Part shown: positions 1 through 64,000 of the stretch, one piece after another
Numbering within the stretch: position 1 is the first letter of the stretch
How the letters are laid out: each line of letters starts with the position of its first letter
NCBI GenBank assembly: GCA_003252395.1
Contig: QKEL01000009.1
Location: 620,001 to 684,000, forward strand
Origin: Spirochaetales bacterium
GTDB taxonomy: Bacteria; Spirochaetota; Spirochaetia; Treponematales; Treponemataceae
Length of the DNA: 64,000 bases
Reading direction: 5' to 3'
Program-made: the position numbers and the translations under genes
The notes under the pieces: model-generated
What the model saw: only the letters and a program-made list of their open reading frames with translations
The model's database searches: none
What the model was told of the DNA's origin: nothing

Positions 1-934
1 TTTCAAGCTGCGCAACACCGATTGCGGCTTGCATATCGGTTGCCTTAAGATTATACCCAAAGTGGCTATATACGTACTTGTGATCGTAACCCGGGGGGAG
101 TTCGCCATATTGCTTGTCGAAGCGATGACCGCACACGTTGTCCCTCCCCGAGGGGCATACGCAATCCCGACCCCAGTCACGCATGGAGCGGATTATTTTG
201 TTTAATAAAGGATTATCAGTGTAGACCGCACCGCCTTCGCCCATGGTCATGTGGTGCGGAGGATAAAAACTGGACGTTCCGATATCCCCAATCGCCCCGG
301 TTTTCTTTTCTATTCCGTTAAGCGTATAGGTAGATCCAAGCGCATCGCAATTATCCTCTATCAACCAGAGCCGGTGTTTATCGCAAAAAGCCTTTACCGT
401 GGCGAGATCAAAGGGGTTTCCGAGCGTGTGCGCGATCATTACGGCTTTGGTCTTGGGTGAAAATGCAAGCTCCAACTGGGTAACGTCAATATTGTATTGA
501 GGTATAGTAACGTCTACAAATACCGGGATAGCGCCGAACTGGATAATAGGCGCAACAGTCGTCGGGAAACCGCAAGCAACCGTAATTACCTCGTCTCCTC
601 TACGTATAGCTCGTTCTTTTAAAAGAGGCGAGGTGAGCGCCATAAAGGCAAGAAGATTGGCAGATGATCCGGAATTGACGAGCGAACAAAACCTGACGCT
701 AAGGTATTCCGCCAGTTTAGCCTCAAATTCATCGGTGTAGCGTCCGGAGGTTAGCCAAAATTCAAGGGAACTATCAACAAGGTTGATCATTTCCTTTTCA
801 TCAAAAACGCGAGCGGCATACGATATTCTATCGCCATCGACGTATTCTTTTTTCCTCATGAATGCCTTATGGTATTCTGCTACGCTCTTTAATATATTCT
901 TAGCCGCTTCGTCTTGTGTCATCGTTTCAAACAT
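1..934 (-). CDS. rfbH: CDP-4-keto-6-deoxyglucose 3-dehydratase (RfbH/E1-like DegT-family PLP enzyme), C-terminus cut by window edge
   Basis: Manual minus-strand translation from ATG at 934 gives [25 protein letters not shown]...[20 protein letters not shown]...[18 protein letters not shown], open to base 1. His replaces the usual PLP Lys ([11 protein letters not shown]), as in the E1/RfbH group. Absent from the ORF track because it is truncated. Next to rfbG and rfbF. Confidence 0.93.
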
Positions 935-946
935 CTATTTTCTCCG

Positions 947-1999
947 TTAAAGTGAAAAGTATTCGCGAATCTGCCCTTCCATACACGATCGCCTGTCCGG
1001 ATCCGTGGGGCATTTAGCGAATTCAACTGTTTTTTGTACGGCAGTTCTTATATCCCAAACCGGTTTCCAACCAAGCTTCGTTTTTGCCTGTGAGCAATCG
1101 AGCTTGAGAAAATTGGCCTCATGCGGTCCGCCGTCCCCCTGCGCTGACCAGCGGGCGCCATTACCCCAAATACCGCAAAACAGTTCTACGAGATCCCCGG
1201 TCGTAACGCAACTATCGTCATCGGGTCCGAAGTTGTATGACCCGGAGAGACCCCGTTCTTCATATTGCTTTCGTGCCAAAAGTAAATAACCCGAAAGGCA
1301 TTCCAATACATGTTGATAGGGGCGTGTTGAGTGAGGGTTTCTGATCTGTATAGTCGAGCCTTTCTCGGCAGCTCGAATGCAATCGGGAATAATCCTATCG
1401 GTAGAGTAATCTCCGCCACCGATCACATTTCCCGACCTTGCGGTGGAAATAGCCGTTGCTTCTGGCGATGAGAAGAATGAATTGCGATAGCTGAAGGTGA
1501 CCAACTCACTACAGGACTTGCTGTTCGAATAGGGATCAAAACCGCACAGGTTCTCGTTTTCACGATACCCCCAGGCCCATTCCTTATTTTCATATACCTT
1601 GTCAGTCGTGACATTTACGAACGAACGGACTGCCGGGAAATTCCTAAGGGACTCGAGAATGTTAACCGTTCCCATCACGTTCGTCTCGTATGTGTTTACC
1701 GGTTCCCGATATGATAGCCGAACGAGTGGTTGGGCCGCTAAATGGAAGACAATATCAGGTTTGGCATTCTCCATGGCTTGGGAAAGGGTGGGGAGGTCCC
1801 TCACATCGCCAAACACGCACTCTGATTCTTTATGATTACCGGAGATGGTTAACAGCGAGGGAGTCTCGGAAGGGGGTAGCGCATATCCTGTTACTTTCGC
1901 GCCTGCTATAGAGAGAATCTTAGTAAGCCAGCTCCCCTTAAACCCGGTATTTCCGGTAATAAAAACGCTTTTACCGCGATAAAAGGAAAGATCAATCAT
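947..1999 (-). CDS. rfbG: CDP-glucose 4,6-dehydratase
   Basis: 350 aa SDR; GNTGFKGSWLTKIL, HLAAQPLVRLSYREPVNTYETNVMGTVN, TTDKVYENKEW typical of RfbG; neighbours rfbF and rfbH. Confidence 0.95.
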   Translation of the reverse strand: MIDLSFYRGKSVFITGNTGFKGSWLTKILSIAGAKVTGYALPPSETPSLLTISGNHKESECVFGDVRDLPTLSQAMENAKPDIVFHLAAQPLVRLSYREPVNTYETNVMGTVNILESLRNFPAVRSFVNVTTDKVYENKEWAWGYRENENLCGFDPYSNSKSCSELVTFSYRNSFFSSPEATAISTARSGNVIGGGDYSTDRIIPDCIRAAEKGSTIQIRNPHSTRPYQHVLECLSGYLLLARKQYEERGLSGSYNFGPDDDSCVTTGDLVELFCGIWGNGARWSAQGDGGPHEANFLKLDCSQAKTKLGWKPVWDIRTAVQKTVEFAKCPTDPDRRSCMEGQIREYFSL

Positions 2000-2771
2000 T
2001 CCAGACCTTCCATTGAGCGCGATGTGTGTCCCATAACTCGTTCAGTTCTTGCTTATCCCGGAGGGTATCCATCGGTTTCCAAAAACCGTTGTGTTTGTAA
2101 GCGTGTAACAGATTATCTCTGGCAATATTCTCCAATGGATCCCTTTCCCAGATAGTACCGTCGCCTTTCTGGATATAGTCGAATGCACCTGGTTCGCAGA
2201 CAAAAAAACCCCCATTAATCCAGGAACCATCGCCTTTGGGTTTTTCCATAAAGGACGTGACCGAATCATTTTCGGAAAGCAGCAAGGCCCCAAATTTTCC
2301 CGTCGGTTGGACGGCCGTAAGCGTCACCATCTTTCCCGAAACGCGGTGGCTCTCGATAAGGAGCGGTATATCGACGTTCGAGACCCCGTCACCGTATGTG
2401 AGAAGGAAAGGTTCGTTCCCGACAAACGGCTGAATCCGTTTGATTCTCCCTCCGGTCATCGTATTGAGGCCCGTATCCACGATCGTTACTTTCCAGGGCT
2501 CGGCGTGAGAATTATGATACTCGACCTTGTTATGTTCCATATCGAATGTCATATCCGAAGAATGCATATAATAATGGTAAAAATAATCCTTGATATAATA
2601 TGACTTGTATCCCGCGCAGATAACGAAATCGTTAAACCCAAAGTGCGAGTAAAGTTTCATGATATGCCAGATGATCGGCATGCCGCCGATCTCAACCATC
2701 GGTTTCGGTTTAGTGTCCGTCTCCTCGGATAACCGAGTGCCCAGCCCACCGGCTAAAATTACCACTTTCAT
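1992..2771 (-). CDS. rfbF: Glucose-1-phosphate cytidylyltransferase
   Basis: 259 aa; MKVVILAGGLGTRLSEETDTKPKPMVEIGGMPIIWHIMKLYSHFG is the RfbF nucleotidyltransferase signature. Confidence 0.96.
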   Translation of the reverse strand: MKVVILAGGLGTRLSEETDTKPKPMVEIGGMPIIWHIMKLYSHFGFNDFVICAGYKSYYIKDYFYHYYMHSSDMTFDMEHNKVEYHNSHAEPWKVTIVDTGLNTMTGGRIKRIQPFVGNEPFLLTYGDGVSNVDIPLLIESHRVSGKMVTLTAVQPTGKFGALLLSENDSVTSFMEKPKGDGSWINGGFFVCEPGAFDYIQKGDGTIWERDPLENIARDNLLHAYKHNGFWKPMDTLRDKQELNELWDTHRAQWKVWND

Positions 2772-4090
2772 GCGTTATTGCCCTCCACTGACAAATCGTC
2801 GAGCTTAATGGTATTCCAATAGAGCTTCGGTCGAACCGCCCCGATCCAAGTACCGACATATTCCTTTCGCATTTCTCCCGTATCCTTAACGTCAAAGCAC
2901 AAGGCACGCTCGACTGCGATTTCGATAGACGTTCTGTTCGAGACGAAGAAAAGGTTTACGCTGTAATTTCCCTCGTTCAGGAAGAACGCCGGAATTCTGC
3001 ATATTGTTCTATATTTACCGGCTGAATAAGGTTTGCCATGGTATTTACATTCATTCAAGCTTACGGACGGTTCGTTGAAAGAAGCGAATACCACGTTCCC
3101 GTTTGTATCGAGAAGATGTAAAGAGACCTGACAATTCATGCCCGCTTCTTTTACCAGATATTCCGTTACGATATCGACGTCTCGGTTTAATTGGATCTCG
3201 TTATCGACGACCGAAGACGGATCGATCGATATCGATAACGCCTCAATGAAATTGCTTTTCGTGATATACGAAAATTCGTCTTTTGATACGCTGAGTTTAT
3301 TTGCTGATGTACCGGTAAGATATTCTTCGATCAGCGGGCCAATTTTTCCTATGCTCTCAATTTGTCCCTTCCGAAGTATAATTCCGGTATTGCAAAGGGA
3401 TCGTACCGCCGTCATTTGATGGCTTACGAAAAGAACCGTACGCCCTTGACTCATGCTCAAATCTTGCATTTTACCCAACGCCTTTTTTTGGAATTCGGCG
3501 TCACCTACCGCAAGAACTTCGTCGGCAATCAGAATTTCGCTATCGAGATGCGCTGCGACCGCGAATGCGAGACGAACGTACATTCCACTGGAATAACGCT
3601 TCACGGGCGTATCAATATGGTTTTCAATACCGCTAAAACTTATGATCTCATCCAGTTTCCGGTCTATTTGTCTTGATTTCATGCCCAGAATCGCGCCGTT
3701 TAGGTAGATATTTTCCCGACCCGTCAGTTCTCCGTGAAATCCAGTGCCGACCTCAAGTAGGCTCGCGATCTTTCCCCGTACCTTAATTGAACCTTCTGTG
3801 GGAGACGTAATTCTAGAGAGAAGCTTCAGTAACGTGCTTTTACCCGCGCCGTTTTTCCCGATAATACCGACACGATCGCCCTGCTTTATCTCGAAACTTA
3901 AATCCTTTAGCGCCCAAAAATGGTCCTCGTCGCCTGCGTATTTATCCTCTCCGATTTTTGAGTGAGGATCGGCTCTCCCTGTTTTTATCGCGGCCCAGGT
4001 TTGTAAATCTTTCCATAAAGTGCCATTATTTATTACCCCTAGTCGGTACATTTTTGACAGGTGCTCAACGGCAACCGCTATATCACTCAT
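2768..4090 (-). CDS. Polysaccharide ABC transporter ATP-binding protein (Wzt-type, with C-terminal putative glycan-binding domain), copy 1
   Basis: Walker A GKNGAGKSTLLK, signature YSSGMYVRLAFAVAA, Walker B ILIADEVLAVGD, plus ~190 aa beta-rich C-terminal extension as in Wzt. Confidence 0.93.
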   Translation of the reverse strand: MSDIAVAVEHLSKMYRLGVINNGTLWKDLQTWAAIKTGRADPHSKIGEDKYAGDEDHFWALKDLSFEIKQGDRVGIIGKNGAGKSTLLKLLSRITSPTEGSIKVRGKIASLLEVGTGFHGELTGRENIYLNGAILGMKSRQIDRKLDEIISFSGIENHIDTPVKRYSSGMYVRLAFAVAAHLDSEILIADEVLAVGDAEFQKKALGKMQDLSMSQGRTVLFVSHQMTAVRSLCNTGIILRKGQIESIGKIGPLIEEYLTGTSANKLSVSKDEFSYITKSNFIEALSISIDPSSVVDNEIQLNRDVDIVTEYLVKEAGMNCQVSLHLLDTNGNVVFASFNEPSVSLNECKYHGKPYSAGKYRTICRIPAFFLNEGNYSVNLFFVSNRTSIEIAVERALCFDVKDTGEMRKEYVGTWIGAVRPKLYWNTIKLDDLSVEGNNA

Positions 4091-4111
4091 AGTTAAAGTC
4101 CTTATAAACGC

Positions 4112-4975
4112 TTAGATAACATCGATATAATTACGCTCGTTTTGATTAAACATAATTAACCCGAGTATGAAAAAAACAATCGTCATACCGATACTCGCGA
4201 AAATCATTAACGGAGGAACGTAACCGGCTCCATAAAACCAAACGCGGAATAATTCGACCGGCGCGCTGACTGGATTAACGAAATTCACCCAAGTAAAACC
4301 TGATGGTATTTGGGATAAGGGATAAACGACGGGAGTCGCGTACATCGCAAGGGAAAGAGCAAAAGATACCAAGTGTTTAAGATCCCTATACTTCGTGGTA
4401 AGGGATGAAATTATCATTCCCATGCCGGTTCCGAGAATAGCGAGCCAAGCAAAGAGAACCGGGAATGCTGCGAGAAATGGTGAAGGCGTAATAGGAGCTT
4501 TTTTTAGTAAGTAATACGCGTAAAAGACCATCAGCATAACAAATTGTACGAGAATTTTTGTTAAATTGCTAAAAACATTGCTGATTGGCACGGTTAACCG
4601 CGGAAAATAAACTTTTCCAAACAAATTGGAGTTGTTCAGGAACACATTGCTTGCGTCATTGAAGCAGCCCGTGAAAAACGTCCAAAGCATCGTTCCAGCA
4701 TAATAAAAAAGCAGGAAAGGAACTCCGTCAGTTCCGATTTTTGCGAGATTACCGAACACAAAGGTATACATTACCGTAGAAAACAAGGGATTAATCACAA
4801 ACCATAGAGGGCCCAAGATAGTCTGTTTATATTGCGTAACGAAATCTCGCTTTACAAAAAGCCAAACCAGGTCCCTATATCGAATAACTTCCCGAAGCCG
4901 TAAATCCAGAAGTTTTCGCTTCGATTCTATTATCATATCCCACGATTCTTCGTTCATAAAAAACCTCTCATTCAA
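4112..4975 (-). CDS. Polysaccharide ABC transporter permease (Wzm-type, ABC-2)
   Basis: 287 aa; RDLVWLFVKRDFVTQYKQTILGPLWFVINPLFSTVMYTFVFG is typical of ABC-2 polysaccharide permeases; lies between two Wzt genes. Confidence 0.93.
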   Translation of the reverse strand: MNERFFMNEESWDMIIESKRKLLDLRLREVIRYRDLVWLFVKRDFVTQYKQTILGPLWFVINPLFSTVMYTFVFGNLAKIGTDGVPFLLFYYAGTMLWTFFTGCFNDASNVFLNNSNLFGKVYFPRLTVPISNVFSNLTKILVQFVMLMVFYAYYLLKKAPITPSPFLAAFPVLFAWLAILGTGMGMIISSLTTKYRDLKHLVSFALSLAMYATPVVYPLSQIPSGFTWVNFVNPVSAPVELFRVWFYGAGYVPPLMIFASIGMTIVFFILGLIMFNQNERNYIDVI

Positions 4976-6233
4976 TTCGCCATGGCCACTCAGGGGAAAT
5001 GACGTTTATTCGTTTTAATGATTCTTGATAAGTGCGTTTTCTTTTCACAATATCAAAAAACAATGCCGGTTCGTCATTGATTATTCGCTTAACGCAATGA
5101 ATGGCAAAATCGAAGTTAACGAAATATCTCCCTTCGGCAAATATTGACGTATCTACTTCAAGCGAAACTCGATGTTTGCCGACAGATGACATCTGTCTAT
5201 GCATAGTGTCGCCAACATTGTCTGCCGCGGAACAAACGCAAATAAACTCACCGCGTTCATTGAAAAACTCAAGACTGAATACGTAATTTACGTTATCGCG
5301 AAGTATTTCATATTCCATAATGATGTTAATGGGGTCTCCTTTTGTAAACACCGGATCCCCACTAACGTCATCCCTTTTATGTGCGAGTGCAGCTCTCGTA
5401 AGCCTGAGGTTTGAGTCACCTTTTTCTCCCCGCCAATCGCTTTCCCCATTATTTAATGAACCGGTATATTGAAGAACGGCATCATCAAGGGAACCATATG
5501 CGGCGATTTCGCCCTTCCGCAGGAACAAACCCTTATTGCACAATGCCCTTATTGAATTCAAATTATGGCTTACGAAAAGCACCGTACGACCTTGAGTATC
5601 GCTTAACTCTCTCATTTTTCCGAGAGCCTTATTCTGAAATTCTGAATCACCGACCGCGAGAACTTCATCTGCGATTAAAATATCGCTATCTAGATAGGCA
5701 GCAACCGCAAAGGCCAATCGGACGTACATTCCGCTCGAATACCTTTTTACAGGAGTATCGATATGTTGTTCGACGCCACTAAAATCGATAATTTCCTCAA
5801 GCTTCCTGTCGATGTGCCTTTTTTTCATTCCAAGAATCGCGCCGTTTAGGTATATATTCTCACGCCCAGTCAATTCACCATGAAACCCGGTACCAACTTC
5901 GAGTAAGCTAGCAAGTCGCCCCCTGATTTTTACGGATCCGGAAGTGGGCGAGGTAATGCGCGATAATATTTTCAATAGCGTACTTTTTCCTGCGCCATTT
6001 AAACCTATTATCCCCAAACGATCGCCCTCATTAACCTCAAAGGATAGGTTCTTTAAGGCAATGAAAATATCCTCTTTACGTAAGGGATCCGCTCCTATTA
6101 GCGAATTCGGGTCTTCCTTTCCTGTTTTTGCCGCCAACCAACTTTGGATATCTCGCCATAAAGTCCCGGAATTTATCGTACCTAGTCGATATTCTTTTGA
6201 AAGGCCTTCAACTTTTATCACGGGATTATGCAT
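4968..6233 (-). CDS. Polysaccharide ABC transporter ATP-binding protein (Wzt-type), copy 2
   Basis: Same ABC core as 2768..4090 (GLNGAGKSTLLK, YSSGMYVRLAFAVAA, ILIADEVLAVGD) but a different C-terminal domain. Confidence 0.93.
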   Translation of the reverse strand: MHNPVIKVEGLSKEYRLGTINSGTLWRDIQSWLAAKTGKEDPNSLIGADPLRKEDIFIALKNLSFEVNEGDRLGIIGLNGAGKSTLLKILSRITSPTSGSVKIRGRLASLLEVGTGFHGELTGRENIYLNGAILGMKKRHIDRKLEEIIDFSGVEQHIDTPVKRYSSGMYVRLAFAVAAYLDSDILIADEVLAVGDSEFQNKALGKMRELSDTQGRTVLFVSHNLNSIRALCNKGLFLRKGEIAAYGSLDDAVLQYTGSLNNGESDWRGEKGDSNLRLTRAALAHKRDDVSGDPVFTKGDPINIIMEYEILRDNVNYVFSLEFFNERGEFICVCSAADNVGDTMHRQMSSVGKHRVSLEVDTSIFAEGRYFVNFDFAIHCVKRIINDEPALFFDIVKRKRTYQESLKRINVISPEWPWRIE

Positions 6234-6236
6234 CGG

Positions 6237-7934
6237 TCATTGCTCCCATTTAAGTGCGAGCGCACAACGGGGATTACTCCTGATTTCCGTTTTCCTCCAG
6301 CTTAAACCCTCGTAGGTCGGGTTATGCTCGAAAACCAACGCGAATTCAATGGTTATTTGGATATTTGAATAGATATACCAAGTAGTAACGGCTCCGGGTG
6401 TAATAGTGGCCCGAAAGTCTGTTATTGCGCTATCCAAATCATTCGCAGGGTTTAGAGTATTTATCGATTTGGCATAAATATAATCATTATCGATATTGGT
6501 TCGTAGGACATACACCGTAAAGGTACCACGGGTATGCCATCCTCTTATTCCTAAATATTGACTGTTCCCGCCCGTACCGTTACCTGCGCCCAACCATTGA
6601 CCTTGATTTGTATAACCGGTTTTCATTTGATGATGAGCATAAAAGGTTGTTGGCCACTGAAATTGGAAATCCTGGGACAATTCTAGGTTCGAACACTCAA
6701 AGAATACTTCAGAAGGAATTCCAAGCGGAAGCATAAAGCCCTTAGAAATTCCTGCAGCGTATACCATGCTATGAAAAGGGTACCTTATATAGCCTAGTGT
6801 ACTCGGCCCATAGTCGTTTATCCCCGCCTCTCCGTAGACTTCAATCCCGCCAGCGGGCACGAGGAAGTCGAAGCCAATCGACGCCCGCTGATCCCACGCG
6901 TCCTGGGCGCCGCCGCCTTCAAGGTTTACGAAGAAAAGGCTTCCAATCGCGGGAAAGCCGGAGCCATCGAATTTCGACAGATACACCCGATTCGCGAAAA
7001 GGGTCAATTCAGGCAGGATCGAAGGAGAGTAGGCAAGGGTTAACAGGCTTAATAGGTTATGGTCATTGGATTCATCGCTATCGAACCATTCCGATTCCGA
7101 GAGGTACCCCGCCACGAGCCGGCCCTCAACGTAACCCAAATCCCAACCGAGCCAGGGGAGGGTGAGCTCGGTCTTCCTTACGCCAATGTCCGCCTTGGGA
7201 AAGGGAGGTGCGTTGTTGGACATGAGAATGGGGTTAATTTTCGCGGGACCGAGCCAGATGGATTGGGTTCCGAAGCCCGCGGTGAGGGTTTTCCAGCTAA
7301 AGCGGATTTCGCTGTCGCCCCAGCTAAAGCCGCCGAACGGGTCGTCGCCGAAGCGCTGGGGGGCGTCGATATACTTTATTCCGAAATAGCCGTATTCGGA
7401 GGCCTTGCCGGCGTATATGCCGCCGGATTCGATATCCGAATACGCGGGCGGGACCAATTCGAACGCGAGGTTTTGCGAGCCGTACGCCATCGGCTTGAAG
7501 GTCAATTCAACCCGGGCGTCCCCGAAGGTAAGCTCGCCGCGGGCGCCGGCGGTAAGGCTCGCGTTAAAGCCGCGGCCCTGCCAGAGCGCGCCGTCGTTTT
7601 GGCCGTAGGGAGCCGCGCTATTGAACGAGGTGAATAGTTCCGGACCATATACGCGAAAGGAGAAATTATCGGAAAGATTCCGTTTTCCCCCAACGGCATT
7701 GGCCGACCAGGGGTCTCCCGAAAGGTTCGACGTATCCCAGTCCGAATCGGAAAGGGTGCGGTAATTCAGGTAGGGCCGCTCGAGGCTTCCGTTCAGCGCG
7801 AGAAACTCGTAGTAGTTTTCGGTAGGGGAGAGCAGGACTTCCTGGGCCCCTGCGGTTACGTTATTCGCGACGAGGGCGACGATTCCGGCAAGGACGGTGA
7901 GCGCGCGTCGGGTCATCGGTAGGTATGAATGCAT
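6237..7934 (-). CDS. Putative outer-membrane capsule assembly protein (Wzi-like beta-barrel)
   Basis: 565 aa with signal-peptide-like N-terminus (LTVLAGIVALVANNVTAGAQE) and many aromatic/amphipathic beta segments (GYFGIKYIDAPQRFGDDPFGGFSWGDSEIRFSWKTLTAGFGTQSIWLGP); next to the polysaccharide exporter. Confidence 0.65.
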   Translation of the reverse strand: MHSYLPMTRRALTVLAGIVALVANNVTAGAQEVLLSPTENYYEFLALNGSLERPYLNYRTLSDSDWDTSNLSGDPWSANAVGGKRNLSDNFSFRVYGPELFTSFNSAAPYGQNDGALWQGRGFNASLTAGARGELTFGDARVELTFKPMAYGSQNLAFELVPPAYSDIESGGIYAGKASEYGYFGIKYIDAPQRFGDDPFGGFSWGDSEIRFSWKTLTAGFGTQSIWLGPAKINPILMSNNAPPFPKADIGVRKTELTLPWLGWDLGYVEGRLVAGYLSESEWFDSDESNDHNLLSLLTLAYSPSILPELTLFANRVYLSKFDGSGFPAIGSLFFVNLEGGGAQDAWDQRASIGFDFLVPAGGIEVYGEAGINDYGPSTLGYIRYPFHSMVYAAGISKGFMLPLGIPSEVFFECSNLELSQDFQFQWPTTFYAHHQMKTGYTNQGQWLGAGNGTGGNSQYLGIRGWHTRGTFTVYVLRTNIDNDYIYAKSINTLNPANDLDSAITDFRATITPGAVTTWYIYSNIQITIEFALVFEHNPTYEGLSWRKTEIRSNPRCALALKWEQ

Positions 7935-8554
7935 TAGTTTCCCTGTATGAACGCGGTTTCGGTTCTCGCGGCGAATCCCGCGTAGAGCGAGCCTATGACC
8001 TCTTCTGCGCGGGCGTTCGCCTCGTCGAGAAAGCCTGAGGCTTCCAACTCCGAGGCCACTTGGTCGCGGAAGGCGGCGATTTCCTGGATCTTAAAATCGG
8101 TGGATATCGGGACGAAAAGGTTCCGCTTGAGGTCCCATATCCGTATGGTGCTCACGTCTACCTCGTTGGACACGATTGTCGAGCGGGGAACGGAAACGCG
8201 AACCGTGTCGGTCTGTCGGTCCCACCGGGCGTTTACCGCGGAAACGTCGGCGATACCGGCCTTCACGACGCCGGAAAAGCGGACCAAGGAAGAGCTTTGC
8301 CCCCCGATAATGAATTTCCGCTGGAGTTCCATTACGTCGGTATACCGGTATTCGAGCACCGAAAGCTCGGCGATGCGCTCGATAACGTTTGCGGTCAGGT
8401 TGTCGAAGGCGGCGAGACGGCGTTTTTCCTCGGCGCCGCGCGCGGCGCGGTCGGCTGCGAACCAAGTCGCCCCGGCGACCGCGAGGACCGCGACCGCAAC
8501 GGACGATATCCTGATTATCGCGGAACGAAGGGATTTGCGAACGCGCCTCGCCAT
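7934..8554 (-). CDS. DUF4230-like membrane-anchored protein
   Basis: N-terminal TM segment then LSVLEYRYTDVMELQRKFI...GVVKAGIDV-type domain (SGVVKAGIADVSAVNARWDRQTDTVRVSVPRSTIVSNEVD). Start placed at MARRVRKSL (8554), just after the ugd stop. Confidence 0.6.
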   Translation of the reverse strand: MARRVRKSLRSAIIRISSVAVAVLAVAGATWFAADRAARGAEEKRRLAAFDNLTANVIERIAELSVLEYRYTDVMELQRKFIIGGQSSSLVRFSGVVKAGIADVSAVNARWDRQTDTVRVSVPRSTIVSNEVDVSTIRIWDLKRNLFVPISTDFKIQEIAAFRDQVASELEASGFLDEANARAEEVIGSLYAGFAARTETAFIQGN

Positions 8555-8558
8555 TCGA

Positions 8559-9899
8559 CTACTGCCCCACGGCGAAGTACGCAAAGCCGGCCGCTTCCAC
8601 GTCGGCGCGCCGGTAAACGTTGCGCAAATCGAAGAATACCGGGCGCGAAACGGTCGATTTCACGCGGTTCAGGTCCAGGTTGCGATACTGATTCCACTCG
8701 GTCATGAGGACCACCGCGTCGGAACCGGTCATGGCCTCCCACTCGTCCTCGCAGAAGGTAACCTTGTTTTTTACCGCTTCAAGGCGCCAGGAGGCTTCCT
8801 TTACGGCGGCGGGGTCGCAGGCCCTAATTTTTGCCCCGCGGGACGCAAGCCCCTCGATAATGGTAATCGCGGGGGCCTCCCGCATATCGTCGGTATTCGG
8901 CTTAAAGGCGAGCCCGAGAACGGCGAAGGTCTTTCCCTCGAGGCTTCCCACGCCGCCCATGCCGTTTTCGATTTTATCGACCATGCGCAGTTTTTGTCTC
9001 TCGTTGGCGTCGATGGTGGTTTCCACGATCGACATGGGGGAACCGGCGTCGCGGCCGATGCGGGCCATGGCCTGGGTATCCTTGGGGAAGCAGCTGCCGC
9101 CGTATCCCGGTCCGGAATGGAGGAACTTGGAGCCGATGCGGCCGTCGCGGCCCATGGCTTTCGCCACGTCCTGCACGTTGGCGCCGACCTTCTCGCAGAG
9201 GTTCGCCACCTCGTTAATGAACGTGATCTTCACCGCGAGGAAGGCGTTCGAGGCGTATTTAATCATCTCGGCGGTCTCGACGTTGGTTTCGATATACGGC
9301 GTTTCGCCGATGAAAAGGGATCGGTAAACGTCCTTCATGAGGTGCTTCGCGCGGTCGCTTTCGGCGCCGATCACGACGCGGTCGGGATGGGTAAAGTCCT
9401 GGACCGCCGATCCCTCGCGGAGGAATTCGGGGTTAGACACGACGTCGAATTCGTATTTCGAGGCTTCGCCGCCGCGGTTCGCCAATTCCTCCGCTATCCA
9501 GCCTTTCACCTTCTTTCCGGTTCCGACGGGAACGGTGCTTTTGTCCACGACCACCTTGTAGCCGTTCATGGCCCGCGCGACTTCGCGCGCGACCGCTTCC
9601 ACGTATTTCAGGTCGGCGCTCCCGTCGTCCGCGGGCGGGGTTCCCACGGCGATGAACACGACCTCTGAATCGCGCACGGCCTTCGCCATATCGGTGGAAA
9701 ACGAAAGGCGGCCGGAGGAAACGTTGCGGATCACCACGTCGTCCAACCCGGGCTCGTATATGGGGATCCCGCCCTTTTTCAGGGTTTCTATCTTTGCCGC
9801 GTTATTGTCCACGCAGATTACCGTATTGCCGAAGTCGGCAAGGCATGCTCCTGAAACGAGCCCTACGTAGCCGGTCCCGGCTACCGCGATTGTCGCCAT
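8559..9899 (-). CDS. ugd: UDP-glucose 6-dehydrogenase
   Basis: 446 aa; MATIAVAGTGYVGLVSGACLADFGNTVICVD, SNPEFLREGSAVQDFTHPDRVVIG, GPGYGGSCFPKDTQA. Confidence 0.95.
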   Translation of the reverse strand: MATIAVAGTGYVGLVSGACLADFGNTVICVDNNAAKIETLKKGGIPIYEPGLDDVVIRNVSSGRLSFSTDMAKAVRDSEVVFIAVGTPPADDGSADLKYVEAVAREVARAMNGYKVVVDKSTVPVGTGKKVKGWIAEELANRGGEASKYEFDVVSNPEFLREGSAVQDFTHPDRVVIGAESDRAKHLMKDVYRSLFIGETPYIETNVETAEMIKYASNAFLAVKITFINEVANLCEKVGANVQDVAKAMGRDGRIGSKFLHSGPGYGGSCFPKDTQAMARIGRDAGSPMSIVETTIDANERQKLRMVDKIENGMGGVGSLEGKTFAVLGLAFKPNTDDMREAPAITIIEGLASRGAKIRACDPAAVKEASWRLEAVKNKVTFCEDEWEAMTGSDAVVLMTEWNQYRNLDLNRVKSTVSRPVFFDLRNVYRRADVEAAGFAYFAVGQ

Positions 9900-9930
9900 T
9901 TTTTATTCTCCTTCGATTATTCTTACGCTA

Positions 9931-10959
9931 TCAGTAAAAATTCTTATACCATTCAACGAATTTCTTCAGGCCGTCGGCGATGGGGGTGGAAGGTTTCCAG
10001 CCGAAATCGCGCTCGAGGGCCGACGTATCGGCAGCGGTCATGTATACGTCGCCCGCCTGCATGGGCAGGTAATTCCGTTTCGCCTTGACGGCCAATTCAG
10101 TCTCGAGGATCGAGATGAAGGTTTCAAGCCTCACGGGGTCGGAATTCCCGACGTTGTATATCCGGTACGGGGCGGAGGATCGGTCCGGCCGCGGAAGGGC
10201 TTGGGGGTCGTCCGCGGTAACGGGGCAGGGGAGCGCGGGTCGATCGGCGATCGATATAACGGCCCGAACCACGTCGTCGATATAGGTGAAGTCCCGCAGC
10301 AGGTCTCCCCCGTTGTAGATATCGATTTCCCGCCCCTGTCGGATGGCGTCCGCGAATTTGAAATAGGCCATATCGGGGCGGCCGAAGGGGCCGTACACGG
10401 TAAAGAAGCGCATGCCGGTAACCGGGAGACCGTACAGATGGGCGTAGGTATGGGCCATGAGCTCGTTCGCCCGCTTGGTCGCCGCGTACAGGCTTACGGG
10501 ATGGTCAACCGGGTCCGATTCGGAAAAGGGGACCTTGCGGTTCATGCCGTAAACGGAGGAACTGGACGCGTAGGCGAGATGCTCGATTTTATGGGCGCGG
10601 CATTCCTCGAGTATATTGAGAAAGCCGTCAAGGTTGCTTTCCGCGTACGCGCGGGGATTCGTTATGCTGTACCGGACCCCGGCCTGAGCGGCGAGGTGTA
10701 TGACCCGGTCGAAGCGGTGCGAGGCGAATATGGCGGACACGAGCCCCGAATCTTCCAGGTTTCCGCGATAAAACCGCCAGCTTTCGGGGGCAAGGCCTTT
10801 CGCGACCCCGTCGATCTCGGAGAGCCGGGCTTCCTTGAGATCGACCCGGTAGTAATCGTTTACCGAATCGAGGCCGATCACCCGGTGTCCCCCGGCGAGT
10901 AGCGCTTTCGTTACGTGATATCCCACGAAACCGGCGCTGCCCGTTACGAGATAGGTCAT
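9931..10959 (-). CDS. NAD-dependent epimerase (UDP-glucuronate 4-epimerase-like)
   Basis: Start at MTYLVTGSAGFVGYHVTKALL (10959); HLAAQAGVRYSITNPRAYAESNLDGFLNILE, YAASSSVYG, MRFFTVYGPFGRPDMAYFKFADAI. ATGA overlap with the upstream gene. Confidence 0.92.
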   Translation of the reverse strand: MTYLVTGSAGFVGYHVTKALLAGGHRVIGLDSVNDYYRVDLKEARLSEIDGVAKGLAPESWRFYRGNLEDSGLVSAIFASHRFDRVIHLAAQAGVRYSITNPRAYAESNLDGFLNILEECRAHKIEHLAYASSSSVYGMNRKVPFSESDPVDHPVSLYAATKRANELMAHTYAHLYGLPVTGMRFFTVYGPFGRPDMAYFKFADAIRQGREIDIYNGGDLLRDFTYIDDVVRAVISIADRPALPCPVTADDPQALPRPDRSSAPYRIYNVGNSDPVRLETFISILETELAVKAKRNYLPMQAGDVYMTAADTSALERDFGWKPSTPIADGLKKFVEWYKNFY

Positions 10960-12065
10960 TCGATTCCCTTCCTTTTCATCGCCCCCAGCGCGTCCTTCAC
11001 GAGATTGGTCTCTCCCTTTCTCGCGACAAGGGCCTTTCCGTTGCGTATGACGACCACTACGTCGTCGACCCCGCATAGGGCGACGGGTATGTCGGACTGC
11101 ACGAAACAGTTTCTCGATTCCACCGGAAAGGCGTTTTCGGGCAACCCGTCGAAGTATTTCGCCAGGGAATCCCACGTGCCCACGTCGTCCCACAGGAAAC
11201 TCGCCTGCACGGTCACGGAGCGGTCGCATTTTTCGCTCACCGCGTAGTCGATGGAAATGGACGGCGATTTCTCGTACGCGAGCTCAAGTCCCGAGAATTC
11301 CGTCATGACGTCGACGCCCTCGCGGCTTTCAACGCGCACGGTCTCGCCCGTTCCCTCAAAGGCCGCGGATACCGCGGGGGCGTGCCGGGCAAGTTCCTCG
11401 AGATACAGATCGGCGCGGAACGCGTAGAGCCCGGAATTCCAAAAGTAGTGCCCGTCCTCTATATATTGCCGCGCGGTGGCCGTGTCGGGCTTTTCCTTGA
11501 AGGTTTCTATGCGGTAGGCGGGCGTTTCGTCTTCCAGGGGACTATGAACCGCCGCTCCCGCCTTGATATAGCCGTATCCGGTGGAGGGGAAGGAGGGGGG
11601 GATCGAAAAGGAGGACAGATACCGCTCGGAGGAATACCAACAGGCGGTTCGCACGTCGCGGGCGAATGAGTCCAGGGGCTTGATGATATGGTCGCTGGCC
11701 ATGAGGAGCACGTTGGGCGATTCCTCCCGGTCAAGGGAAAGGAGATAGCGACAGGCCCACGCGATGGCGGGCGCGGTATTTTTCCCGAAGGGCTCGCTCA
11801 TGACTAGCATTTTGGCGAGCAACCCGGGCTCGCCCATGCGTCGGGCGAGGCTGACCGCGTCCGCGACCACGAGGCCGGTCCAGTCGCTCCGGGTAACCAC
11901 GATTATCCTTCCCTCAATCCCGAGATTCCACGCCCGGCGTATCGCGGACTGCAGGAAACTGTCGCCGTCTTCGAGGGTCATGAATTGTTTCGGTTTCGCG
12001 GCCGTTGATACGGGCCACAGCCGCTCTCCGGAACCTCCTGCGAGGATCAATACGTCGGTGCACAT
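10956..12065 (-). CDS. manC: Mannose-1-phosphate guanylyltransferase
   Basis: 369 aa; DVLILAGGSGERLWPVSTAAKPKQFM, VLLMASDHII, FKEKPDTATARQYIEDGHYFWNSGLYAFRAD. Confidence 0.92.
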   Translation of the reverse strand: MCTDVLILAGGSGERLWPVSTAAKPKQFMTLEDGDSFLQSAIRRAWNLGIEGRIIVVTRSDWTGLVVADAVSLARRMGEPGLLAKMLVMSEPFGKNTAPAIAWACRYLLSLDREESPNVLLMASDHIIKPLDSFARDVRTACWYSSERYLSSFSIPPSFPSTGYGYIKAGAAVHSPLEDETPAYRIETFKEKPDTATARQYIEDGHYFWNSGLYAFRADLYLEELARHAPAVSAAFEGTGETVRVESREGVDVMTEFSGLELAYEKSPSISIDYAVSEKCDRSVTVQASFLWDDVGTWDSLAKYFDGLPENAFPVESRNCFVQSDIPVALCGVDDVVVVIRNGKALVARKGETNLVKDALGAMKRKGIE

Positions 12066-12070
12066 TTTGA

Positions 12071-12604
12071 TTAGGCCTCCACTGCGAGTAGGTCGTAAAT
12101 ATTCACGGTACTGGCCGCGGGTACGTCCGCCGAGCCCTCGTGATTTTCCGAGACGAATACAAAGGAATTATGCGGGACTTTCGCGCCGCTTTCGAGTTGG
12201 ATATAGTCGAGCCCGGCCGACGAAGCGGCGTATTCCACGATAAAATCGATATCGCTCCGCCCCAAAAGGGCTATGGCGGCAAAACCCTGTTCCCGGGCTT
12301 CCTTGGCTATGGCGCTGATCGCCTCTTTATAGGTTACCACCGTTTTCATGGTCCTTTTCAGGTAGCGGTAGGTCCTTCCCGCCAGTTCGTTAACGCCCTC
12401 GGGCGTGAGCACGTAGGTAACGTTGCGGGACGAGATTTTTTGCATCAGGATAAGGCCCTTCTGGCTCAGGCGCTTTAATAGCACGTTGGTCATGCCGAGG
12501 GAAAGGTTAATCGCCCGCGCGAGGTCGCGCTGGCTGATGTCCCGCTGACGGGCGGTCAGCTCCTTAATGCTGGAGAGTAATAGAAATTCTGAGTCTTGTT
12601 CCAT
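12071..12604 (-). CDS. MarR-type winged-helix regulator associated with polysaccharide locus
   Basis: Start at MEQDSEFLLLSSIKELTARQ (12604); wHTH ISQRDLARAINLSLGMTNVLLKRLSQKGLILMQKI. The longer ORF start at 12697 is also possible. Confidence 0.7.
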   Translation of the reverse strand: MEQDSEFLLLSSIKELTARQRDISQRDLARAINLSLGMTNVLLKRLSQKGLILMQKISSRNVTYVLTPEGVNELAGRTYRYLKRTMKTVVTYKEAISAIAKEAREQGFAAIALLGRSDIDFIVEYAASSAGLDYIQLESGAKVPHNSFVFVSENHEGSADVPAASTVNIYDLLAVEA

Positions 12605-12807
12605 ATAAAACGACTTAAAAAAGGGGAAGGGGTGACGGTTCAAGGGCGGACGATACCGCCGAAACAGGTTCTCGCCGTCGAATAAACGTTTGTTCAAATC
12701 GTGAACAGAGTATCATATGGTTAAGACCGTGGCAATATGAATGGTTACAAATAAATCCCTATGTGTTATGCTTTGACTTAGAATATAAAGCAGTAAGGAG
12801 CCCGCAA

Positions 12808-14010
12808 ATGCCGGTCGCAACCCACATCACCGAGGCCATGTCCTCTTCGTCGTTCATCCGCCGCATGTTTGAAGAGGGATTAATGATGAAATCCCGTTTC
12901 GGCGCCGATAACGTGTACGATTTCAGTATCGGGAACCCCGATCTCGAACCCCCGGCCAAGGTGGCACGCATGCTCGCCGCCGAAGGCGCCGAGGCGAAGC
13001 CCGGATCCCACGGATACATGCCCAACGCGGGATACCCGGAAACGAGGGCCGCCATGGCGAAAAAGGTATCGGGCGAGCAGGGCGTGGAAATCGACGCCGG
13101 GCGGGTCGTTATGGGCGTGGGGGCCGCGGGGGCCATGAACGCGGTATTGAAGGCGGTGCTCTCCCACGGGGACGAGGTTCTGGTAAGCGCTCCCTTTTTT
13201 CCCGAATACGCGCATTACGCCAGAAATCACGGGGGAATTCTTCGTTCCATTCCCGCAAAGGAAGACTTTTCCCTGGATGTCGCCGCGATCGAGGCGGCCA
13301 TTTCCAGCAAAACCGCCGCGCTGATCATCAATTCGCCGAACAATCCCACGGGAAAGATATACCCGGCGGAGCTCCTCGCCGAACTCGGCGCAGCGCTCAC
13401 CCGGGCGAAGGCGCGCACCGGACGGGCGGTCCTCGTGATCGCCGACGAGCCCTACCGTGAAATCGTATACGACAACCGCAAAGTGGCGCCGATCTTTCCG
13501 GTTTGGCCGGATTCGGTCGTCGTGTCGTCGTTCGCGAAAAACCTGAGCCTGCCGGGAGAGCGAATCGGCTACGTCGTCGTAAACCCCGCCTCTTCCTGGG
13601 CGCAGGAGCTCACCGACGCGGTCATTTTCTGCACCCGCGTGCTCGGGTACGTGAACGCCCCCGCGACCTTCCAGCGGATTGTCGCCGAATGCTGGAACGA
13701 GAAAGTCGACTACTCCTCATACCTGAAAAGGCGTAACCTATTAACGGGCATACTTGACGAGGCCGGCATAGAATATTCGGTTCCCGAAGGGGCGTTTTAC
13801 CTCTTTTGTAAGGTACCGGAGCGGCGCGTTACCTCCGGGAATCCCGCCGACGACGCGGCTTTCTGCGACCACTTAAAGGCCAATCACGTGCTCGGCGTGC
13901 CCGGAAAGGGGTTCGGAAAGCCCGGCTGGTTCCGCCTCGCGTATTGCGTCTCCGAAAAGACGATCACCCTCTCGCGCGAAGCCTTTAAAAAGGCGAGAAT
14001 TGAATGGTGA
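12808..14010 (+). CDS. Pyridoxal-phosphate aminotransferase (class I/II)
   Basis: Start ATG 12808 after AAGGAG; NSPNNPTGKIYP, ADEPYREIVYD, SFAKNLSLPGERIGYVVVNP. Confidence 0.92.
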   Translation: MPVATHITEAMSSSSFIRRMFEEGLMMKSRFGADNVYDFSIGNPDLEPPAKVARMLAAEGAEAKPGSHGYMPNAGYPETRAAMAKKVSGEQGVEIDAGRVVMGVGAAGAMNAVLKAVLSHGDEVLVSAPFFPEYAHYARNHGGILRSIPAKEDFSLDVAAIEAAISSKTAALIINSPNNPTGKIYPAELLAELGAALTRAKARTGRAVLVIADEPYREIVYDNRKVAPIFPVWPDSVVVSSFAKNLSLPGERIGYVVVNPASSWAQELTDAVIFCTRVLGYVNAPATFQRIVAECWNEKVDYSSYLKRRNLLTGILDEAGIEYSVPEGAFYLFCKVPERRVTSGNPADDAAFCDHLKANHVLGVPGKGFGKPGWFRLAYCVSEKTITLSREAFKKARIEW

Positions 14011-14048
14011 GGCCATGGGCGGAATACTGTTGAGGGAGTTGAGTTAAA

Positions 14049-15521
14049 ATGAAAATATTGATGGTAACCAGCGAAGCCGTTCCCTTCGCGAAAACCGGCG
14101 GGCTCGCGGACGCGGTGTCCGCGCTGTCGCTCGCGCTCGCGAAAGAAGGCCACGACGTCAGGATCGTCATGCCCCGCTACTATCGGATTGACCGGTCAAA
14201 GCTCGAGGCCTTGCCCGGGCCGATGGGGGTACACCCCGGATATCAGGAAATTTGGACCGGGGTGTATACCGCGAAACTTCCGGGGACGTCAGTCCCGGTC
14301 TATTTTATCGATCACGAGCAAAGCTACGGGCGCGACGGCATTTACGGCGTGCCCGGCGAAACCGATTTTAACGATAACCCCCAGCGGTTTTCCCTGCTCG
14401 GCCACGCGACGTTTCAGCTGTGCCGCAAGCTGGAATGGTATCCCGACGTTATCCATGCCCATGACTGGGCCGCGGCCCTGCCGGTCATTCTCCTTAAATT
14501 CAACGAACGCCGCGGCAACTTCGCCAAAACGGCCAGCGTTTTCACGATCCACAACATCGGCTATCAAGGCGTGTACGGAAAGCACCTGTACCCGTACACG
14601 GGCCTGAGCTGGGACCATTTTTACGCTGCCGGGTTCGAGGATTGGGACCGCATGAATTTCCTCAAGGCGGGCATTATTTCGGCGGACAAGCTCACGACCG
14701 TTTCCCCGACGTACGCCAAGGAGATTCAACACCCCGAATTCGGCTTCAGGATGGACGGGATTCTCCGCTATCGTTCCGGCGACCTCACGGGAATACTCAA
14801 CGGGGTCGATACCGACACCTGGAACCCCGCCAAGGACCCGCTCATCGCCAAGACGTACGATTCGAAAAGCCTGGCCCATAAGGCGGCGAACAAGGAAGCG
14901 CTTCAGAAACGGATGGGCTTGCCCGTGGACCCGGACGTGCCGATCGTGGGAATCGTGACGCGCCTCACGGATCAAAAGGGCGTTTCCGAGCTCTTCGGCC
15001 CGACCTACGGCTCAGCGCACCGCATTTGCGAGGACATCAAACTGCAGATGGTCGTTTTGGGGGCGGGGGAACTCTGGTGCGAGCACGAGCTTGAATCGCT
15101 CAACAATGCCCTCCCCAACTTCAGCGCGTACATCGGCTATGACGAGGGGCTCAGTCACCTGATCGAGGCGGGCTCCGATTTCTTCCTGATGCCCTCGCGC
15201 TACGAGCCGTGCGGGCTGAACCAGATGTACTCCCTGATCTACGGTACCCTGCCCATCGTGAGGAAAACCGGGGGCTTGGCGGACACGGTGGAAAATTACG
15301 ACGAGAAAACCGGGGCGGGAACCGGATTCGTGCTCGAGCACCTTACCCCGCAAAGCATTTATGACACCGTTGGCTGGGCGGCCTATGCCTGGTACAACAA
15401 GCGGGACCATATCGAGGCCATGAGGAAGCGCGGTATGGGCCTCGATTTCGGATGGAACGTTTCGGCGAAAGCGTACGAAGCGGTATATAAGGACGCCTTG
15501 AAATCTTTGGAGACGCGCTGA
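14049..15521 (+). CDS. glgA: Glycogen synthase
   Basis: 490 aa; MKILMVTSEAVPFAKTGGLADAVSALSLALAKEGHDVRIVMPRY, HAHDWAAALPVILLK, MPSRYEPCGLNQMYSLIYGTLPIVRKTGGLADTV. Confidence 0.97.
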   Translation: MKILMVTSEAVPFAKTGGLADAVSALSLALAKEGHDVRIVMPRYYRIDRSKLEALPGPMGVHPGYQEIWTGVYTAKLPGTSVPVYFIDHEQSYGRDGIYGVPGETDFNDNPQRFSLLGHATFQLCRKLEWYPDVIHAHDWAAALPVILLKFNERRGNFAKTASVFTIHNIGYQGVYGKHLYPYTGLSWDHFYAAGFEDWDRMNFLKAGIISADKLTTVSPTYAKEIQHPEFGFRMDGILRYRSGDLTGILNGVDTDTWNPAKDPLIAKTYDSKSLAHKAANKEALQKRMGLPVDPDVPIVGIVTRLTDQKGVSELFGPTYGSAHRICEDIKLQMVVLGAGELWCEHELESLNNALPNFSAYIGYDEGLSHLIEAGSDFFLMPSRYEPCGLNQMYSLIYGTLPIVRKTGGLADTVENYDEKTGAGTGFVLEHLTPQSIYDTVGWAAYAWYNKRDHIEAMRKRGMGLDFGWNVSAKAYEAVYKDALKSLETR

Positions 15522-16045
15522 TGTTCAAGTATATCAAGTCATTCTTTTCGGCCCTGAACGCGAACGCGCATCCCGGCGATATCGCCCATGCCGTCGCGAT
15601 GGGGCTCCTTCTCGCGGCCATCCCCAAGGGGAATTTGCTGTGGGTCCTGTCGTTCTCGGTGCTATTATTCGTGCGGGTGAATAAGGGGGCCTTCTTTCTC
15701 TCCCTGATTCTCCTCTCCTTCGTGACCCCCCTTGCGGACGGCTTTTTTGACGCCTTCGGCTATTTTATCCTGAACCTGAAGCCCACCGAACCCCTGTTCG
15801 TCGCGCTCGTCAACACGCCCTTCGTCGGCCTTACCCGATTCAATAATTCGGTCGTGGCGGGCTCTCTCGCCGCGGGCTTGCTCGCTTACGCGCCGGCGTA
15901 CCTTCTCGTCCGGCTCCTGGTGCGGCTTTATAGGACCAAACTGCAGCCGAAGATCGTCAACAGCAAGGCGTATAAGGTTATCGTGAACCTTCCCGTCATA
16001 AAACAGATAATCGCGGCCCCACGCCTCGGGGAGACCCTCAAATGA
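15521..16045 (+). CDS. TIGR03546-like membrane protein
   Basis: 174 aa with several TM segments; HPGDIAHAVAMGLLLAAIPKGNLLWVLSF; translationally coupled to a TIGR03545-like gene. Confidence 0.75.
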   Translation: MFKYIKSFFSALNANAHPGDIAHAVAMGLLLAAIPKGNLLWVLSFSVLLFVRVNKGAFFLSLILLSFVTPLADGFFDAFGYFILNLKPTEPLFVALVNTPFVGLTRFNNSVVAGSLAAGLLAYAPAYLLVRLLVRLYRTKLQPKIVNSKAYKVIVNLPVIKQIIAAPRLGETLK

Positions 16046-18285
16046 AAAAGATCCCTTCGGTATTTAGGAAACGCTACACGGAAAAGAAATACGCTTCCAA
16101 AATTCGCAAGAAACTCCACATCGACGCGGATCGCGAATTCATTGAATCGCTTTTCTCCGTACGGACGGACCCAAAATCCGGAATGACCGTTCGCGTATTC
16201 GACGGGGACAAGGTTACCGACAAACAGGCTGAAAAACGCGTTGGCAAGATCGCAAAGGAAATAAAGAAGCAAAAAGGGCGATTTAACCTGGTATCCCTTT
16301 TTGCGGCGCTTCTCTTTTTCGGTGCCGTCGTATCGGCCTTTGGCGTTTTCAGAAACCAAATCGCCCGAATGGCCATCGTCTCCGCGGCGGAAAACGCGTT
16401 CGGGGCGAAATGCGACCTACGGTCGGTAGATTTCGATTTGTTCAATGCCAGCTTCTCGCTTGAGGGCTTGGCGGTGGCCAATCGGGACAGCCCCATGACC
16501 AACCTGTTCGAGATAGGCGAAGCGGAGCTGAAATTCGACCTGCTCTGGCTTACGAGAGGCAAATTGCACGTGGATACGGGAAAGGTTACCCATATCGCGT
16601 GGGGAACGCCGCGGAACGTTTCCGGCGCCTTGCCGCCAAAACGGGAAAAGGCCTGGAAGCAAAGGCAGGATTCAGCAACGGACGGAGCCGCGGGAACGAA
16701 TAAGGCCGCCGTTGGCGGCAAGGGGTCCCCGGTTAACCTTTCGGCGGGATTTTCAGCGGTTACCGATATGCTCGATCCCCAGAAGATTCTCGACGCCGAA
16801 ATGGCGCAGCTCCTCCTTCCGGCCGCCGTGGACCGGGTATCGAAAACGGTGCCGGACCTTACGGCAAAATGGGCCGAGCAAAACAAAACGCTGAAAACCA
16901 GTTCCGACGGCGTCGTAAAGACCGGCAAGACGATCGCCGCGATCAATCCCGCGTCGCTGAAGACCCCCGAGGATATCCAGGCGGCCCTAAAAACCGTCGA
17001 GGCCTCGAAAACGGTCATTGAAGACGGGGTACGCGTCGCGAAAAAAAGCGCCGACGACGTTAAAAACGATATCGCGACGGTGGCCGCGCTGAAAAAAGAG
17101 GCGGAAACGGCGTACAAAAACGACGCCGCGCGGTTAGCCACCCTCGCGTCCTCGGTCAAGGCCGCGAACCTTGAAACGGGAACGAAGGTTCTTTCTTCCG
17201 TATTCGAATCGTTCGCCGCCGCGACGCTGGGAAATCTCTACCCCAAGGCCGAAAAGGCCATTGCCCTGGCCGTTAAGCTTCAGAATAGGCCGAAGGACGC
17301 GCAAGCGGTGAGCCTGAAGAAAAAATCGGGAGCCCTATCCCGCGCGGCCGGGCGAAACGTTCCCTTCGGCGTCGGCAAGGCGCCTACCGTGCTCTTTAAG
17401 AGCCTGGAACTCGGTATCGACGCTCCCGGCGTTTCCGGAACGGGTTCGCTTACCGACATAACCGATGACCAGGAGGCGAACGGCAAGCCCTCGCTTTTCG
17501 CGGTGAGCCTTTCCCACGGGAGCATGTCAGAGCGGCTCTCCGGCTCGTTCGACCTCCGTTCCCGAACCGATACCGCTTTCAACGCCGATTTCGCCGCAAA
17601 TGGATACGCGATCTCGATTCCGGCTCCCGATACGCCGGGTATTCCCTCGGTTCGGGGCACGTTGAACGCGACCGGCACGTTGCTGATTTCCCGATCGGGC
17701 GACGCGTCGGTTCGATCGCGGCTCTCCCTCGCCGATTCCCGGATCGAAACGAAACCGTTCGACCCTTCCTGGGCGTATGGCGCCTATCAGGACGTACTCT
17801 CGAACCTAACCGCCATAAACGGCGAGCTGACCGCGGAGTTGCCCCGTTCGGGAAATCCTTCCGTCTCGTTCTCTACCGACGCGGACAAGATTCTTGGCGC
17901 GGCCATCGCGGAAGGAGTGAAAAACCGCATCGCGGGCTTACGGAAAGACGTTCAAAAACTCGCCGATTCATGGCTTGCAGAACAACAGGCGGCCTACGCC
18001 CCGCAGATAGCCACATTTACCTCGGTAACGGGCCTTACCCCGGAAATGGCGAAAAACGCACTGGCGTATGAAACCGTCGTGGACGACAAGAAGGCGGCCC
18101 TTGAACGGCGGGCCAAGGACCTCGTGAACGAGCAAACCGAGGCGGCTCGCAAGGCCGCGGAAGCGGCGGCGGCCGAGGCAAAGGCAGCCGCGGATAAGGC
18201 GGCTGCCGAAGCAAAGGCCGCGGCGGACAAAGCAGCCGCGGACGCAAAGGCGAAAGCCGCCGATTCGATCAAGAAGATCTTTTAA
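16042..18285 (+). CDS. TIGR03545-like large envelope protein
   Basis: 747 aa, one TM segment near residue 90 then AsmA-like region, Ala/Lys-rich C-terminal helix; directly follows the TIGR03546-like gene (ATGA overlap). Confidence 0.75.
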   Translation: MKKIPSVFRKRYTEKKYASKIRKKLHIDADREFIESLFSVRTDPKSGMTVRVFDGDKVTDKQAEKRVGKIAKEIKKQKGRFNLVSLFAALLFFGAVVSAFGVFRNQIARMAIVSAAENAFGAKCDLRSVDFDLFNASFSLEGLAVANRDSPMTNLFEIGEAELKFDLLWLTRGKLHVDTGKVTHIAWGTPRNVSGALPPKREKAWKQRQDSATDGAAGTNKAAVGGKGSPVNLSAGFSAVTDMLDPQKILDAEMAQLLLPAAVDRVSKTVPDLTAKWAEQNKTLKTSSDGVVKTGKTIAAINPASLKTPEDIQAALKTVEASKTVIEDGVRVAKKSADDVKNDIATVAALKKEAETAYKNDAARLATLASSVKAANLETGTKVLSSVFESFAAATLGNLYPKAEKAIALAVKLQNRPKDAQAVSLKKKSGALSRAAGRNVPFGVGKAPTVLFKSLELGIDAPGVSGTGSLTDITDDQEANGKPSLFAVSLSHGSMSERLSGSFDLRSRTDTAFNADFAANGYAISIPAPDTPGIPSVRGTLNATGTLLISRSGDASVRSRLSLADSRIETKPFDPSWAYGAYQDVLSNLTAINGELTAELPRSGNPSVSFSTDADKILGAAIAEGVKNRIAGLRKDVQKLADSWLAEQQAAYAPQIATFTSVTGLTPEMAKNALAYETVVDDKKAALERRAKDLVNEQTEAARKAAEAAAAEAKAAADKAAAEAKAAADKAAADAKAKAADSIKKIF
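18160..18264 (+). repeat. Imperfect in-frame repeat encoding (E/D)AKAAADKAAA
   Basis: Protein AAEAAAAEAKAAADKAAAEAKAAADKAAADAKAKAADS; DNA repeats of gcaaaggcngccgcggataa / gcaaaggccgcggcggacaaagcagccgcg. Confidence 0.8.
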
Positions 18286-18287
18286 AA

Positions 18288-18334
18288 AGCGAAACGGCCC
18301 CCGGAAACCAAGGCTTCCGGGGGCCGTTTCGTTT
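18288..18334. terminator. Bidirectional intrinsic terminator between convergent genes
   Basis: Perfect 16-bp inverted repeat GAAACGGCCCCCGGAA (18291-18306) / TTCCGGGGGCCGTTTC (18315-18330), 8-nt loop, with T-rich/A-rich edges. Confidence 0.85.
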
Positions 18335-18347
18335 CAGTACGTTTCCC

Positions 18348-19979
18348 TTATTTCCCCGCCAGATCCACCAGATCGGTGGAGCGCAAGAGCCGAATGAGAC
18401 CCTTGCTGTCCTGAACGAGAATGCCCTTATCCGTGGCGGTGATGACCGTGGAAGGCAGGACGTTCACGGTCGATTTTGCCTTGATCGCGAGGTTACCGTC
18501 AAACCGGGCCAAAGCGGCTCCCGAATCCGTTTCCACGACGGCGAAATAATCATTGTTCAGCCGAACCAGCATGCTCGATTCCGCGATCGAATCGGCGCCC
18601 TCCTTGATCAATTCCAAAGAGGAGGAATCGACAAGAACTAGCCTTACCGTGGCGTTTCCGCCTTTTTTGCCCGCGACGGCCATGAGGCCCGCGCCGGTAT
18701 CCACGAGGGTTCGGTTCCGTATCGAATTGAGGGGCGACGTTTTCAGGAGCTTTCCGGAATTGAGGTCTACCAGCTGGAGTTCGGCGAGCAGGTTCTTCTC
18801 GTCCACGATACGCAGGGCGTACGCGGGAACCGTTTCGGCGAGGGCGTTTTTCTCCGCGGCCTTCGCGGCGGCGGCGTTTTGGTCCACCTGCTTCTGTACA
18901 TCCGTCGCGATATCCTTGCGTTCCGCCTGAGCCTCGGTATTTTTCGTGTCCGCGAGCTTTTGGTCCGCGGCGGCTTGCTGTTCGTTCTTGGCGACCGTCG
19001 CGTTTGCCTGATCGGCTGCCTGCTGCTTATCGGCAACCTCTTGCTTCTTTTCCGCCGCGGCAGCGGCCGTCTCCGCCGCCTTTTGCTGGGCAGCCTCATC
19101 CTGTGGGTTGGCAGCCGCCGCTTTCGCCGCCTGGTCGGCGGCCTTTTGCGCGGCTTGCGCGTCGGTTTTCGCCGCCGCGAGGTCGGATTGCGCCGCCTGA
19201 GCGTCGGTACGGGCCGTCGCGGCGTCCTTTTGGGCCGTTTCCGCGCGATTTTGGGCCGCGTCGGCCTCGCGCTCCTTTAGGTCCACCATATCCTTTCGGG
19301 TATCGACGCCGGCGTTCGCGTCTTCCTTGATCTTTCCGACGACCTCGGGAGCGGTAAGGGACGTGGTATCGATGGTGCTGACCGTTCCCGTAAGCCTGGC
19401 CTCGGAAAGGGGAACGATGATCTGGGACCGGCCGGCCCACTCGTCGTATCGCAGGGATAGGCCCACCTTATCGGATGTCACGTACCCCATAACCACCGGT
19501 TTGTATTTTTTAGAAAGCGCCTCAAGCTTTCCCCTGTTCACGGCGTTATACACCGTCACGAAGACCGCGAGGGTATTCGCGTCCTTCGCCGAATAGCCGT
19601 ACGCCGCGCTCAGATACCCCGCGAGGATTCTCCTGATATTGTCTATGTGATCGACCCCGGCGTTCGCCCCGAGCACGAGTATGTCGGCGTCGAGCCCCGT
19701 CGCCACCGCGGGATCCACGGCGTGAATTATCCGATAGCGGGTCCCGTCGCCGGATACGCCAGCGGCGAGGAGGGACGAACCCAGGGCCGTGCCTATCCCG
19801 GTTATCTCCGCCGCGGTACTTACCACCGAATGGGGGCCGTTATAGTTTATGAACTCGATCGACGCCGCGTTGGCGGTTCCCAATTCGTTTCGATCGACTT
19901 CGAGGGCGAAGGCCTCGGGGGCGAGGGCCCCGATCGCGGTCAAAAAGAAAAGAACAGCAAGGGTAAAGCCTTTTTTCAT
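18348..19979 (-). CDS. P83/100 family protein
   Basis: 543 aa with signal peptide; LEVDRNELGTANAASIEFINYNGPHSVVSTAAEITGIGTALG, long Ala/Gln/Asp coiled coil, C-terminal beta domain; matches remembered borrelial/treponemal P83/100 architecture. Confidence 0.85.
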   Translation of the reverse strand: MKKGFTLAVLFFLTAIGALAPEAFALEVDRNELGTANAASIEFINYNGPHSVVSTAAEITGIGTALGSSLLAAGVSGDGTRYRIIHAVDPAVATGLDADILVLGANAGVDHIDNIRRILAGYLSAAYGYSAKDANTLAVFVTVYNAVNRGKLEALSKKYKPVVMGYVTSDKVGLSLRYDEWAGRSQIIVPLSEARLTGTVSTIDTTSLTAPEVVGKIKEDANAGVDTRKDMVDLKEREADAAQNRAETAQKDAATARTDAQAAQSDLAAAKTDAQAAQKAADQAAKAAAANPQDEAAQQKAAETAAAAAEKKQEVADKQQAADQANATVAKNEQQAAADQKLADTKNTEAQAERKDIATDVQKQVDQNAAAAKAAEKNALAETVPAYALRIVDEKNLLAELQLVDLNSGKLLKTSPLNSIRNRTLVDTGAGLMAVAGKKGGNATVRLVLVDSSSLELIKEGADSIAESSMLVRLNNDYFAVVETDSGAALARFDGNLAIKAKSTVNVLPSTVITATDKGILVQDSKGLIRLLRSTDLVDLAGK

Positions 19980-20012
19980 TCGGTTTTCCTCCGGAGCGGG
20001 ATATTGCTGGCT

Positions 20013-21689
20013 TTATTGTACAATATTTCCGATTACCTGTCGCGCGTATTCTTGCGTGGCCGGGCCGTACGGCGATTTCGTAAAGGAGACGAGGAGGGCG
20101 GCATAGTCCCGCGCGTCTCGGTCATTGCCGTATTTTATCAGCGCATACAGGGTGTCGCAGGCCGCGCGGTTGACCGAATCGTTGCCGCTGCCTGACGTTC
20201 TGATGATCCTTCGTACCGCCTCGCCCACATCGCCGCTGCCGCCGCCCGCGGCGGCCAGGCCGTACAGGATGCCGAGGGAGAGGGTTTCGCCGTTCGCGTA
20301 CCTCGATTGCTCTATGAGAAAATCACGGTATTCGGAAGACCCAAGCTGGCCCAGGAGGCTCGCCGCCCGGGCCCGTTCCGTGTCAAAAAAGCCCGCGCGA
20401 ACGCCGGGAGCCAACGCGAGGCCAAAGGTGGTACCCCGAACGATGCCCGCCAACCGGCGCGCCCATTGTGGCTCGTCGACTCCCGCGAAATCGCCGGAAA
20501 CCGTGACCGAACCGGCGCCGAACGCGATGGAATCGGATACGAGGGAAAAGAAGGCGCCGGTTTCGCCGGGATCGGGATGCGAAAACCAACCGGGCGTTTT
20601 TCCGGCGAGCGACAATACGCCGTAGCCCCGGGAACCGTGACTTCCCTCGAGCGCGCCTATTCGGCGCTCGCCCGTCCAGGCGTTCACTTGCCACCCGGAA
20701 GCCACGCCGTACACCGTGCCGTCGGGGCCCAGGGAGGGAATCCCGGCGTTTACCGGAATTTCCAAAGCCCAGAGGACGGCCCCGTTATCGGATATCGCGC
20801 AGGCCAAGCCCGGCGAAAGCACGTAGTATTGCCCGTAATCCCGCAGTACCCGAAAGCCTACGCCGAAACGGAGGTTCGTCTCCCGAGTCCACAGCGTCGC
20901 GCCGTCGGTGCCGTTCAACGCCGCGACCGCGCCGTTTTGCCGGACGGCGAATACCGTTCCGGCCGTCGCCGAGAGCGCGGAAATTTCCGTCGTTGACGAA
21001 AGCGCCCACACCGCCGAGGCGATTCTACCCGCGCGGACGTCCCAGGCCTCTATGCGCCCGTTGGCGTACGAGACCGCGAAACCGAAGGGAAGCGGGGCGA
21101 AATGAACCGCCGTATCGGGCAATTCCGCGATATCGCCCAAGGCGCCAAAGGGACCGATAATCGCGAGGCGGGAACCCTCCAGGGGAACCAGGATATCCCC
21201 GTCCCCGGTCTCGCCCACGGGGCCCACGAAGGAGGCGGGCAGGGTGACCTTCCAAAGCTGTAGGCCATTTATGGCGAAGCAGCGAACCGCGTCGCGGTAA
21301 AAGACGAAGATACGCCCGTCCCGACCGGCCTTGGGGGGCGCGACCGGATCCGACGCGCCCTTGGTCTGCCACAGCGCGTTTCCGTCGGCGCTGAAAAGGG
21401 ATACGAGCCCCGGCAGGGAAACGGCGCAAACGAACTCCTCGGCAACGACCGAAACGTACGGGGTCGCGCGGCCGGGCAACCGGCGGCTCCACAAAAAGGC
21501 CCCGTCGCGACCGATGCAGGTTATGGACCGGTCGTCGGTAACGGTAACGGACCGATTGCCCAGGGGGACGGGAGAACCCATCGGCTCGCCGGAAAGGACC
21601 CTGGTCCAGCGGGGTGACTCGGCAAAGGCCGTACCCATGGCCATGAGAAGCGCCGAAAGCGCGACCGAAGCGCGAAGGGACCGCCTCAT
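20013..21689 (-). CDS. PQQ-like beta-propeller protein with C-terminal HEAT-like region, exported
   Basis: Signal-like N-terminus; repeated blades (GRDGAFLWSRRLPG, SADGNALWQTKG, INGLQLWKVTLP, LNGTDGATLWTRE, ISDNGAVLWALE). Confidence 0.8.
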   Translation of the reverse strand: MRRSLRASVALSALLMAMGTAFAESPRWTRVLSGEPMGSPVPLGNRSVTVTDDRSITCIGRDGAFLWSRRLPGRATPYVSVVAEEFVCAVSLPGLVSLFSADGNALWQTKGASDPVAPPKAGRDGRIFVFYRDAVRCFAINGLQLWKVTLPASFVGPVGETGDGDILVPLEGSRLAIIGPFGALGDIAELPDTAVHFAPLPFGFAVSYANGRIEAWDVRAGRIASAVWALSSTTEISALSATAGTVFAVRQNGAVAALNGTDGATLWTRETNLRFGVGFRVLRDYGQYYVLSPGLACAISDNGAVLWALEIPVNAGIPSLGPDGTVYGVASGWQVNAWTGERRIGALEGSHGSRGYGVLSLAGKTPGWFSHPDPGETGAFFSLVSDSIAFGAGSVTVSGDFAGVDEPQWARRLAGIVRGTTFGLALAPGVRAGFFDTERARAASLLGQLGSSEYRDFLIEQSRYANGETLSLGILYGLAAAGGGSGDVGEAVRRIIRTSGSGNDSVNRAACDTLYALIKYGNDRDARDYAALLVSFTKSPYGPATQEYARQVIGNIVQ

Positions 21690-22888
21690 CGGGTAAACCG
21701 TCCGTACACTTCGGCATGCTGGGTTTGTGGATAAAAGTCGTACAGGGTTACCCCCTCCAATCGGTATCCGGCGCGCTCCAGGAGGGCCGAATCACGGGCA
21801 AAGGTTACCGGATCGCAGGAAACGTAGCGAATTTCGGGAATGGCCGAAGCGGCGAACCAATCCAGGGTTTTTCTCGCCAGCCCCTGACGGGGCGGATCGA
21901 TTATAGCGACGTCGAAATCTCGCCTTGCGGCTGGATGGTCGGGCCAGGCTTCATCGGAAACGGGGCATAACTCAAGCGAAGGCCCGTCCAGGCCGACGTT
22001 TATCCGGGCAAAGTCCAAGGCGGCGGCGTTATGCTCCACCAAGACCGCGCGGCCGAGAGTCGATCCGGCAAAGGCGGAAAAAGTGCCGACGCCGGCATAA
22101 AAATCGAGTAGGGTACCCGGGCCCTTCAGGTCGCCCGTTACGTCACGTAAAAGGGTTTCGAGCAGGGCGAGGTTGGATTGAAAAAAGCCCCGTACGTCGA
22201 ACGTTAGTCTCTTCCCAGACAGGCTCACCGAGGCGGTGGTAGTCCCTCCCTCATGGTAGAGGCGGCCGTCGTTCGCGAATACCTGAAAACGGCCCGGGAA
22301 ATCGGCGGTTCGACCAGCCCTTCGGCGGTTATGCCCGCGTCCGGCGAGCGAAGGGGGCCTTGAACCGCGATTCGAGAAGAATCGTCCCATCTCGCGGGCG
22401 ATCGTTCCGTCGGCGAGGGCCTGACGCAATTCCGGCACCAATATCGGGCAATCGGTTACCGGGATAATTTCGCTTGAACGGGAGGCGGAAAACCCCGGCT
22501 CGCCCGATTCGCCCCGGTGGAACTGGGCCCGGCAACGATAGCCGTAGGGTTCCCCCGCCTTAACGGGAATGCCGCCGTCCCAGGCGCTGCCGGCGCGCCT
22601 GAGCGAGTCCGCGGCGACCGCCGCTCTCATTTCTCCCTGATAGGCCGAATCGGCCATTTGAAGCGAACATCCGCCGCACGATCCGAAAAGGGGACACGAC
22701 GGCTCGACGCGGCGGGGCGATTTTTCCAATACCCCGATAAGCCGGGCCTTCGCCCAATCCTTTCGATTTTCCACGATCTCTATTTCGGCGGTCTCGCCGG
22801 GCAGCACGAAGGGCACGAATACGGCTTTTCCGTCTACCCTTGCAAGGCACGATCCCCCGGCGACCGGTTTTTCTGCGATAATAGTCAT
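21686..22888 (-). CDS. Class I SAM-dependent RNA methyltransferase (TrmA/RumA-type)
   Basis: Start at MTIIAEKPVAGGSCLARVDGKAVFVPFVLPGE (22888); CPLFGSCGGCSLQMADSAYQ, LLDFYAGVGTFSAFAG, IIDPPRQGL, YVSCDPVTFARD. Confidence 0.9.
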   Translation of the reverse strand: MTIIAEKPVAGGSCLARVDGKAVFVPFVLPGETAEIEIVENRKDWAKARLIGVLEKSPRRVEPSCPLFGSCGGCSLQMADSAYQGEMRAAVAADSLRRAGSAWDGGIPVKAGEPYGYRCRAQFHRGESGEPGFSASRSSEIIPVTDCPILVPELRQALADGTIAREMGRFFSNRGSRPPSLAGRGHNRRRAGRTADFPGRFQVFANDGRLYHEGGTTTASVSLSGKRLTFDVRGFFQSNLALLETLLRDVTGDLKGPGTLLDFYAGVGTFSAFAGSTLGRAVLVEHNAAALDFARINVGLDGPSLELCPVSDEAWPDHPAARRDFDVAIIDPPRQGLARKTLDWFAASAIPEIRYVSCDPVTFARDSALLERAGYRLEGVTLYDFYPQTQHAEVYGRFTR

Positions 22889-22966
22889 ATACTTACGGAG
22901 TATACCATGATCGGCATACTCGAACGAGCCCGGGTAGGGTAGCTGAACGCAAGGAGATCGGTTGAA

Positions 22967-23902
22967 ATGAAAAAAGACACCATTACTTTTACTGCCAGCG
23001 ACGGAATGAAGCTGGCGCTGCACCGCTGGCTGCCGGACGATCGGCCCGTGGCCCTAATCCAGATAGCCCACGGCATGATGGAATTCGCGCAGCGGTACGA
23101 TTCCTTCGCGGAACGGGCGGTTCGGCTCGGTTACGCGGTTATCGCCAACGACGCGCGGGGGCACGGCATGACGGCCGGAACCCTTGAGGCCCTAGGCCGG
23201 CTGGGGGAGAAAGATACCTTCAACCGCTGCGTCGAGGACCTGTACGAAATTACCCAGCATGCGCGCGACGAATGGCCCGCGCTCCCCGTTATCCTTTTTG
23301 GCCACTCCTGGGGCTCCTTTCTCTCCCAAATGTACATAGAGCGGCATGGAGAGACGCTCTCGGCGTGCATCCTCTCGGGAACCCGCGGTCCCGATCCCCT
23401 TGAAGTATTCGGGGGAAAAACCCTCGCGAGGCTCCTCGGCGCGCTGGGACGCGCGAATAAAAGATCGCCGCTCCTTTTCAACCTCAGTTTTCGTCCCTGC
23501 AACGCGCGCGTCCCGAATCCCCAAAGCCCGAACGCCTGGCTTTCCTCCGATGGCGAGGCGGTAGCCCTTTACGACGCATCCCCCTGGTGCGGCTTCCTTC
23601 CCACCGTTCGTTTCTGGGATTCTCTAATGACCGGATTATCCGAAATACACACGAGGGCAGCGTTTGAAGCGATACCCAAAAACCTTCCCGTTCTCCTTTT
23701 CGCGGGCGCGGACGACCCCATCGGGAAATACGGAAAGACCATCGATGCGCTCGTTACGGCGTACCGCGACGCCGGCATGACCGACGTTGAGATAAAGACC
23801 TACGGGGGAGCGCGTCACGAAACCCTCAACGACGCGTGCCGCGACCAGGTAATGGACGACCTTTTTGCATGGATGGCGCTTCGGCTTTCCCCGCGGGGTT
23901 AA
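22967..23902 (+). CDS. Alpha/beta hydrolase, monoglyceride lipase/lysophospholipase-like
   Basis: 311 aa; IAHGMMEFAQRYDSFAERAVRLGYAVIANDARGHGMTAG, FGHSWGSFLSQMYIERHG. Confidence 0.92.
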   Translation: MKKDTITFTASDGMKLALHRWLPDDRPVALIQIAHGMMEFAQRYDSFAERAVRLGYAVIANDARGHGMTAGTLEALGRLGEKDTFNRCVEDLYEITQHARDEWPALPVILFGHSWGSFLSQMYIERHGETLSACILSGTRGPDPLEVFGGKTLARLLGALGRANKRSPLLFNLSFRPCNARVPNPQSPNAWLSSDGEAVALYDASPWCGFLPTVRFWDSLMTGLSEIHTRAAFEAIPKNLPVLLFAGADDPIGKYGKTIDALVTAYRDAGMTDVEIKTYGGARHETLNDACRDQVMDDLFAWMALRLSPRG

Positions 23903-23907
23903 TTCCA

Positions 23908-23936
23908 TTGACAGAGGGGCGGAATAAGTAGAAAAT
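23908..23936 (+). promoter_or_regulatory. Predicted pcnB promoter, near-leaderless
   Basis: TTGACA (23908-23913), 17 bp, GAAAAT (23931-23936), ATG 9 nt later at 23946. Confidence 0.45.
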
Positions 23937-23945
23937 GAAAACCAC

Positions 23946-25133
23946 ATGTTAACGAGATACAGTTCCGATTCTAAGGGCAGGACGGTGCGTACCGCCCTCG
24001 TTTATACGCGAGAAGAACATGGCATCAACAAGGCCCATATCGATCCCGAGGCGATCCGGATCATCCACCATCTGCGCTATCACGGTTTCGACGGCTACAT
24101 CGTCGGCGGAGCGGTACGGGATCTGGTAATCGGCAAGACCCCGAAAGATTTCGATATCGTGACCAATGCCGAGCCTACTAAAATCAAACGCCTTTTCAGG
24201 AATTCCCGCATCATCGGCAAGCGGTTCCGGTTGGTGCATATCTTTTTCGGCCCGAAAATATTCGAGGTTTCGACCTTCCGGTCTTTGGCGGACGGGACCA
24301 TCGGAAACAGTTTCGGTACCATAGACGAAGACGTCCAAAGACGCGACTTTACGCTCAACGCCTTGTATTACGACCCGCTGAAAGAACACGTGATCGATTA
24401 CGTGGGGGGAATCAAGGACCTCAAGAGCAGAAAACTGCAGCCGGTCATTCCGCTCAAGACCATCTTCAAGGACGATCCCGTGAGGATGCTCAGGGCGGTA
24501 AAGTACGCGGTCTCGACGGGATGCAAAATTCCTTTTCTGCTGCATCGTAGCCTCAAAAAATCAGCGCCGCTCCTGCAACCGGTATCGCCTTCCCGCCTTA
24601 CCGAGGAAATCATCAAGATTCTCAATAGCGGCCGTTCCCGACAAATCGTGGAAGAGGCCCTAAAATACGACCTTTATATGTATCTGCAGCCGGGCGCGGC
24701 GAGTCTTATAGACGAAAACCGGAAATTCGCGGCGGATTACCTGAAATCGCTTGATGAGGTAGACGCGTTAACCGCCTCGGGCGAGGAAACAAGGCTCGGC
24801 CGGAAACTGGTGGGGCTCATTAGGGACTTGGTAAACATTATCGCCGACTGGAAGGGCAACCCTTCGGAGGTATACAATCACGTGTACCACGAATGCCGTC
24901 GGTTCGTCATGCCCATGAACCCGCCCCGGGTAGAACTGGAGTATGCCGTTCGATTATGCCTCAAGGAAGGCGGGCTCAACGTCAGGATGCCCCGAAACAG
25001 GGAAAAAAGGAACGAAGAGCAATACGCGGCGCAAGACGCGGAAGCAAAGCTTCAGTCTCCCGGCAGCAACGGGAGACCCGCGAGAAGGCGCCGTCGCCGA
25101 CGGGGAACGCCGCCTATTTCGGCAGCGAATTGA
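23946..25133 (+). CDS. pcnB: Polynucleotide adenylyltransferase / CCA-adding family
   Basis: YIVGGAVRDLVIGKTPKDFDIVTNAEPTKIKRLFRNSRIIGKRFRLVHI, RRDFTLNALYYDP; basic C-terminus RRRRRRRGTPP. Confidence 0.92.
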   Translation: MLTRYSSDSKGRTVRTALVYTREEHGINKAHIDPEAIRIIHHLRYHGFDGYIVGGAVRDLVIGKTPKDFDIVTNAEPTKIKRLFRNSRIIGKRFRLVHIFFGPKIFEVSTFRSLADGTIGNSFGTIDEDVQRRDFTLNALYYDPLKEHVIDYVGGIKDLKSRKLQPVIPLKTIFKDDPVRMLRAVKYAVSTGCKIPFLLHRSLKKSAPLLQPVSPSRLTEEIIKILNSGRSRQIVEEALKYDLYMYLQPGAASLIDENRKFAADYLKSLDEVDALTASGEETRLGRKLVGLIRDLVNIIADWKGNPSEVYNHVYHECRRFVMPMNPPRVELEYAVRLCLKEGGLNVRMPRNREKRNEEQYAAQDAEAKLQSPGSNGRPARRRRRRRGTPPISAAN

Positions 25134-26325
25134 GCAGTTTGTCGGCTTTCTCCCCATATCGGGCGGGATTGGCCGATTTCGCCGTTTCCAAATATAAGCG
25201 CGCCTCGCCGTTTCTTGTATCCGCCAAGGCGTTCAGGGCGAGAGCCCAGTTAACCGTGGACGTTTCCGCCCCGGCTTTCAGCGCCTTTCGGTACCACTCG
25301 TCCGCCTCCGCGTATTTTTTGTCCGCGTACTCTACCAGCCCCCGATAATACAGCAGCATGGGATCGTCCGGATGCACGGTCGCGGCCTCGGAAAAGGCGC
25401 TCCTTGCGCGCCCGTACGCGCCCGAGGAATACGCGTCCATGCCCGCCTGCAGCATCTGATTGTACGTAAGCCGCGAGGCGATCCAGGAATCGAAGTCCCG
25501 TTTCGCGGCGGCGGGATCGATCAATCGGGCGAAACGGGCGGTGACTAGCGCCGTGTTGTCGGCTTGCTTGGCCGCGTTATAGCCTCCGTCTTCGGTCAAA
25601 TCGAGCAGGACGAAAGCGTCGTGCAGGAATCGCTGATATTCGCCTTTTTCGGTCATCAGCATAAAGCGGACCAAGGACCAGGCCTGGGGATAAAAATCGG
25701 CGGAATCGTACCTTCCGGTCAGGGCTGCGAGCAAGTCGGCCGGCGGAATCGCCCGAGCGGGGTCCGCGGCGAGATTTTTCGCGGTCTCGAGCCAGGGCGA
25801 ATAGGCGCCGGTAGACACGATTCCCGTCGCGGGATCATAGGCGGCGTTTTCAAAATAGGCCTGAAAGCCGTCGCGAACCCACAGGGGCGGTTCCGCGATT
25901 CGTCCGTACAGGTACTGCAAGAACAATTGCCGATTGAGGGCCGGCCCCGCGAAGGCTTCATAGCCCGTCTTACCGGAAACGGGATACAGGATGAGTCGAG
26001 AATCCCCCGGATCCGCGTATTTCAAAAAAAGGTATTGGTTTCTCGTCTCCCCGAGGATACCGGAGACGTACGCGTCGAAGGCGGCCTTGTCGCGGCAAAT
26101 GACGATGTTACCCAAAGCGCCGCCGTCGCTGAACCGAAACACTTCGTCGATGGCCGTCCTTATAGCCTCGAACGAGGCGAACGCGGCGTCGGCTTCTCCC
26201 AGGTCGGCCGGATATTCAATGGAATAATGCTTCGTCGCCGCCGTCGCCGTTTCCTGCGCGTTGGCCCCCATACCGAAGAGAAACGCCAAAATGGTCGCTG
26301 ATACGCGTCCGAAATTCCTTCTCAT
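25114..26325 (-). CDS. Exported TPR protein with peptidase-MA-like N-terminal region lacking HExxH
   Basis: Signal-like N-terminus; EPPLWVRDGFQAYFENAAYDP; C-terminal TPRs (GAYGRARSAFSEAATVHPDDPMLLYYRGLVEYADKKYAEADEWYRKAL). Confidence 0.6.
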   Translation of the reverse strand: MRRNFGRVSATILAFLFGMGANAQETATAATKHYSIEYPADLGEADAAFASFEAIRTAIDEVFRFSDGGALGNIVICRDKAAFDAYVSGILGETRNQYLFLKYADPGDSRLILYPVSGKTGYEAFAGPALNRQLFLQYLYGRIAEPPLWVRDGFQAYFENAAYDPATGIVSTGAYSPWLETAKNLAADPARAIPPADLLAALTGRYDSADFYPQAWSLVRFMLMTEKGEYQRFLHDAFVLLDLTEDGGYNAAKQADNTALVTARFARLIDPAAAKRDFDSWIASRLTYNQMLQAGMDAYSSGAYGRARSAFSEAATVHPDDPMLLYYRGLVEYADKKYAEADEWYRKALKAGAETSTVNWALALNALADTRNGEARLYLETAKSANPARYGEKADKLLNSLPK

Positions 26326-26329
26326 ACCC

Positions 26330-27199
26330 TCACGTCCTCGTAATTTTGTCGATTATGATATGGACATCCTCTATGAGGATGCCCGTAAACCGCTCGATAT
26401 TTTCCACGATATATTGCTGCATTTTATGTATGGTTCCGGTCAACTGGGTCCCAAAGGGAACGTCAATGACGATGACGAGACGATACCCCTGGGCGTCGCT
26501 TTTAATGGTAAGTTTTTTTATGCGAATTTGCTCGTCAAATTCCCTGACGCAATGGAGCACCATTTGGGTGAGGGCCGCCTCGGAAATGGTTACCCGCCCG
26601 GTTTTCGAAAATTCCGGGCGCACCACGGATTTTTCGTACACCTTGGACTGATTGAGGGAACCAAGGGGCGTTTTCTTTCGCTTAAAGAGCACGCGGACGC
26701 GGTCATAGAATATTTGCGGGTAATTGCGCTGCACCTCGATCGAGGGAACGGGTATGACGTGCTTCCCCTCGACCCGCCGTGAGCGAATAGCCTTCTCGAT
26801 TTCCTCTTCCGACGCGATATCCTCGATCTTGATAACCTTGATCGGCTGGGGAAGCTGCAAACGCGCGGCAATCCGCGATACCATTTTTTCCGAGGTTCCG
26901 AGAATGAGTACCTTCCGGAAATTGAGGTTCTGGAGCGATCGGGCGACTTCGTCGCGGTGGGTCTTATCGTCGAACAGGGCCACCCGGACCGCGGCGATAA
27001 AGGTAGCCTCGCGCTTGGCGGAATGCCCGGCGACGATCTTATCGTCCCGAATGAGCAGGCCGTCGTCTATGATCAGCTCTATCCCGTACTTTTGGGCGAG
27101 CAATTTCGCGCGAAAACTTTTCCCGGTCCCGCTTTCGCCCACGAACGCGTATACCTTGACGCCTTTGAAAAACCAGTACAGGTCACCGATGCTCTTCAT
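26330..27199 (-). CDS. P-loop NTPase fused to Asp23/Gls24-like C-terminal domain
   Basis: Start at MKSIGDLYWFFKGVKVYAFVGESGTGKSFRAKLLAQKYG (27199; Walker A). C-terminus GRVTISEAALTQMVLHCVREFDEQIRIKKLTIKSDAQGYRLVIVIDVPFGTQLTGTIHKMQQYIVENIERFTGILIEDVHIIIDKI resembles Asp23/Gls24 (DUF322). Confidence 0.75.
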   Translation of the reverse strand: MKSIGDLYWFFKGVKVYAFVGESGTGKSFRAKLLAQKYGIELIIDDGLLIRDDKIVAGHSAKREATFIAAVRVALFDDKTHRDEVARSLQNLNFRKVLILGTSEKMVSRIAARLQLPQPIKVIKIEDIASEEEIEKAIRSRRVEGKHVIPVPSIEVQRNYPQIFYDRVRVLFKRKKTPLGSLNQSKVYEKSVVRPEFSKTGRVTISEAALTQMVLHCVREFDEQIRIKKLTIKSDAQGYRLVIVIDVPFGTQLTGTIHKMQQYIVENIERFTGILIEDVHIIIDKITRT

Positions 27200-27218
27200 G
27201 TTATTCCAAGTATAGGGC

Positions 27219-28130
27219 TCACTCCGCGAGTCGCGCAAGCGCGGACTTTCCGAACAACGCGGAAATCCGCGCCGCAAAGCGCTGCGGCGGCTCGGCCAAG
27301 ATCGATTCGGGCAGGCCTTCAGGCCGTTCTTCCGGGCCAAAGGAAAGCTTCCATGCGTGCAGGCAATAACCGCCGTCGGTGGGCGCGGCGGAAGGATTGT
27401 AACGGGTATCGCCCTCGAGCGGGAGGCGATGCTTGGCGCATTGAAACCTGATCTGGTGCTTTCTTCCGGTGACGATCCGAAAGAGCGCAAGGGTGCGCGT
27501 GGGGCCGGAAACCGAGGCGGCGAGGGGATCGGCGAAGGTGATCATGGGTTTGCCGTCACCGGTCTCGTCGTACCACTCGGTCCTCCCGTCCAGGCGCCCC
27601 GCGACTATTCCGAGATAGAGCTTTTCGCATTCCCGCGCGGCGATCCGTTGGGAAAACCAATGGGCGCCGCGTAAGGTTTTGGAGAAGACCAGAATTCCCG
27701 AGGTACCGCGGTCCAGCCGGTGAAGCGGGCCGGACCGAAAGGATAGGGAATCCCGGGCGGCCTTGGACTGGGGTATGACCGTATCCAGTCCGTCAGGGCC
27801 GTGGACCGCGATCCCCACCGGCTTATTGATCGCCAGTAAATCCTCGCATTCGCACAGGATCTCCGGCATTGCCAGAGCGGGCGACACCGGGGGTTCGGGC
27901 CGGGGAGGGACGCGCGCCGCCTCAAGCTCGGGAAGGCGGGCGATCCATATATGGGAGCCCTGGGGTACGGGGCTTTCTGGGGATGATCGCTTGCCGTCAA
28001 TCCTCACGAGGCCCTTTCGTATGAGTCTGTACACCGAGGAAAGGGGCAAAGCGGGAAGGAATCTTCTGACTATTCTGTCCAACCGCCGCCCCTCGTCGTC
28101 AGGGGCCGTCGGGAAGTGATCAAATTGCAT
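27219..28130 (-). CDS. RluA-family pseudouridine synthase
   Basis: MQFDHFPTAPDDEGRRLDRIVRRFLPALPLSSVYRLIRKGLVRIDGK (S4-like), LHRLDRGTSGILVFSKT. Start placed at 28130. Confidence 0.93.
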   Translation of the reverse strand: MQFDHFPTAPDDEGRRLDRIVRRFLPALPLSSVYRLIRKGLVRIDGKRSSPESPVPQGSHIWIARLPELEAARVPPRPEPPVSPALAMPEILCECEDLLAINKPVGIAVHGPDGLDTVIPQSKAARDSLSFRSGPLHRLDRGTSGILVFSKTLRGAHWFSQRIAARECEKLYLGIVAGRLDGRTEWYDETGDGKPMITFADPLAASVSGPTRTLALFRIVTGRKHQIRFQCAKHRLPLEGDTRYNPSAAPTDGGYCLHAWKLSFGPEERPEGLPESILAEPPQRFAARISALFGKSALARLAE

Positions 28131-28136
28131 CGTAGG

Positions 28137-28164
28137 AGTATACCCGAATTCGCGCACTTGACAA
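28137..28164 (-). promoter_or_regulatory. Predicted promoter of RluA-type gene, leaderless
   Basis: Minus strand TTGTCA (28164-28159), 16 bp, TATACT (28142-28137), 6 nt, ATG at 28130. No Shine-Dalgarno. Confidence 0.6.
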
Positions 28165-28187
28165 AAGGCCTTATTTACCGGGATTAT
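28158..28187 (+). promoter_or_regulatory. Predicted promoter of DUF212 gene
   Basis: TTGACA (28158-28163), 18 bp, GATTAT (28182-28187), ATG at 28193. Confidence 0.45.
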
Positions 28188-28192
28188 TACTT

Positions 28193-28672
28193 ATGAATCG
28201 AGCGGTACTTCAGCAACTTAGTCTTCTCCTCCACAATCCCATTTTCCTTGCTGCCGTATCAAGCTGGATCATCAGTCAATTCCTGAAAACCCTTATTACC
28301 CTTTTCACGAATTCGGTCTCGACCCTTAAAGAACTCGCGGAACTCCTTTTCTGGAGAACCGGGGGAATGCCCTCAAGCCATTCGGCCCTGGTGTCCTCCG
28401 TTTCCACGACAATCGGTTTCAAAAACGGGATTTCCTCCGATTTGTTCATTTTTTCCTGCTGTTTCGCCCTCGTCGTGATTCGCGACGCCGTCGGCGTACG
28501 CCGGTCCAGCGGCGATCAGGCCCGGGCGCTCAACGAACTCGGCGACGCGGTAGCCGCACAGTCGGATTACCGCTTTAAACCCGTTAAGGAGATTCAGGGG
28601 CATAGTCCGATGGAGGTACTCGCGGGCATACTGCTCGGTTTCTTCATCGGAGTGGCCTTTTCGACCCTCTGA
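28193..28672 (+). CDS. Divergent PAP2 family (DUF212) membrane protein
   Basis: 159 aa; RTGGMPSSHSALVSSVSTTIGFKNG, VIRDAVGVRRSSGDQARALNEL, GHSPMEVLAGILLG. Confidence 0.92.
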   Translation: MNRAVLQQLSLLLHNPIFLAAVSSWIISQFLKTLITLFTNSVSTLKELAELLFWRTGGMPSSHSALVSSVSTTIGFKNGISSDLFIFSCCFALVVIRDAVGVRRSSGDQARALNELGDAVAAQSDYRFKPVKEIQGHSPMEVLAGILLGFFIGVAFSTL

Positions 28673-28683
28673 CTCGGGTTTCC

Positions 28684-30039
28684 ATGGCACGGTTAACGAC
28701 TAAGCCCCACATAACCATACCGATCCTCGCGGCGTGCTCCCTGGCGTTCATCGCCTTTCTTTCCCTCAGCAGGGACGTGCCGCGCCATTCCCTTTGGCAG
28801 GGGTGGCGAACCCTCGCCTGTCCGGCGACCGTTTCAGAAGCGGCGATTACCGAGGCCCTGGAAGCTTCGGGGATACGCGACTTCGCGAGCATGGCCAATT
28901 CCCGCGTCTCCAACCCAAAAAACGAAACCCTTCCCGAATCCTTCTTGTCGACGGTCAACGCCCAGCGCCAAAAATGGTTTGAGCACGAAGGAACGCGCTA
29001 TCTCTACCTGCGTGAACGTTCCGATTTGGACCGAAAGGTCAGCCAAGCCCTGGCCCCGCTCGGAGCCGTCTGGTTTCTTGACGGGAGGGGCGGCTTCTAT
29101 CCCCTGTTCGCGATTCTCTCTCTTGTCAGCTGGTCGGCCATGATGGCGCTTACCCGCAATAGGGCTATCGGACGCGTCGCCTTGATTCCGGCCATTCTCT
29201 TGCCGTATTCCGTCCACCGCTGGCAGGGCTTCGCCGCCGCCTTGGCCATCGTCCTCGCGTCCTTTCTCGCCGGCGAGTACTTTCCGCGCACGGCGCTGCA
29301 AGGGGATCCGCGTAAATCCCTCAGGAAAATGCGTAAGGCGGCGTATTTGCTCGTCCCCCTTTCGGCGCTGGTCCTTTTCCTGTTTTTGGTGCCCCCCGTA
29401 TCGGCCCTGAGAATCATTTTCTCCGCGGCCCTTTGCCCCCTCCTATTCGCGCTGCAAGCCGAGGTTGGCTCCATCGCGGCCCGTTGGATCGATTCGAAGC
29501 GTGCGCATCCCCGCTTTACCCCGGTAAAAATGGCGGAAAGCGCCGCGGTACCCCGCGCCGCGACGGTCCTCAAGGCCTTGGGGCTCGCGATCGTTATTTT
29601 CGCGGCCGGCTTCGCGGGACAGAACTTCGCGATTCACGAATCGATAAAGCCCTCGGGGGAGTTGTCGCTTCCCGCGCCCAGGCGTTATACTGGCCCAAGC
29701 GGTTTTGGCGCAGAAGCGTTCGATACGTTCATGAGCCTCCGCGATAAAGACGGATTGCCCGATCTTGGGGATTTTTTGGCCGTGCGCTGGAGCGTCGATA
29801 CGTTCCCCTGGAGAAGGCTGAAGGATCCCTGGAACATACCATACCGCGGGGCTGTCGCGCGTTACACGGAGTACCGTATCGATTCCGAAGGGAAGATCGC
29901 CGGCACTCCCAAGACGATGCTGACCTTCGACTCGGCGTACGTCCGGCATGCGTTGGCGGCGGCCTCAACGCCGCTCGAGCGGATGCTTCAGGACCAGGGC
30001 CGTTTCGTTTCCGCTAAAATGACGAGGATGTCTCGATGA
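28684..30039 (+). CDS. Multi-pass membrane protein of unknown function upstream of rnf operon
   Basis: 451 aa, several hydrophobic segments, soluble N- and C-terminal parts; no family recognised. Confidence 0.7.
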   Translation: MARLTTKPHITIPILAACSLAFIAFLSLSRDVPRHSLWQGWRTLACPATVSEAAITEALEASGIRDFASMANSRVSNPKNETLPESFLSTVNAQRQKWFEHEGTRYLYLRERSDLDRKVSQALAPLGAVWFLDGRGGFYPLFAILSLVSWSAMMALTRNRAIGRVALIPAILLPYSVHRWQGFAAALAIVLASFLAGEYFPRTALQGDPRKSLRKMRKAAYLLVPLSALVLFLFLVPPVSALRIIFSAALCPLLFALQAEVGSIAARWIDSKRAHPRFTPVKMAESAAVPRAATVLKALGLAIVIFAAGFAGQNFAIHESIKPSGELSLPAPRRYTGPSGFGAEAFDTFMSLRDKDGLPDLGDFLAVRWSVDTFPWRRLKDPWNIPYRGAVARYTEYRIDSEGKIAGTPKTMLTFDSAYVRHALAAASTPLERMLQDQGRFVSAKMTRMSR

Positions 30040-31340
30040 CGCATACCATTCAATTCCGTAGGGGAAGGGCGAAGGTCGAATTCGATTTGCCCGACCTGCC
30101 GTTCGCCGGGAACGCTTTCATACCGTCCATGGCGGTCATCCCGCTCGTTCAGGATTCCTCCGACGAGGCGACGCCCATCGTGTGCGTCGGCGATCACGTG
30201 CGCGAAGGCCAACTAATAGCGCGGGGATCGGTGCCGGTTCACGCGTCGATACCGGGAGTGGTTTCCGCCTTTCGCCGGATTCCCCTTCCCAACGGCAGCA
30301 TCGGCGAAGCGGCCGTTATCTCCCTCAGGGGGTCCTTCAGTATCACCGGCCGGAAGTCCGCGAATAACGATTGGCGGAGCATACCTCCCGGCGACGTATG
30401 CAAAATCGCGGACGAGCGGGGCGTGGTCAATTCCTTCGAGGGGGCCCACTCGCTCGCGAAGGACATTCGCCGCGCCAGGGCCATCGAGAAACCCGTCTTG
30501 GTTTGCAGGCTCTTCGATTCCGATCCCACCTCGCCCGTTGAGTCGCTCACGCTCAAGGAATGCGGCCCTTCGGTCTGGAACGGGTTCGGGATACTGGCTG
30601 CGGCCATGAAGGCCCACGCGATCGTCCTCGCGTTCGAGGAGGGCTCCGCGTCAGCCGTTCCCGCGGAGGATACCCTTCGGGGCCTTTTCGGCGAGGCACG
30701 CGTCTCGGCCATAAGCGTCAAGCCCCGGTATCCCGGCGGAAGCGCGTACCGCCTTTCCAAATTGATTCGGGAGAGGGTATCGGACCTATCGCTATCAAAC
30801 GCGGTGTTTTGCGACGCCGTTACGGCCCTCGCCACGTACGAAGCGGTAGTGCGGGACTTGCCCTCGATTACCATGAACGTTCTGGTCGCCGGCAGCGCCA
30901 TCGCCACCCCCCGCTTTCTTAGGGTAAGGACGGGAACGCTCATCGGAGATATCATCGACGAATGCGGCGGATTTCGCTCTTCGCCCGCGAGAATAATCGT
31001 CAATGGGCTCATCCGAGGCACGGCGCTGTACGATCTGGACACGCCAATCACGCGCTATACCCGCTCGCTCCACGTTATGGATAAGGATTCCTGCCCGTCG
31101 TTCACCGTTCAGTCGTGTACCCATTGCGGTGCCTGCCTCGGCGTCTGCCCGTCCAGGCTGGACCCTATCGGGACCGTGGTAGCGGTCAGAAACCGGTCTT
31201 TAGGCGTAAGAGATATTCAGTCCATTCATGCGTGCGAGCAATGCGGATGCTGTAGCATGGTTTGCCCGGCGCGAATCCCGATCCATCATGAAATCGCCGT
31301 CGGCAGACAGCTTTTAAAGGAAGGAGCACAACGTGACTAA
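30036..31340 (+). CDS. rnfC: RnfC-like electron transport subunit (divergent)
   Basis: Biotinyl-like N-terminal part (PIVCVGDHVREGQLIARGSVPVHASIPGVVS), SLBB-like VRTGTLIGDIIDECGGF, two ferredoxin clusters CTHCGACLGVCPSRLDP and CEQCGCCSMVCPARIPI. Confidence 0.85.
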   Translation: MTHTIQFRRGRAKVEFDLPDLPFAGNAFIPSMAVIPLVQDSSDEATPIVCVGDHVREGQLIARGSVPVHASIPGVVSAFRRIPLPNGSIGEAAVISLRGSFSITGRKSANNDWRSIPPGDVCKIADERGVVNSFEGAHSLAKDIRRARAIEKPVLVCRLFDSDPTSPVESLTLKECGPSVWNGFGILAAAMKAHAIVLAFEEGSASAVPAEDTLRGLFGEARVSAISVKPRYPGGSAYRLSKLIRERVSDLSLSNAVFCDAVTALATYEAVVRDLPSITMNVLVAGSAIATPRFLRVRTGTLIGDIIDECGGFRSSPARIIVNGLIRGTALYDLDTPITRYTRSLHVMDKDSCPSFTVQSCTHCGACLGVCPSRLDPIGTVVAVRNRSLGVRDIQSIHACEQCGCCSMVCPARIPIHHEIAVGRQLLKEGAQRD

Positions 31341-32361
31341 ACCGACGTGGACGGTCAGTCCCTCCCCATTCCTCAGGATCAGGCCAACGGTGAGCGTTAT
31401 GTCCCTGGTCCTGATCGCGACCCTCGTTCCCCATCTCCTCCTCCTCGCGCTCGACGGCAACGTCGCGGCCCTTTTCAATGTCCTTCTTGCCGCGGCCGGC
31501 GCCCTGCTCGCCGAGCTTTGCCGGGGGCAAAAGGGGAGGGACTCCCTGCTCGACGGCACCGTCGCTGTCAGCGGCTTGCTGATCGGACTCTTGCTTCCCG
31601 AAACCTACAATCCCGTATTAGTGCCCATGGTTTCCTTTTTGGGCGTTCTTCTCGCCCGGGTCATCTTTGGCGGAACCGGCTCCTATTGGGTAAACCCGGT
31701 GGCCGTCGCCGTGGCCATCGCCTGGATTAGCCGCCCGGACTCATTTCCCCTTCCGCTGGTCACTCCCGACGGAATACACACCGTGGGGGAAGCCTTTGGC
31801 GCCTTGAAGCTCGACAATTTCGCCGCGGCGCCCTTTGACCAAACGATCACGGAAACGCTCAACCGCTTTCTTTCCCTGACCACGAAAATCAGAATCCCGG
31901 AGGGATACGTTACCCTCTTTGTCTCCTCTCCGTCGGTTATTCCCGCGTTCAGGTTCAATCTCTTGGTCCTGTGCGCCTCAATCGTCCTCATTTCCCTCGA
32001 CGCCATAGACTGGATCGTGCCGGCTTCCTTTCTCGCGACCTACGCGATCGGCTTGCGGTTTTTCACCCTTGGCGTGCCCTGGGACGGCGGAATGGCCTTC
32101 GGCGATATCCTTTTCGGCTTTCTGACCAGCGGCGTTTTATTCACCGCCTTTTACCTCCTGCCCGAATACGCGACATCGCCCCGAACGCCCTGGGGCAAGA
32201 TCGTGACGGGGATCACCGCGGGAATTTCCGTGTCTTTTCTCTGCGGTCCGGGCGGCTCCCCAATCGGGGCCGTGTTTTCGGTTTTGGTCGCGAACGCGCT
32301 CTCGCCCCTTATCGAGTTCGCTGAGAAGCGCATTCCCATAACCGTCGGAGGCCAAGCGTGA
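31333..32361 (+). CDS. rnfD: RnfD-like membrane subunit (divergent)
   Basis: 342 aa multi-TM; SPFLRIRPTVSVMSLVLIATLVPHLL, GGTGSYWVNPVAVAVAIAW, DILFGFLTSGVLFTAFYLLPEYATSP; follows rnfC. Confidence 0.85.
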   Translation: MTKPTWTVSPSPFLRIRPTVSVMSLVLIATLVPHLLLLALDGNVAALFNVLLAAAGALLAELCRGQKGRDSLLDGTVAVSGLLIGLLLPETYNPVLVPMVSFLGVLLARVIFGGTGSYWVNPVAVAVAIAWISRPDSFPLPLVTPDGIHTVGEAFGALKLDNFAAAPFDQTITETLNRFLSLTTKIRIPEGYVTLFVSSPSVIPAFRFNLLVLCASIVLISLDAIDWIVPASFLATYAIGLRFFTLGVPWDGGMAFGDILFGFLTSGVLFTAFYLLPEYATSPRTPWGKIVTGITAGISVSFLCGPGGSPIGAVFSVLVANALSPLIEFAEKRIPITVGGQA

Positions 32362-32825
32362 ACCGAGAAGTAAGGCGTTGGCTATCCGCGGGAGCCTGGA
32401 TATCCCTGATTTTTATCGTGCTCGCCTCGGCGACGCTCGTTCTTGACCATTTTACCGCCGGGCCCTTTGCCGCGACGGTAAAACAATCGGTGGAAGCTAC
32501 TTTGAGTGAATCGAACGCGGACTTTCCACTACCGGCTGAGCGTATCCGGCTCGGCGCCGTTTCAGACCCGTCAACCCTCGCATGGAAGGCCGTACGCGGC
32601 AAAAAGGACGCGGGGTACGTGTTTGCCGTGAGGGTTACCGGCAATTCGGGCCCCTGGCCCGTCATCTTCGTATACGATCCAGCGGAAGGAACGATATTCG
32701 CCGGTATCGCCGGGAGACCGGACGGATACGCGAATCCCGAGCGCTATGGCCTGACGCCCCGGGTGCTTACGTTCTGGCGCTCCCGCTTTGATTCCATCGC
32801 CGCGAGCCTGGAGGTTACGCCATGA
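32358..32825 (+). CDS. rnfG: RnfG-like subunit (short)
   Basis: 155 aa, one N-terminal TM and small periplasmic domain; assigned mainly by position between rnfD and rnfE. Confidence 0.65.
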   Translation: MNREVRRWLSAGAWISLIFIVLASATLVLDHFTAGPFAATVKQSVEATLSESNADFPLPAERIRLGAVSDPSTLAWKAVRGKKDAGYVFAVRVTGNSGPWPVIFVYDPAEGTIFAGIAGRPDGYANPERYGLTPRVLTFWRSRFDSIAASLEVTP

Positions 32826-33406
32826 AACCGGGTAATATCTTTTTTCTCTTCGCCCTCTTTCCCCTGATTCCCGCTTCGTCAACCCTGGCGTACGGAATCG
32901 TGATCTCGATCGCCATCGTATGGTATTTTCTTTCGGGCATACTCTGTAAGCGCCTGGTCTCGATGATCGACGCGGGACCGGCAGGCATCGTGGCTGAATT
33001 GGTCTGCCTTGGCGGATCGGCATCGCTTTTTCTCTGTTTTCTCAGGGCCTTTTCTCCGTTGATCGCGGTATCGCTTTCGTTGTACGCGATCCTTTCGGGC
33101 TTTACCTTCGTCCTGCTCGTCAGTATCGACCGATTCCCCGAAATTTCCGGCTTTCAGATTCCGGTATTGCGCTTTATCCCCTTTTATCTCCTTTTCTCAG
33201 CGCTTCGGGAGCTCCTTTCCTTCGGAAGCCTCAGCGTACCGGTCCGTTCCGGAACCATGACGTTCCCGATCCTTCCCGCTTTCGACTCCTACCGTCTCGG
33301 CTTTTGGGGAACGACCGGCGGCGCGCTTATCCTGCTCGGCCTTATCGCATGGCTCGCGAAGTACCTGAACCGCAGGATATCCGCCTATAGGAGAAACGCG
33401 CAATGA
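32822..33406 (+). CDS. rnfE: RnfE-like membrane subunit (divergent)
   Basis: 194 aa, six TM segments; position and topology fit RnfE. Confidence 0.75.
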   Translation: MKPGNIFFLFALFPLIPASSTLAYGIVISIAIVWYFLSGILCKRLVSMIDAGPAGIVAELVCLGGSASLFLCFLRAFSPLIAVSLSLYAILSGFTFVLLVSIDRFPEISGFQIPVLRFIPFYLLFSALRELLSFGSLSVPVRSGTMTFPILPAFDSYRLGFWGTTGGALILLGLIAWLAKYLNRRISAYRRNAQ

Positions 33407-33966
33407 ACCTCGTAACCCTCGTTTTGCTCTACGCATTCTCCTGCTCAACCGTGCTGGTGTACGGCATTGGCCTTGAAAAGGCCAATCAGGACTCACGGTC
33501 CCTCAGGCTCATGCTGGAGCGTTTTCCTGCCCTCGTGGCGGAACTGGTCGTGGCGGTGCCCGTCTCGCGGAGCCTGGCGGAATTCCTATTGGTGCCCAAC
33601 GGGTTTTCCATCCTGGTCCCGATGGCCGTGATACTCACGTGCGCCCTGACGGTCCTCGCCCTTTCCGCGATCATTTCCGTGCCGTCCAATGTCGAAACCG
33701 GCGAGCGGCTTTTCTTTTTCGGCACGGTATTCCTCAGCGTATCGGAGGGCATGACTTTCACCGGCGCCATGGTTATCGCCCTTGCCTCCCTCGCCGCCTT
33801 TTTCCTCGTCTCCATCCTCCTTGTCGCCATTCGCGAACGGTTTTCCTCGTCAAAAATCAGCGAGGATTGGAAGGGAATCCCCATTATTTTGGTAAGCCTG
33901 GGCCTTCTATTCATCATGCTTAACGCGGCGGATGCCCTCTGGTTTTTGCAGGGAGGAGCGAACTGA
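33403..33966 (+). CDS. rnfA: RnfA-like membrane subunit
   Basis: 187 aa, six TM segments; YAFSCSTVLVYGIGLEKA and ILTCALTVLALSAI align with RnfA/E Cys-containing helices. Confidence 0.78.
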   Translation: MNLVTLVLLYAFSCSTVLVYGIGLEKANQDSRSLRLMLERFPALVAELVVAVPVSRSLAEFLLVPNGFSILVPMAVILTCALTVLALSAIISVPSNVETGERLFFFGTVFLSVSEGMTFTGAMVIALASLAAFFLVSILLVAIRERFSSSKISEDWKGIPIILVSLGLLFIMLNAADALWFLQGGAN

Positions 33967-34559
33967 TGATTTCCCTTCTCGTTAAGTATTCCCTCCTTTT
34001 GGTATCGATTCTCTTGGCGGCGGCGTTAACCGCGCTTTTCGGGTTTATCGCTTCGCGCAAGCCCGTCCGCATCGCTTCGGGTTCCGACGCATCGGCGGGC
34101 GGGGACGCAAAGGAATTATTGCGGGCCGTTATCCTCTGCAATATGGTTCCGCCTTCCATTCCCTATTCGTACGAAACGCAGGGCTTTACCGACTGTCACC
34201 ACGCGAATCTCTCCTTCGGCGGGTTCAGCTCCTGTGCGCGGTCCTGCCTGGGCTTGGGTACCTGCGTCGAGGTGTGTCCTTCCAGCGCCATCCGCATCGG
34301 CGACGGCCGCATTGCCGTAACCGACGCCTGTTCCGGGTGCGGTAAATGCGTCGATTCCTGCCCGCGCAATTTGATCCGCCTCATTCCCCTGGAGCAGCGC
34401 GGTTCGATTAAGTGCGCCGGCGTCTCCATTCCCGAAACCGTCGATATCTGCGAAACGGCCAAAACGGGCCATTTTCTGGATTACCGGGATTTCCCGGAAT
34501 CTTTCTTTAAAAACCTCGACACCTGGGGTATAATCAGGAAAAAGTCGAGGTACGAGTGA
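33966..34559 (+). CDS. rnfB: RnfB-like ferredoxin subunit (short)
   Basis: TM anchor, then FTDCHHANLSFGGFSSCARSCLGLGTCVEVCPSSAI and CSGCGKCVDSCPRNLI. Confidence 0.85.
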   Translation: MISLLVKYSLLLVSILLAAALTALFGFIASRKPVRIASGSDASAGGDAKELLRAVILCNMVPPSIPYSYETQGFTDCHHANLSFGGFSSCARSCLGLGTCVEVCPSSAIRIGDGRIAVTDACSGCGKCVDSCPRNLIRLIPLEQRGSIKCAGVSIPETVDICETAKTGHFLDYRDFPESFFKNLDTWGIIRKKSRYE

Positions 34560-36424
34560 GTCTCCTGAATCCCGTTACCCTTTGTTTGGGTGCCGTATGC
34601 ACGACATCAGACGATTCCTCTGCCGCCGAGAACCTGTACCAATCGGTTTATAAGCCCTTGGTCTCCGCCCTTTATAATCTTCCGCTTTTGCCCTTTACCT
34701 TCGCCTTCGACGGGACTTTCATGGAATGGATGGAATGCCACCATCCCGAGTTTTTCATGATTCTCGAAGAAATGGTTTCGCGAAAGCAAATCGAGATCTT
34801 GGGCGGCGGCTATTACGGCCCCTTTTTCCCCTTATTGCCCCCGGCTGACCGCGTTGGGCAGATCGAGCTTCTTACCACCCAAATTCGTAAGAATTTCGGA
34901 AAGCGGCCGCGGGGAGCCTGGCTCGAGTCCAGCGCGTGGGAACCGTCCCTGATTTCCTCCCTTACGAGCTGCGGCATGGAGTACGTGCTCCTGGACCGAC
35001 GGCAAATCGCCTCCTGCGGCTTTCCGGGGATAGACGGTACCTTTCCGGTAACGGTTGAGGAATACGGGAAAACATTGATCGCCGTTCCCATGGAGTACGG
35101 CGACGCGGATAAAGGCGCCGTGACGCCCGCTGCCTTCGCGGACCGGTATAAGGCCGGCGCGGACTCGCCCGAGGAACGAACGCTTTGCGTTTTCTTTTCG
35201 CCCGCGGACCTCCCCGGCCTTTTCACCGCCGAAGAGGCAAGCCCCTCGTGGATGCAGGGCCTTCTCGACGCGAGCCTATCCCAGACGGGCCCGGTGAACC
35301 TTTCCTTGCCGGGAAAGGCCCTCAAGCGGAACAGGGCGTATCGGAAAGTCTTCATACAGGCGGGCGTGTCCGGGAACGGCCGATCAGCGCCCGATTCCAT
35401 ATCCATTAAAAGCGCGCTCTATTCTTCCCGCTCGGGCATGAACCTATACGCAAAAATGATGTACGTTCACGTCTTGGTCAATCAGCTCCGGGGAGACAAA
35501 TCCCGCAAAAAGAACGCCCGGGAAGAACTGTGGAAATCCCAAAGCGGTGTTTACTACCGGCACGAGATCGATAATCCCGCCGGATGCGAGGGAATCGTCA
35601 GGCTCCGAAACCGCGCCTACAAGCACTTGCTCGTGGCGGAAAAGGCGACCAGGCTCAGGGGCGTCTTTTCCCCTTCGATCGTGTCCTTCGATTTCGACAT
35701 GGACGGACTCAAGGAATACCTCTGCCAACTTGATACCCTCAATATGTACGTGCACTTGAACGGCGGAAAGCTATTCGAATTGGATCATTTTAAAACGAAC
35801 CGGAATTTCGTGGATATCTGCCGGGCAGACGGCGGGCTTTTTATCGATCATTTCTTTTCGAGGGAAGAGACCGATGCCCTCAAACGGGGCGAACCGGCGG
35901 CCATGGAACCGGTATTCGCGGATAAGCTCTACCAGGACGGCAACGCGGATTCCTCAAAACTGGAGATCCAGCTTCGCGCCAACGGGCTTTTCGGGGCCTT
36001 TCAACAGCCCATATCCCTTCGGAAAATGTATTCTTTCCGCAATGAAGGCATACAGCTCCAGAGCATCCTGAAAAACGAAAGCCCCCTCAATCTCGCGGGC
36101 GCCTACGGCATCTCCTTCGACCTGGCGCTCGCCAACTATAAGGGAGCGGATCCGGCCATATCCCTTTATTCCCGGGAAAACCGCATAGACGTCCCCGCGG
36201 AAGCCATGACCATGGACGATGTTGAGTGGATCCGCATTGACGATACGGAAACCAAGGCCCGTTTTACGCTGGAAACGAACGAGAACGCCACGGTTTCCAT
36301 CCAACCCAGACGGGGATCCGACGGGTCGGTCGCGGGGTTGCGGCTGTACGTATATTGGTGCGTGGAGCTGGGCCCGAACTACGAGACGGAGAAGATGGCG
36401 TTCCTGAAGGTAGATACCAAGTAA
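34556..36424 (+). CDS. GH57-like glycoside hydrolase / 4-alpha-glucanotransferase-type (DUF1925/1926-like)
   Basis: 622 aa; FDGTFMEWMECHHPEFFMILEEMVSRKQIEILGGGYYGPFFPLLPPADRVGQIELLTTQIRKNFGKRPRGAWLES is a GH57 N-terminus. Confidence 0.85.
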   Translation: MSLLNPVTLCLGAVCTTSDDSSAAENLYQSVYKPLVSALYNLPLLPFTFAFDGTFMEWMECHHPEFFMILEEMVSRKQIEILGGGYYGPFFPLLPPADRVGQIELLTTQIRKNFGKRPRGAWLESSAWEPSLISSLTSCGMEYVLLDRRQIASCGFPGIDGTFPVTVEEYGKTLIAVPMEYGDADKGAVTPAAFADRYKAGADSPEERTLCVFFSPADLPGLFTAEEASPSWMQGLLDASLSQTGPVNLSLPGKALKRNRAYRKVFIQAGVSGNGRSAPDSISIKSALYSSRSGMNLYAKMMYVHVLVNQLRGDKSRKKNAREELWKSQSGVYYRHEIDNPAGCEGIVRLRNRAYKHLLVAEKATRLRGVFSPSIVSFDFDMDGLKEYLCQLDTLNMYVHLNGGKLFELDHFKTNRNFVDICRADGGLFIDHFFSREETDALKRGEPAAMEPVFADKLYQDGNADSSKLEIQLRANGLFGAFQQPISLRKMYSFRNEGIQLQSILKNESPLNLAGAYGISFDLALANYKGADPAISLYSRENRIDVPAEAMTMDDVEWIRIDDTETKARFTLETNENATVSIQPRRGSDGSVAGLRLYVYWCVELGPNYETEKMAFLKVDTK

Positions 36425-36429
36425 AACCG

Positions 36430-36458
36430 TTGACTGTTTCTACGCGAAATTTTATCAT
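36430..36458 (+). promoter_or_regulatory. Predicted metG promoter, leaderless
   Basis: TTGACT (36430-36435), 17 bp, TATCAT (36453-36458), 7 nt, ATG 36466. No Shine-Dalgarno. Confidence 0.6.
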
Positions 36459-36465
36459 GTCCGCT

Positions 36466-38838
36466 ATGAAACGTAAACTCGTCACTTCGGCCCTGCCGTA
36501 CGTCAACAACATTCCCCATCTCGGAAACCTCATTCAGGTGCTTTCCGCAGACGTGTATTCGCGCTTTTGCAGGCTCAAAGGGTATGAAACCCTGTACGTC
36601 TGCGGTACGGACGAGTACGGTACCGCGACGGAAACGCGCGCGCAGGAAGAGGGAAAGACGCCGCGGGAGCTATGCGATTATTACCATGGCATCCATAGCG
36701 ATATTTACCGCTGGTTCAATATCGCCTTCGACCACTTCGGCCGAACCTCCACCCCCCAACAGACCGAAATTACCCAGGGGATTTTCCTTGATCTCGAAAA
36801 GAACGGCTTTATCAAGGAACACGCCCTGGAACAGCTTTTTTGCCCGAAATGCGACCGGTTCCTCGCGGACCGATACGTTCGGGGCACCTGTCCCGCCTGC
36901 GGGTACGAGGACGCCCGGGGAGACCAATGCGAGCATTGCGGCAAGCTCTTGGAGCCCACCGAACTGAAACAGCCCCGGTGTTCGACCTGCGGGGAAACGC
37001 CGACCATTCGCGAGACTAAGCACCTCTACATCGATCTTCCCGGCATACTGAAAGAGTACGAGGGGTGGATGGTCGAGGCAAGCCAGAAAGGGCAGTGGTC
37101 TAAAAACGCCGTTCAGATGACGCAGGCCTGGATACGCGACGGGCTTCAGGAACGGGCGATTACCCGCGACCTGAAATGGGGAATTCCCGTTCCCCGGGCA
37201 GGGTTCGAGAACAAGGTCTTTTACGTTTGGTTTGACGCCCCCATCGGCTATATTTCGATCAGCAAGTGCCTTGCCGACCGTACGGGAATGGACTGGAAGT
37301 CATGGTGGCAAAACCCGGACGACGTAGAGCTCTTCCAGTTTATAGGAAAGGACAATATTCCCTTCCATACCGTTATCTTTCCCTCGAGCCTTATCGGCTC
37401 CGGACGGAACTGGACGAAACTGCACCATATGTCCAGTACCGAGTACCTGAACTACGAATCGGGCAAATTCTCAAAATCGAAAGGCGTGGGCGTGTTTGGC
37501 TCCGACGCCATTGAATCGGGCATTCCGGCGGACGTCTGGCGGTTTTACATATTCTACAACCGTCCCGAAAAATCCGACGCGGTGTTTACCTGGAAGGACT
37601 TTCAGGAAAAAATGAACAGCGAGCTGATCGGGAACCTGGGAAACCTGGTGAACCGTACGCTCACCTTCGTTTCCCGCTATTATGACGGCAAGATTCCCCA
37701 GGTCGACGGCGCCTCATCCGGCCGCGACGATATTTCCTCCGTATCGAAGGCCCTCCGCACGGCCCGCGCGGCCTCCGCTGAACGAGCAACGGCAGCGTTG
37801 GAATGGGCGGAACTCAGGGACGCCTTCCGCGAGGCCTTCTCGCTTTCATCCGTCGCGAACAAGGCCTTCCAAGACGGGGAGCCCTGGAAAACGCGAACCG
37901 CGGACCCCGAAAAGGCAGAGGCCCTTCTCTCGGACCTATGCTATCTCATTCTCGACCTGGCGATCATGATCCATCCCTACATGCCCTCTTACGCTGACAA
38001 GGTCGCCTCCTTCTTCGGCAAGAAAATATGGTCGGGGATTACCTTCGACGAGCGGGAGGCGGAAGCGGGCAGGGCGCCGAACCCGCTCGCACACGTAAAG
38101 GAAAGAGGAACCCTAACCTGGGCCGATCTCGGCGCGCTCTCGGGGCTCGCGACCGTATCCGCGCCCGAAATAATCTTTAAGCCCATGGACGACGCGACGG
38201 TAGCAAGGTATCGCGACCGCTATGCCGGTTCTCAGAAAGAACGAAAGGAAAAAGAGATGGAACGACAAACCGAAAGCAACTCCCCCGCGGAATCGCCGAA
38301 GACCGGTCAGGCACAGCCCGCGATCCCGGTGAAAGCGGCGGACGAGATCTTTAACGAGAAAATCGCCCTAAAAACCGCGAAGATCGTCAAAATCGAACGG
38401 CATCCCGACGCGGAAAAGCTGTTTATCGAAACCCTTGACGACGGAAGCGGCGTGGAGCGGGTCATCGTCTCGGGCCTGGTTCCCTACTTTACGGAAGAGG
38501 AACTCCTTGGCCGCTCGATTATTATCGCCGACAATCTCAAGCCGCGTAAGATGAGGGGCGTGGAATCCAAGGGCATGCTCCTTGCCGGAGGATACGCCGA
38601 CGCCGAGGGAAACGAGCGAGTCGAGGTGCTCGACTCTTCCTGGGCGCCGCCCGGAACGCCGGTAATCCTCGAATGCGCCGATCCCGATTTCAAGAAGCCC
38701 GAAAGCATTGACGCGGATACCTTCTTTTCGGCTCCCATGACCATCGTCGATTATGAGGTAACCGTTAACGGGAAAAAACTCACCATCGCGGGCAGGACGG
38801 TCAAGACGGTCCATGCAAAAGCGGGTGAAGTATCCTGA
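36466..38838 (+). CDS. metG: Methionyl-tRNA synthetase with C-terminal tRNA-binding (EMAP-like) domain
   Basis: MKRKLVTSALPYVNNIPHLGNLIQVLSADVYSRFCRLKG, CPKCDRFLADRYVRGTCPACGYEDARGDQCEHCG, SKSKGVGVF; C-terminal KIVKIERHPDAEKLFIETLDDG. Start set at 36466; the ORF-track start at 36355 lies inside the upstream gene. Confidence 0.96.
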   Translation: MKRKLVTSALPYVNNIPHLGNLIQVLSADVYSRFCRLKGYETLYVCGTDEYGTATETRAQEEGKTPRELCDYYHGIHSDIYRWFNIAFDHFGRTSTPQQTEITQGIFLDLEKNGFIKEHALEQLFCPKCDRFLADRYVRGTCPACGYEDARGDQCEHCGKLLEPTELKQPRCSTCGETPTIRETKHLYIDLPGILKEYEGWMVEASQKGQWSKNAVQMTQAWIRDGLQERAITRDLKWGIPVPRAGFENKVFYVWFDAPIGYISISKCLADRTGMDWKSWWQNPDDVELFQFIGKDNIPFHTVIFPSSLIGSGRNWTKLHHMSSTEYLNYESGKFSKSKGVGVFGSDAIESGIPADVWRFYIFYNRPEKSDAVFTWKDFQEKMNSELIGNLGNLVNRTLTFVSRYYDGKIPQVDGASSGRDDISSVSKALRTARAASAERATAALEWAELRDAFREAFSLSSVANKAFQDGEPWKTRTADPEKAEALLSDLCYLILDLAIMIHPYMPSYADKVASFFGKKIWSGITFDEREAEAGRAPNPLAHVKERGTLTWADLGALSGLATVSAPEIIFKPMDDATVARYRDRYAGSQKERKEKEMERQTESNSPAESPKTGQAQPAIPVKAADEIFNEKIALKTAKIVKIERHPDAEKLFIETLDDGSGVERVIVSGLVPYFTEEELLGRSIIIADNLKPRKMRGVESKGMLLAGGYADAEGNERVEVLDSSWAPPGTPVILECADPDFKKPESIDADTFFSAPMTIVDYEVTVNGKKLTIAGRTVKTVHAKAGEVS

Positions 38839-39911
38839 TGGACGTCACGGTTCGGGCGGCCGAATCCAAAACCGTTATCGGATCGGGTTCGGTCGCGCCG
38901 CGGTCATTCCTCCAAACCCCGTTTTGGGCGGAATTCAAGGCTTCCCACGGGTGGAAGCCTTTTTATTTTTTCGTACAGGCGGGCGAGGGCGAACGCTATC
39001 CCCTCATAGTCCTGGCACGGGATCTTGGCGTTTTCGGTACCCTCGCGTACGTTCCCCTCGGGCCCGATTCCCGGCTCTTGAGCGTAGAGGACCCCGGTAG
39101 GCGTCTCCTCGACCTTGCAAGGCAGATCGTTCCCCTCATCGGCAATACGGTTCTCTGCGTTCGCTTTGACCCGCCAATCGACGGGCTCGGCCCCTTGCCG
39201 AAAGGCCTTCGCAAGGCTTCGGTCGACGTTCAGCCCCCCGATACGGTCATTCTCGACCTTCGCCCGAGCGAGGAAGAGCTCCTTGACGGGATGAAACAAA
39301 AATGGCGCTATAACGTTCGGTTGGGCGAAAAGAAGGGAGTCGAGATTCGGGTACTGACCGGAAGGGAAGCGTCCGCCGGGGGAATAGACACGTTCTATGG
39401 GCTATATCGGGAAACCGCCTCCCGGGACGGTATCGCCATTCACGACAAGGCCTATTACCGGGATCTCTTTACGGCGGCCGAGGAAGGCCCGTTTCCCGCA
39501 GATATCCGGCTCTATATCGCGAGCCATGAAGGGGTCGATCTCGCCGCTATAGTGGTATTGTTTTCCGATGCGGGGGCGACTTATCTCTACGGCGCCTCGT
39601 CCAACGAGAAGCGGAATTTAATGCCCGCGTACGCCTTGCAGTGGCGCGCCATTCGCGACGCGAAGGCGGTCAATTGCCCCTACTACGATTTTTACGGCAT
39701 TCCCCCGTCCGATGCCCCCTCGCACCCCATGCATGGGCTCTACCGTTTTAAAACCGGCTTCGGCGGGTCGATCGTGCACCGGGCGGGAAGTTACGACGCG
39801 CCGGTCTCGGGGTTCCGCTATTTCGCGTGGAGCGTCGCCGAGATCGCGCGGACCGCCTGGTATAAAAAATTAAAAAAGCTGCTCAGGAAAGGAATTCCGA
39901 AGACTTCATAA
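38838..39911 (+). CDS. FemX/FemAB-like peptidyltransferase
   Basis: 357 aa; MKQKWRYNVRLGEKKGVEIRV, YLYGASSNEKRNLMPAYALQWRAIRDAKAVNCPYYDFYGIPP, LYRFKTGFGG. Confidence 0.92.
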   Translation: MDVTVRAAESKTVIGSGSVAPRSFLQTPFWAEFKASHGWKPFYFFVQAGEGERYPLIVLARDLGVFGTLAYVPLGPDSRLLSVEDPGRRLLDLARQIVPLIGNTVLCVRFDPPIDGLGPLPKGLRKASVDVQPPDTVILDLRPSEEELLDGMKQKWRYNVRLGEKKGVEIRVLTGREASAGGIDTFYGLYRETASRDGIAIHDKAYYRDLFTAAEEGPFPADIRLYIASHEGVDLAAIVVLFSDAGATYLYGASSNEKRNLMPAYALQWRAIRDAKAVNCPYYDFYGIPPSDAPSHPMHGLYRFKTGFGGSIVHRAGSYDAPVSGFRYFAWSVAEIARTAWYKKLKKLLRKGIPKTS

Positions 39912-40671
39912 GCCGAACGCCGATGTTCTCCACCTCACGGAGGAATTGGTCTCCCAATTCCTCAAAACCGGTCACGTTGGAGCTCACGTCGGTTAACACG
40001 ATGAGCTTATCGGCGGGGAGACAGGTTAAAAGGTCGCGTATCGTGTTCGCCACGCAATGGGAGAGCGCCTCTCCCGCGATAAGGATATTGTCCGCGGTCT
40101 TCAACCGCTCAATAAGCGCGAAATTGGTCCGGGAACCGGGATCGCCCGCGTCGGATACCTCCGCGCGGATCGCGCTGTAATGCTCGGTCCGGATATTGCT
40201 GCCCTTATACGTATAGTCCACGACGCGGCCGGGAGCGTTGCTTTCCCACTTGATGAGCACGTCGGATAGGGGACCGTAAATATTATGGCCCCAGGAGCCG
40301 ATAAGGCAATGCGGCGGCCAAATGCACAGGTTGTACTTTCCGGTCCTGTCCAGCGTATGCACGTATTCCACCGCGTAATTCTTGAATTGGGTAACCGAGG
40401 CGCTGTATTCGCCCGAAGATACCGATTCGGGCGTAATAAGGGTAAACGGCGCGGGATGCTTCCCGTCGCGGTCCACCCAGAAAGCGGGATGGGCTATATG
40501 GAAAAAATGGTGCGTATCCATGGTAACGTGAATCGAGCCCAAGGCATTGTCCAAACGGCCGATCATGAGGGCAAGGCGCATACAGTCATGGTCAGCGCCT
40601 GGTACGTACAACGAACCCTTCGGGTCGCAAAAATCGTTCTGCGGGTCGATGATGAGTAACGTATTAATCAT
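39883..40671 (-). CDS. Isochorismatase/nicotinamidase-like cysteine hydrolase
   Basis: MINTLLIIDPQNDFCDPKGSLYVPGA, VTMDTHHFFHIAHP, GEALSHCVANTIRDLL (catalytic Cys). Start at ATG 40671. Confidence 0.85.
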   Translation of the reverse strand: MINTLLIIDPQNDFCDPKGSLYVPGADHDCMRLALMIGRLDNALGSIHVTMDTHHFFHIAHPAFWVDRDGKHPAPFTLITPESVSSGEYSASVTQFKNYAVEYVHTLDRTGKYNLCIWPPHCLIGSWGHNIYGPLSDVLIKWESNAPGRVVDYTYKGSNIRTEHYSAIRAEVSDAGDPGSRTNFALIERLKTADNILIAGEALSHCVANTIRDLLTCLPADKLIVLTDVSSNVTGFEELGDQFLREVENIGVRLMKSSEFLS

Positions 40672-40677
40672 GGGCAC

Positions 40678-40705
40678 ATAGTACCATACTGGTTCTCATT
40701 GTCAA
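40678..40705 (-). promoter_or_regulatory. Predicted promoter of isochorismatase-like gene, leaderless
   Basis: Minus strand TTGACA (40705-40700), 16 bp, TACTAT (40683-40678), 6 nt, ATG 40671. Confidence 0.5.
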
Positions 40706-40727
40706 GCGTCGCCGATTCCTATATACT
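40699..40727 (+). promoter_or_regulatory. Predicted rnz promoter, leaderless
   Basis: TTGTCA (40699-40704), 17 bp, TATACT (40722-40727), 8 nt, ATG 40736. No Shine-Dalgarno. Confidence 0.6.
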
Positions 40728-40735
40728 TTGGCCCT

Positions 40736-41662
40736 ATGAATCTCGAAGCCTTTATCCTCGGTTGCGGAGGGATGATGCCCCTTCCTTACCGTCACTTGAC
40801 CTCCGTTCTGCTCAGGCGGGAAGGAGACCTTTTCCTGTTCGACGGCGGGGAGGGAACCCAGGTATCATTGCGAAAACTCAACCTTCGCTGGAAGAAAATC
40901 AACGCCATCTTCGTCAGCCACACCCATGCCGATCACGTAACCGGGCTTCCCGGACTGCTCATGCTCTCGTCCCAGGTCGATCGCGACGATCCCCTGTACA
41001 TTTACGGCCCGCCAAAAATCGCGGAATATATCGAATCGAGCCGTAAGGTTCTCGATATGTATATCAATTACCAAATCGTCGTCAAGGAAATTACCGAGCC
41101 CGGGATTTGCCACCAGGGAGACGGTTTTCACGTACGGGCCTTCCCGCTCCAGCACACGAAAACCTGCGTCGGGTACACGTTGGAGGAACACGTTCGCCCC
41201 GGCGCCTTCAACCCCGATCGCGCGCGGGAGCTCGGCGTTCCCTGCGGACCGCTTTGGTCGAAGCTACAGGGCGGAGAAAGCGTGTCCTCGGCCGACGGCG
41301 CCACGGTACATCCCGCAGACGTTCTCGGACCGAGCAGGAAGGGACGCAAGTTCAGTTACGTTACCGACACGAAATACCTTCCCTCGATCGCAAAAGAGGT
41401 CGTTGACTCCGACTTGTTGGTATGCGAGGGAATGTTTGAGAAGGCATTGACGGAAACGGCCGCGGAAAAAAAGCACATGACCGCCGTTCAGGCGGCGACC
41501 GTCGCCCGGGACGCAAGGGCCAAGAAACTGGCCTTGATCCATTATAGCCCCCGGTATACCGATAACGACCTAAAGGTGCTTCTCGCCGAGGCGAAATCGG
41601 TATTTCCGGAAACCGTGTTGAGCAAGGACAGAATGGTATTTCCCCTGGAATACGAGGATTGA
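40736..41662 (+). CDS. rnz: Ribonuclease Z
   Basis: 308 aa; FVSHTHADHVTGLPGLLML, LQHTKTCVGYTLEE, KFSYVTDTKY, LALIHYSPRY. Confidence 0.93.
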   Translation: MNLEAFILGCGGMMPLPYRHLTSVLLRREGDLFLFDGGEGTQVSLRKLNLRWKKINAIFVSHTHADHVTGLPGLLMLSSQVDRDDPLYIYGPPKIAEYIESSRKVLDMYINYQIVVKEITEPGICHQGDGFHVRAFPLQHTKTCVGYTLEEHVRPGAFNPDRARELGVPCGPLWSKLQGGESVSSADGATVHPADVLGPSRKGRKFSYVTDTKYLPSIAKEVVDSDLLVCEGMFEKALTETAAEKKHMTAVQAATVARDARAKKLALIHYSPRYTDNDLKVLLAEAKSVFPETVLSKDRMVFPLEYED

Positions 41663-41681
41663 TTGCCGGAAGAACGGTAGG

Positions 41682-43031
41682 CTACATTCCGTTTTCGGCC
41701 ACGTAGGCACGATACTTTTCCGGATTCGCGCGGAAGGCCACGATGGGAAGGTTGGGTTCGTCTTGGGCTTTTTTCGCCGCCATGGACGCTTCCTGAATCA
41801 TCCGCTCGGCGGGCAAAAGCCGGGCCGTACGGGTCGTGATGCCGATGGCGATACGGGAGTCGCTCGACATTTCCATAAGCGCTTCGTCGATCCTGGCGAA
41901 CATTTTTTCGGCGTTCTTCATCGCCACGTCCAGATTGACGTTTTGCAATATGCCGGCAAAGCCGTCAGCGCCGAATTCGAACAGCATATCGCGGAAGGAG
42001 AATACCTCTAACAGCATTGAGGCTACTTTTCGCGCGAGTAAATCGGTGTGGAGCAGTCCGGATATCCGAACGATGATAAGGGCCAAATCCTGTTCGGAGG
42101 AGGCTGCACGAACCAATTCCGCGTCGAGCCGTTCCCCGAGATATTGTTCCCAGCCGATTCCCGTGACCGGGGAATACAGTCCCTCGGGCCGTATTTCCTC
42201 GCCGGTGTCGATCGGGGTACCGTGACCGGCTTCATCGCCTTGAGCCGTATCGGCGAAGAAATCAGATTCGTCGATGGGCGGCTCATGGGATTTTTCGCCC
42301 GGCGCGTCCTCCTTGGGGGATACGCCGGAAGGATAAGCGCCGCTTTCTTCGGAAGGATCGCATTCCGGCGATGGGGATACGGGGGCGGAGAACACGTCTC
42401 GATGGGCGGGCTCGAGGGAGAATTCGGTATCCGAGGCGCTAAACTCCTTCCGGTACGGGCGAGCGCCGCGGACTTGCGCGGGACCGTCCCGTTTTCCCGG
42501 GGCCGACGGCTGGTACAGGATTATCACGATAAAGGTAACGAGAAGCACCGCCAAGGTCAGCATGAAGGAATTTCTGCTCGCCGAGAAAATTGCTCCCGGT
42601 TGCAGGACATTGATCACGGCCGTCATCCGTACGGCCCCTGCCGCGGAATCCCCGATATCCAACGAAGCGCTGAAAACCTTGCGGAATACGTCGGTGGATA
42701 CGACCGCGGGTTTCCCGTCGGCGGCGATGGAGATGAAGCGGGAATTGTCGGGCCATAAAAAAACGGCGCCCGCGGGGGTTTCTACCATAAAGGCCGAAAG
42801 CAATCGCGATTTCTTGCAAAGCGCGGTCAAATCGTCGATGAAGCGTTCGGACATAAAACCGTTTTCCAGTGAAGCGTTAACCGTCTCACGGTTAAGCCAG
42901 GCGAAACTCCGCTGCGCTTCCTCGGTCCCGTCCCGAACGGCCGTCGCCAGGGAAAACGCGAACCAGGCAACGGCGCACGCTATCGCCAAAGAAGCGATCG
43001 TCCCGTATATGATAGTGAACTTATTCTTCAT
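41682..43031 (-). CDS. Membrane-anchored protein with degenerate GGDEF-like domain
   Basis: N-terminal TM segment, sensor-like region, second TM, acidic linker, then C-terminal nucleotidyl-cyclase-like fold with FGADGF at the GGDEF position. Confidence 0.65.
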   Translation of the reverse strand: MKNKFTIIYGTIASLAIACAVAWFAFSLATAVRDGTEEAQRSFAWLNRETVNASLENGFMSERFIDDLTALCKKSRLLSAFMVETPAGAVFLWPDNSRFISIAADGKPAVVSTDVFRKVFSASLDIGDSAAGAVRMTAVINVLQPGAIFSASRNSFMLTLAVLLVTFIVIILYQPSAPGKRDGPAQVRGARPYRKEFSASDTEFSLEPAHRDVFSAPVSPSPECDPSEESGAYPSGVSPKEDAPGEKSHEPPIDESDFFADTAQGDEAGHGTPIDTGEEIRPEGLYSPVTGIGWEQYLGERLDAELVRAASSEQDLALIIVRISGLLHTDLLARKVASMLLEVFSFRDMLFEFGADGFAGILQNVNLDVAMKNAEKMFARIDEALMEMSSDSRIAIGITTRTARLLPAERMIQEASMAAKKAQDEPNLPIVAFRANPEKYRAYVAENGM

Positions 43032-44602
43032 GGTTTACCAGTATAGCCCTCAATCAGGGTCAAGGCAAGTTGTATCGCGTCGTGAAGGAGCGTTGCCGTT
43101 ACCGCGCCCCCAGCGACGCCCGCGTTTCCCCGCCATTTTCTGAACCAGGCCACAAAGGGTAAAAGGGAAACGATGGCGGGATTCTCCCGCGCGGGTAAAG
43201 CGGCCGCGCGCCGAAGCTCGGCGCGGTAGTTTTCCGCGAACGCGGCGTAATCGAAGGCCGACACGGATTCGAACCGCGGGAAATTCGGGGCGCTCCAGGA
43301 ATCAAAAGCGGCGGCGTAGGCGTCGAGAACCGGCGTCCCGTAGTCGAATAGACCATCCCCTGCCTCCGCCCGTGTGATCGGGGTTCGGAACATGAGCGCG
43401 GAATACCGGGATTCTTCGGGAAAGGTACGCGAGGCGGCGCTCCCGTAAATCTCGCGGAGATAGGTTCCGCGGGCATACGGCTTTCCCCGGGCGTATTTAA
43501 AGTCGGCACCGGCGACCGTCACCTCGCGAAACCCGAGCAAGGAGGCGACGTCGCGCGCCGCCAGCGTTACCGTGCCCGAACCGGTCCTGATCGAGGGAAT
43601 CGAAAACCGCTCTGCGGCGATTCGGGAGAGCGGGTGCTCGCCGGCAACGAAATAAAGGGGAGAACCGGACCGTCTTGCCGTTTCGGCAAGGCCGGCGTTT
43701 CCGCATAGCTCAAGAATAACCGTCGTTTCCCGACGAAACGTTCCGGAGGCATGCATCCGGGAAACGAGCTGGGCGTCTATGCTCACGAAGAAGTCCGCGA
43801 CAATGCCGAAGCCGGCAAGGCTGCCGTACGCCGTATCAGTGGCTATAACGCAATAAGAAGCCCGTTCCCCGCGAATTTTTTCGATCCACGCTTCCAGCCC
43901 CGGGCCCGCGGCGGCGATCACGGCCTTTTTTGACGTATCCACCGGGGCAAGGGAATAGCCGCCTGAGGCGACGCGTAAATTGCGCCAAAAGTTTCGGTTC
44001 CAAAGCCTGCCGAAATGGGCCTGCACGGAAAAGTCGGCCGCGATTTCGGCAAGGATGCCGTGAATCCAGTCTCCCAGCCTTTTATACCGTTCGTCCGCGG
44101 GGTCAAGCCAATGTACCGAGGGGGGAACGACCTGTATGCCCCCATGCAGGGCCGGCAGATACGATTCCCGCAGGGAGGAGCGAACCGCGCTTTCGGATAG
44201 TTCGGGTATCAATTCGACGCGGCGGTCACGGAGAAGGTCCGAAAGGTCCACGACAGAAAGGAGAGAGGCCAACGCCGGCTTGCTCAGCTCGGCGACCGCG
44301 CAAGCGGCCTCGGGAAAGCGGCGCAAAAAATCCCGTATCGCGTATCCCGCTCCCAAGCCCAAGAAGACGGGATACGTATCGCCGCGAAGAAGGTTAACGG
44401 CGCGCGCGGCCTCGGTCAGGGGGGCATAAAGCGAATGTGCCGGGGATCCCGAAAAAAAAAGGGGAACGGGAGAGCCGTCCTTCGCGCAGCGCGTTCCCCG
44501 GTAAAAACCGTCAGGGGTAACGCGAGCGAGTTCCTCGGCCAGATCGGGTTTTCGCCCCGCCAAGGCATTGAGGTTATGAGCGAGCAGGGCCTCACCTTCC
44601 AT
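43028..44602 (-). CDS. DUF115 / motility-associated-factor-like (MptE-like) protein, copy A
   Basis: Start set at MEGEALLAHNLNALAGRKPDLAEELA (44602); GLGAGYAIRDFLRRFP, AVIAAAGPGLEAWIEKIRGERASYCVIATDTAYGSLAGFGIVADFFVSIDAQ. Confidence 0.8.
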   Translation of the reverse strand: MEGEALLAHNLNALAGRKPDLAEELARVTPDGFYRGTRCAKDGSPVPLFFSGSPAHSLYAPLTEAARAVNLLRGDTYPVFLGLGAGYAIRDFLRRFPEAACAVAELSKPALASLLSVVDLSDLLRDRRVELIPELSESAVRSSLRESYLPALHGGIQVVPPSVHWLDPADERYKRLGDWIHGILAEIAADFSVQAHFGRLWNRNFWRNLRVASGGYSLAPVDTSKKAVIAAAGPGLEAWIEKIRGERASYCVIATDTAYGSLAGFGIVADFFVSIDAQLVSRMHASGTFRRETTVILELCGNAGLAETARRSGSPLYFVAGEHPLSRIAAERFSIPSIRTGSGTVTLAARDVASLLGFREVTVAGADFKYARGKPYARGTYLREIYGSAASRTFPEESRYSALMFRTPITRAEAGDGLFDYGTPVLDAYAAAFDSWSAPNFPRFESVSAFDYAAFAENYRAELRRAAALPARENPAIVSLLPFVAWFRKWRGNAGVAGGAVTATLLHDAIQLALTLIEGYTGKP

Positions 44603-46097
44603 AGCGTACCACCCGGTCCCGTAAGCCCTGTATGACAACGCCCATATTCGCGCAATAGGCCCTGATTTTTTCGGAATCCCCGGAAGTTACGCGCCCCGTG
44701 CCCCAAAGCGGGGCGATTTCCAGGAAACCCCGATAGTCGGCCAATTGCATAAAATCCGAAAGGGCGGGCTCTATCGTGCGAAAATCGCCGGACGTATGGG
44801 TCGTGAGCTCTTCAAACCGGCTTGAAAGGAAAACCAAATAATCGCGGATGCGGCGCATTCTCTCTCCCCTCGGCAGATTGTGCGCGTCGGCGCCCGCCAC
44901 GATTGTCGGAGGGGTCCCGCCGGAACGGAAACGCTCAAGCGCCTGCTCCGGCGGCGAATCGCTCATTCCCCTGAGATCGCGGCCCGAGGGAATGAGCCTA
45001 TTGAAGCGCGGGCGGAAGCGATCCGCGCTCGACTCGAACCAGTGCGCGTAGATATCCAGCGCGCCGTCGCCTCGCGGAAAAAAAGCGGTCGCCTCGGGAG
45101 ACAATCGCCCTGAGCGCGCGCGGGAATCAGACTCCGAATAGTGCGGCCTACAATGGTGATACGCCGCGGATGACCGAAAGTCCAGCCCCGAGGCGAACAC
45201 GGTTCCGGAGGTGAGGCTCAACGCCAATTCCGCGGCGGTGCCGGAAACGGTGCCGTTTCTGCGCGCGGGAAGGGAATCCAATTCCAAAACCCCGTAAAGC
45301 TCGCTCTCTAAGGCGCTCCCGTAGTGCAGGGGAACGACCGTAGACCGTTCCAGGACGGTAAGGGGTACCGCGGCTTCCTGGGGAACGCAGAGGGCGCAAT
45401 CCGTAACCATATGCGTAAAATAGCGCCTGGCCCAGAATCCGCCATCGGTGGCTACGCAAAGATCGGGCTTTACGCCTTGGCTCCGTAGGCTCCAGAGCGC
45501 CGAGGATACGGCGACGCGGAAAGGGGCTTCGCGCGCTACGTCGATATGGCAATTCAGGGAGGGCCCGGCGCCTGATAAAAAGATCGACGAGCTTCCGGGA
45601 ATGACGGTAGCGAAGGAGGCCGGGGCGATCAGATTATCGAAGGCGTTTTTTAACCACCGCGGGCCGAATGCCGTTCTGGTGAGCATGACGCGCTTTTGTA
45701 CGTCTAGGAAAGATCTGACGGCGTTCCGGACACGGGCGAATTCCTCCGGCCACTTTTGCGCGGCGGGGGGCCACTCCACGAAACGGGTCAAACCAAGGTA
45801 TTCGTCGGGAATTTGGTCAATCAAGAACGAAACCAATCCCGCGTTATCCAGCGGCCGCCATACGCAATCCCACGCGCCGTCTGAATCGAGAAATAGGGTA
45901 TCGGTTAGCCGTACCGCGATCAGGCGGGCTAGGGGGCAGCGGTTTCTGAAGGAAGGGGCGAGATAGGACTCTCCGGGTTCGCACACGACGATGAAACGCG
46001 CCGTAGGGGGCAATTGCAGCGAATCGACGAAGCGTTCGGCCTCGCGCGAGGGATTGTATCGAGAGTGGAGTGCGTTCCCGAGCTCCTCGGCCATCAA
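44592..46097 (-). CDS. DUF115 / motility-associated-factor-like protein, copy B
   Basis: 501 aa; SIFLSGAGPSLNCHIDVAREAPFRVAVSSALWSLRSQGVKPDLCVATDGGFWARRYF. Confidence 0.75.
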   Translation of the reverse strand: MMAEELGNALHSRYNPSREAERFVDSLQLPPTARFIVVCEPGESYLAPSFRNRCPLARLIAVRLTDTLFLDSDGAWDCVWRPLDNAGLVSFLIDQIPDEYLGLTRFVEWPPAAQKWPEEFARVRNAVRSFLDVQKRVMLTRTAFGPRWLKNAFDNLIAPASFATVIPGSSSIFLSGAGPSLNCHIDVAREAPFRVAVSSALWSLRSQGVKPDLCVATDGGFWARRYFTHMVTDCALCVPQEAAVPLTVLERSTVVPLHYGSALESELYGVLELDSLPARRNGTVSGTAAELALSLTSGTVFASGLDFRSSAAYHHCRPHYSESDSRARSGRLSPEATAFFPRGDGALDIYAHWFESSADRFRPRFNRLIPSGRDLRGMSDSPPEQALERFRSGGTPPTIVAGADAHNLPRGERMRRIRDYLVFLSSRFEELTTHTSGDFRTIEPALSDFMQLADYRGFLEIAPLWGTGRVTSGDSEKIRAYCANMGVVIQGLRDRVVRYGR

Positions 46098-47038
46098 TCG
46101 TTCCCGCGCAAGTACTTCAGGATATCCTGTACGGTTTTCGCGTTCCCCCCGCTTGAAACCGCTATTGTGTTGATTCTCGGAATTCCGAAAGCCCTTTCGA
46201 GGGGAGAGAGCAATTGATGGACATACATATCGAAATCAAGGGTCTGCGACGAAAAGAGTACCAGCCGTATCGAAAAATCGTCGCAAGCCTGGACTATATT
46301 CGAGGCGCCCGCCTTTTTCTTGATCCGCGTGACGATCGCCCGGTATATTTCGGCAATGCGGGGATCCGTCGCCATACGTTCCGTCGGTCCCAACGCCGGC
46401 TCCAGGCTTAACGAAAGCAGTACGGCTTTCATTCCTGAGGCGAGCAGGGTCTTTGCCTTTAGGGCTGGGGAACCTTGATCGTTAAGTCCATCGGGAAGAA
46501 GCAGTTGCAAGACGTTTTCCGAGCGAAGGACGGCGTCCCAGAGGGCGGCCGTATCGGAATGGGTACCGTTTCGTTGGCGTTCCGATAACCGGTGCCTCGA
46601 GAGCGTTGAGTCGATAATCACGGCGCAGACGCGGAGTTCCTTTATCTTCCCCATATACTTTAAGTGAATCGCCTGTACGCCATCCGATTCCCGGGAAGAT
46701 AGGCAGGTTCGAAGGGTATCAAGTTTCGTATCGGTAAAGTGTATCCATTCGGTTGGGTTAAAAAACCGCGAGAGATGCTCGGAAGGGACAATAAAGCGAT
46801 TGGCGGTAGTTACGTCGAGCCCAACCGGACAAAGGAGATGCCAATCGCCGCCGTTTAGGGAACATAAAAAACCTCCGCGGTCGACGAGGCATTGGCCAAG
46901 CCATTCGCGGAAGGCGGCGATTAGTCCGTCATAGTGCGAGGCATACGCGATACGGTCCAGCAATCCCGTTTTTTTTTTTTCGGGAATGCTGGCATCCGTG
47001 CGGGTTAGGGCCACTTGGGCCCTATCTATCAGTCCCAT
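46094..47038 (-). CDS. Conserved-looking protein of unknown function with 5' A12 tract
   Basis: Start set at MGLIDRAQVALTRTDASIPEKKKTGLLDRIAYASHYDGLIAAFREWLGQCL (47038); ATGA overlap with the downstream DUF115 gene. Confidence 0.7.
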   Translation of the reverse strand: MGLIDRAQVALTRTDASIPEKKKTGLLDRIAYASHYDGLIAAFREWLGQCLVDRGGFLCSLNGGDWHLLCPVGLDVTTANRFIVPSEHLSRFFNPTEWIHFTDTKLDTLRTCLSSRESDGVQAIHLKYMGKIKELRVCAVIIDSTLSRHRLSERQRNGTHSDTAALWDAVLRSENVLQLLLPDGLNDQGSPALKAKTLLASGMKAVLLSLSLEPALGPTERMATDPRIAEIYRAIVTRIKKKAGASNIVQACDDFSIRLVLFSSQTLDFDMYVHQLLSPLERAFGIPRINTIAVSSGGNAKTVQDILKYLRGND

Positions 47039-47039
47039 A

Positions 47040-50000
47040 TTAGGAGATTCCGAGTTCCTCGAAGAGCTTTTTATACACGTTAAAATGCTCGGAACGGGCA
47101 AACTCCTCTATCTTATTCTCCGGGAGGCTTTCTAAAAGCTGATCCATGTACGAGAGAACGGACTTGATTTCGTCCTTCAGCTCGATCGGGAGCGATTGCA
47201 CGCCCGTAGGCTCGGTTTCCGCCATTTCCGCGTCCGCGGAAGTCTTTTCGGGAACTTCGAACGGCTCATCGGTTTCGTCGGTATCCTTGAATTCGGGAAT
47301 ATCAAAACCCTCGGCATCGTCGGGTTCAAGGCTTACCTCGATCGGGGGCTCCTCTTCCGGTACTGGTTCCTCGGGAATCGAAAGATCTTCTTCCTGAATG
47401 GATTCATCGATCTCGGTATCGTCCTCGGGAAGGGCCTCTTCCGCGGAGGTCTCCTCGATTCCGTCCTTTGCGATTTCCTGTTCCGCGGGAAAGTCCACGC
47501 CTATTTCGTCAAGATCGATGTTGAACTCGGTAAGCTCGGGCTCTTCCAGCTTTTCGTCGTTGAAATCGATGACCTCGATTTCGGATTCGTCAATGGCGAC
47601 ATTGTCCATATCCGATTCGGAAAAATCGGATTCTTCGAGGTAACTCAAGTCATCGTCCACCGTGTTTACGTGTCCGACCTGTATCTCCGCCGTTTCGTTG
47701 AGGGTGGGAATGTCAAAAATGGAATCGGGCAGGGTATCGGGAACCTCGTAATCCTCGGCGTTTTTTTGGTCTGCCGCAACATCGGCCCGTTCCGCAACGG
47801 CACTCTCCGTCGACTCCTCGCCGTATACGTTCTTTTCCTCGGTGAAGTCGGCAGTAATGAGGATGTTATTCAATTCGTCGCCGGTAAGGGCTATTGCCTC
47901 GTCGTGATCGTCGTCGGGGAAGAAACCGCCCGAATCCTGGGGCTCGTCGATTTTTTCTTCCGGGCCAACGGGCTGAACCGACTTGATTCCAGCCAGTTCG
48001 GACTTCAGGTTGCTCAATTCCTGCTTTATCGACGACAGCTCGTCGGCTATAAGCATTAAAAGTTCGGTAGACTTATCGCTGGCATTCAATTCGATATCTC
48101 CTGTCTCCGGCGCCATATCGCTCAGCTCTTTTTCAACGGCGCTGATATCGTCAAAATCGGCAGACACGCTATCTCCCTCCGCAGCAGTCGCAAAATCTTC
48201 GGTATCCGGGAACTGCGCGCTATCATTGTAATCCGTAATACCCTCAATGACAAGGTTTTCTTCGGTTTTGGGGGCATCATCGGTGAATTCCACCGCCGCT
48301 TCGGACTCTTGATCGCCGAGACCGGATTCCGTTTCGATTTCTATCCCCGCGAATTCGTCTGTCGCGGATTCGCTCTCGTGCGTGTCTTCGAAAAGCGATA
48401 CGTCTTCATCCTCTCCCGAGGAATCGTTTACCGGGGCCGCGATGGATCCGGCTCCGTCTTCTTCCGATACGGAAAGGTCAAATACTTGCGGGGCGGCCTT
48501 CGGTTTAGCGGTCTCTTTCGCCGCTTGAACAGGGGCGGGACTCGCGTCGAGGGACGAAAGTAGGTCGTCAAATTCATCGGTTTCGACAAGACCGAGGGAT
48601 TCAGCGGCGCCCGCGGGCGCGCTTTGGCCGTGCGCTGAGATATCTTCCGCCGCGTTGAAAAGGGCGTCGAAATCGTCTATATCGCCGGAGGGGACCGATG
48701 GCGTTTCGTCGATCATTTCGACCCCGAATTCCGAGCTCATAAACTCGGACTCCGAAACGGAAGATCCCGTTTCCTTTATCATCTGGGCGTCGGCGATAAA
48801 ATCCTCGTCAAAATCGAGATCAAGATCGACCGGGGCCGAGTCATCGAACATTTGCTCGGTTTCTTCGTCGCTTCGCCCGCCGGTTTCGTTGAATTGATCT
48901 ATAAAACTGTCCAAATCAAGATCCTCGCCCGCCGGTAAGCCCCCATCGCTTTTCATTCCGGCGGGGCCAGAGGCGTTCAAATCGTCAAGGAAGCCGCTGA
49001 AATCGTCGTCAGAGGGGAGCGAAGCGTCTATGGCAAAGGTTTCTGCGGGAAGGGAATCGGTTTCTTCGGACTCATCGTAGGCAATCGAAGAGGATTCCTC
49101 GGTCTCCATGGGAACGGCGTCGAAGGAAGCCTCAATCGCGTTCGCGAGGTCTTCGGTATCGTCTGATTCGTCTTGGACCGAAAGGACATCACCATCGGTC
49201 AGTTCTTCAAACTCGATAGAGCTTACCATTTCCTCGGATATTTCGGGAACCTGGATTTCCTCTTCGGGGCTTTCTTCCGTATCGAAGGCGTCGAGCGAGA
49301 TTTCCTCCGTCTCGGCGCTATCGGCAACTGCGAACCGATTGATGGCCGGGGAAGGCCGTACCGCCGCTTCGTCGATTTCAGGGCGTTCTATTTCAACCGC
49401 CTCGTCCTCAAAAACGATTTCCGCTTCTTCGGTAAGGGGCTCCGTTCCTGAAAGGGGAGAAGAGGACAAATGGACCGACGCGTCGGGTTCATCGCCAATG
49501 GTGGTTTCGGTTACGGAGTCGTCCGTCCGCGTTTCCTCCGGCGCGTTTTCATCGAAGTTTATTTCGCCAAAATCGGGAAAGTCGGCAGATTCGGTTTCGT
49601 TCAAATCCAGATCGAAGGTCGTGGTCTCAACCGGTTCTTCAACGCTTATTTCTTCTTCGTCGACCGCGTTTTCTTCGGAAGGAAGGGTATCGTCGAATAC
49701 GGGAATTTCCTGTTCTTCGAGCGGACTGAGGTCAAAGTCGGGAAACCCGACGGATTCGGTCGATTCCTCAGCCTCGGCCAATTCGTCTGACGCTGCCAAA
49801 TCGATGCTTTCTTCCCCTTTGGCGTCTTCTTCGTCCCACGTGATATCTTCGTCAAACGAGCCTATTTCGCCCTGCATATCGGGGGTTTCCGGCGCGGTCT
49901 CGCTTTCCGTTTCGTCAAAATCCGGCAAATCGGGAAGGGAAGAGATATCTTCATACGCTTCGAGACCGTCAAATCCGGCGGGAGCGGGAATATCGGCCTG

Positions 50001-50144
50001 ATCGTCCTGATCCGATTCGGCGTCGGCGTCCCGCGGGGCATTCTTGACCCAAACGCCGTACATATCCAGGGAATTGGCAACGTCGTTGAAATCGACGGGA
50101 AAAGCGGAATCGATTATTTCGTCATTATCAAAGTCAGATGTCAT
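47040..50144 (-). CDS. Very large acidic low-complexity protein (1034 aa) with C-terminal folded region
   Basis: Long ORF dominated by E/D/S/T; central coiled-coil-like SDKSTELLMLIADELSSIKQELSNLKSELAGIKS; C-terminus ELKDEIKSVLSYMDQLLESLPENKIEEFARSEHFNVYKKLFEELGIS; GGGAG Shine-Dalgarno-like sequence before the ATG. Confidence 0.85.
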   Translation of the reverse strand: MTSDFDNDEIIDSAFPVDFNDVANSLDMYGVWVKNAPRDADAESDQDDQADIPAPAGFDGLEAYEDISSLPDLPDFDETESETAPETPDMQGEIGSFDEDITWDEEDAKGEESIDLAASDELAEAEESTESVGFPDFDLSPLEEQEIPVFDDTLPSEENAVDEEEISVEEPVETTTFDLDLNETESADFPDFGEINFDENAPEETRTDDSVTETTIGDEPDASVHLSSSPLSGTEPLTEEAEIVFEDEAVEIERPEIDEAAVRPSPAINRFAVADSAETEEISLDAFDTEESPEEEIQVPEISEEMVSSIEFEELTDGDVLSVQDESDDTEDLANAIEASFDAVPMETEESSSIAYDESEETDSLPAETFAIDASLPSDDDFSGFLDDLNASGPAGMKSDGGLPAGEDLDLDSFIDQFNETGGRSDEETEQMFDDSAPVDLDLDFDEDFIADAQMIKETGSSVSESEFMSSEFGVEMIDETPSVPSGDIDDFDALFNAAEDISAHGQSAPAGAAESLGLVETDEFDDLLSSLDASPAPVQAAKETAKPKAAPQVFDLSVSEEDGAGSIAAPVNDSSGEDEDVSLFEDTHESESATDEFAGIEIETESGLGDQESEAAVEFTDDAPKTEENLVIEGITDYNDSAQFPDTEDFATAAEGDSVSADFDDISAVEKELSDMAPETGDIELNASDKSTELLMLIADELSSIKQELSNLKSELAGIKSVQPVGPEEKIDEPQDSGGFFPDDDHDEAIALTGDELNNILITADFTEEKNVYGEESTESAVAERADVAADQKNAEDYEVPDTLPDSIFDIPTLNETAEIQVGHVNTVDDDLSYLEESDFSESDMDNVAIDESEIEVIDFNDEKLEEPELTEFNIDLDEIGVDFPAEQEIAKDGIEETSAEEALPEDDTEIDESIQEEDLSIPEEPVPEEEPPIEVSLEPDDAEGFDIPEFKDTDETDEPFEVPEKTSADAEMAETEPTGVQSLPIELKDEIKSVLSYMDQLLESLPENKIEEFARSEHFNVYKKLFEELGIS

Positions 50145-50274
50145 GGTACGCTCCCGGAAATAGATTCGCTTTTATAGTGTCGGCATGTTTTTCTTATATA
50201 TTAACTGTAAAGTACCGCCGAATATCCTGTCAATAAAATTTAAGGCCCGTTCCGTTCATGCCGTAATTGTAGAC

Positions 50275-50763
50275 ATGAGCAGAAAGAGGATTATCCTTCC
50301 GGTCTTTTGCGGTATTCTTACCTATAGCCTCATGTCGTACGGTTTCGGCCCTGCCGGCGTGATTCCCATGAGGCGTCTCGAGGCCGAAAAAGAGCGATTG
50401 GCGCAAAACATAGCCCAATTGGAAGGTATCCATGCCGAACTCGACGCGGATTTCCGCAATTTATCCTCCGATCCCGACACCATCGCGATGTATGCCCATG
50501 AACTTGGCTATGTCGCGGAGAACGAGCGGCTCATAAAGCTTGCCGATTTTACGGGCGGTATCGAACGGGAATACAGCCCCGGAGACGCGATGACGGCGAA
50601 CCAACCGGAGACGGTCCCCGAATGGCTGTGCAAGCTCCTCGGACTTTTGGCCGGGGCGTGCGCTTTCGCGCTCATCACGAAATTTATGCCGGAGGCTACG
50701 CATGATTCTCTCGAAAAACGCGCCGGAATCGGCCCGTATTACAGCGGAATTCCTACGAGATAA
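50275..50763 (+). CDS. FtsB/DivIC-like septum formation protein
   Basis: TM segment then coiled coil RRLEAEKERLAQNIAQLEGIHAELDADFRNLSSDPDTIAMYAHELGYVAENE. Start set at MSRKRIILPV (50275). Confidence 0.75.
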   Translation: MSRKRIILPVFCGILTYSLMSYGFGPAGVIPMRRLEAEKERLAQNIAQLEGIHAELDADFRNLSSDPDTIAMYAHELGYVAENERLIKLADFTGGIEREYSPGDAMTANQPETVPEWLCKLLGLLAGACAFALITKFMPEATHDSLEKRAGIGPYYSGIPTR

Positions 50764-51277
50764 TCGACTGGTAATCATTCCCACCGACACGATTTACGGT
50801 TTTTCCGGCATTGTCCCCGACGCGTCGAGCCTTATTATTGAAGCAAAGGGCCGCGATGAGGGAAAGCCCTTCATTCAGTTAATCGCGCATCCCGAAGATT
50901 TAGCGGCGCATACCGAGACGAAGATACATCCAGGACTGCTCGGGCTTTGGCCCGGTGCCGTGACCGTGATCGTTCCGGTTGCGGGCGGAAATACGACCGC
51001 CTTCCGTTGCCCGGGAGATCCCTGGCTTCGCGAGGTGTTACGCCTGACCGGAAAACCCGTCTATTCGACCAGCGTGAATCGCGCGGGGAACCCCGCGTTG
51101 AATAAGATTGACGATATTATCCGTGAATTCGGCGATATCGCTGATCTCGTAATCGACGACGGAGACCAGCCGACGTCCGTGCCCTCTACCATCGTGGACG
51201 CCACCGGCCCGGAATACCGCATAATCCGCGAAGGCGCGGTAAAAATTCCCCAATCGTATTTAAAGGCCCCGCTTTAA
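50702..51277 (+). CDS. Threonylcarbamoyl-AMP synthase (Sua5/YciO/YrdC family)
   Basis: 191 aa; NRLVIIPTDTIYGFSGIV, RDEGKPFIQLIAHPEDL, TSVNRAGNPALN, VPSTIVDATG. Confidence 0.92.
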   Translation: MILSKNAPESARITAEFLRDNRLVIIPTDTIYGFSGIVPDASSLIIEAKGRDEGKPFIQLIAHPEDLAAHTETKIHPGLLGLWPGAVTVIVPVAGGNTTAFRCPGDPWLREVLRLTGKPVYSTSVNRAGNPALNKIDDIIREFGDIADLVIDDGDQPTSVPSTIVDATGPEYRIIREGAVKIPQSYLKAPL

Positions 51278-52119
51278 AAGCGCCGCCATTCCACGGCCAC
51301 CTCGAGGGGGGCGGTATCCACGATGGAATCGCCATTGTGGATTACCTTCGTCGTCTTTTTTATTCCCGTCAATACGTTGCGGTCTACGCCGGAACGCATA
51401 TCCCACTCGGGCGGTTGGATGGTTTGCGCCGCCTCCCGGGCGACCGATTCGGGAAGGTCAAGGAATTGCCGGGGATTCAAGGCGCCCTTTTGCCGGATAA
51501 CCAAAAGCGAATCCCGATATTCCAGGGTCAGCGATATGGAAACGCCGCTGGTCAGTATCATGATTCCCCGGCCGCCGCGGAGTATCATTATCTTCTCTAC
51601 GCCGTTTTCGCCCGACCAGGTTCCGGAGAGGGAATCCACGGAGGGCGGCGCTTCCGGAACGGTTGTCGCGGGGACGGCAGCGGTAACCGCCGGCTCAGGC
51701 AGGTGTACCGACAGGTCGAAGAGGTCCCGAACCAGCATGCGCGATTCCAGAAGCACTCGATTGGTGTTCTCGAAAACCCGGGATATTTTCCGCGTGATGT
51801 CGAGGGGGCCGCCCCGAAGCACCAATTCAAGCCGAACGCCGTTTGGCTGTTGCGATAAATTCCCGTAAAAGAGGTAGTCCGTGCCCGGGGGTACCGTTAA
51901 GTCGCCCGGTATGGGTTCGGCGCGGAGATCGCTGACCTTATAGGAGCGCATCTCAAGGATGAAGGAAAAAACGAGATCGTTCACGTTCTTTCCGACGTAC
52001 GCGCCGACGTCGTTGGATTGGATAGAGTAGGCCGCCACAACGGGGACGTTCTCGGCAACCAGGGTCTGCTGTGACAGGACTGAGATTATTACTAAACAGG
52101 CTGTCCACAAGCGTTTCAT
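51274..52119 (-). CDS. Exported protein of unknown function
   Basis: 281 aa with signal peptide (MKRLWTACLVIISVLSQQTLVAENV); N-terminal part like a periplasmic CsgG/TolB-type fold is possible but not established. Confidence 0.65.
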   Translation of the reverse strand: MKRLWTACLVIISVLSQQTLVAENVPVVAAYSIQSNDVGAYVGKNVNDLVFSFILEMRSYKVSDLRAEPIPGDLTVPPGTDYLFYGNLSQQPNGVRLELVLRGGPLDITRKISRVFENTNRVLLESRMLVRDLFDLSVHLPEPAVTAAVPATTVPEAPPSVDSLSGTWSGENGVEKIMILRGGRGIMILTSGVSISLTLEYRDSLLVIRQKGALNPRQFLDLPESVAREAAQTIQPPEWDMRSGVDRNVLTGIKKTTKVIHNGDSIVDTAPLEVAVEWRRF

Positions 52120-52138
52120 CGTGGGTATACCGACCTCG

Positions 52139-52606
52139 TTATCCGTCGTTCTTCTTGCGGAATTCGCGTTGCAAGTCTCGTTTCACGTCTCTGTCGCGAA
52201 TATCCGACCGCTTATCAAACAACTTTTTGCCCTTACCGATACCGAGATTTACCTTTACGCGTCCGTTTTTCAGGTAAAAATCGAGCGGAATCAGGGTAAA
52301 CCCCTTTTCCTCGACCTTCCGAATTAACCGCTTGATTTCGTCCCGATGCAGTAAAAGCTTTTTGGGGCGGTCCGGATCATGATTGAATATCGATGAATAG
52401 ACGTACGGGGTTATGTGCAAGCCCATAATCCATATTTCGCCGTTGCGTATTTCACCGAACGCGTCGGGAAAGGACACGTTTCCGGCCTTGAACGACTTCA
52501 CTTCGGTACCTTCCAGCACGATACCGCATTCGATGGAGTCTTCTATGCTGTAGTTGAAGCGCGCTTTTCTGTTTTGCGCGATGCTTCCTGAGGTACCTTT
52601 ACCCAT
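52139..52606 (-). CDS. smpB: SsrA-binding protein
   Basis: 155 aa; NRKARFNYSIEDSIECGIVLEGTEVKSFKAGNVSFPDAF, KKLLLHRDEIKRLIRKVEEKGFTLIPLDFYLKNGRVKVNLGIGKGKKLFDKR. Confidence 0.97.
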   Translation of the reverse strand: MGKGTSGSIAQNRKARFNYSIEDSIECGIVLEGTEVKSFKAGNVSFPDAFGEIRNGEIWIMGLHITPYVYSSIFNHDPDRPKKLLLHRDEIKRLIRKVEEKGFTLIPLDFYLKNGRVKVNLGIGKGKKLFDKRSDIRDRDVKRDLQREFRKKNDG

Positions 52607-52614
52607 GGTAGGGA

Positions 52615-52644
52615 ATTATATGGTTTTGCGAACTCTCTTGTCAA
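52615..52644 (-). promoter_or_regulatory. Predicted smpB promoter, leaderless
   Basis: Minus strand TTGACA (52644-52639), 18 bp, TATAAT (52620-52615), 8 nt, ATG 52606. Both hexamers are consensus; no Shine-Dalgarno. Confidence 0.7.
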
Positions 52645-52666
52645 CGACGGACCTTCATGTTACCAT
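52638..52666 (+). promoter_or_regulatory. Predicted lepB promoter (leadered)
   Basis: TTGTCA (52638-52643), 17 bp, TACCAT (52661-52666); GGAGG and ATG 52696 downstream. Confidence 0.5.
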
Positions 52667-52695
52667 TTTCCGGATTATCCCACGGAGGCCGCACG

Positions 52696-53436
52696 ATGCC
52701 CGCTAAATGGCACAAATATTCCTACTCAGCGCAGAGGCAAGAACGTCGATCGGCGCTTTTAGTTTTCTTCTTCATCGTCCTATTCGCGGCGGTTTTCTGG
52801 CTGATTCACACGTTTCTGTTCACGATGTACCGGGTAGGGTCCCCGACGATGGAACCGAACCTCTCTGACGGGGACCGCATAATCGCGACGCCGCTGTACA
52901 AAACCTCCGACTCCCGAGGCGGGCGAAATCCCCTCCTGACGCCGGTGACGAGGGGGGATTTAGCGGTAATCGGGCCGGAACATCCCGAAGCTTCGTCGCT
53001 TTTCCGGAGCGCGATCAATTCGGTTATATCGTTCGTAACCCTCCAGAAAATGAGACCCTTAAGCGATTCGCGCTCGTTGGTTTCGAAGCCGGTTATTCGG
53101 AGAATCGTGGGAATGCCGGGCGATACCATTTATCTTGAGAAATCGGTATTACGCATTAAAACCCCCGAGTCGTCGCACTTCCTTACGGAATTTGAGATTA
53201 TCAACGGCGAGTACGACATCAACGTGGATATTCTCCCCGAGGGATGGACCGCTGACCTACCGTTTTCCGACGCTACTTCGGAACTTACGCTTGGACCAAA
53301 CGAGTACTTCGTTCTGTGCGACAATAGGCAAACCGCCAGCGATTCCCGAATATGGGGCCCGATTCCCGGTACGCGCATACAGGCGAAGGCATTTTTCCGC
53401 TATTGGCCGTTATCGGAACTTGGCCTACTCCATTAA
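52696..53436 (+). CDS. lepB: Signal peptidase I
   Basis: Start ATG 52696 after GGAGG; RVGSPTMEPNLSDGDRIIATPLY, KPVIRRIVGMPGDTIYLE, YFVLCDNRQTASDSRIWGPIP. Confidence 0.93.
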   Translation: MPAKWHKYSYSAQRQERRSALLVFFFIVLFAAVFWLIHTFLFTMYRVGSPTMEPNLSDGDRIIATPLYKTSDSRGGRNPLLTPVTRGDLAVIGPEHPEASSLFRSAINSVISFVTLQKMRPLSDSRSLVSKPVIRRIVGMPGDTIYLEKSVLRIKTPESSHFLTEFEIINGEYDINVDILPEGWTADLPFSDATSELTLGPNEYFVLCDNRQTASDSRIWGPIPGTRIQAKAFFRYWPLSELGLLH

Positions 53437-53442
53437 ACCGAC

Positions 53443-54588
53443 ATGAGCCATTCTCTCTATGTCCATATACCTATCTGTATACAAAAGTGTACATATTGCG
53501 ACTTTTTCTCGGATGTTCGCTACCTCAATTCCGTAGACAAAATCATTGATTCGCTCATAAAGGAACTACGCATAAAAGCCGCAAGCAGTGCCGTTTCCGC
53601 GTGGAATACGATTTATATCGGCGGCGGCACTCCGAGCGTACTCACGAATTCCCAAGTACGGCTTCTGTGTTCTGCCATACGCTCAGTCGCGCCGGTCGTT
53701 GCGGGTGCGGAATGGACCATCGAGGCAAATCCCGAGGACATTACCGCTGAATGGCTTGACGGCTGCGCCATCGAAGGCATAAACCGCCTCTCTTTCGGGC
53801 TACAGAGCATGAATGACGAGGAACTATCGCTGGTGCGACGCCGGGGTAACCGTTCGACGAATCTAAAGGCGCTGGATACCGTGAACGGCCATTGGCCCGG
53901 AGAAGTTTCCCTGGACCTTATATCGGGTTTACCGGGACAGACCAAGGAAAGCCTCGCCGAATCCATTTCCTGGGCGTGCGCGTCCAAAGCAAACCATATT
54001 TCCCTCTACTCGTTGACCATTGAAGACGGAACGGCTTTGGCTCATTCCTTGCGGAGCGGAACCGGACCCGCCGTGCCGCGAGACGATGAGGCGGATTCCC
54101 TGTGGCTAGCGGGGCGAGATGCCCTGATCCGGGCGGGTTTCGCTCAGTACGAAGTATCCAATTTCGCCAGAACGGGCCATGAGAGCGCCCACAATCTCGT
54201 GTATTGGCGCATGGGCGAGTGGATCGGGGTGGGACCTTCCGCCAGCGGCACGGTACGGCGTGGGCCCTGCGCCCTTCGTACGACCAATGCGAGGGAGATT
54301 GAGGCCTGGCTCGCCGACCCCGTCGGAAGCGCCGAAACGGAAGAAATCGGCCCAGCCGATTGCGCGAAAGAGACGCTGATCATGGGCATGAGACTCCTTG
54401 AGGGCGTGGACCGCCGGAATTTTGCTAATCGATTCGGAAGGGATATACTGGAAGTTGCGGGCAAAACCTGCGCGGCATGGGAACGCCGAGGGCTGCTCAG
54501 GGTATCGGAAAGCCGCATCGCCCTGAATGCCGAGGGCATATTGCTTTTAAACGCGTTTCTCGGGCAATGCCTGGAGGAGATGGATTGA
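53443..54588 (+). CDS. hemW: HemW-like radical SAM protein
   Basis: 381 aa; LYVHIPICIQKCTYCDFFS, TIYIGGGTPSVL, EANPEDIT, INRLSFGLQSM. Confidence 0.93.
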   Translation: MSHSLYVHIPICIQKCTYCDFFSDVRYLNSVDKIIDSLIKELRIKAASSAVSAWNTIYIGGGTPSVLTNSQVRLLCSAIRSVAPVVAGAEWTIEANPEDITAEWLDGCAIEGINRLSFGLQSMNDEELSLVRRRGNRSTNLKALDTVNGHWPGEVSLDLISGLPGQTKESLAESISWACASKANHISLYSLTIEDGTALAHSLRSGTGPAVPRDDEADSLWLAGRDALIRAGFAQYEVSNFARTGHESAHNLVYWRMGEWIGVGPSASGTVRRGPCALRTTNAREIEAWLADPVGSAETEEIGPADCAKETLIMGMRLLEGVDRRNFANRFGRDILEVAGKTCAAWERRGLLRVSESRIALNAEGILLLNAFLGQCLEEMD

Positions 54589-55769
54589 AGTCGAGACGAA
54601 GGTGGCATCGTTTTTTATATACCCTCAATGATCCGTCAATCAGGATCGGAATCGCCTTGTCCGTCTTTTTTTCGGCCCTGACCCTCGCTATCCTCGCGGC
54701 GGAAAAGGCCTCGAATCCGGCGCTGGAATCCGTTTCCGACGCCTTCTGGTATACCCTGGTTACCATTACCACCATCGGATACGGGGATATTACCCCGGTC
54801 ACGGGGTTGGGCCGGCTGGTCGCGGTGGCGATCATGTCGAGCGGGGTCGTGGTCTTCGGCGCCGTAAGCGGTAAACTGGCGTCGGTTTTTTTCGACAGAC
54901 AGCAAAAAAGGGAGCGGGGATTGGTTAAGCTCAGGAAAAAAAGGGAACACTTGGTCGTCTGCGGTTGGAAACCGGATATGGATTCGCTGGTGACCGGAAT
55001 TCTGCGCGCGAATCCGGAAATGCTTCCCGGCGATATCGTGCTGGTCAACGGGGCCTCGCAAGAGCGGATGTACCCCATTCTCAATTCAGCCGCCTTGCGC
55101 GGCATACATTACGTGAACGGAGACTTTATCGAGGAGGAAACCCTCGAACGGGCGAACGTGAAGACCGCCTCGAACGTGATGGTATTGGCCGATTATTCGC
55201 AGAACTACTCGGAAATAGAAATGGATTCCCGAACGGTACTCGCCGTAATCACCATAAAAAAGATGAATCGCATGAGCTATGTCGCCGCGGAGATCCTGGA
55301 CCCGAAATTCCGGAAGCACCTGGAAAACGAGCGTTGCGACGAGATCATCCTTTCCCGTCAGTACGAGAAACGGGTTTTGGTATCGGCCTCCGGAGCGACC
55401 GGCGCCAGCCATGTGCTGGAGCATCTTTTCGGCGAGGCGGAGAACGGGGGCCTCACCATCGTCGATATACCCGAACAGGGTATCGGCATGAATTTCGGCG
55501 AGCTTTCGGCGCTCTTTAGCGCGTCCGGGAGCGGCATTCTCGTGGGGCTCCTCGAAAACACCGGCAATTATTTCCTGAGAAAGCAGGAGGCCCTCGCCGA
55601 GGCCCAAAAGAATCCGGACATACCGGGCATCGTGAGCAATCTGAAAAAGGTAAAGGAACTGAAGAGCAACCGCACCGTGTTGGCCCCGGATACGGATTAC
55701 GCCGTGAAAAAGTATTCGAAGGCCATTCTGGTTTGCCCCACTGCCACCGTTGACGGGGAAGCGTTATGA
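54585..55769 (+). CDS. Two-TM potassium channel with C-terminal RCK/TrkA-N-like domain
   Basis: TTG start at 54585 overlapping the hemW TGA, after GGAGGAG; selectivity filter TITTIGYGDITP; HLVVCGWKPDMDSLVTGIL, VLVNGASQERM. Confidence 0.88.
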   Translation: MKSRRRWHRFLYTLNDPSIRIGIALSVFFSALTLAILAAEKASNPALESVSDAFWYTLVTITTIGYGDITPVTGLGRLVAVAIMSSGVVVFGAVSGKLASVFFDRQQKRERGLVKLRKKREHLVVCGWKPDMDSLVTGILRANPEMLPGDIVLVNGASQERMYPILNSAALRGIHYVNGDFIEEETLERANVKTASNVMVLADYSQNYSEIEMDSRTVLAVITIKKMNRMSYVAAEILDPKFRKHLENERCDEIILSRQYEKRVLVSASGATGASHVLEHLFGEAENGGLTIVDIPEQGIGMNFGELSALFSASGSGILVGLLENTGNYFLRKQEALAEAQKNPDIPGIVSNLKKVKELKSNRTVLAPDTDYAVKKYSKAILVCPTATVDGEAL

Positions 55770-56254
55770 GCGCCGAAGTCATCGAGCGGATCAGGAATAT
55801 CGCCATCTTTTCGGATTTTTCCGGCGACCCGGAACGGCTCGGGAAAATCGCCGCGAAACTGAAAGTGCGTCGCCACGCGGCGGGCAGCGCGATCATAACC
55901 GAAGGGGAGGAAGGCGATACCCTTTTCGTGCTCAACGCGGGGAGCGTGCGGATATTGCGGAATACCCTCGCGGGAGACACCTTCGCCCTCGTAAACCTCT
56001 CGGCCGACGCAAACGTGTACTTCGGGGAAATCGCGCTAATAGACAACGACCGCAGGTCGGCCACGGTAACCGCGCTGACCGACTGCGAGACGCTGACGCT
56101 CGCGAGGAAGGATTATTTGGATCTCTGCGAGGAAGACCCGGTGATCGGCTATCGGCTCACCTTCCAGCTCGCCCTCAAGCTCGGCTCCGCGCTGCGAAAA
56201 TCCAACCGCGACATGATTACCATGTACCAGGCCCTGCTCGAGGAAATTAGCTGA
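55766..56254 (+). CDS. Stand-alone cyclic-nucleotide-binding-domain protein
   Basis: 162 aa CRP-fold: AAGSAIITEGEEGDTLFVLNAGSVRILRN, ANVYFGEIALIDNDRRSATVTALTDCETLTLARKDY; ATGA overlap with the channel gene; no HTH. Confidence 0.9.
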   Translation: MSAEVIERIRNIAIFSDFSGDPERLGKIAAKLKVRRHAAGSAIITEGEEGDTLFVLNAGSVRILRNTLAGDTFALVNLSADANVYFGEIALIDNDRRSATVTALTDCETLTLARKDYLDLCEEDPVIGYRLTFQLALKLGSALRKSNRDMITMYQALLEEIS

Positions 56255-56268
56255 ACGACACCGACTAC

Positions 56269-58842
56269 CTAGGAAAAAAAGCTGTCGAGCTTGCGATAGA
56301 TCGCGCCTACCGCTTCCTTGTCTTCTTCGGCGGCGGTTTCGCTCATCTGGTCTATGAGGGTCTCGAGGCTCGCCAGGGTCTCGTTCAGGGCGGTGTGAAA
56401 CCCCCGTGAGCATTTGAACCAGAACTGACCGTTCCCGTCGTTAAAGAGGCAAATGAAACCCAGTTCCTTGCTCTTTTCTTTGGCGACCGTTACCCGAAAC
56501 AGCCATTTTAAGTTGCTTATCAAGCGTCCGGGGTCATCGGCGAACACGAAATTTTCCCTGCGCGGCCAGGCATTGGCCGCAACCGGCTCAAGGGGAAAGG
56601 TTGCGGCTACCCGCAATATCAAATCCATCTTTTCCCCGGCAAGAAGGTCGTGCGAACCGATCTGTATCTTGCCGCGAAGCCCCGCGATTTGCTTCATGAG
56701 CGAGCCGGATAGATCCGCTCCCTTTAGCGCCGCGGTGAATCGATCCAGGGGTAGGGTAAGCTGTTTCTTGCCTTTTACGCGGGTAATCTCGAAAAAATCG
56801 TTTCCGAACGCCACGCCCTCGACCGGTTTCTCTGCCGCAGCGGCGGTCGAAGCGGCCTGACCCGGTACGGCTTGGCGACCTACGCGGCTCTTTCCGCCCG
56901 GGGCGGTTCCCTCGCGCGCCGCCTCGATCCGCCCGTCTTTTCCCCGCTTTGGAGATAAACCGGCGATAAGCTCGGGATCGATCCGGGAGAGGATTTTCCG
57001 GTCCAGGGGGGAAACGGACATGGCGTACATGCGCGAGGTGCGCACGATTTCGCCCGCCACGATAAACTGCGGGCTTTCCCGATACATGCACGAACCGGGG
57101 TGTATTTGGATGCGCTCGGCCGTAAGGCTCTTGAAGGAATCGCGCCCTTCCCGCACGCAGACGAATTGTATCATGCCCGTGGCGACGCAGGTCAGGTAAT
57201 CCTCCACCGGGCCGCCGCCGATTATCGGCACGCCCATATCGGAGACGATCAGTTCCAATTGGTCCTTGATATTCGATATTTCCGCCATGACCCGCTCGTC
57301 CAAAAAGCTGATCTCGCAGAAGCGGGACTTGTTTTTCGCCATCTTGTGCATGCGGTATATTTTCAAAAACGAGGCGAAGTCTCCCGCGGGATCGCGAAAC
57401 CCGTGATGGGCCTTGCGCGCGTCCATCTCCTTCCCGGGAGGGAGTATGAAGGGAGACTGGGCCGAGAGAAAGGCCGCCGCCACGATTACGTCCTCCACGA
57501 CCGAGGGCCAATTGAGTATGGCCTCCACGATGATTCGGGACTGCCGGGGAGGCAGTGGGAATTGGCACATCATTTTGCCCGTACGGGAGAGGCTGTTGTC
57601 GGCGTTCAACGCCGCCAGCAGGTTGAGCGTTTCCACCGCGCCCACGAGGCCGCTCTTGGAGGGGGGCGATATGAAATCGAATTGCTCGAAATCGGTGATG
57701 CCAAGCTCCGACATGCGGAGCACTACCTCCGAAAGGTCCGTCCGGTATATTTCCTCGGTGGTATAAAGGGGCCGCTCCTCGAAGTCCTTGCGCTCGTACA
57801 GGCGGTAACAGGTTCCCTCGCGGGTGCGTCCCGCCCGGCCCCGTCGCTGGTTGCACGAGGCCTTTGACACCGGAACCTCGTTCAGGCTCGAGGTATAGCT
57901 GAACGGATTGTAAAAGTTGAGCTTTGCCTGGCCGGAATCGATCACGCTGGTAATGCCGTCTATGGTGACGGACGTTTCGGCGATATTCGTGGAGATGATG
58001 ATTTTCTTCTTTCCGAAAGGCGGCGGGTCGAACACCCGCTCCTGCTCTTCCTTCCCGAGCCGGCCGTAGAGGGGCAGCACGTGGAGCTTCCGGAACCAGG
58101 GCTCAAGGGACAATCGCTGAACACAGCCCTTGATCGCCCTTTCGCCGGGAAGGAACACGAGGATATCCCCCGAACGTCCGTCGCCGATAATCCTGCCGAC
58201 GATGCCCGCGATTTTTTCCATGAGGGCCTCTTCGGCCGCGAGGCCTCCGCCCGAGGCGGGGATGGGGGGCGGGTCGTACACGAGGGTGACGGGGTAGGTG
58301 ATCGCGTCGATCATGACCACCGGGCAATCGTCGAAATAGGCAGAGAAAAGCTCGGTATTCATCGTGGCGGAAGATACGATGACCTTGAAATCCGGACGCT
58401 CGGCGAGAACGCGCTTGAGCAGTCCGAGAATGAAGTCGATGTTGAGGCTACGCTCGTGGGCCTCGTCCACCATCAGCATGGAATACTTGCTGAGCCAGGG
58501 ATCGAGTTTCATTTCCTGAAGCAAAATGCCGTCGGTCATGATCTTGATTCGGGTACCGGCCTCGGTTTTATCCTCGAACCGCATTTTATAGCCCACGAGG
58601 CCGGGCATGGGGGTTTTAAGCTGCTTCGAGATAAACTCGCTGACCGAAAGGGCGGCGATGCGGCGGGGTTGGGTAACGCCGATCATTCCGTTCTTGGAAT
58701 AACCGGCCTCATGCAGGATAATCGGGAGCTGAGTCGTTTTTCCGGAACCCGTGGGGCTTTCCACGACGATGACCTGGTTTCTTTCCAGCATGTCAAGGAT
58801 ACGTTGTTTTTGCTGGTATACCGGCAAATCATGTGGTTGCAT
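56269..58842 (-). CDS. hrpA: ATP-dependent RNA helicase HrpA-like (DEAH)
   Basis: 857 aa; VIVVESPTGSGKTTQLPIILHEAGY, MLMVDEAHERSLNIDFILGLLK, ISTNIAETSVTIDGITSVIDSG, QRRGRAGRT. Confidence 0.93.
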   Translation of the reverse strand: MQPHDLPVYQQKQRILDMLERNQVIVVESPTGSGKTTQLPIILHEAGYSKNGMIGVTQPRRIAALSVSEFISKQLKTPMPGLVGYKMRFEDKTEAGTRIKIMTDGILLQEMKLDPWLSKYSMLMVDEAHERSLNIDFILGLLKRVLAERPDFKVIVSSATMNTELFSAYFDDCPVVMIDAITYPVTLVYDPPPIPASGGGLAAEEALMEKIAGIVGRIIGDGRSGDILVFLPGERAIKGCVQRLSLEPWFRKLHVLPLYGRLGKEEQERVFDPPPFGKKKIIISTNIAETSVTIDGITSVIDSGQAKLNFYNPFSYTSSLNEVPVSKASCNQRRGRAGRTREGTCYRLYERKDFEERPLYTTEEIYRTDLSEVVLRMSELGITDFEQFDFISPPSKSGLVGAVETLNLLAALNADNSLSRTGKMMCQFPLPPRQSRIIVEAILNWPSVVEDVIVAAAFLSAQSPFILPPGKEMDARKAHHGFRDPAGDFASFLKIYRMHKMAKNKSRFCEISFLDERVMAEISNIKDQLELIVSDMGVPIIGGGPVEDYLTCVATGMIQFVCVREGRDSFKSLTAERIQIHPGSCMYRESPQFIVAGEIVRTSRMYAMSVSPLDRKILSRIDPELIAGLSPKRGKDGRIEAAREGTAPGGKSRVGRQAVPGQAASTAAAAEKPVEGVAFGNDFFEITRVKGKKQLTLPLDRFTAALKGADLSGSLMKQIAGLRGKIQIGSHDLLAGEKMDLILRVAATFPLEPVAANAWPRRENFVFADDPGRLISNLKWLFRVTVAKEKSKELGFICLFNDGNGQFWFKCSRGFHTALNETLASLETLIDQMSETAAEEDKEAVGAIYRKLDSFFS

Positions 58843-58849
58843 ACCCTTG

Positions 58850-58878
58850 ATTATAGACGTTTACCGGCGGAGGAGCAA
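58850..58878 (-). promoter_or_regulatory. Predicted hrpA promoter, leaderless
   Basis: Minus strand TTGCTC (58878-58873), 17 bp, TATAAT (58855-58850), 7 nt, ATG 58842. Confidence 0.5.
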
Positions 58879-60096
58879 TCAGTCCGCGGGTATCGCGACG
58901 GGAAGATAGGCTTGCATGAGTCGCCACCGGGCGCGGTAGTACTCGGTTTCGGCCGGTGACAGACCGTTCATGAACGATTCAGTAACCCTGCGCACCACCA
59001 ATCCCTCCCGTCGGTCGCGCCAATTGGTGACCGGGTATTCGGCCACGGAGAAGGAGAAGCCGGCTACGGAGGGAAGGGGGCCGTTCCGGGAGGCGGTCAC
59101 GCGAAGCAACACCGCGTCTCCCGTATATTCCCGGTACCCGTCCGGATTCTCCCGGTCGGTATCCCAGCGCTGGCCGGATATGAAGTTTCCCATGGAATAC
59201 ATAACGAGAACGCTCCGGTCCCGCGCCGGGAGTATCTCCCAGCTTTGCATGACATGGGGGTGATGGGCCCAGATAATATCCGCGCCGGCTTCGGCGAGTC
59301 GCGAAAACCACGCTTTCTTCGACTCCGAAACGGTTCTGACGTATTCGCTCTCGTTTACGTGAATCGAGAGAACGAAAAGGCTCTCGGGATTCTCGGCGCG
59401 CATGGCCCGGACCGTCTCGAGGAAGGCCGCTCGCTCCGTTTCGCGGGGAGGAACCAGGTAGACGAGGTTCCGGGACGAATCATAGCTATTGAGAATTTCG
59501 GTAACGGCGAGAAAGAGAATTTGATGGCCCTTTATGGCGGTCGCGACGGGCTTCATTCCCTCATCGGGAAAGGACTTAAGCCCCGAGGACAGCGCGACGC
59601 CGGATTGGTTTTCCACGGCCTTCTTGGTCGCCTGCATGGAGGGAGCGCCTTGATCGTTGGCATGGTTATTCGCCAGGGATAAAACGTCAAAACCGCCTTC
59701 GACCGCGGCAGAGAGGTAGGGGGAGTGTACGTTGAAGCGGGGATAGGTCGACTCGGGCAGGGAGTCGTCAACGGGCATCTCAAGGTTCCCGAAGGTAAGG
59801 TCGTCGGCGCGGAGATACTCGCGTACGTCGTCGTAAATGCTTTCGTAGCGGGCCATGGAATAGTTGCAACGATGGGCCATGATATCGCCGGCGAAGGTAA
59901 GAACGAGCGGGGAGGGCGCGGGGGGCGGCGGGGCCTGGAGCGGGGGTTCCCGGACCGCTTCCGGCGCGGGCGTTCCGAAGGTTTCCGGAACGCCGCGATC
60001 GGGTACGTGGGCGCAGCCGGCGAGAAAGAGAAAGAAAGCCGCACTCGTCGCGAAGGCGCGCGCGGTTCGCTTGATGCCGTTCGGGAAGGTACTCAT
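58879..60096 (-). CDS. CapA-family (PgsA-like) metallophosphatase lipoprotein
   Basis: Start at MSTFPNGIKRT (60096), lipobox-like FLFLAGCAH; LVLTFAGDIMAHRCN, FGNLEMPVDDS, SLANNHANDQG, DIIWAHHPHVMQSWEI. Confidence 0.9.
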   Translation of the reverse strand: MSTFPNGIKRTARAFATSAAFFLFLAGCAHVPDRGVPETFGTPAPEAVREPPLQAPPPPAPSPLVLTFAGDIMAHRCNYSMARYESIYDDVREYLRADDLTFGNLEMPVDDSLPESTYPRFNVHSPYLSAAVEGGFDVLSLANNHANDQGAPSMQATKKAVENQSGVALSSGLKSFPDEGMKPVATAIKGHQILFLAVTEILNSYDSSRNLVYLVPPRETERAAFLETVRAMRAENPESLFVLSIHVNESEYVRTVSESKKAWFSRLAEAGADIIWAHHPHVMQSWEILPARDRSVLVMYSMGNFISGQRWDTDRENPDGYREYTGDAVLLRVTASRNGPLPSVAGFSFSVAEYPVTNWRDRREGLVVRRVTESFMNGLSPAETEYYRARWRLMQAYLPVAIPAD

Positions 60097-60104
60097 CGGC
60101 AAAA

Positions 60105-60134
60105 ACTATAACATTGACAGCGCTATATACTCAA
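60105..60134 (-). promoter_or_regulatory. Predicted promoter of capA-like gene, leaderless
   Basis: Minus strand TTGAGT (60134-60129), 18 bp, TATAGT (60110-60105), 8 nt, ATG 60096. Confidence 0.5.
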
Positions 60135-60142
60135 GTTAAACT
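60114..60142 (+). promoter_or_regulatory. Predicted ppdK promoter
   Basis: TTGACA (60114-60119), 17 bp, TAAACT (60137-60142); AGGAGGAG at 60173-60180 and ATG 60192. Confidence 0.6.
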
Positions 60143-60191
60143 TTTATAGTTACAAGTTTCGGTCCATTGACCAGGAGGAGCAATCATAATC

Positions 60192-63110
60192 ATGGCAAAA
60201 GAGAAGTACGTTTATTTTTTCGGTGAGAAAAGCGCCGAGGGAGACGGTTCTATGAAAGAACTGCTCGGCGGTAAGGGAGCTGGCCTCGCGGAGATGACCA
60301 AGATAGGGCTCCCCGTTCCGGCGGGCTTTACCATCACCACCGAGGTATGCGACCTCTATTATAAAAATAAGAAGCAATATCCCGCGAGCCTCGCCGATGA
60401 GGTCGCGAAAAACCTGAAAAAACTCGAGAAAACCACCGGCAAGAAACTGGGCGATCCGGCAGACCCGCTCCTCGTCTCCGTACGCTCCGGCGCCGCGGTT
60501 TCCATGCCCGGCATGATGGAAACCATACTCAATCTCGGGCTTACCGACGCGTCGGTGGAAGGACTGGCGAAAAAGACGGGAAACCGCCGCTTTGCCCTGG
60601 ACGCGTACCGCCGCTTTATCATGATGTACGGTTCCACCGCGATGGGGATCAACCGCGAGAAATTCGACCACGCCTTTCATCAGGTTAAGGAAAATCTCAC
60701 TCGCGCGCGACTGAAGGCAAAAAAAGAAGTCAAGATCGGCGACACCGACGTCAACGAGGAAGAACTTTCTTCCCTTATCAAGGATTTTAAGGCCCTCTAC
60801 AAAAAGGAAATCAAGAAAGAGTTTCCCCAGGATCCGGTCGAGCAATTGTGGGGCGCCATCGGCGCCGTGTTCGGTTCGTGGATGGCGGACAAGGCAGTCA
60901 CCTACCGCAAGGTGGAACACCTCGTTGGCGTGAAGGGAACCGCGGTCAACGTGGTTCAGATGGTTTTCGGCAACAAGGGCGATACCTCCGGAACCGGCGT
61001 ATGCTTTACCCGCGACCCGAACACGGGCGAGAACACCTTCTACGGAGATTATCTGTTCAACGCCCAGGGAGAGGACGTGGTGGCGGGAATCCGCACGCCG
61101 ATAAAGCTTTCCGATTTCGAAAAGAGCGACCCCGCCGCGTACAAACAGCTGCTCGCGGTCCGAAAGACCCTGGAAACCCATTACAAGGAAATGCAGGATC
61201 TCGAGTTTACCGTAGAGGAAGGCAAGCTCTACATGCTCCAGTGCCGTACCGGCAAGCGCTCTCCCGGCGCCGCCTTCCGCATCGCCGTGGACATGGTAAA
61301 CGAAAAGCTCATAACCAAGGAACAGGCCCTCTCCCGCATTAAGTCGAGCGATATAGAGGGCATATTTTATCCGGCGATAGACAAGAGCCAAACCGCCGAG
61401 CTGAAAGCAGCCTTTATTGTTCAGGGAATCGACGCGGTGCCCGGCGCGGCGTGCGGAAAGGTCTATTTCAGCGCCGAAAAGGCCGAGGAAGCGGCGGCCG
61501 ACGGAACGAAGGTCATTCTCGTGCGAAAGGAAACGAGCCCCGAAGACGTCGGCGGAATGCACGCCGCCCAGGGCATTCTTACCGCCACGGGAGGAAAGAC
61601 CAGTCACGCGGCGGTGGTGGCTCGCGGGTGGGGTAAATGCTGTATCGTCGGCTGCGAAAAGCTCGATATCGATTACGCGAAAAAAACGTTTACCGCCAAC
61701 GGGAAAACGGTTAAGGAGGGCGACTTCATAACCCTCGACGGATCGAACGGAAACGTCTACCAGGGCGAGCTCAAGCTGGTGAGCCCGAAACTGCCGGAAT
61801 CCTATAAAACCATTATGGAATGGGCGGACAAGATTCGTACCCTCAAGGTGCGGACCAACGCCGATACCCCCTACGACGCGAAACGGGCGAGGGAACTCGG
61901 GGCCGAGGGAATCGGGCTTTGCCGAACCGAGCATATGTTCTTCGATACCGAGGAGCGCATTCTCGCGATTCGCGAGATGATCATCGCGGATACCTCAGAC
62001 GCGCGGAAGAAGGCGCTGGCCAAGCTGTTGCCTTTCCAGACCAAGGATTTCGAGGGAATTTTCAAGGCCATGGACGGTCATGGCGTCACGATTCGCCTGA
62101 TCGATCCTCCGCTCCACGAATTCGTGCCCCACGACGAGGCGGGGCAAAAAGCCCTCGCGAAGGCGGTGAACGTTCCGTTTGAAACGGTACGAAGCCGGGT
62201 CGAGAAGCTTCACGAGGCGAATCCCATGCTCGGCCACCGCGGGTGCCGACTGGCGATAACCTATCCCGAAATCCTCGAAATGCAGGTTACCGCCATCATG
62301 ACCGCCGCCTGCAACGTTGCGAAGAAGGGAATCAAGGTCCTTCCCGAGATCATGATCCCGCTGGTTATCGACGCGAAGGAGCTCGCCATCCTTGAACGAC
62401 TGACGCGGGCCGCCGCCGACGCGGTGATCGCCAAAAAGGCCGTACCGGTCAAATACCTGGTGGGGACCATGATCGAGACGCCGCGCGCCGCCCTTCTCGC
62501 CGACGAGATCGCGCACGTTGCGGAGTTCTTCTCCTTCGGCACCAATGACCTCACGCAAATGACCTTGGGCATGAGCCGCGACGACGCCGGGAAGTTCCTC
62601 CCCGATTACGTGGACGAACACAAGGCCGCGGTTTTCGCGAAAGACCCCTTCCAGAGCCTGGACGTGAACGGCGTCGGCTTGCTGGTCGAAAGCGGCATAG
62701 AGTTGGGTCGCTCGGTTCGCGCGGGGCTCAAGGTAGGAATTTGCGGCGAGCACGGAGGCGATTCGGCTTCCGTCAAGTTCTGCTACGCCGCGGGCATGGA
62801 TTACGTTTCGGCCTCTCCCTTCCGCGTCCCCATAGCGCGGCTCGCCGCAGCCCAGGCGGTTATCGAGGAAGCGCAGAAGAGCGCCGCGCCCCTAAAGGCC
62901 GCTCGTGGGCCAAAGAAAGGCGCCGCTACGGCCAAGAAGGGCACAACCGCCAAGAAGACTACGACGGCGAAGGCAGCCCCGAAGAAAGCGGCGAAGGCAA
63001 AGCCCGAAACCGCCAGCAAGGCGCCGGCCACGGCAAAAAAAGCGCCGAAGGCAAAGCCCAAAGCGCCGGGGAAGGCTCAGGCGAAAACGGTAAAAACCGT
63101 AAAGAAATAA
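60192..63110 (+). CDS. ppdK: Pyruvate, phosphate dikinase with unusual basic C-terminal tail
   Basis: 972 aa; GGKGAGLAEMTKIGLPVPAGFTITTE, GGKTSHAAVVARGWGKCCIVGC, GICGEHGGDSASVKFCYAAGMDYVSASPFRVPIARLAAAQA, then K/A/P/T-rich tail. Confidence 0.97.
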   Translation: MAKEKYVYFFGEKSAEGDGSMKELLGGKGAGLAEMTKIGLPVPAGFTITTEVCDLYYKNKKQYPASLADEVAKNLKKLEKTTGKKLGDPADPLLVSVRSGAAVSMPGMMETILNLGLTDASVEGLAKKTGNRRFALDAYRRFIMMYGSTAMGINREKFDHAFHQVKENLTRARLKAKKEVKIGDTDVNEEELSSLIKDFKALYKKEIKKEFPQDPVEQLWGAIGAVFGSWMADKAVTYRKVEHLVGVKGTAVNVVQMVFGNKGDTSGTGVCFTRDPNTGENTFYGDYLFNAQGEDVVAGIRTPIKLSDFEKSDPAAYKQLLAVRKTLETHYKEMQDLEFTVEEGKLYMLQCRTGKRSPGAAFRIAVDMVNEKLITKEQALSRIKSSDIEGIFYPAIDKSQTAELKAAFIVQGIDAVPGAACGKVYFSAEKAEEAAADGTKVILVRKETSPEDVGGMHAAQGILTATGGKTSHAAVVARGWGKCCIVGCEKLDIDYAKKTFTANGKTVKEGDFITLDGSNGNVYQGELKLVSPKLPESYKTIMEWADKIRTLKVRTNADTPYDAKRARELGAEGIGLCRTEHMFFDTEERILAIREMIIADTSDARKKALAKLLPFQTKDFEGIFKAMDGHGVTIRLIDPPLHEFVPHDEAGQKALAKAVNVPFETVRSRVEKLHEANPMLGHRGCRLAITYPEILEMQVTAIMTAACNVAKKGIKVLPEIMIPLVIDAKELAILERLTRAAADAVIAKKAVPVKYLVGTMIETPRAALLADEIAHVAEFFSFGTNDLTQMTLGMSRDDAGKFLPDYVDEHKAAVFAKDPFQSLDVNGVGLLVESGIELGRSVRAGLKVGICGEHGGDSASVKFCYAAGMDYVSASPFRVPIARLAAAQAVIEEAQKSAAPLKAARGPKKGAATAKKGTTAKKTTTAKAAPKKAAKAKPETASKAPATAKKAPKAKPKAPGKAQAKTVKTVKK

Positions 63111-63116
63111 TTGAAG

Positions 63117-63152
63117 AAAGCCGTTCGGATAGGCTCCGAACGGCTTTTTTTT
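63117..63152 (+). terminator. Intrinsic terminator downstream of ppdK
   Basis: AAGCCGTTCGGA (63118-63129), 5-nt loop, TCCGAACGGCTT (63135-63146), followed by a T run. Confidence 0.9.
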
Positions 63153-63381
63153 CGTGAGGACCGCTCAATCAGAATCCCGCAAGCCGGAATGAATCGCACC
63201 ATCTTCCTCGAAACAATATAAGCATGTGCAATATTTTATAACATCGCCAAGGTCGCGGTGACAGCTCTCAATCTCGCCCATTAAAAACCGAAAGCGTTCT
63301 TGCGTACGATACCGCTATTGCCCGAAGCGTTTCGTATCGGTATGATTAAGAAACGATACACTGTATAATCGGAGATACACC

Positions 63382-64000
63382 ATGACCAAACGCCTCTTCG
63401 CTCTTATCCTTACCGTACAGCTCGTGACGGTATCTTTCGCCAGCGGCAAGCTCGACGCCCCGCGCAAAGCCCAACCCGATACGTTGCGGGTGGGGGTTCT
63501 CGCCGGACCTTCGGGATTGGGCATGGCGCGATTGATCGATAATCCGCCAACCCTGGGCGACGGCACGGTCTGTACGTTCGAAATTATCGGGTCGGTCGAC
63601 GCTCTTTTGCCGAAACTCGTTAACGGGGATTTGGACGTAGGAATTCTTCCCCCAAACGTCGCCGCAAAACTTTATAACCTTAATCCGACATCGGTCGTCG
63701 CGACCGCCATCGTGGGCAACGGCATGATTTCCTTGGTGACTAGGGACGCTTCCGTACGCGCCCTCGGGGATCTAGAAGGAAAAACCGTTTCGGTAGCGGG
63801 GCAGGGCGCCACTCCGGAATACGTGATGAAAACCCTTTTGGACGCCGCCAAGGTTCCCTCGAATTCCGTTACCCTGGACTTTTCGATTCCTACCCCCGGC
63901 ATCGCGGCGGCCCTGGTAAGCGATAAAATAGGGTACGCCCTGTTACCGGAGCCCTTCGCCACGGTCGCGGTAATGAACGGTAACTCGGGCGATCGTCCCG
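63382..64000 (+). CDS. ABC-type periplasmic solute-binding protein (NMT1/SsuA-like), cut by window edge
   Basis: Manual translation from ATG 63382: MTKRLFALILTVQLVTVSFASGKLDAPRKAQPDTLRVGVLAGPSGLGMARLIDNPP...GDLDVGILPPNVAAKLYN...LEGKTVSVAGQGATPEYVMKTLLDAA...; open to base 64000, so not on the ORF track. Confidence 0.85.
   Translation, partial: MTKRLFALILTVQLVTVSFASGKLDAPRKAQPDTLRVGVLAGPSGLGMARLIDNPPTLGDGTVCTFEIIGSVDALLPKLVNGDLDVGILPPNVAAKLYNLNPTSVVATAIVGNGMISLVTRDASVRALGDLEGKTVSVAGQGATPEYVMKTLLDAAKVPSNSVTLDFSIPTPGIAAALVSDKIGYALLPEPFATVAVMNGNSGDRP

Follow-up and report, generated by a model that had tools for sequence, protein, structure and literature searches.

A predicted back-to-back sigma70 promoter pair with one shared, near-palindromic -35 element between smpB and lepB in Treponemataceae

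The gap between the divergent genes smpB and lepB very probably holds a real pair of back-to-back sigma70 promoters that use one near-palindromic -35 element, TTGTCAA, in common. The same arrangement occurs in two further gaps of the 64,000-nucleotide stretch that was analyzed (the window, C1:620001-684000, from a genome of 3.41 Mb in 15 contigs). Three lines of evidence bear on this arrangement: the promoter elements themselves, their frequency in divergent gaps relative to shuffled sequence, and their conservation in related genomes.

Promoter elements in three divergent gaps

The heptamer TTGWCAA reads as TTGWCAA on both strands, so that one copy provides TTGACA in one direction and TTGTCA in the other. 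At smpB/lepB, TTGACA points toward smpB (52644..52639 on the minus strand) and TTGTCA toward lepB (52638-52643 on the plus strand). In each direction, TTGACA-like and TATAAT-like hexamers of the housekeeping sigma70 type stand 16-18 bp apart, and 40 bp separate the two -10 hexamers (Table 1). Direct reading of the sequence places the heptamer, right to the base, where an earlier note on this DNA had put it as the -35 of both genes. It also finds the remaining elements listed there, namely TTGACA, 18 bp, TATAAT, 8 nt and ATG for smpB on the minus strand, and TTGTCA, 17 bp, TACCAT and a leader with GGAGG for lepB on the plus strand. TACCAT is a mediocre -10. A search of the smpB/lepB region against Rfam returned no match, and a search for near-identical plasmid DNA found none. 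Among named sequences, the smpB loci closest to this one come from the Spirochaetales metagenome bins SZUA-416 and SZUA-377 and from Treponema species, which places the genome in the Treponema family.

The earlier note had also described three divergent pairs with this arrangement in the window, and all three are present by sequence and by scan. The window contains three copies of TTGWCAA versus 3.7 expected by chance; the number is thus unremarkable, and what stands out is where the copies lie. All three lie inside divergent gaps (62, 64 and 89 bp), of which the window has seven with lengths of 30-400 bp. A -10-like hexamer flanks each copy to the left and to the right at 16-18 bp. Of the six predicted promoters that result, five have 5-8 nt between the -10 and an ATG.

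Table 1. Positions in the window of the genes and predicted promoter elements at the three divergent gaps
Feature	Position	Strand	Basis
Shared palindromic -35 heptamer TTGTCAA (TTGACA to smpB, TTGTCA to lepB)	52638..52644	.	sequence; conserved in relatives
smpB -10 TATAAT, 18-bp spacer, 8 nt before ATG (leaderless type)	52615..52620	-	sequence; position kept in Treponemataceae
lepB -10 TACCAT, 17-bp spacer	52661..52666	+	sequence; TAnnnT in 15/15 TTGACAA loci
TG of lepB extended -10 (TGnTAnnnT)	52658..52659	+	in 15/15 TTGACAA loci, five genus codes
lepB ribosome-binding site GGAGG	52684..52688	+	sequence
smpB (trans-translation protein)	52139..52606	-	Pfam PF01668 SmpB, 4.4e-59; ATG at 52606
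lepB-type signal peptidase	52696..53436	+	Pfam PF10502 Peptidase_S26, 5.7e-25; ATG at 52696
Shared -35 TTGTCAA between iso and mbl	40699..40705	.	sequence and scan; conserved in relatives
mbl-side -10 TATACT, 8 nt to ATG	40722-40727	+	sequence and scan
iso-side -10 TACTAT with TG extension, 6 nt to ATG	40678-40683	-	sequence and scan
Isochorismatase-like gene (iso)	39883..40671	-	weak Pfam match, under gathering score
Metallo-beta-lactamase-fold gene (mbl)	40736..41662	+	Pfam PF12706, 9.3e-21
Shared -35 TTGACAA between rlu and DUF212	28158..28164	.	sequence and scan; heptamer conserved in genus
DUF212-side -10 GATTAT, 5 nt to ATG	28182-28187	+	sequence and scan
rlu-side -10 TATACT, 6 nt to ATG	28137-28142	-	sequence and scan
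RluD-like pseudouridine synthase (rlu), ATG at 28130	27219..28130	-	Pfam PF00849, PF01479; gene call
DUF212 (divergent PAP2 family) gene	28193..28672	+	Pfam PF02681

The smpB -10 is so near its start codon, at 8 nt, that transcription is expected to begin at or within a few nucleotides of the ATG. In nearly all Treponemataceae loci (L016-L125) this -10 sits 6-10 nt before the ATG, whatever the upstream neighbor, and the distance holds while the N-terminal residues of SmpB vary across the family. Because the position of the -10 is kept despite the variable N-terminus, the prediction of a leaderless smpB mRNA is well supported by sequence. More generally, -10-like TAnnnT hexamers are found 6-9 nt before start codons in 83 cases versus 48 expected. 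GGAG-like sites 5-10 nt before starts dominate overall, which makes leaderless genes the less frequent type in the genome. A second, divergent copy of smpB occurs in two relatives (G005:C32:23528-23953 and G036:C17:45145-45576, with 47% and 40% identity) and represents either a paralogue or contamination.

Frequency of the shared register

The scan was performed on contig C1 (843 kb, 25% of the genome), for which gene calling gave 747 genes and 90% coding sequence, with called starts that match those used in the analysis. A 6.5 kb region of this contig (G000:C1 near 773863) has no called protein genes; it may be an RNA operon or may have been overlooked in gene calling. Promoters were scored on both strands, with the exact shared register corresponding to an offset of -1, and 200 dinucleotide shuffles of the divergent gaps served as the control. 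Pieces of 400 kb from three related genomes (G008, G014 and G045) were sampled as well.

Genome-wide, the bare heptamer is not enriched, with 159 copies of TTGWCAA versus 162 for a reversed-pattern control. Divergent gaps, 20.8 kb in all, contain 13 of the 53 copies on C1, and the density per kb is 0.63 in divergent gaps, 0.23 in co-directional gaps, 0.10 in convergent gaps and 0.036 in coding sequence. The earlier note had proposed a comparison of divergent gaps with dinucleotide-shuffled sequence as its test, and on C1 the two-sided register proves strongly enriched. It is found exactly in 7 of the 78 C1 divergent gaps (about 9%) versus 0.06 in shuffles, none of the 200 shuffles reaching 7; a first background setting of the same scan gave 6 versus 0.16. 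Neighboring offsets in these gaps occur at about 0.19 each, and co-directional gaps on C1, scanned with the same thresholds, yield no two-sided site. Coincidence is rejected because the register is so strongly enriched over shuffles and does not occur in co-directional gaps. Two of the seven sites carry TTCACAA or TGGACAA instead of TTGWCAA, and four of the seven sit outside the window. That the window holds the other three in an 843-kb sample (hypergeometric p = 0.014) is partly a matter of luck and selection. Among the relatives, the two-sided register is present in 2 of 29 gaps in the same-genus G008, 0 of 36 in G014 and 2 of 46 in G045. These low counts, like the share of about 9% on C1, weigh against the shared-element reading.

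An alternative explanation is that each site is a real promoter in one direction only and that the -10 on the other side is there by chance. Any TTGACAA automatically resembles TTGTCA on the opposite strand, and this symmetry lifts the chance rate several-fold. In shuffled gaps the shared register is about 7 times commoner than other offsets (0.06 versus 0.009 per offset), because one TTGACAA provides both -35s together. Much of the two-sided excess thus comes from the -35 symmetry itself. When promoter density is multiplied by the symmetry factor, about 1.3 sites are predicted on C1 versus the 7 observed (p = 0.0003), and the corresponding values outside the window are 1.15 and 4 (p = 0.03). 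An approximately 5-fold excess therefore remains after correction, which counts against chance as the source of the second promoter.

Promoter pairs at offsets of -48 to -38, in which the -10s overlap, also exceed shuffles in the C1 divergent gaps (L126-L164 and the window), with 23 versus 11 at a threshold of 8 and 7 versus 1.1 at a threshold of 10. These offsets are those of the described shared -10 class.

Conservation in related genomes

The heptamer is invariant in all same-genus copies examined at smpB/lepB, iso/mbl, rlu/DUF212 and a lipoprotein-like/secA pair, with flanks that have largely diverged; at three loci its identity within the genus is 1.00 versus 0.56-0.64 for the rest of the aligned stretch. 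For smpB/lepB, alignment of the same-genus loci on the heptamer leaves it 100% identical, with an average of 59% for the remaining columns. In most Treponemataceae loci recovered, smpB is divergent to lepB, and CG-TTGACAA-G is found in 10 of 10 same-genus loci and in five loci of other genera. At iso/mbl, TTGTCAA is present in all nine same-genus loci and in two other-genus loci with the same neighbor. The secA pair lies outside the window and was picked up by the scan, and it provides a fresh test of conservation. Here TTGTCAA forms the common -35 of secA and a divergent lipoprotein-like gene (L159:9849-9925), and all 10 same-genus loci whose upstream DNA could be read keep it, as does one locus of another genus; secA in other families mostly has TTGACC. 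This pair parallels smpB/lepB in that secA is of the leaderless type and its neighbor has a leader with GGAGG. A similar-looking gap in G008 (283035) was considered as an orthologue of the secA gap and was rejected as not orthologous.

Conservation of the weaker side also argues against use in a single direction. The genus keeps the -10 on either side, and with it the TG extension of the weaker one, and the invariant columns of the lepB side and the iso side spell TGnTAnnnT. The symmetric -35 also tends to accompany the divergent partner. TTGWCAA occurs in 0 of 21 smpB loci without a divergent lepB versus 16 of 51 with it (Fisher p = 0.0035, uncorrected for phylogeny), and TTGTCAA occurs upstream of mbl in 11 of 12 loci with a divergent iso versus 0 of 18 without. 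Where the partner is absent, smpB and mbl have TTGAGN, TTGCCN or TTGAAA as -35. Tree-based independent pairs comparing the symmetric -35 with the divergent partner point in the same direction, although not significantly, with few independent changes. The rlu/DUF212 locus favors the one-directional explanation: its heptamer is present in 10 of 10 same-genus loci, yet other families retain it even with the partner absent or distant, so it may serve one direction only. This locus is accordingly weaker evidence for two-way use. The TTGACAA before DUF212 (window 28158-28192 and L184-L194), kept even in those other families, is accompanied by a weak and variable -10. Considering all of these loci, promoters that act in one direction only are an improbable explanation of the shared sites.

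At the smpB/lepB gap of a Treponema group (L036, L044, L051, L052, L055 and L062), the even palindrome TTGCAA replaces TTGWCAA and the lepB-side -10 is TATTCT. TTGCAA appears to be a second symmetric solution at this gap.

The palindrome could instead be the operator of a regulator of both genes that represses them by overlapping the -35. Its symmetry and conservation are compatible with such a role, and in Acinetobacter both umuDAb/ddrR -35s lie over one arm of a UmuDAb site (PMC7273328). However, the genus-consensus flanking bases are G/G, A/G and C/A at three loci, and at no locus was a dyad or repeat found that extends beyond the -35 independently of the -10 spacing. A dyad of no more than 7 bp makes a regulator site unlikely. 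In addition, the central base does not vary within a locus, both -10s are always 16-18 bp away and the gene pairs have no common pathway, all of which makes an operator highly improbable. Three occurrences in 64 kb might suggest that a promoter cassette spread by mobility or duplication to several divergent gaps, but this is barely credible because the gaps have nothing in common besides the heptamer and the -10s, with spacers that differ in sequence and length and a related symmetric TTGCAA at smpB in other Treponema.

The earlier note had concluded that the arrangement reflects a reused promoter design rather than coincidence. The rejection of coincidence stands, given the excess over shuffles, and the conservation at four loci supports a function. 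A copied or preferred module is not supported, since the register occupies about 9% of gaps, the three window gaps share only a 7-mer and the bare heptamer is unenriched. The data fit better with an economical solution that arose repeatedly and independently.

Proposed mechanism and comparison with known systems

In the proposed mechanism, sigma region 4 of the housekeeping RNA polymerase would bind TTG-W-CAA in either orientation and engage a -10 located 16-18 bp off on each side. Toward smpB, a consensus promoter would begin transcription a few bases from the ATG; toward lepB, the extended -10 TGnTAnnnT would make up for the weaker TTGTCA, and transcription would produce a short leader with GGAGG. 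The predicted starts are back to back, and the shared -35 would take one polymerase at once. Initiation would be mutually exclusive, because two polymerases cannot both hold this element, and smpB and lepB, which are unrelated neighbors, probably compete for RNA polymerase. Promoter activity, start sites, leaderless RNA and polymerase competition or exclusivity are what we infer from the arrangement of these elements. Each locus keeps its central base in one orientation, and an extended or near-consensus -10 serves the direction that reads TTGTCA; this suggests a balance between the strengths of the two promoters. The design probably recurs because adding one A to TTGACA gives a symmetric sequence, and because two full promoters fit into 60-90 bp when starts are leaderless. 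The near-symmetry of TTGACA would be the cheapest route to two promoters in such a space.

A broader reading, held tentatively at slightly less than an even chance, is that selection in Treponemataceae has maintained a class of bidirectional promoters whose defining feature is a palindromic -35 (TTGWCAA) common to both directions, at several core gene pairs with smpB/lepB and a secA pair among them. Transcription of one core gene would then exclude that of its unrelated partner, with leaderless starts enabling the short gaps. If true, this reading would show how core genes are packed into divergent gaps of 60-90 bp. It would also predict that a ribosome-rescue gene and a secretion gene are coupled antagonistically, and a single change of the central base would shift the balance between directions.

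Earlier work on bacterial bidirectional promoters has focused on -10 symmetry, whereas here it is the -35 that is symmetric, two-sided, enriched and, across a genus, conserved. The literature searched, mainly open-access papers, yielded no class of promoters based on a common -35, and the nearest case is Acinetobacter umuDAb/ddrR (PMC7273328). Both -35s of that divergent pair likewise lie over the same short sequence, but there it is a UmuDAb repressor arm, whereas the dyad at smpB/lepB is a 7-mer with no evident regulator. The ilvY/ilvC promoters are also divergent and oriented back to back; as cited in PMC4469952, they are described as supercoiling-coupled, in a description without a common -35 hexamer. 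In the described bidirectional promoters (PMC10268837; PMC12825309; Warman et al. 2021, as cited by later papers), a symmetric -10 is shared and the starts are 7-25 bp apart, 18 being the commonest distance. As at smpB/lepB, a symmetric core sigma70 element lets a short piece of DNA drive both strands, and one polymerase is expected to keep out the other. The smpB/lepB pair differs from that class in that it shares the -35 and has back-to-back starts at a predicted distance of about 65 bp, rather than 7-25 bp over a common -10.
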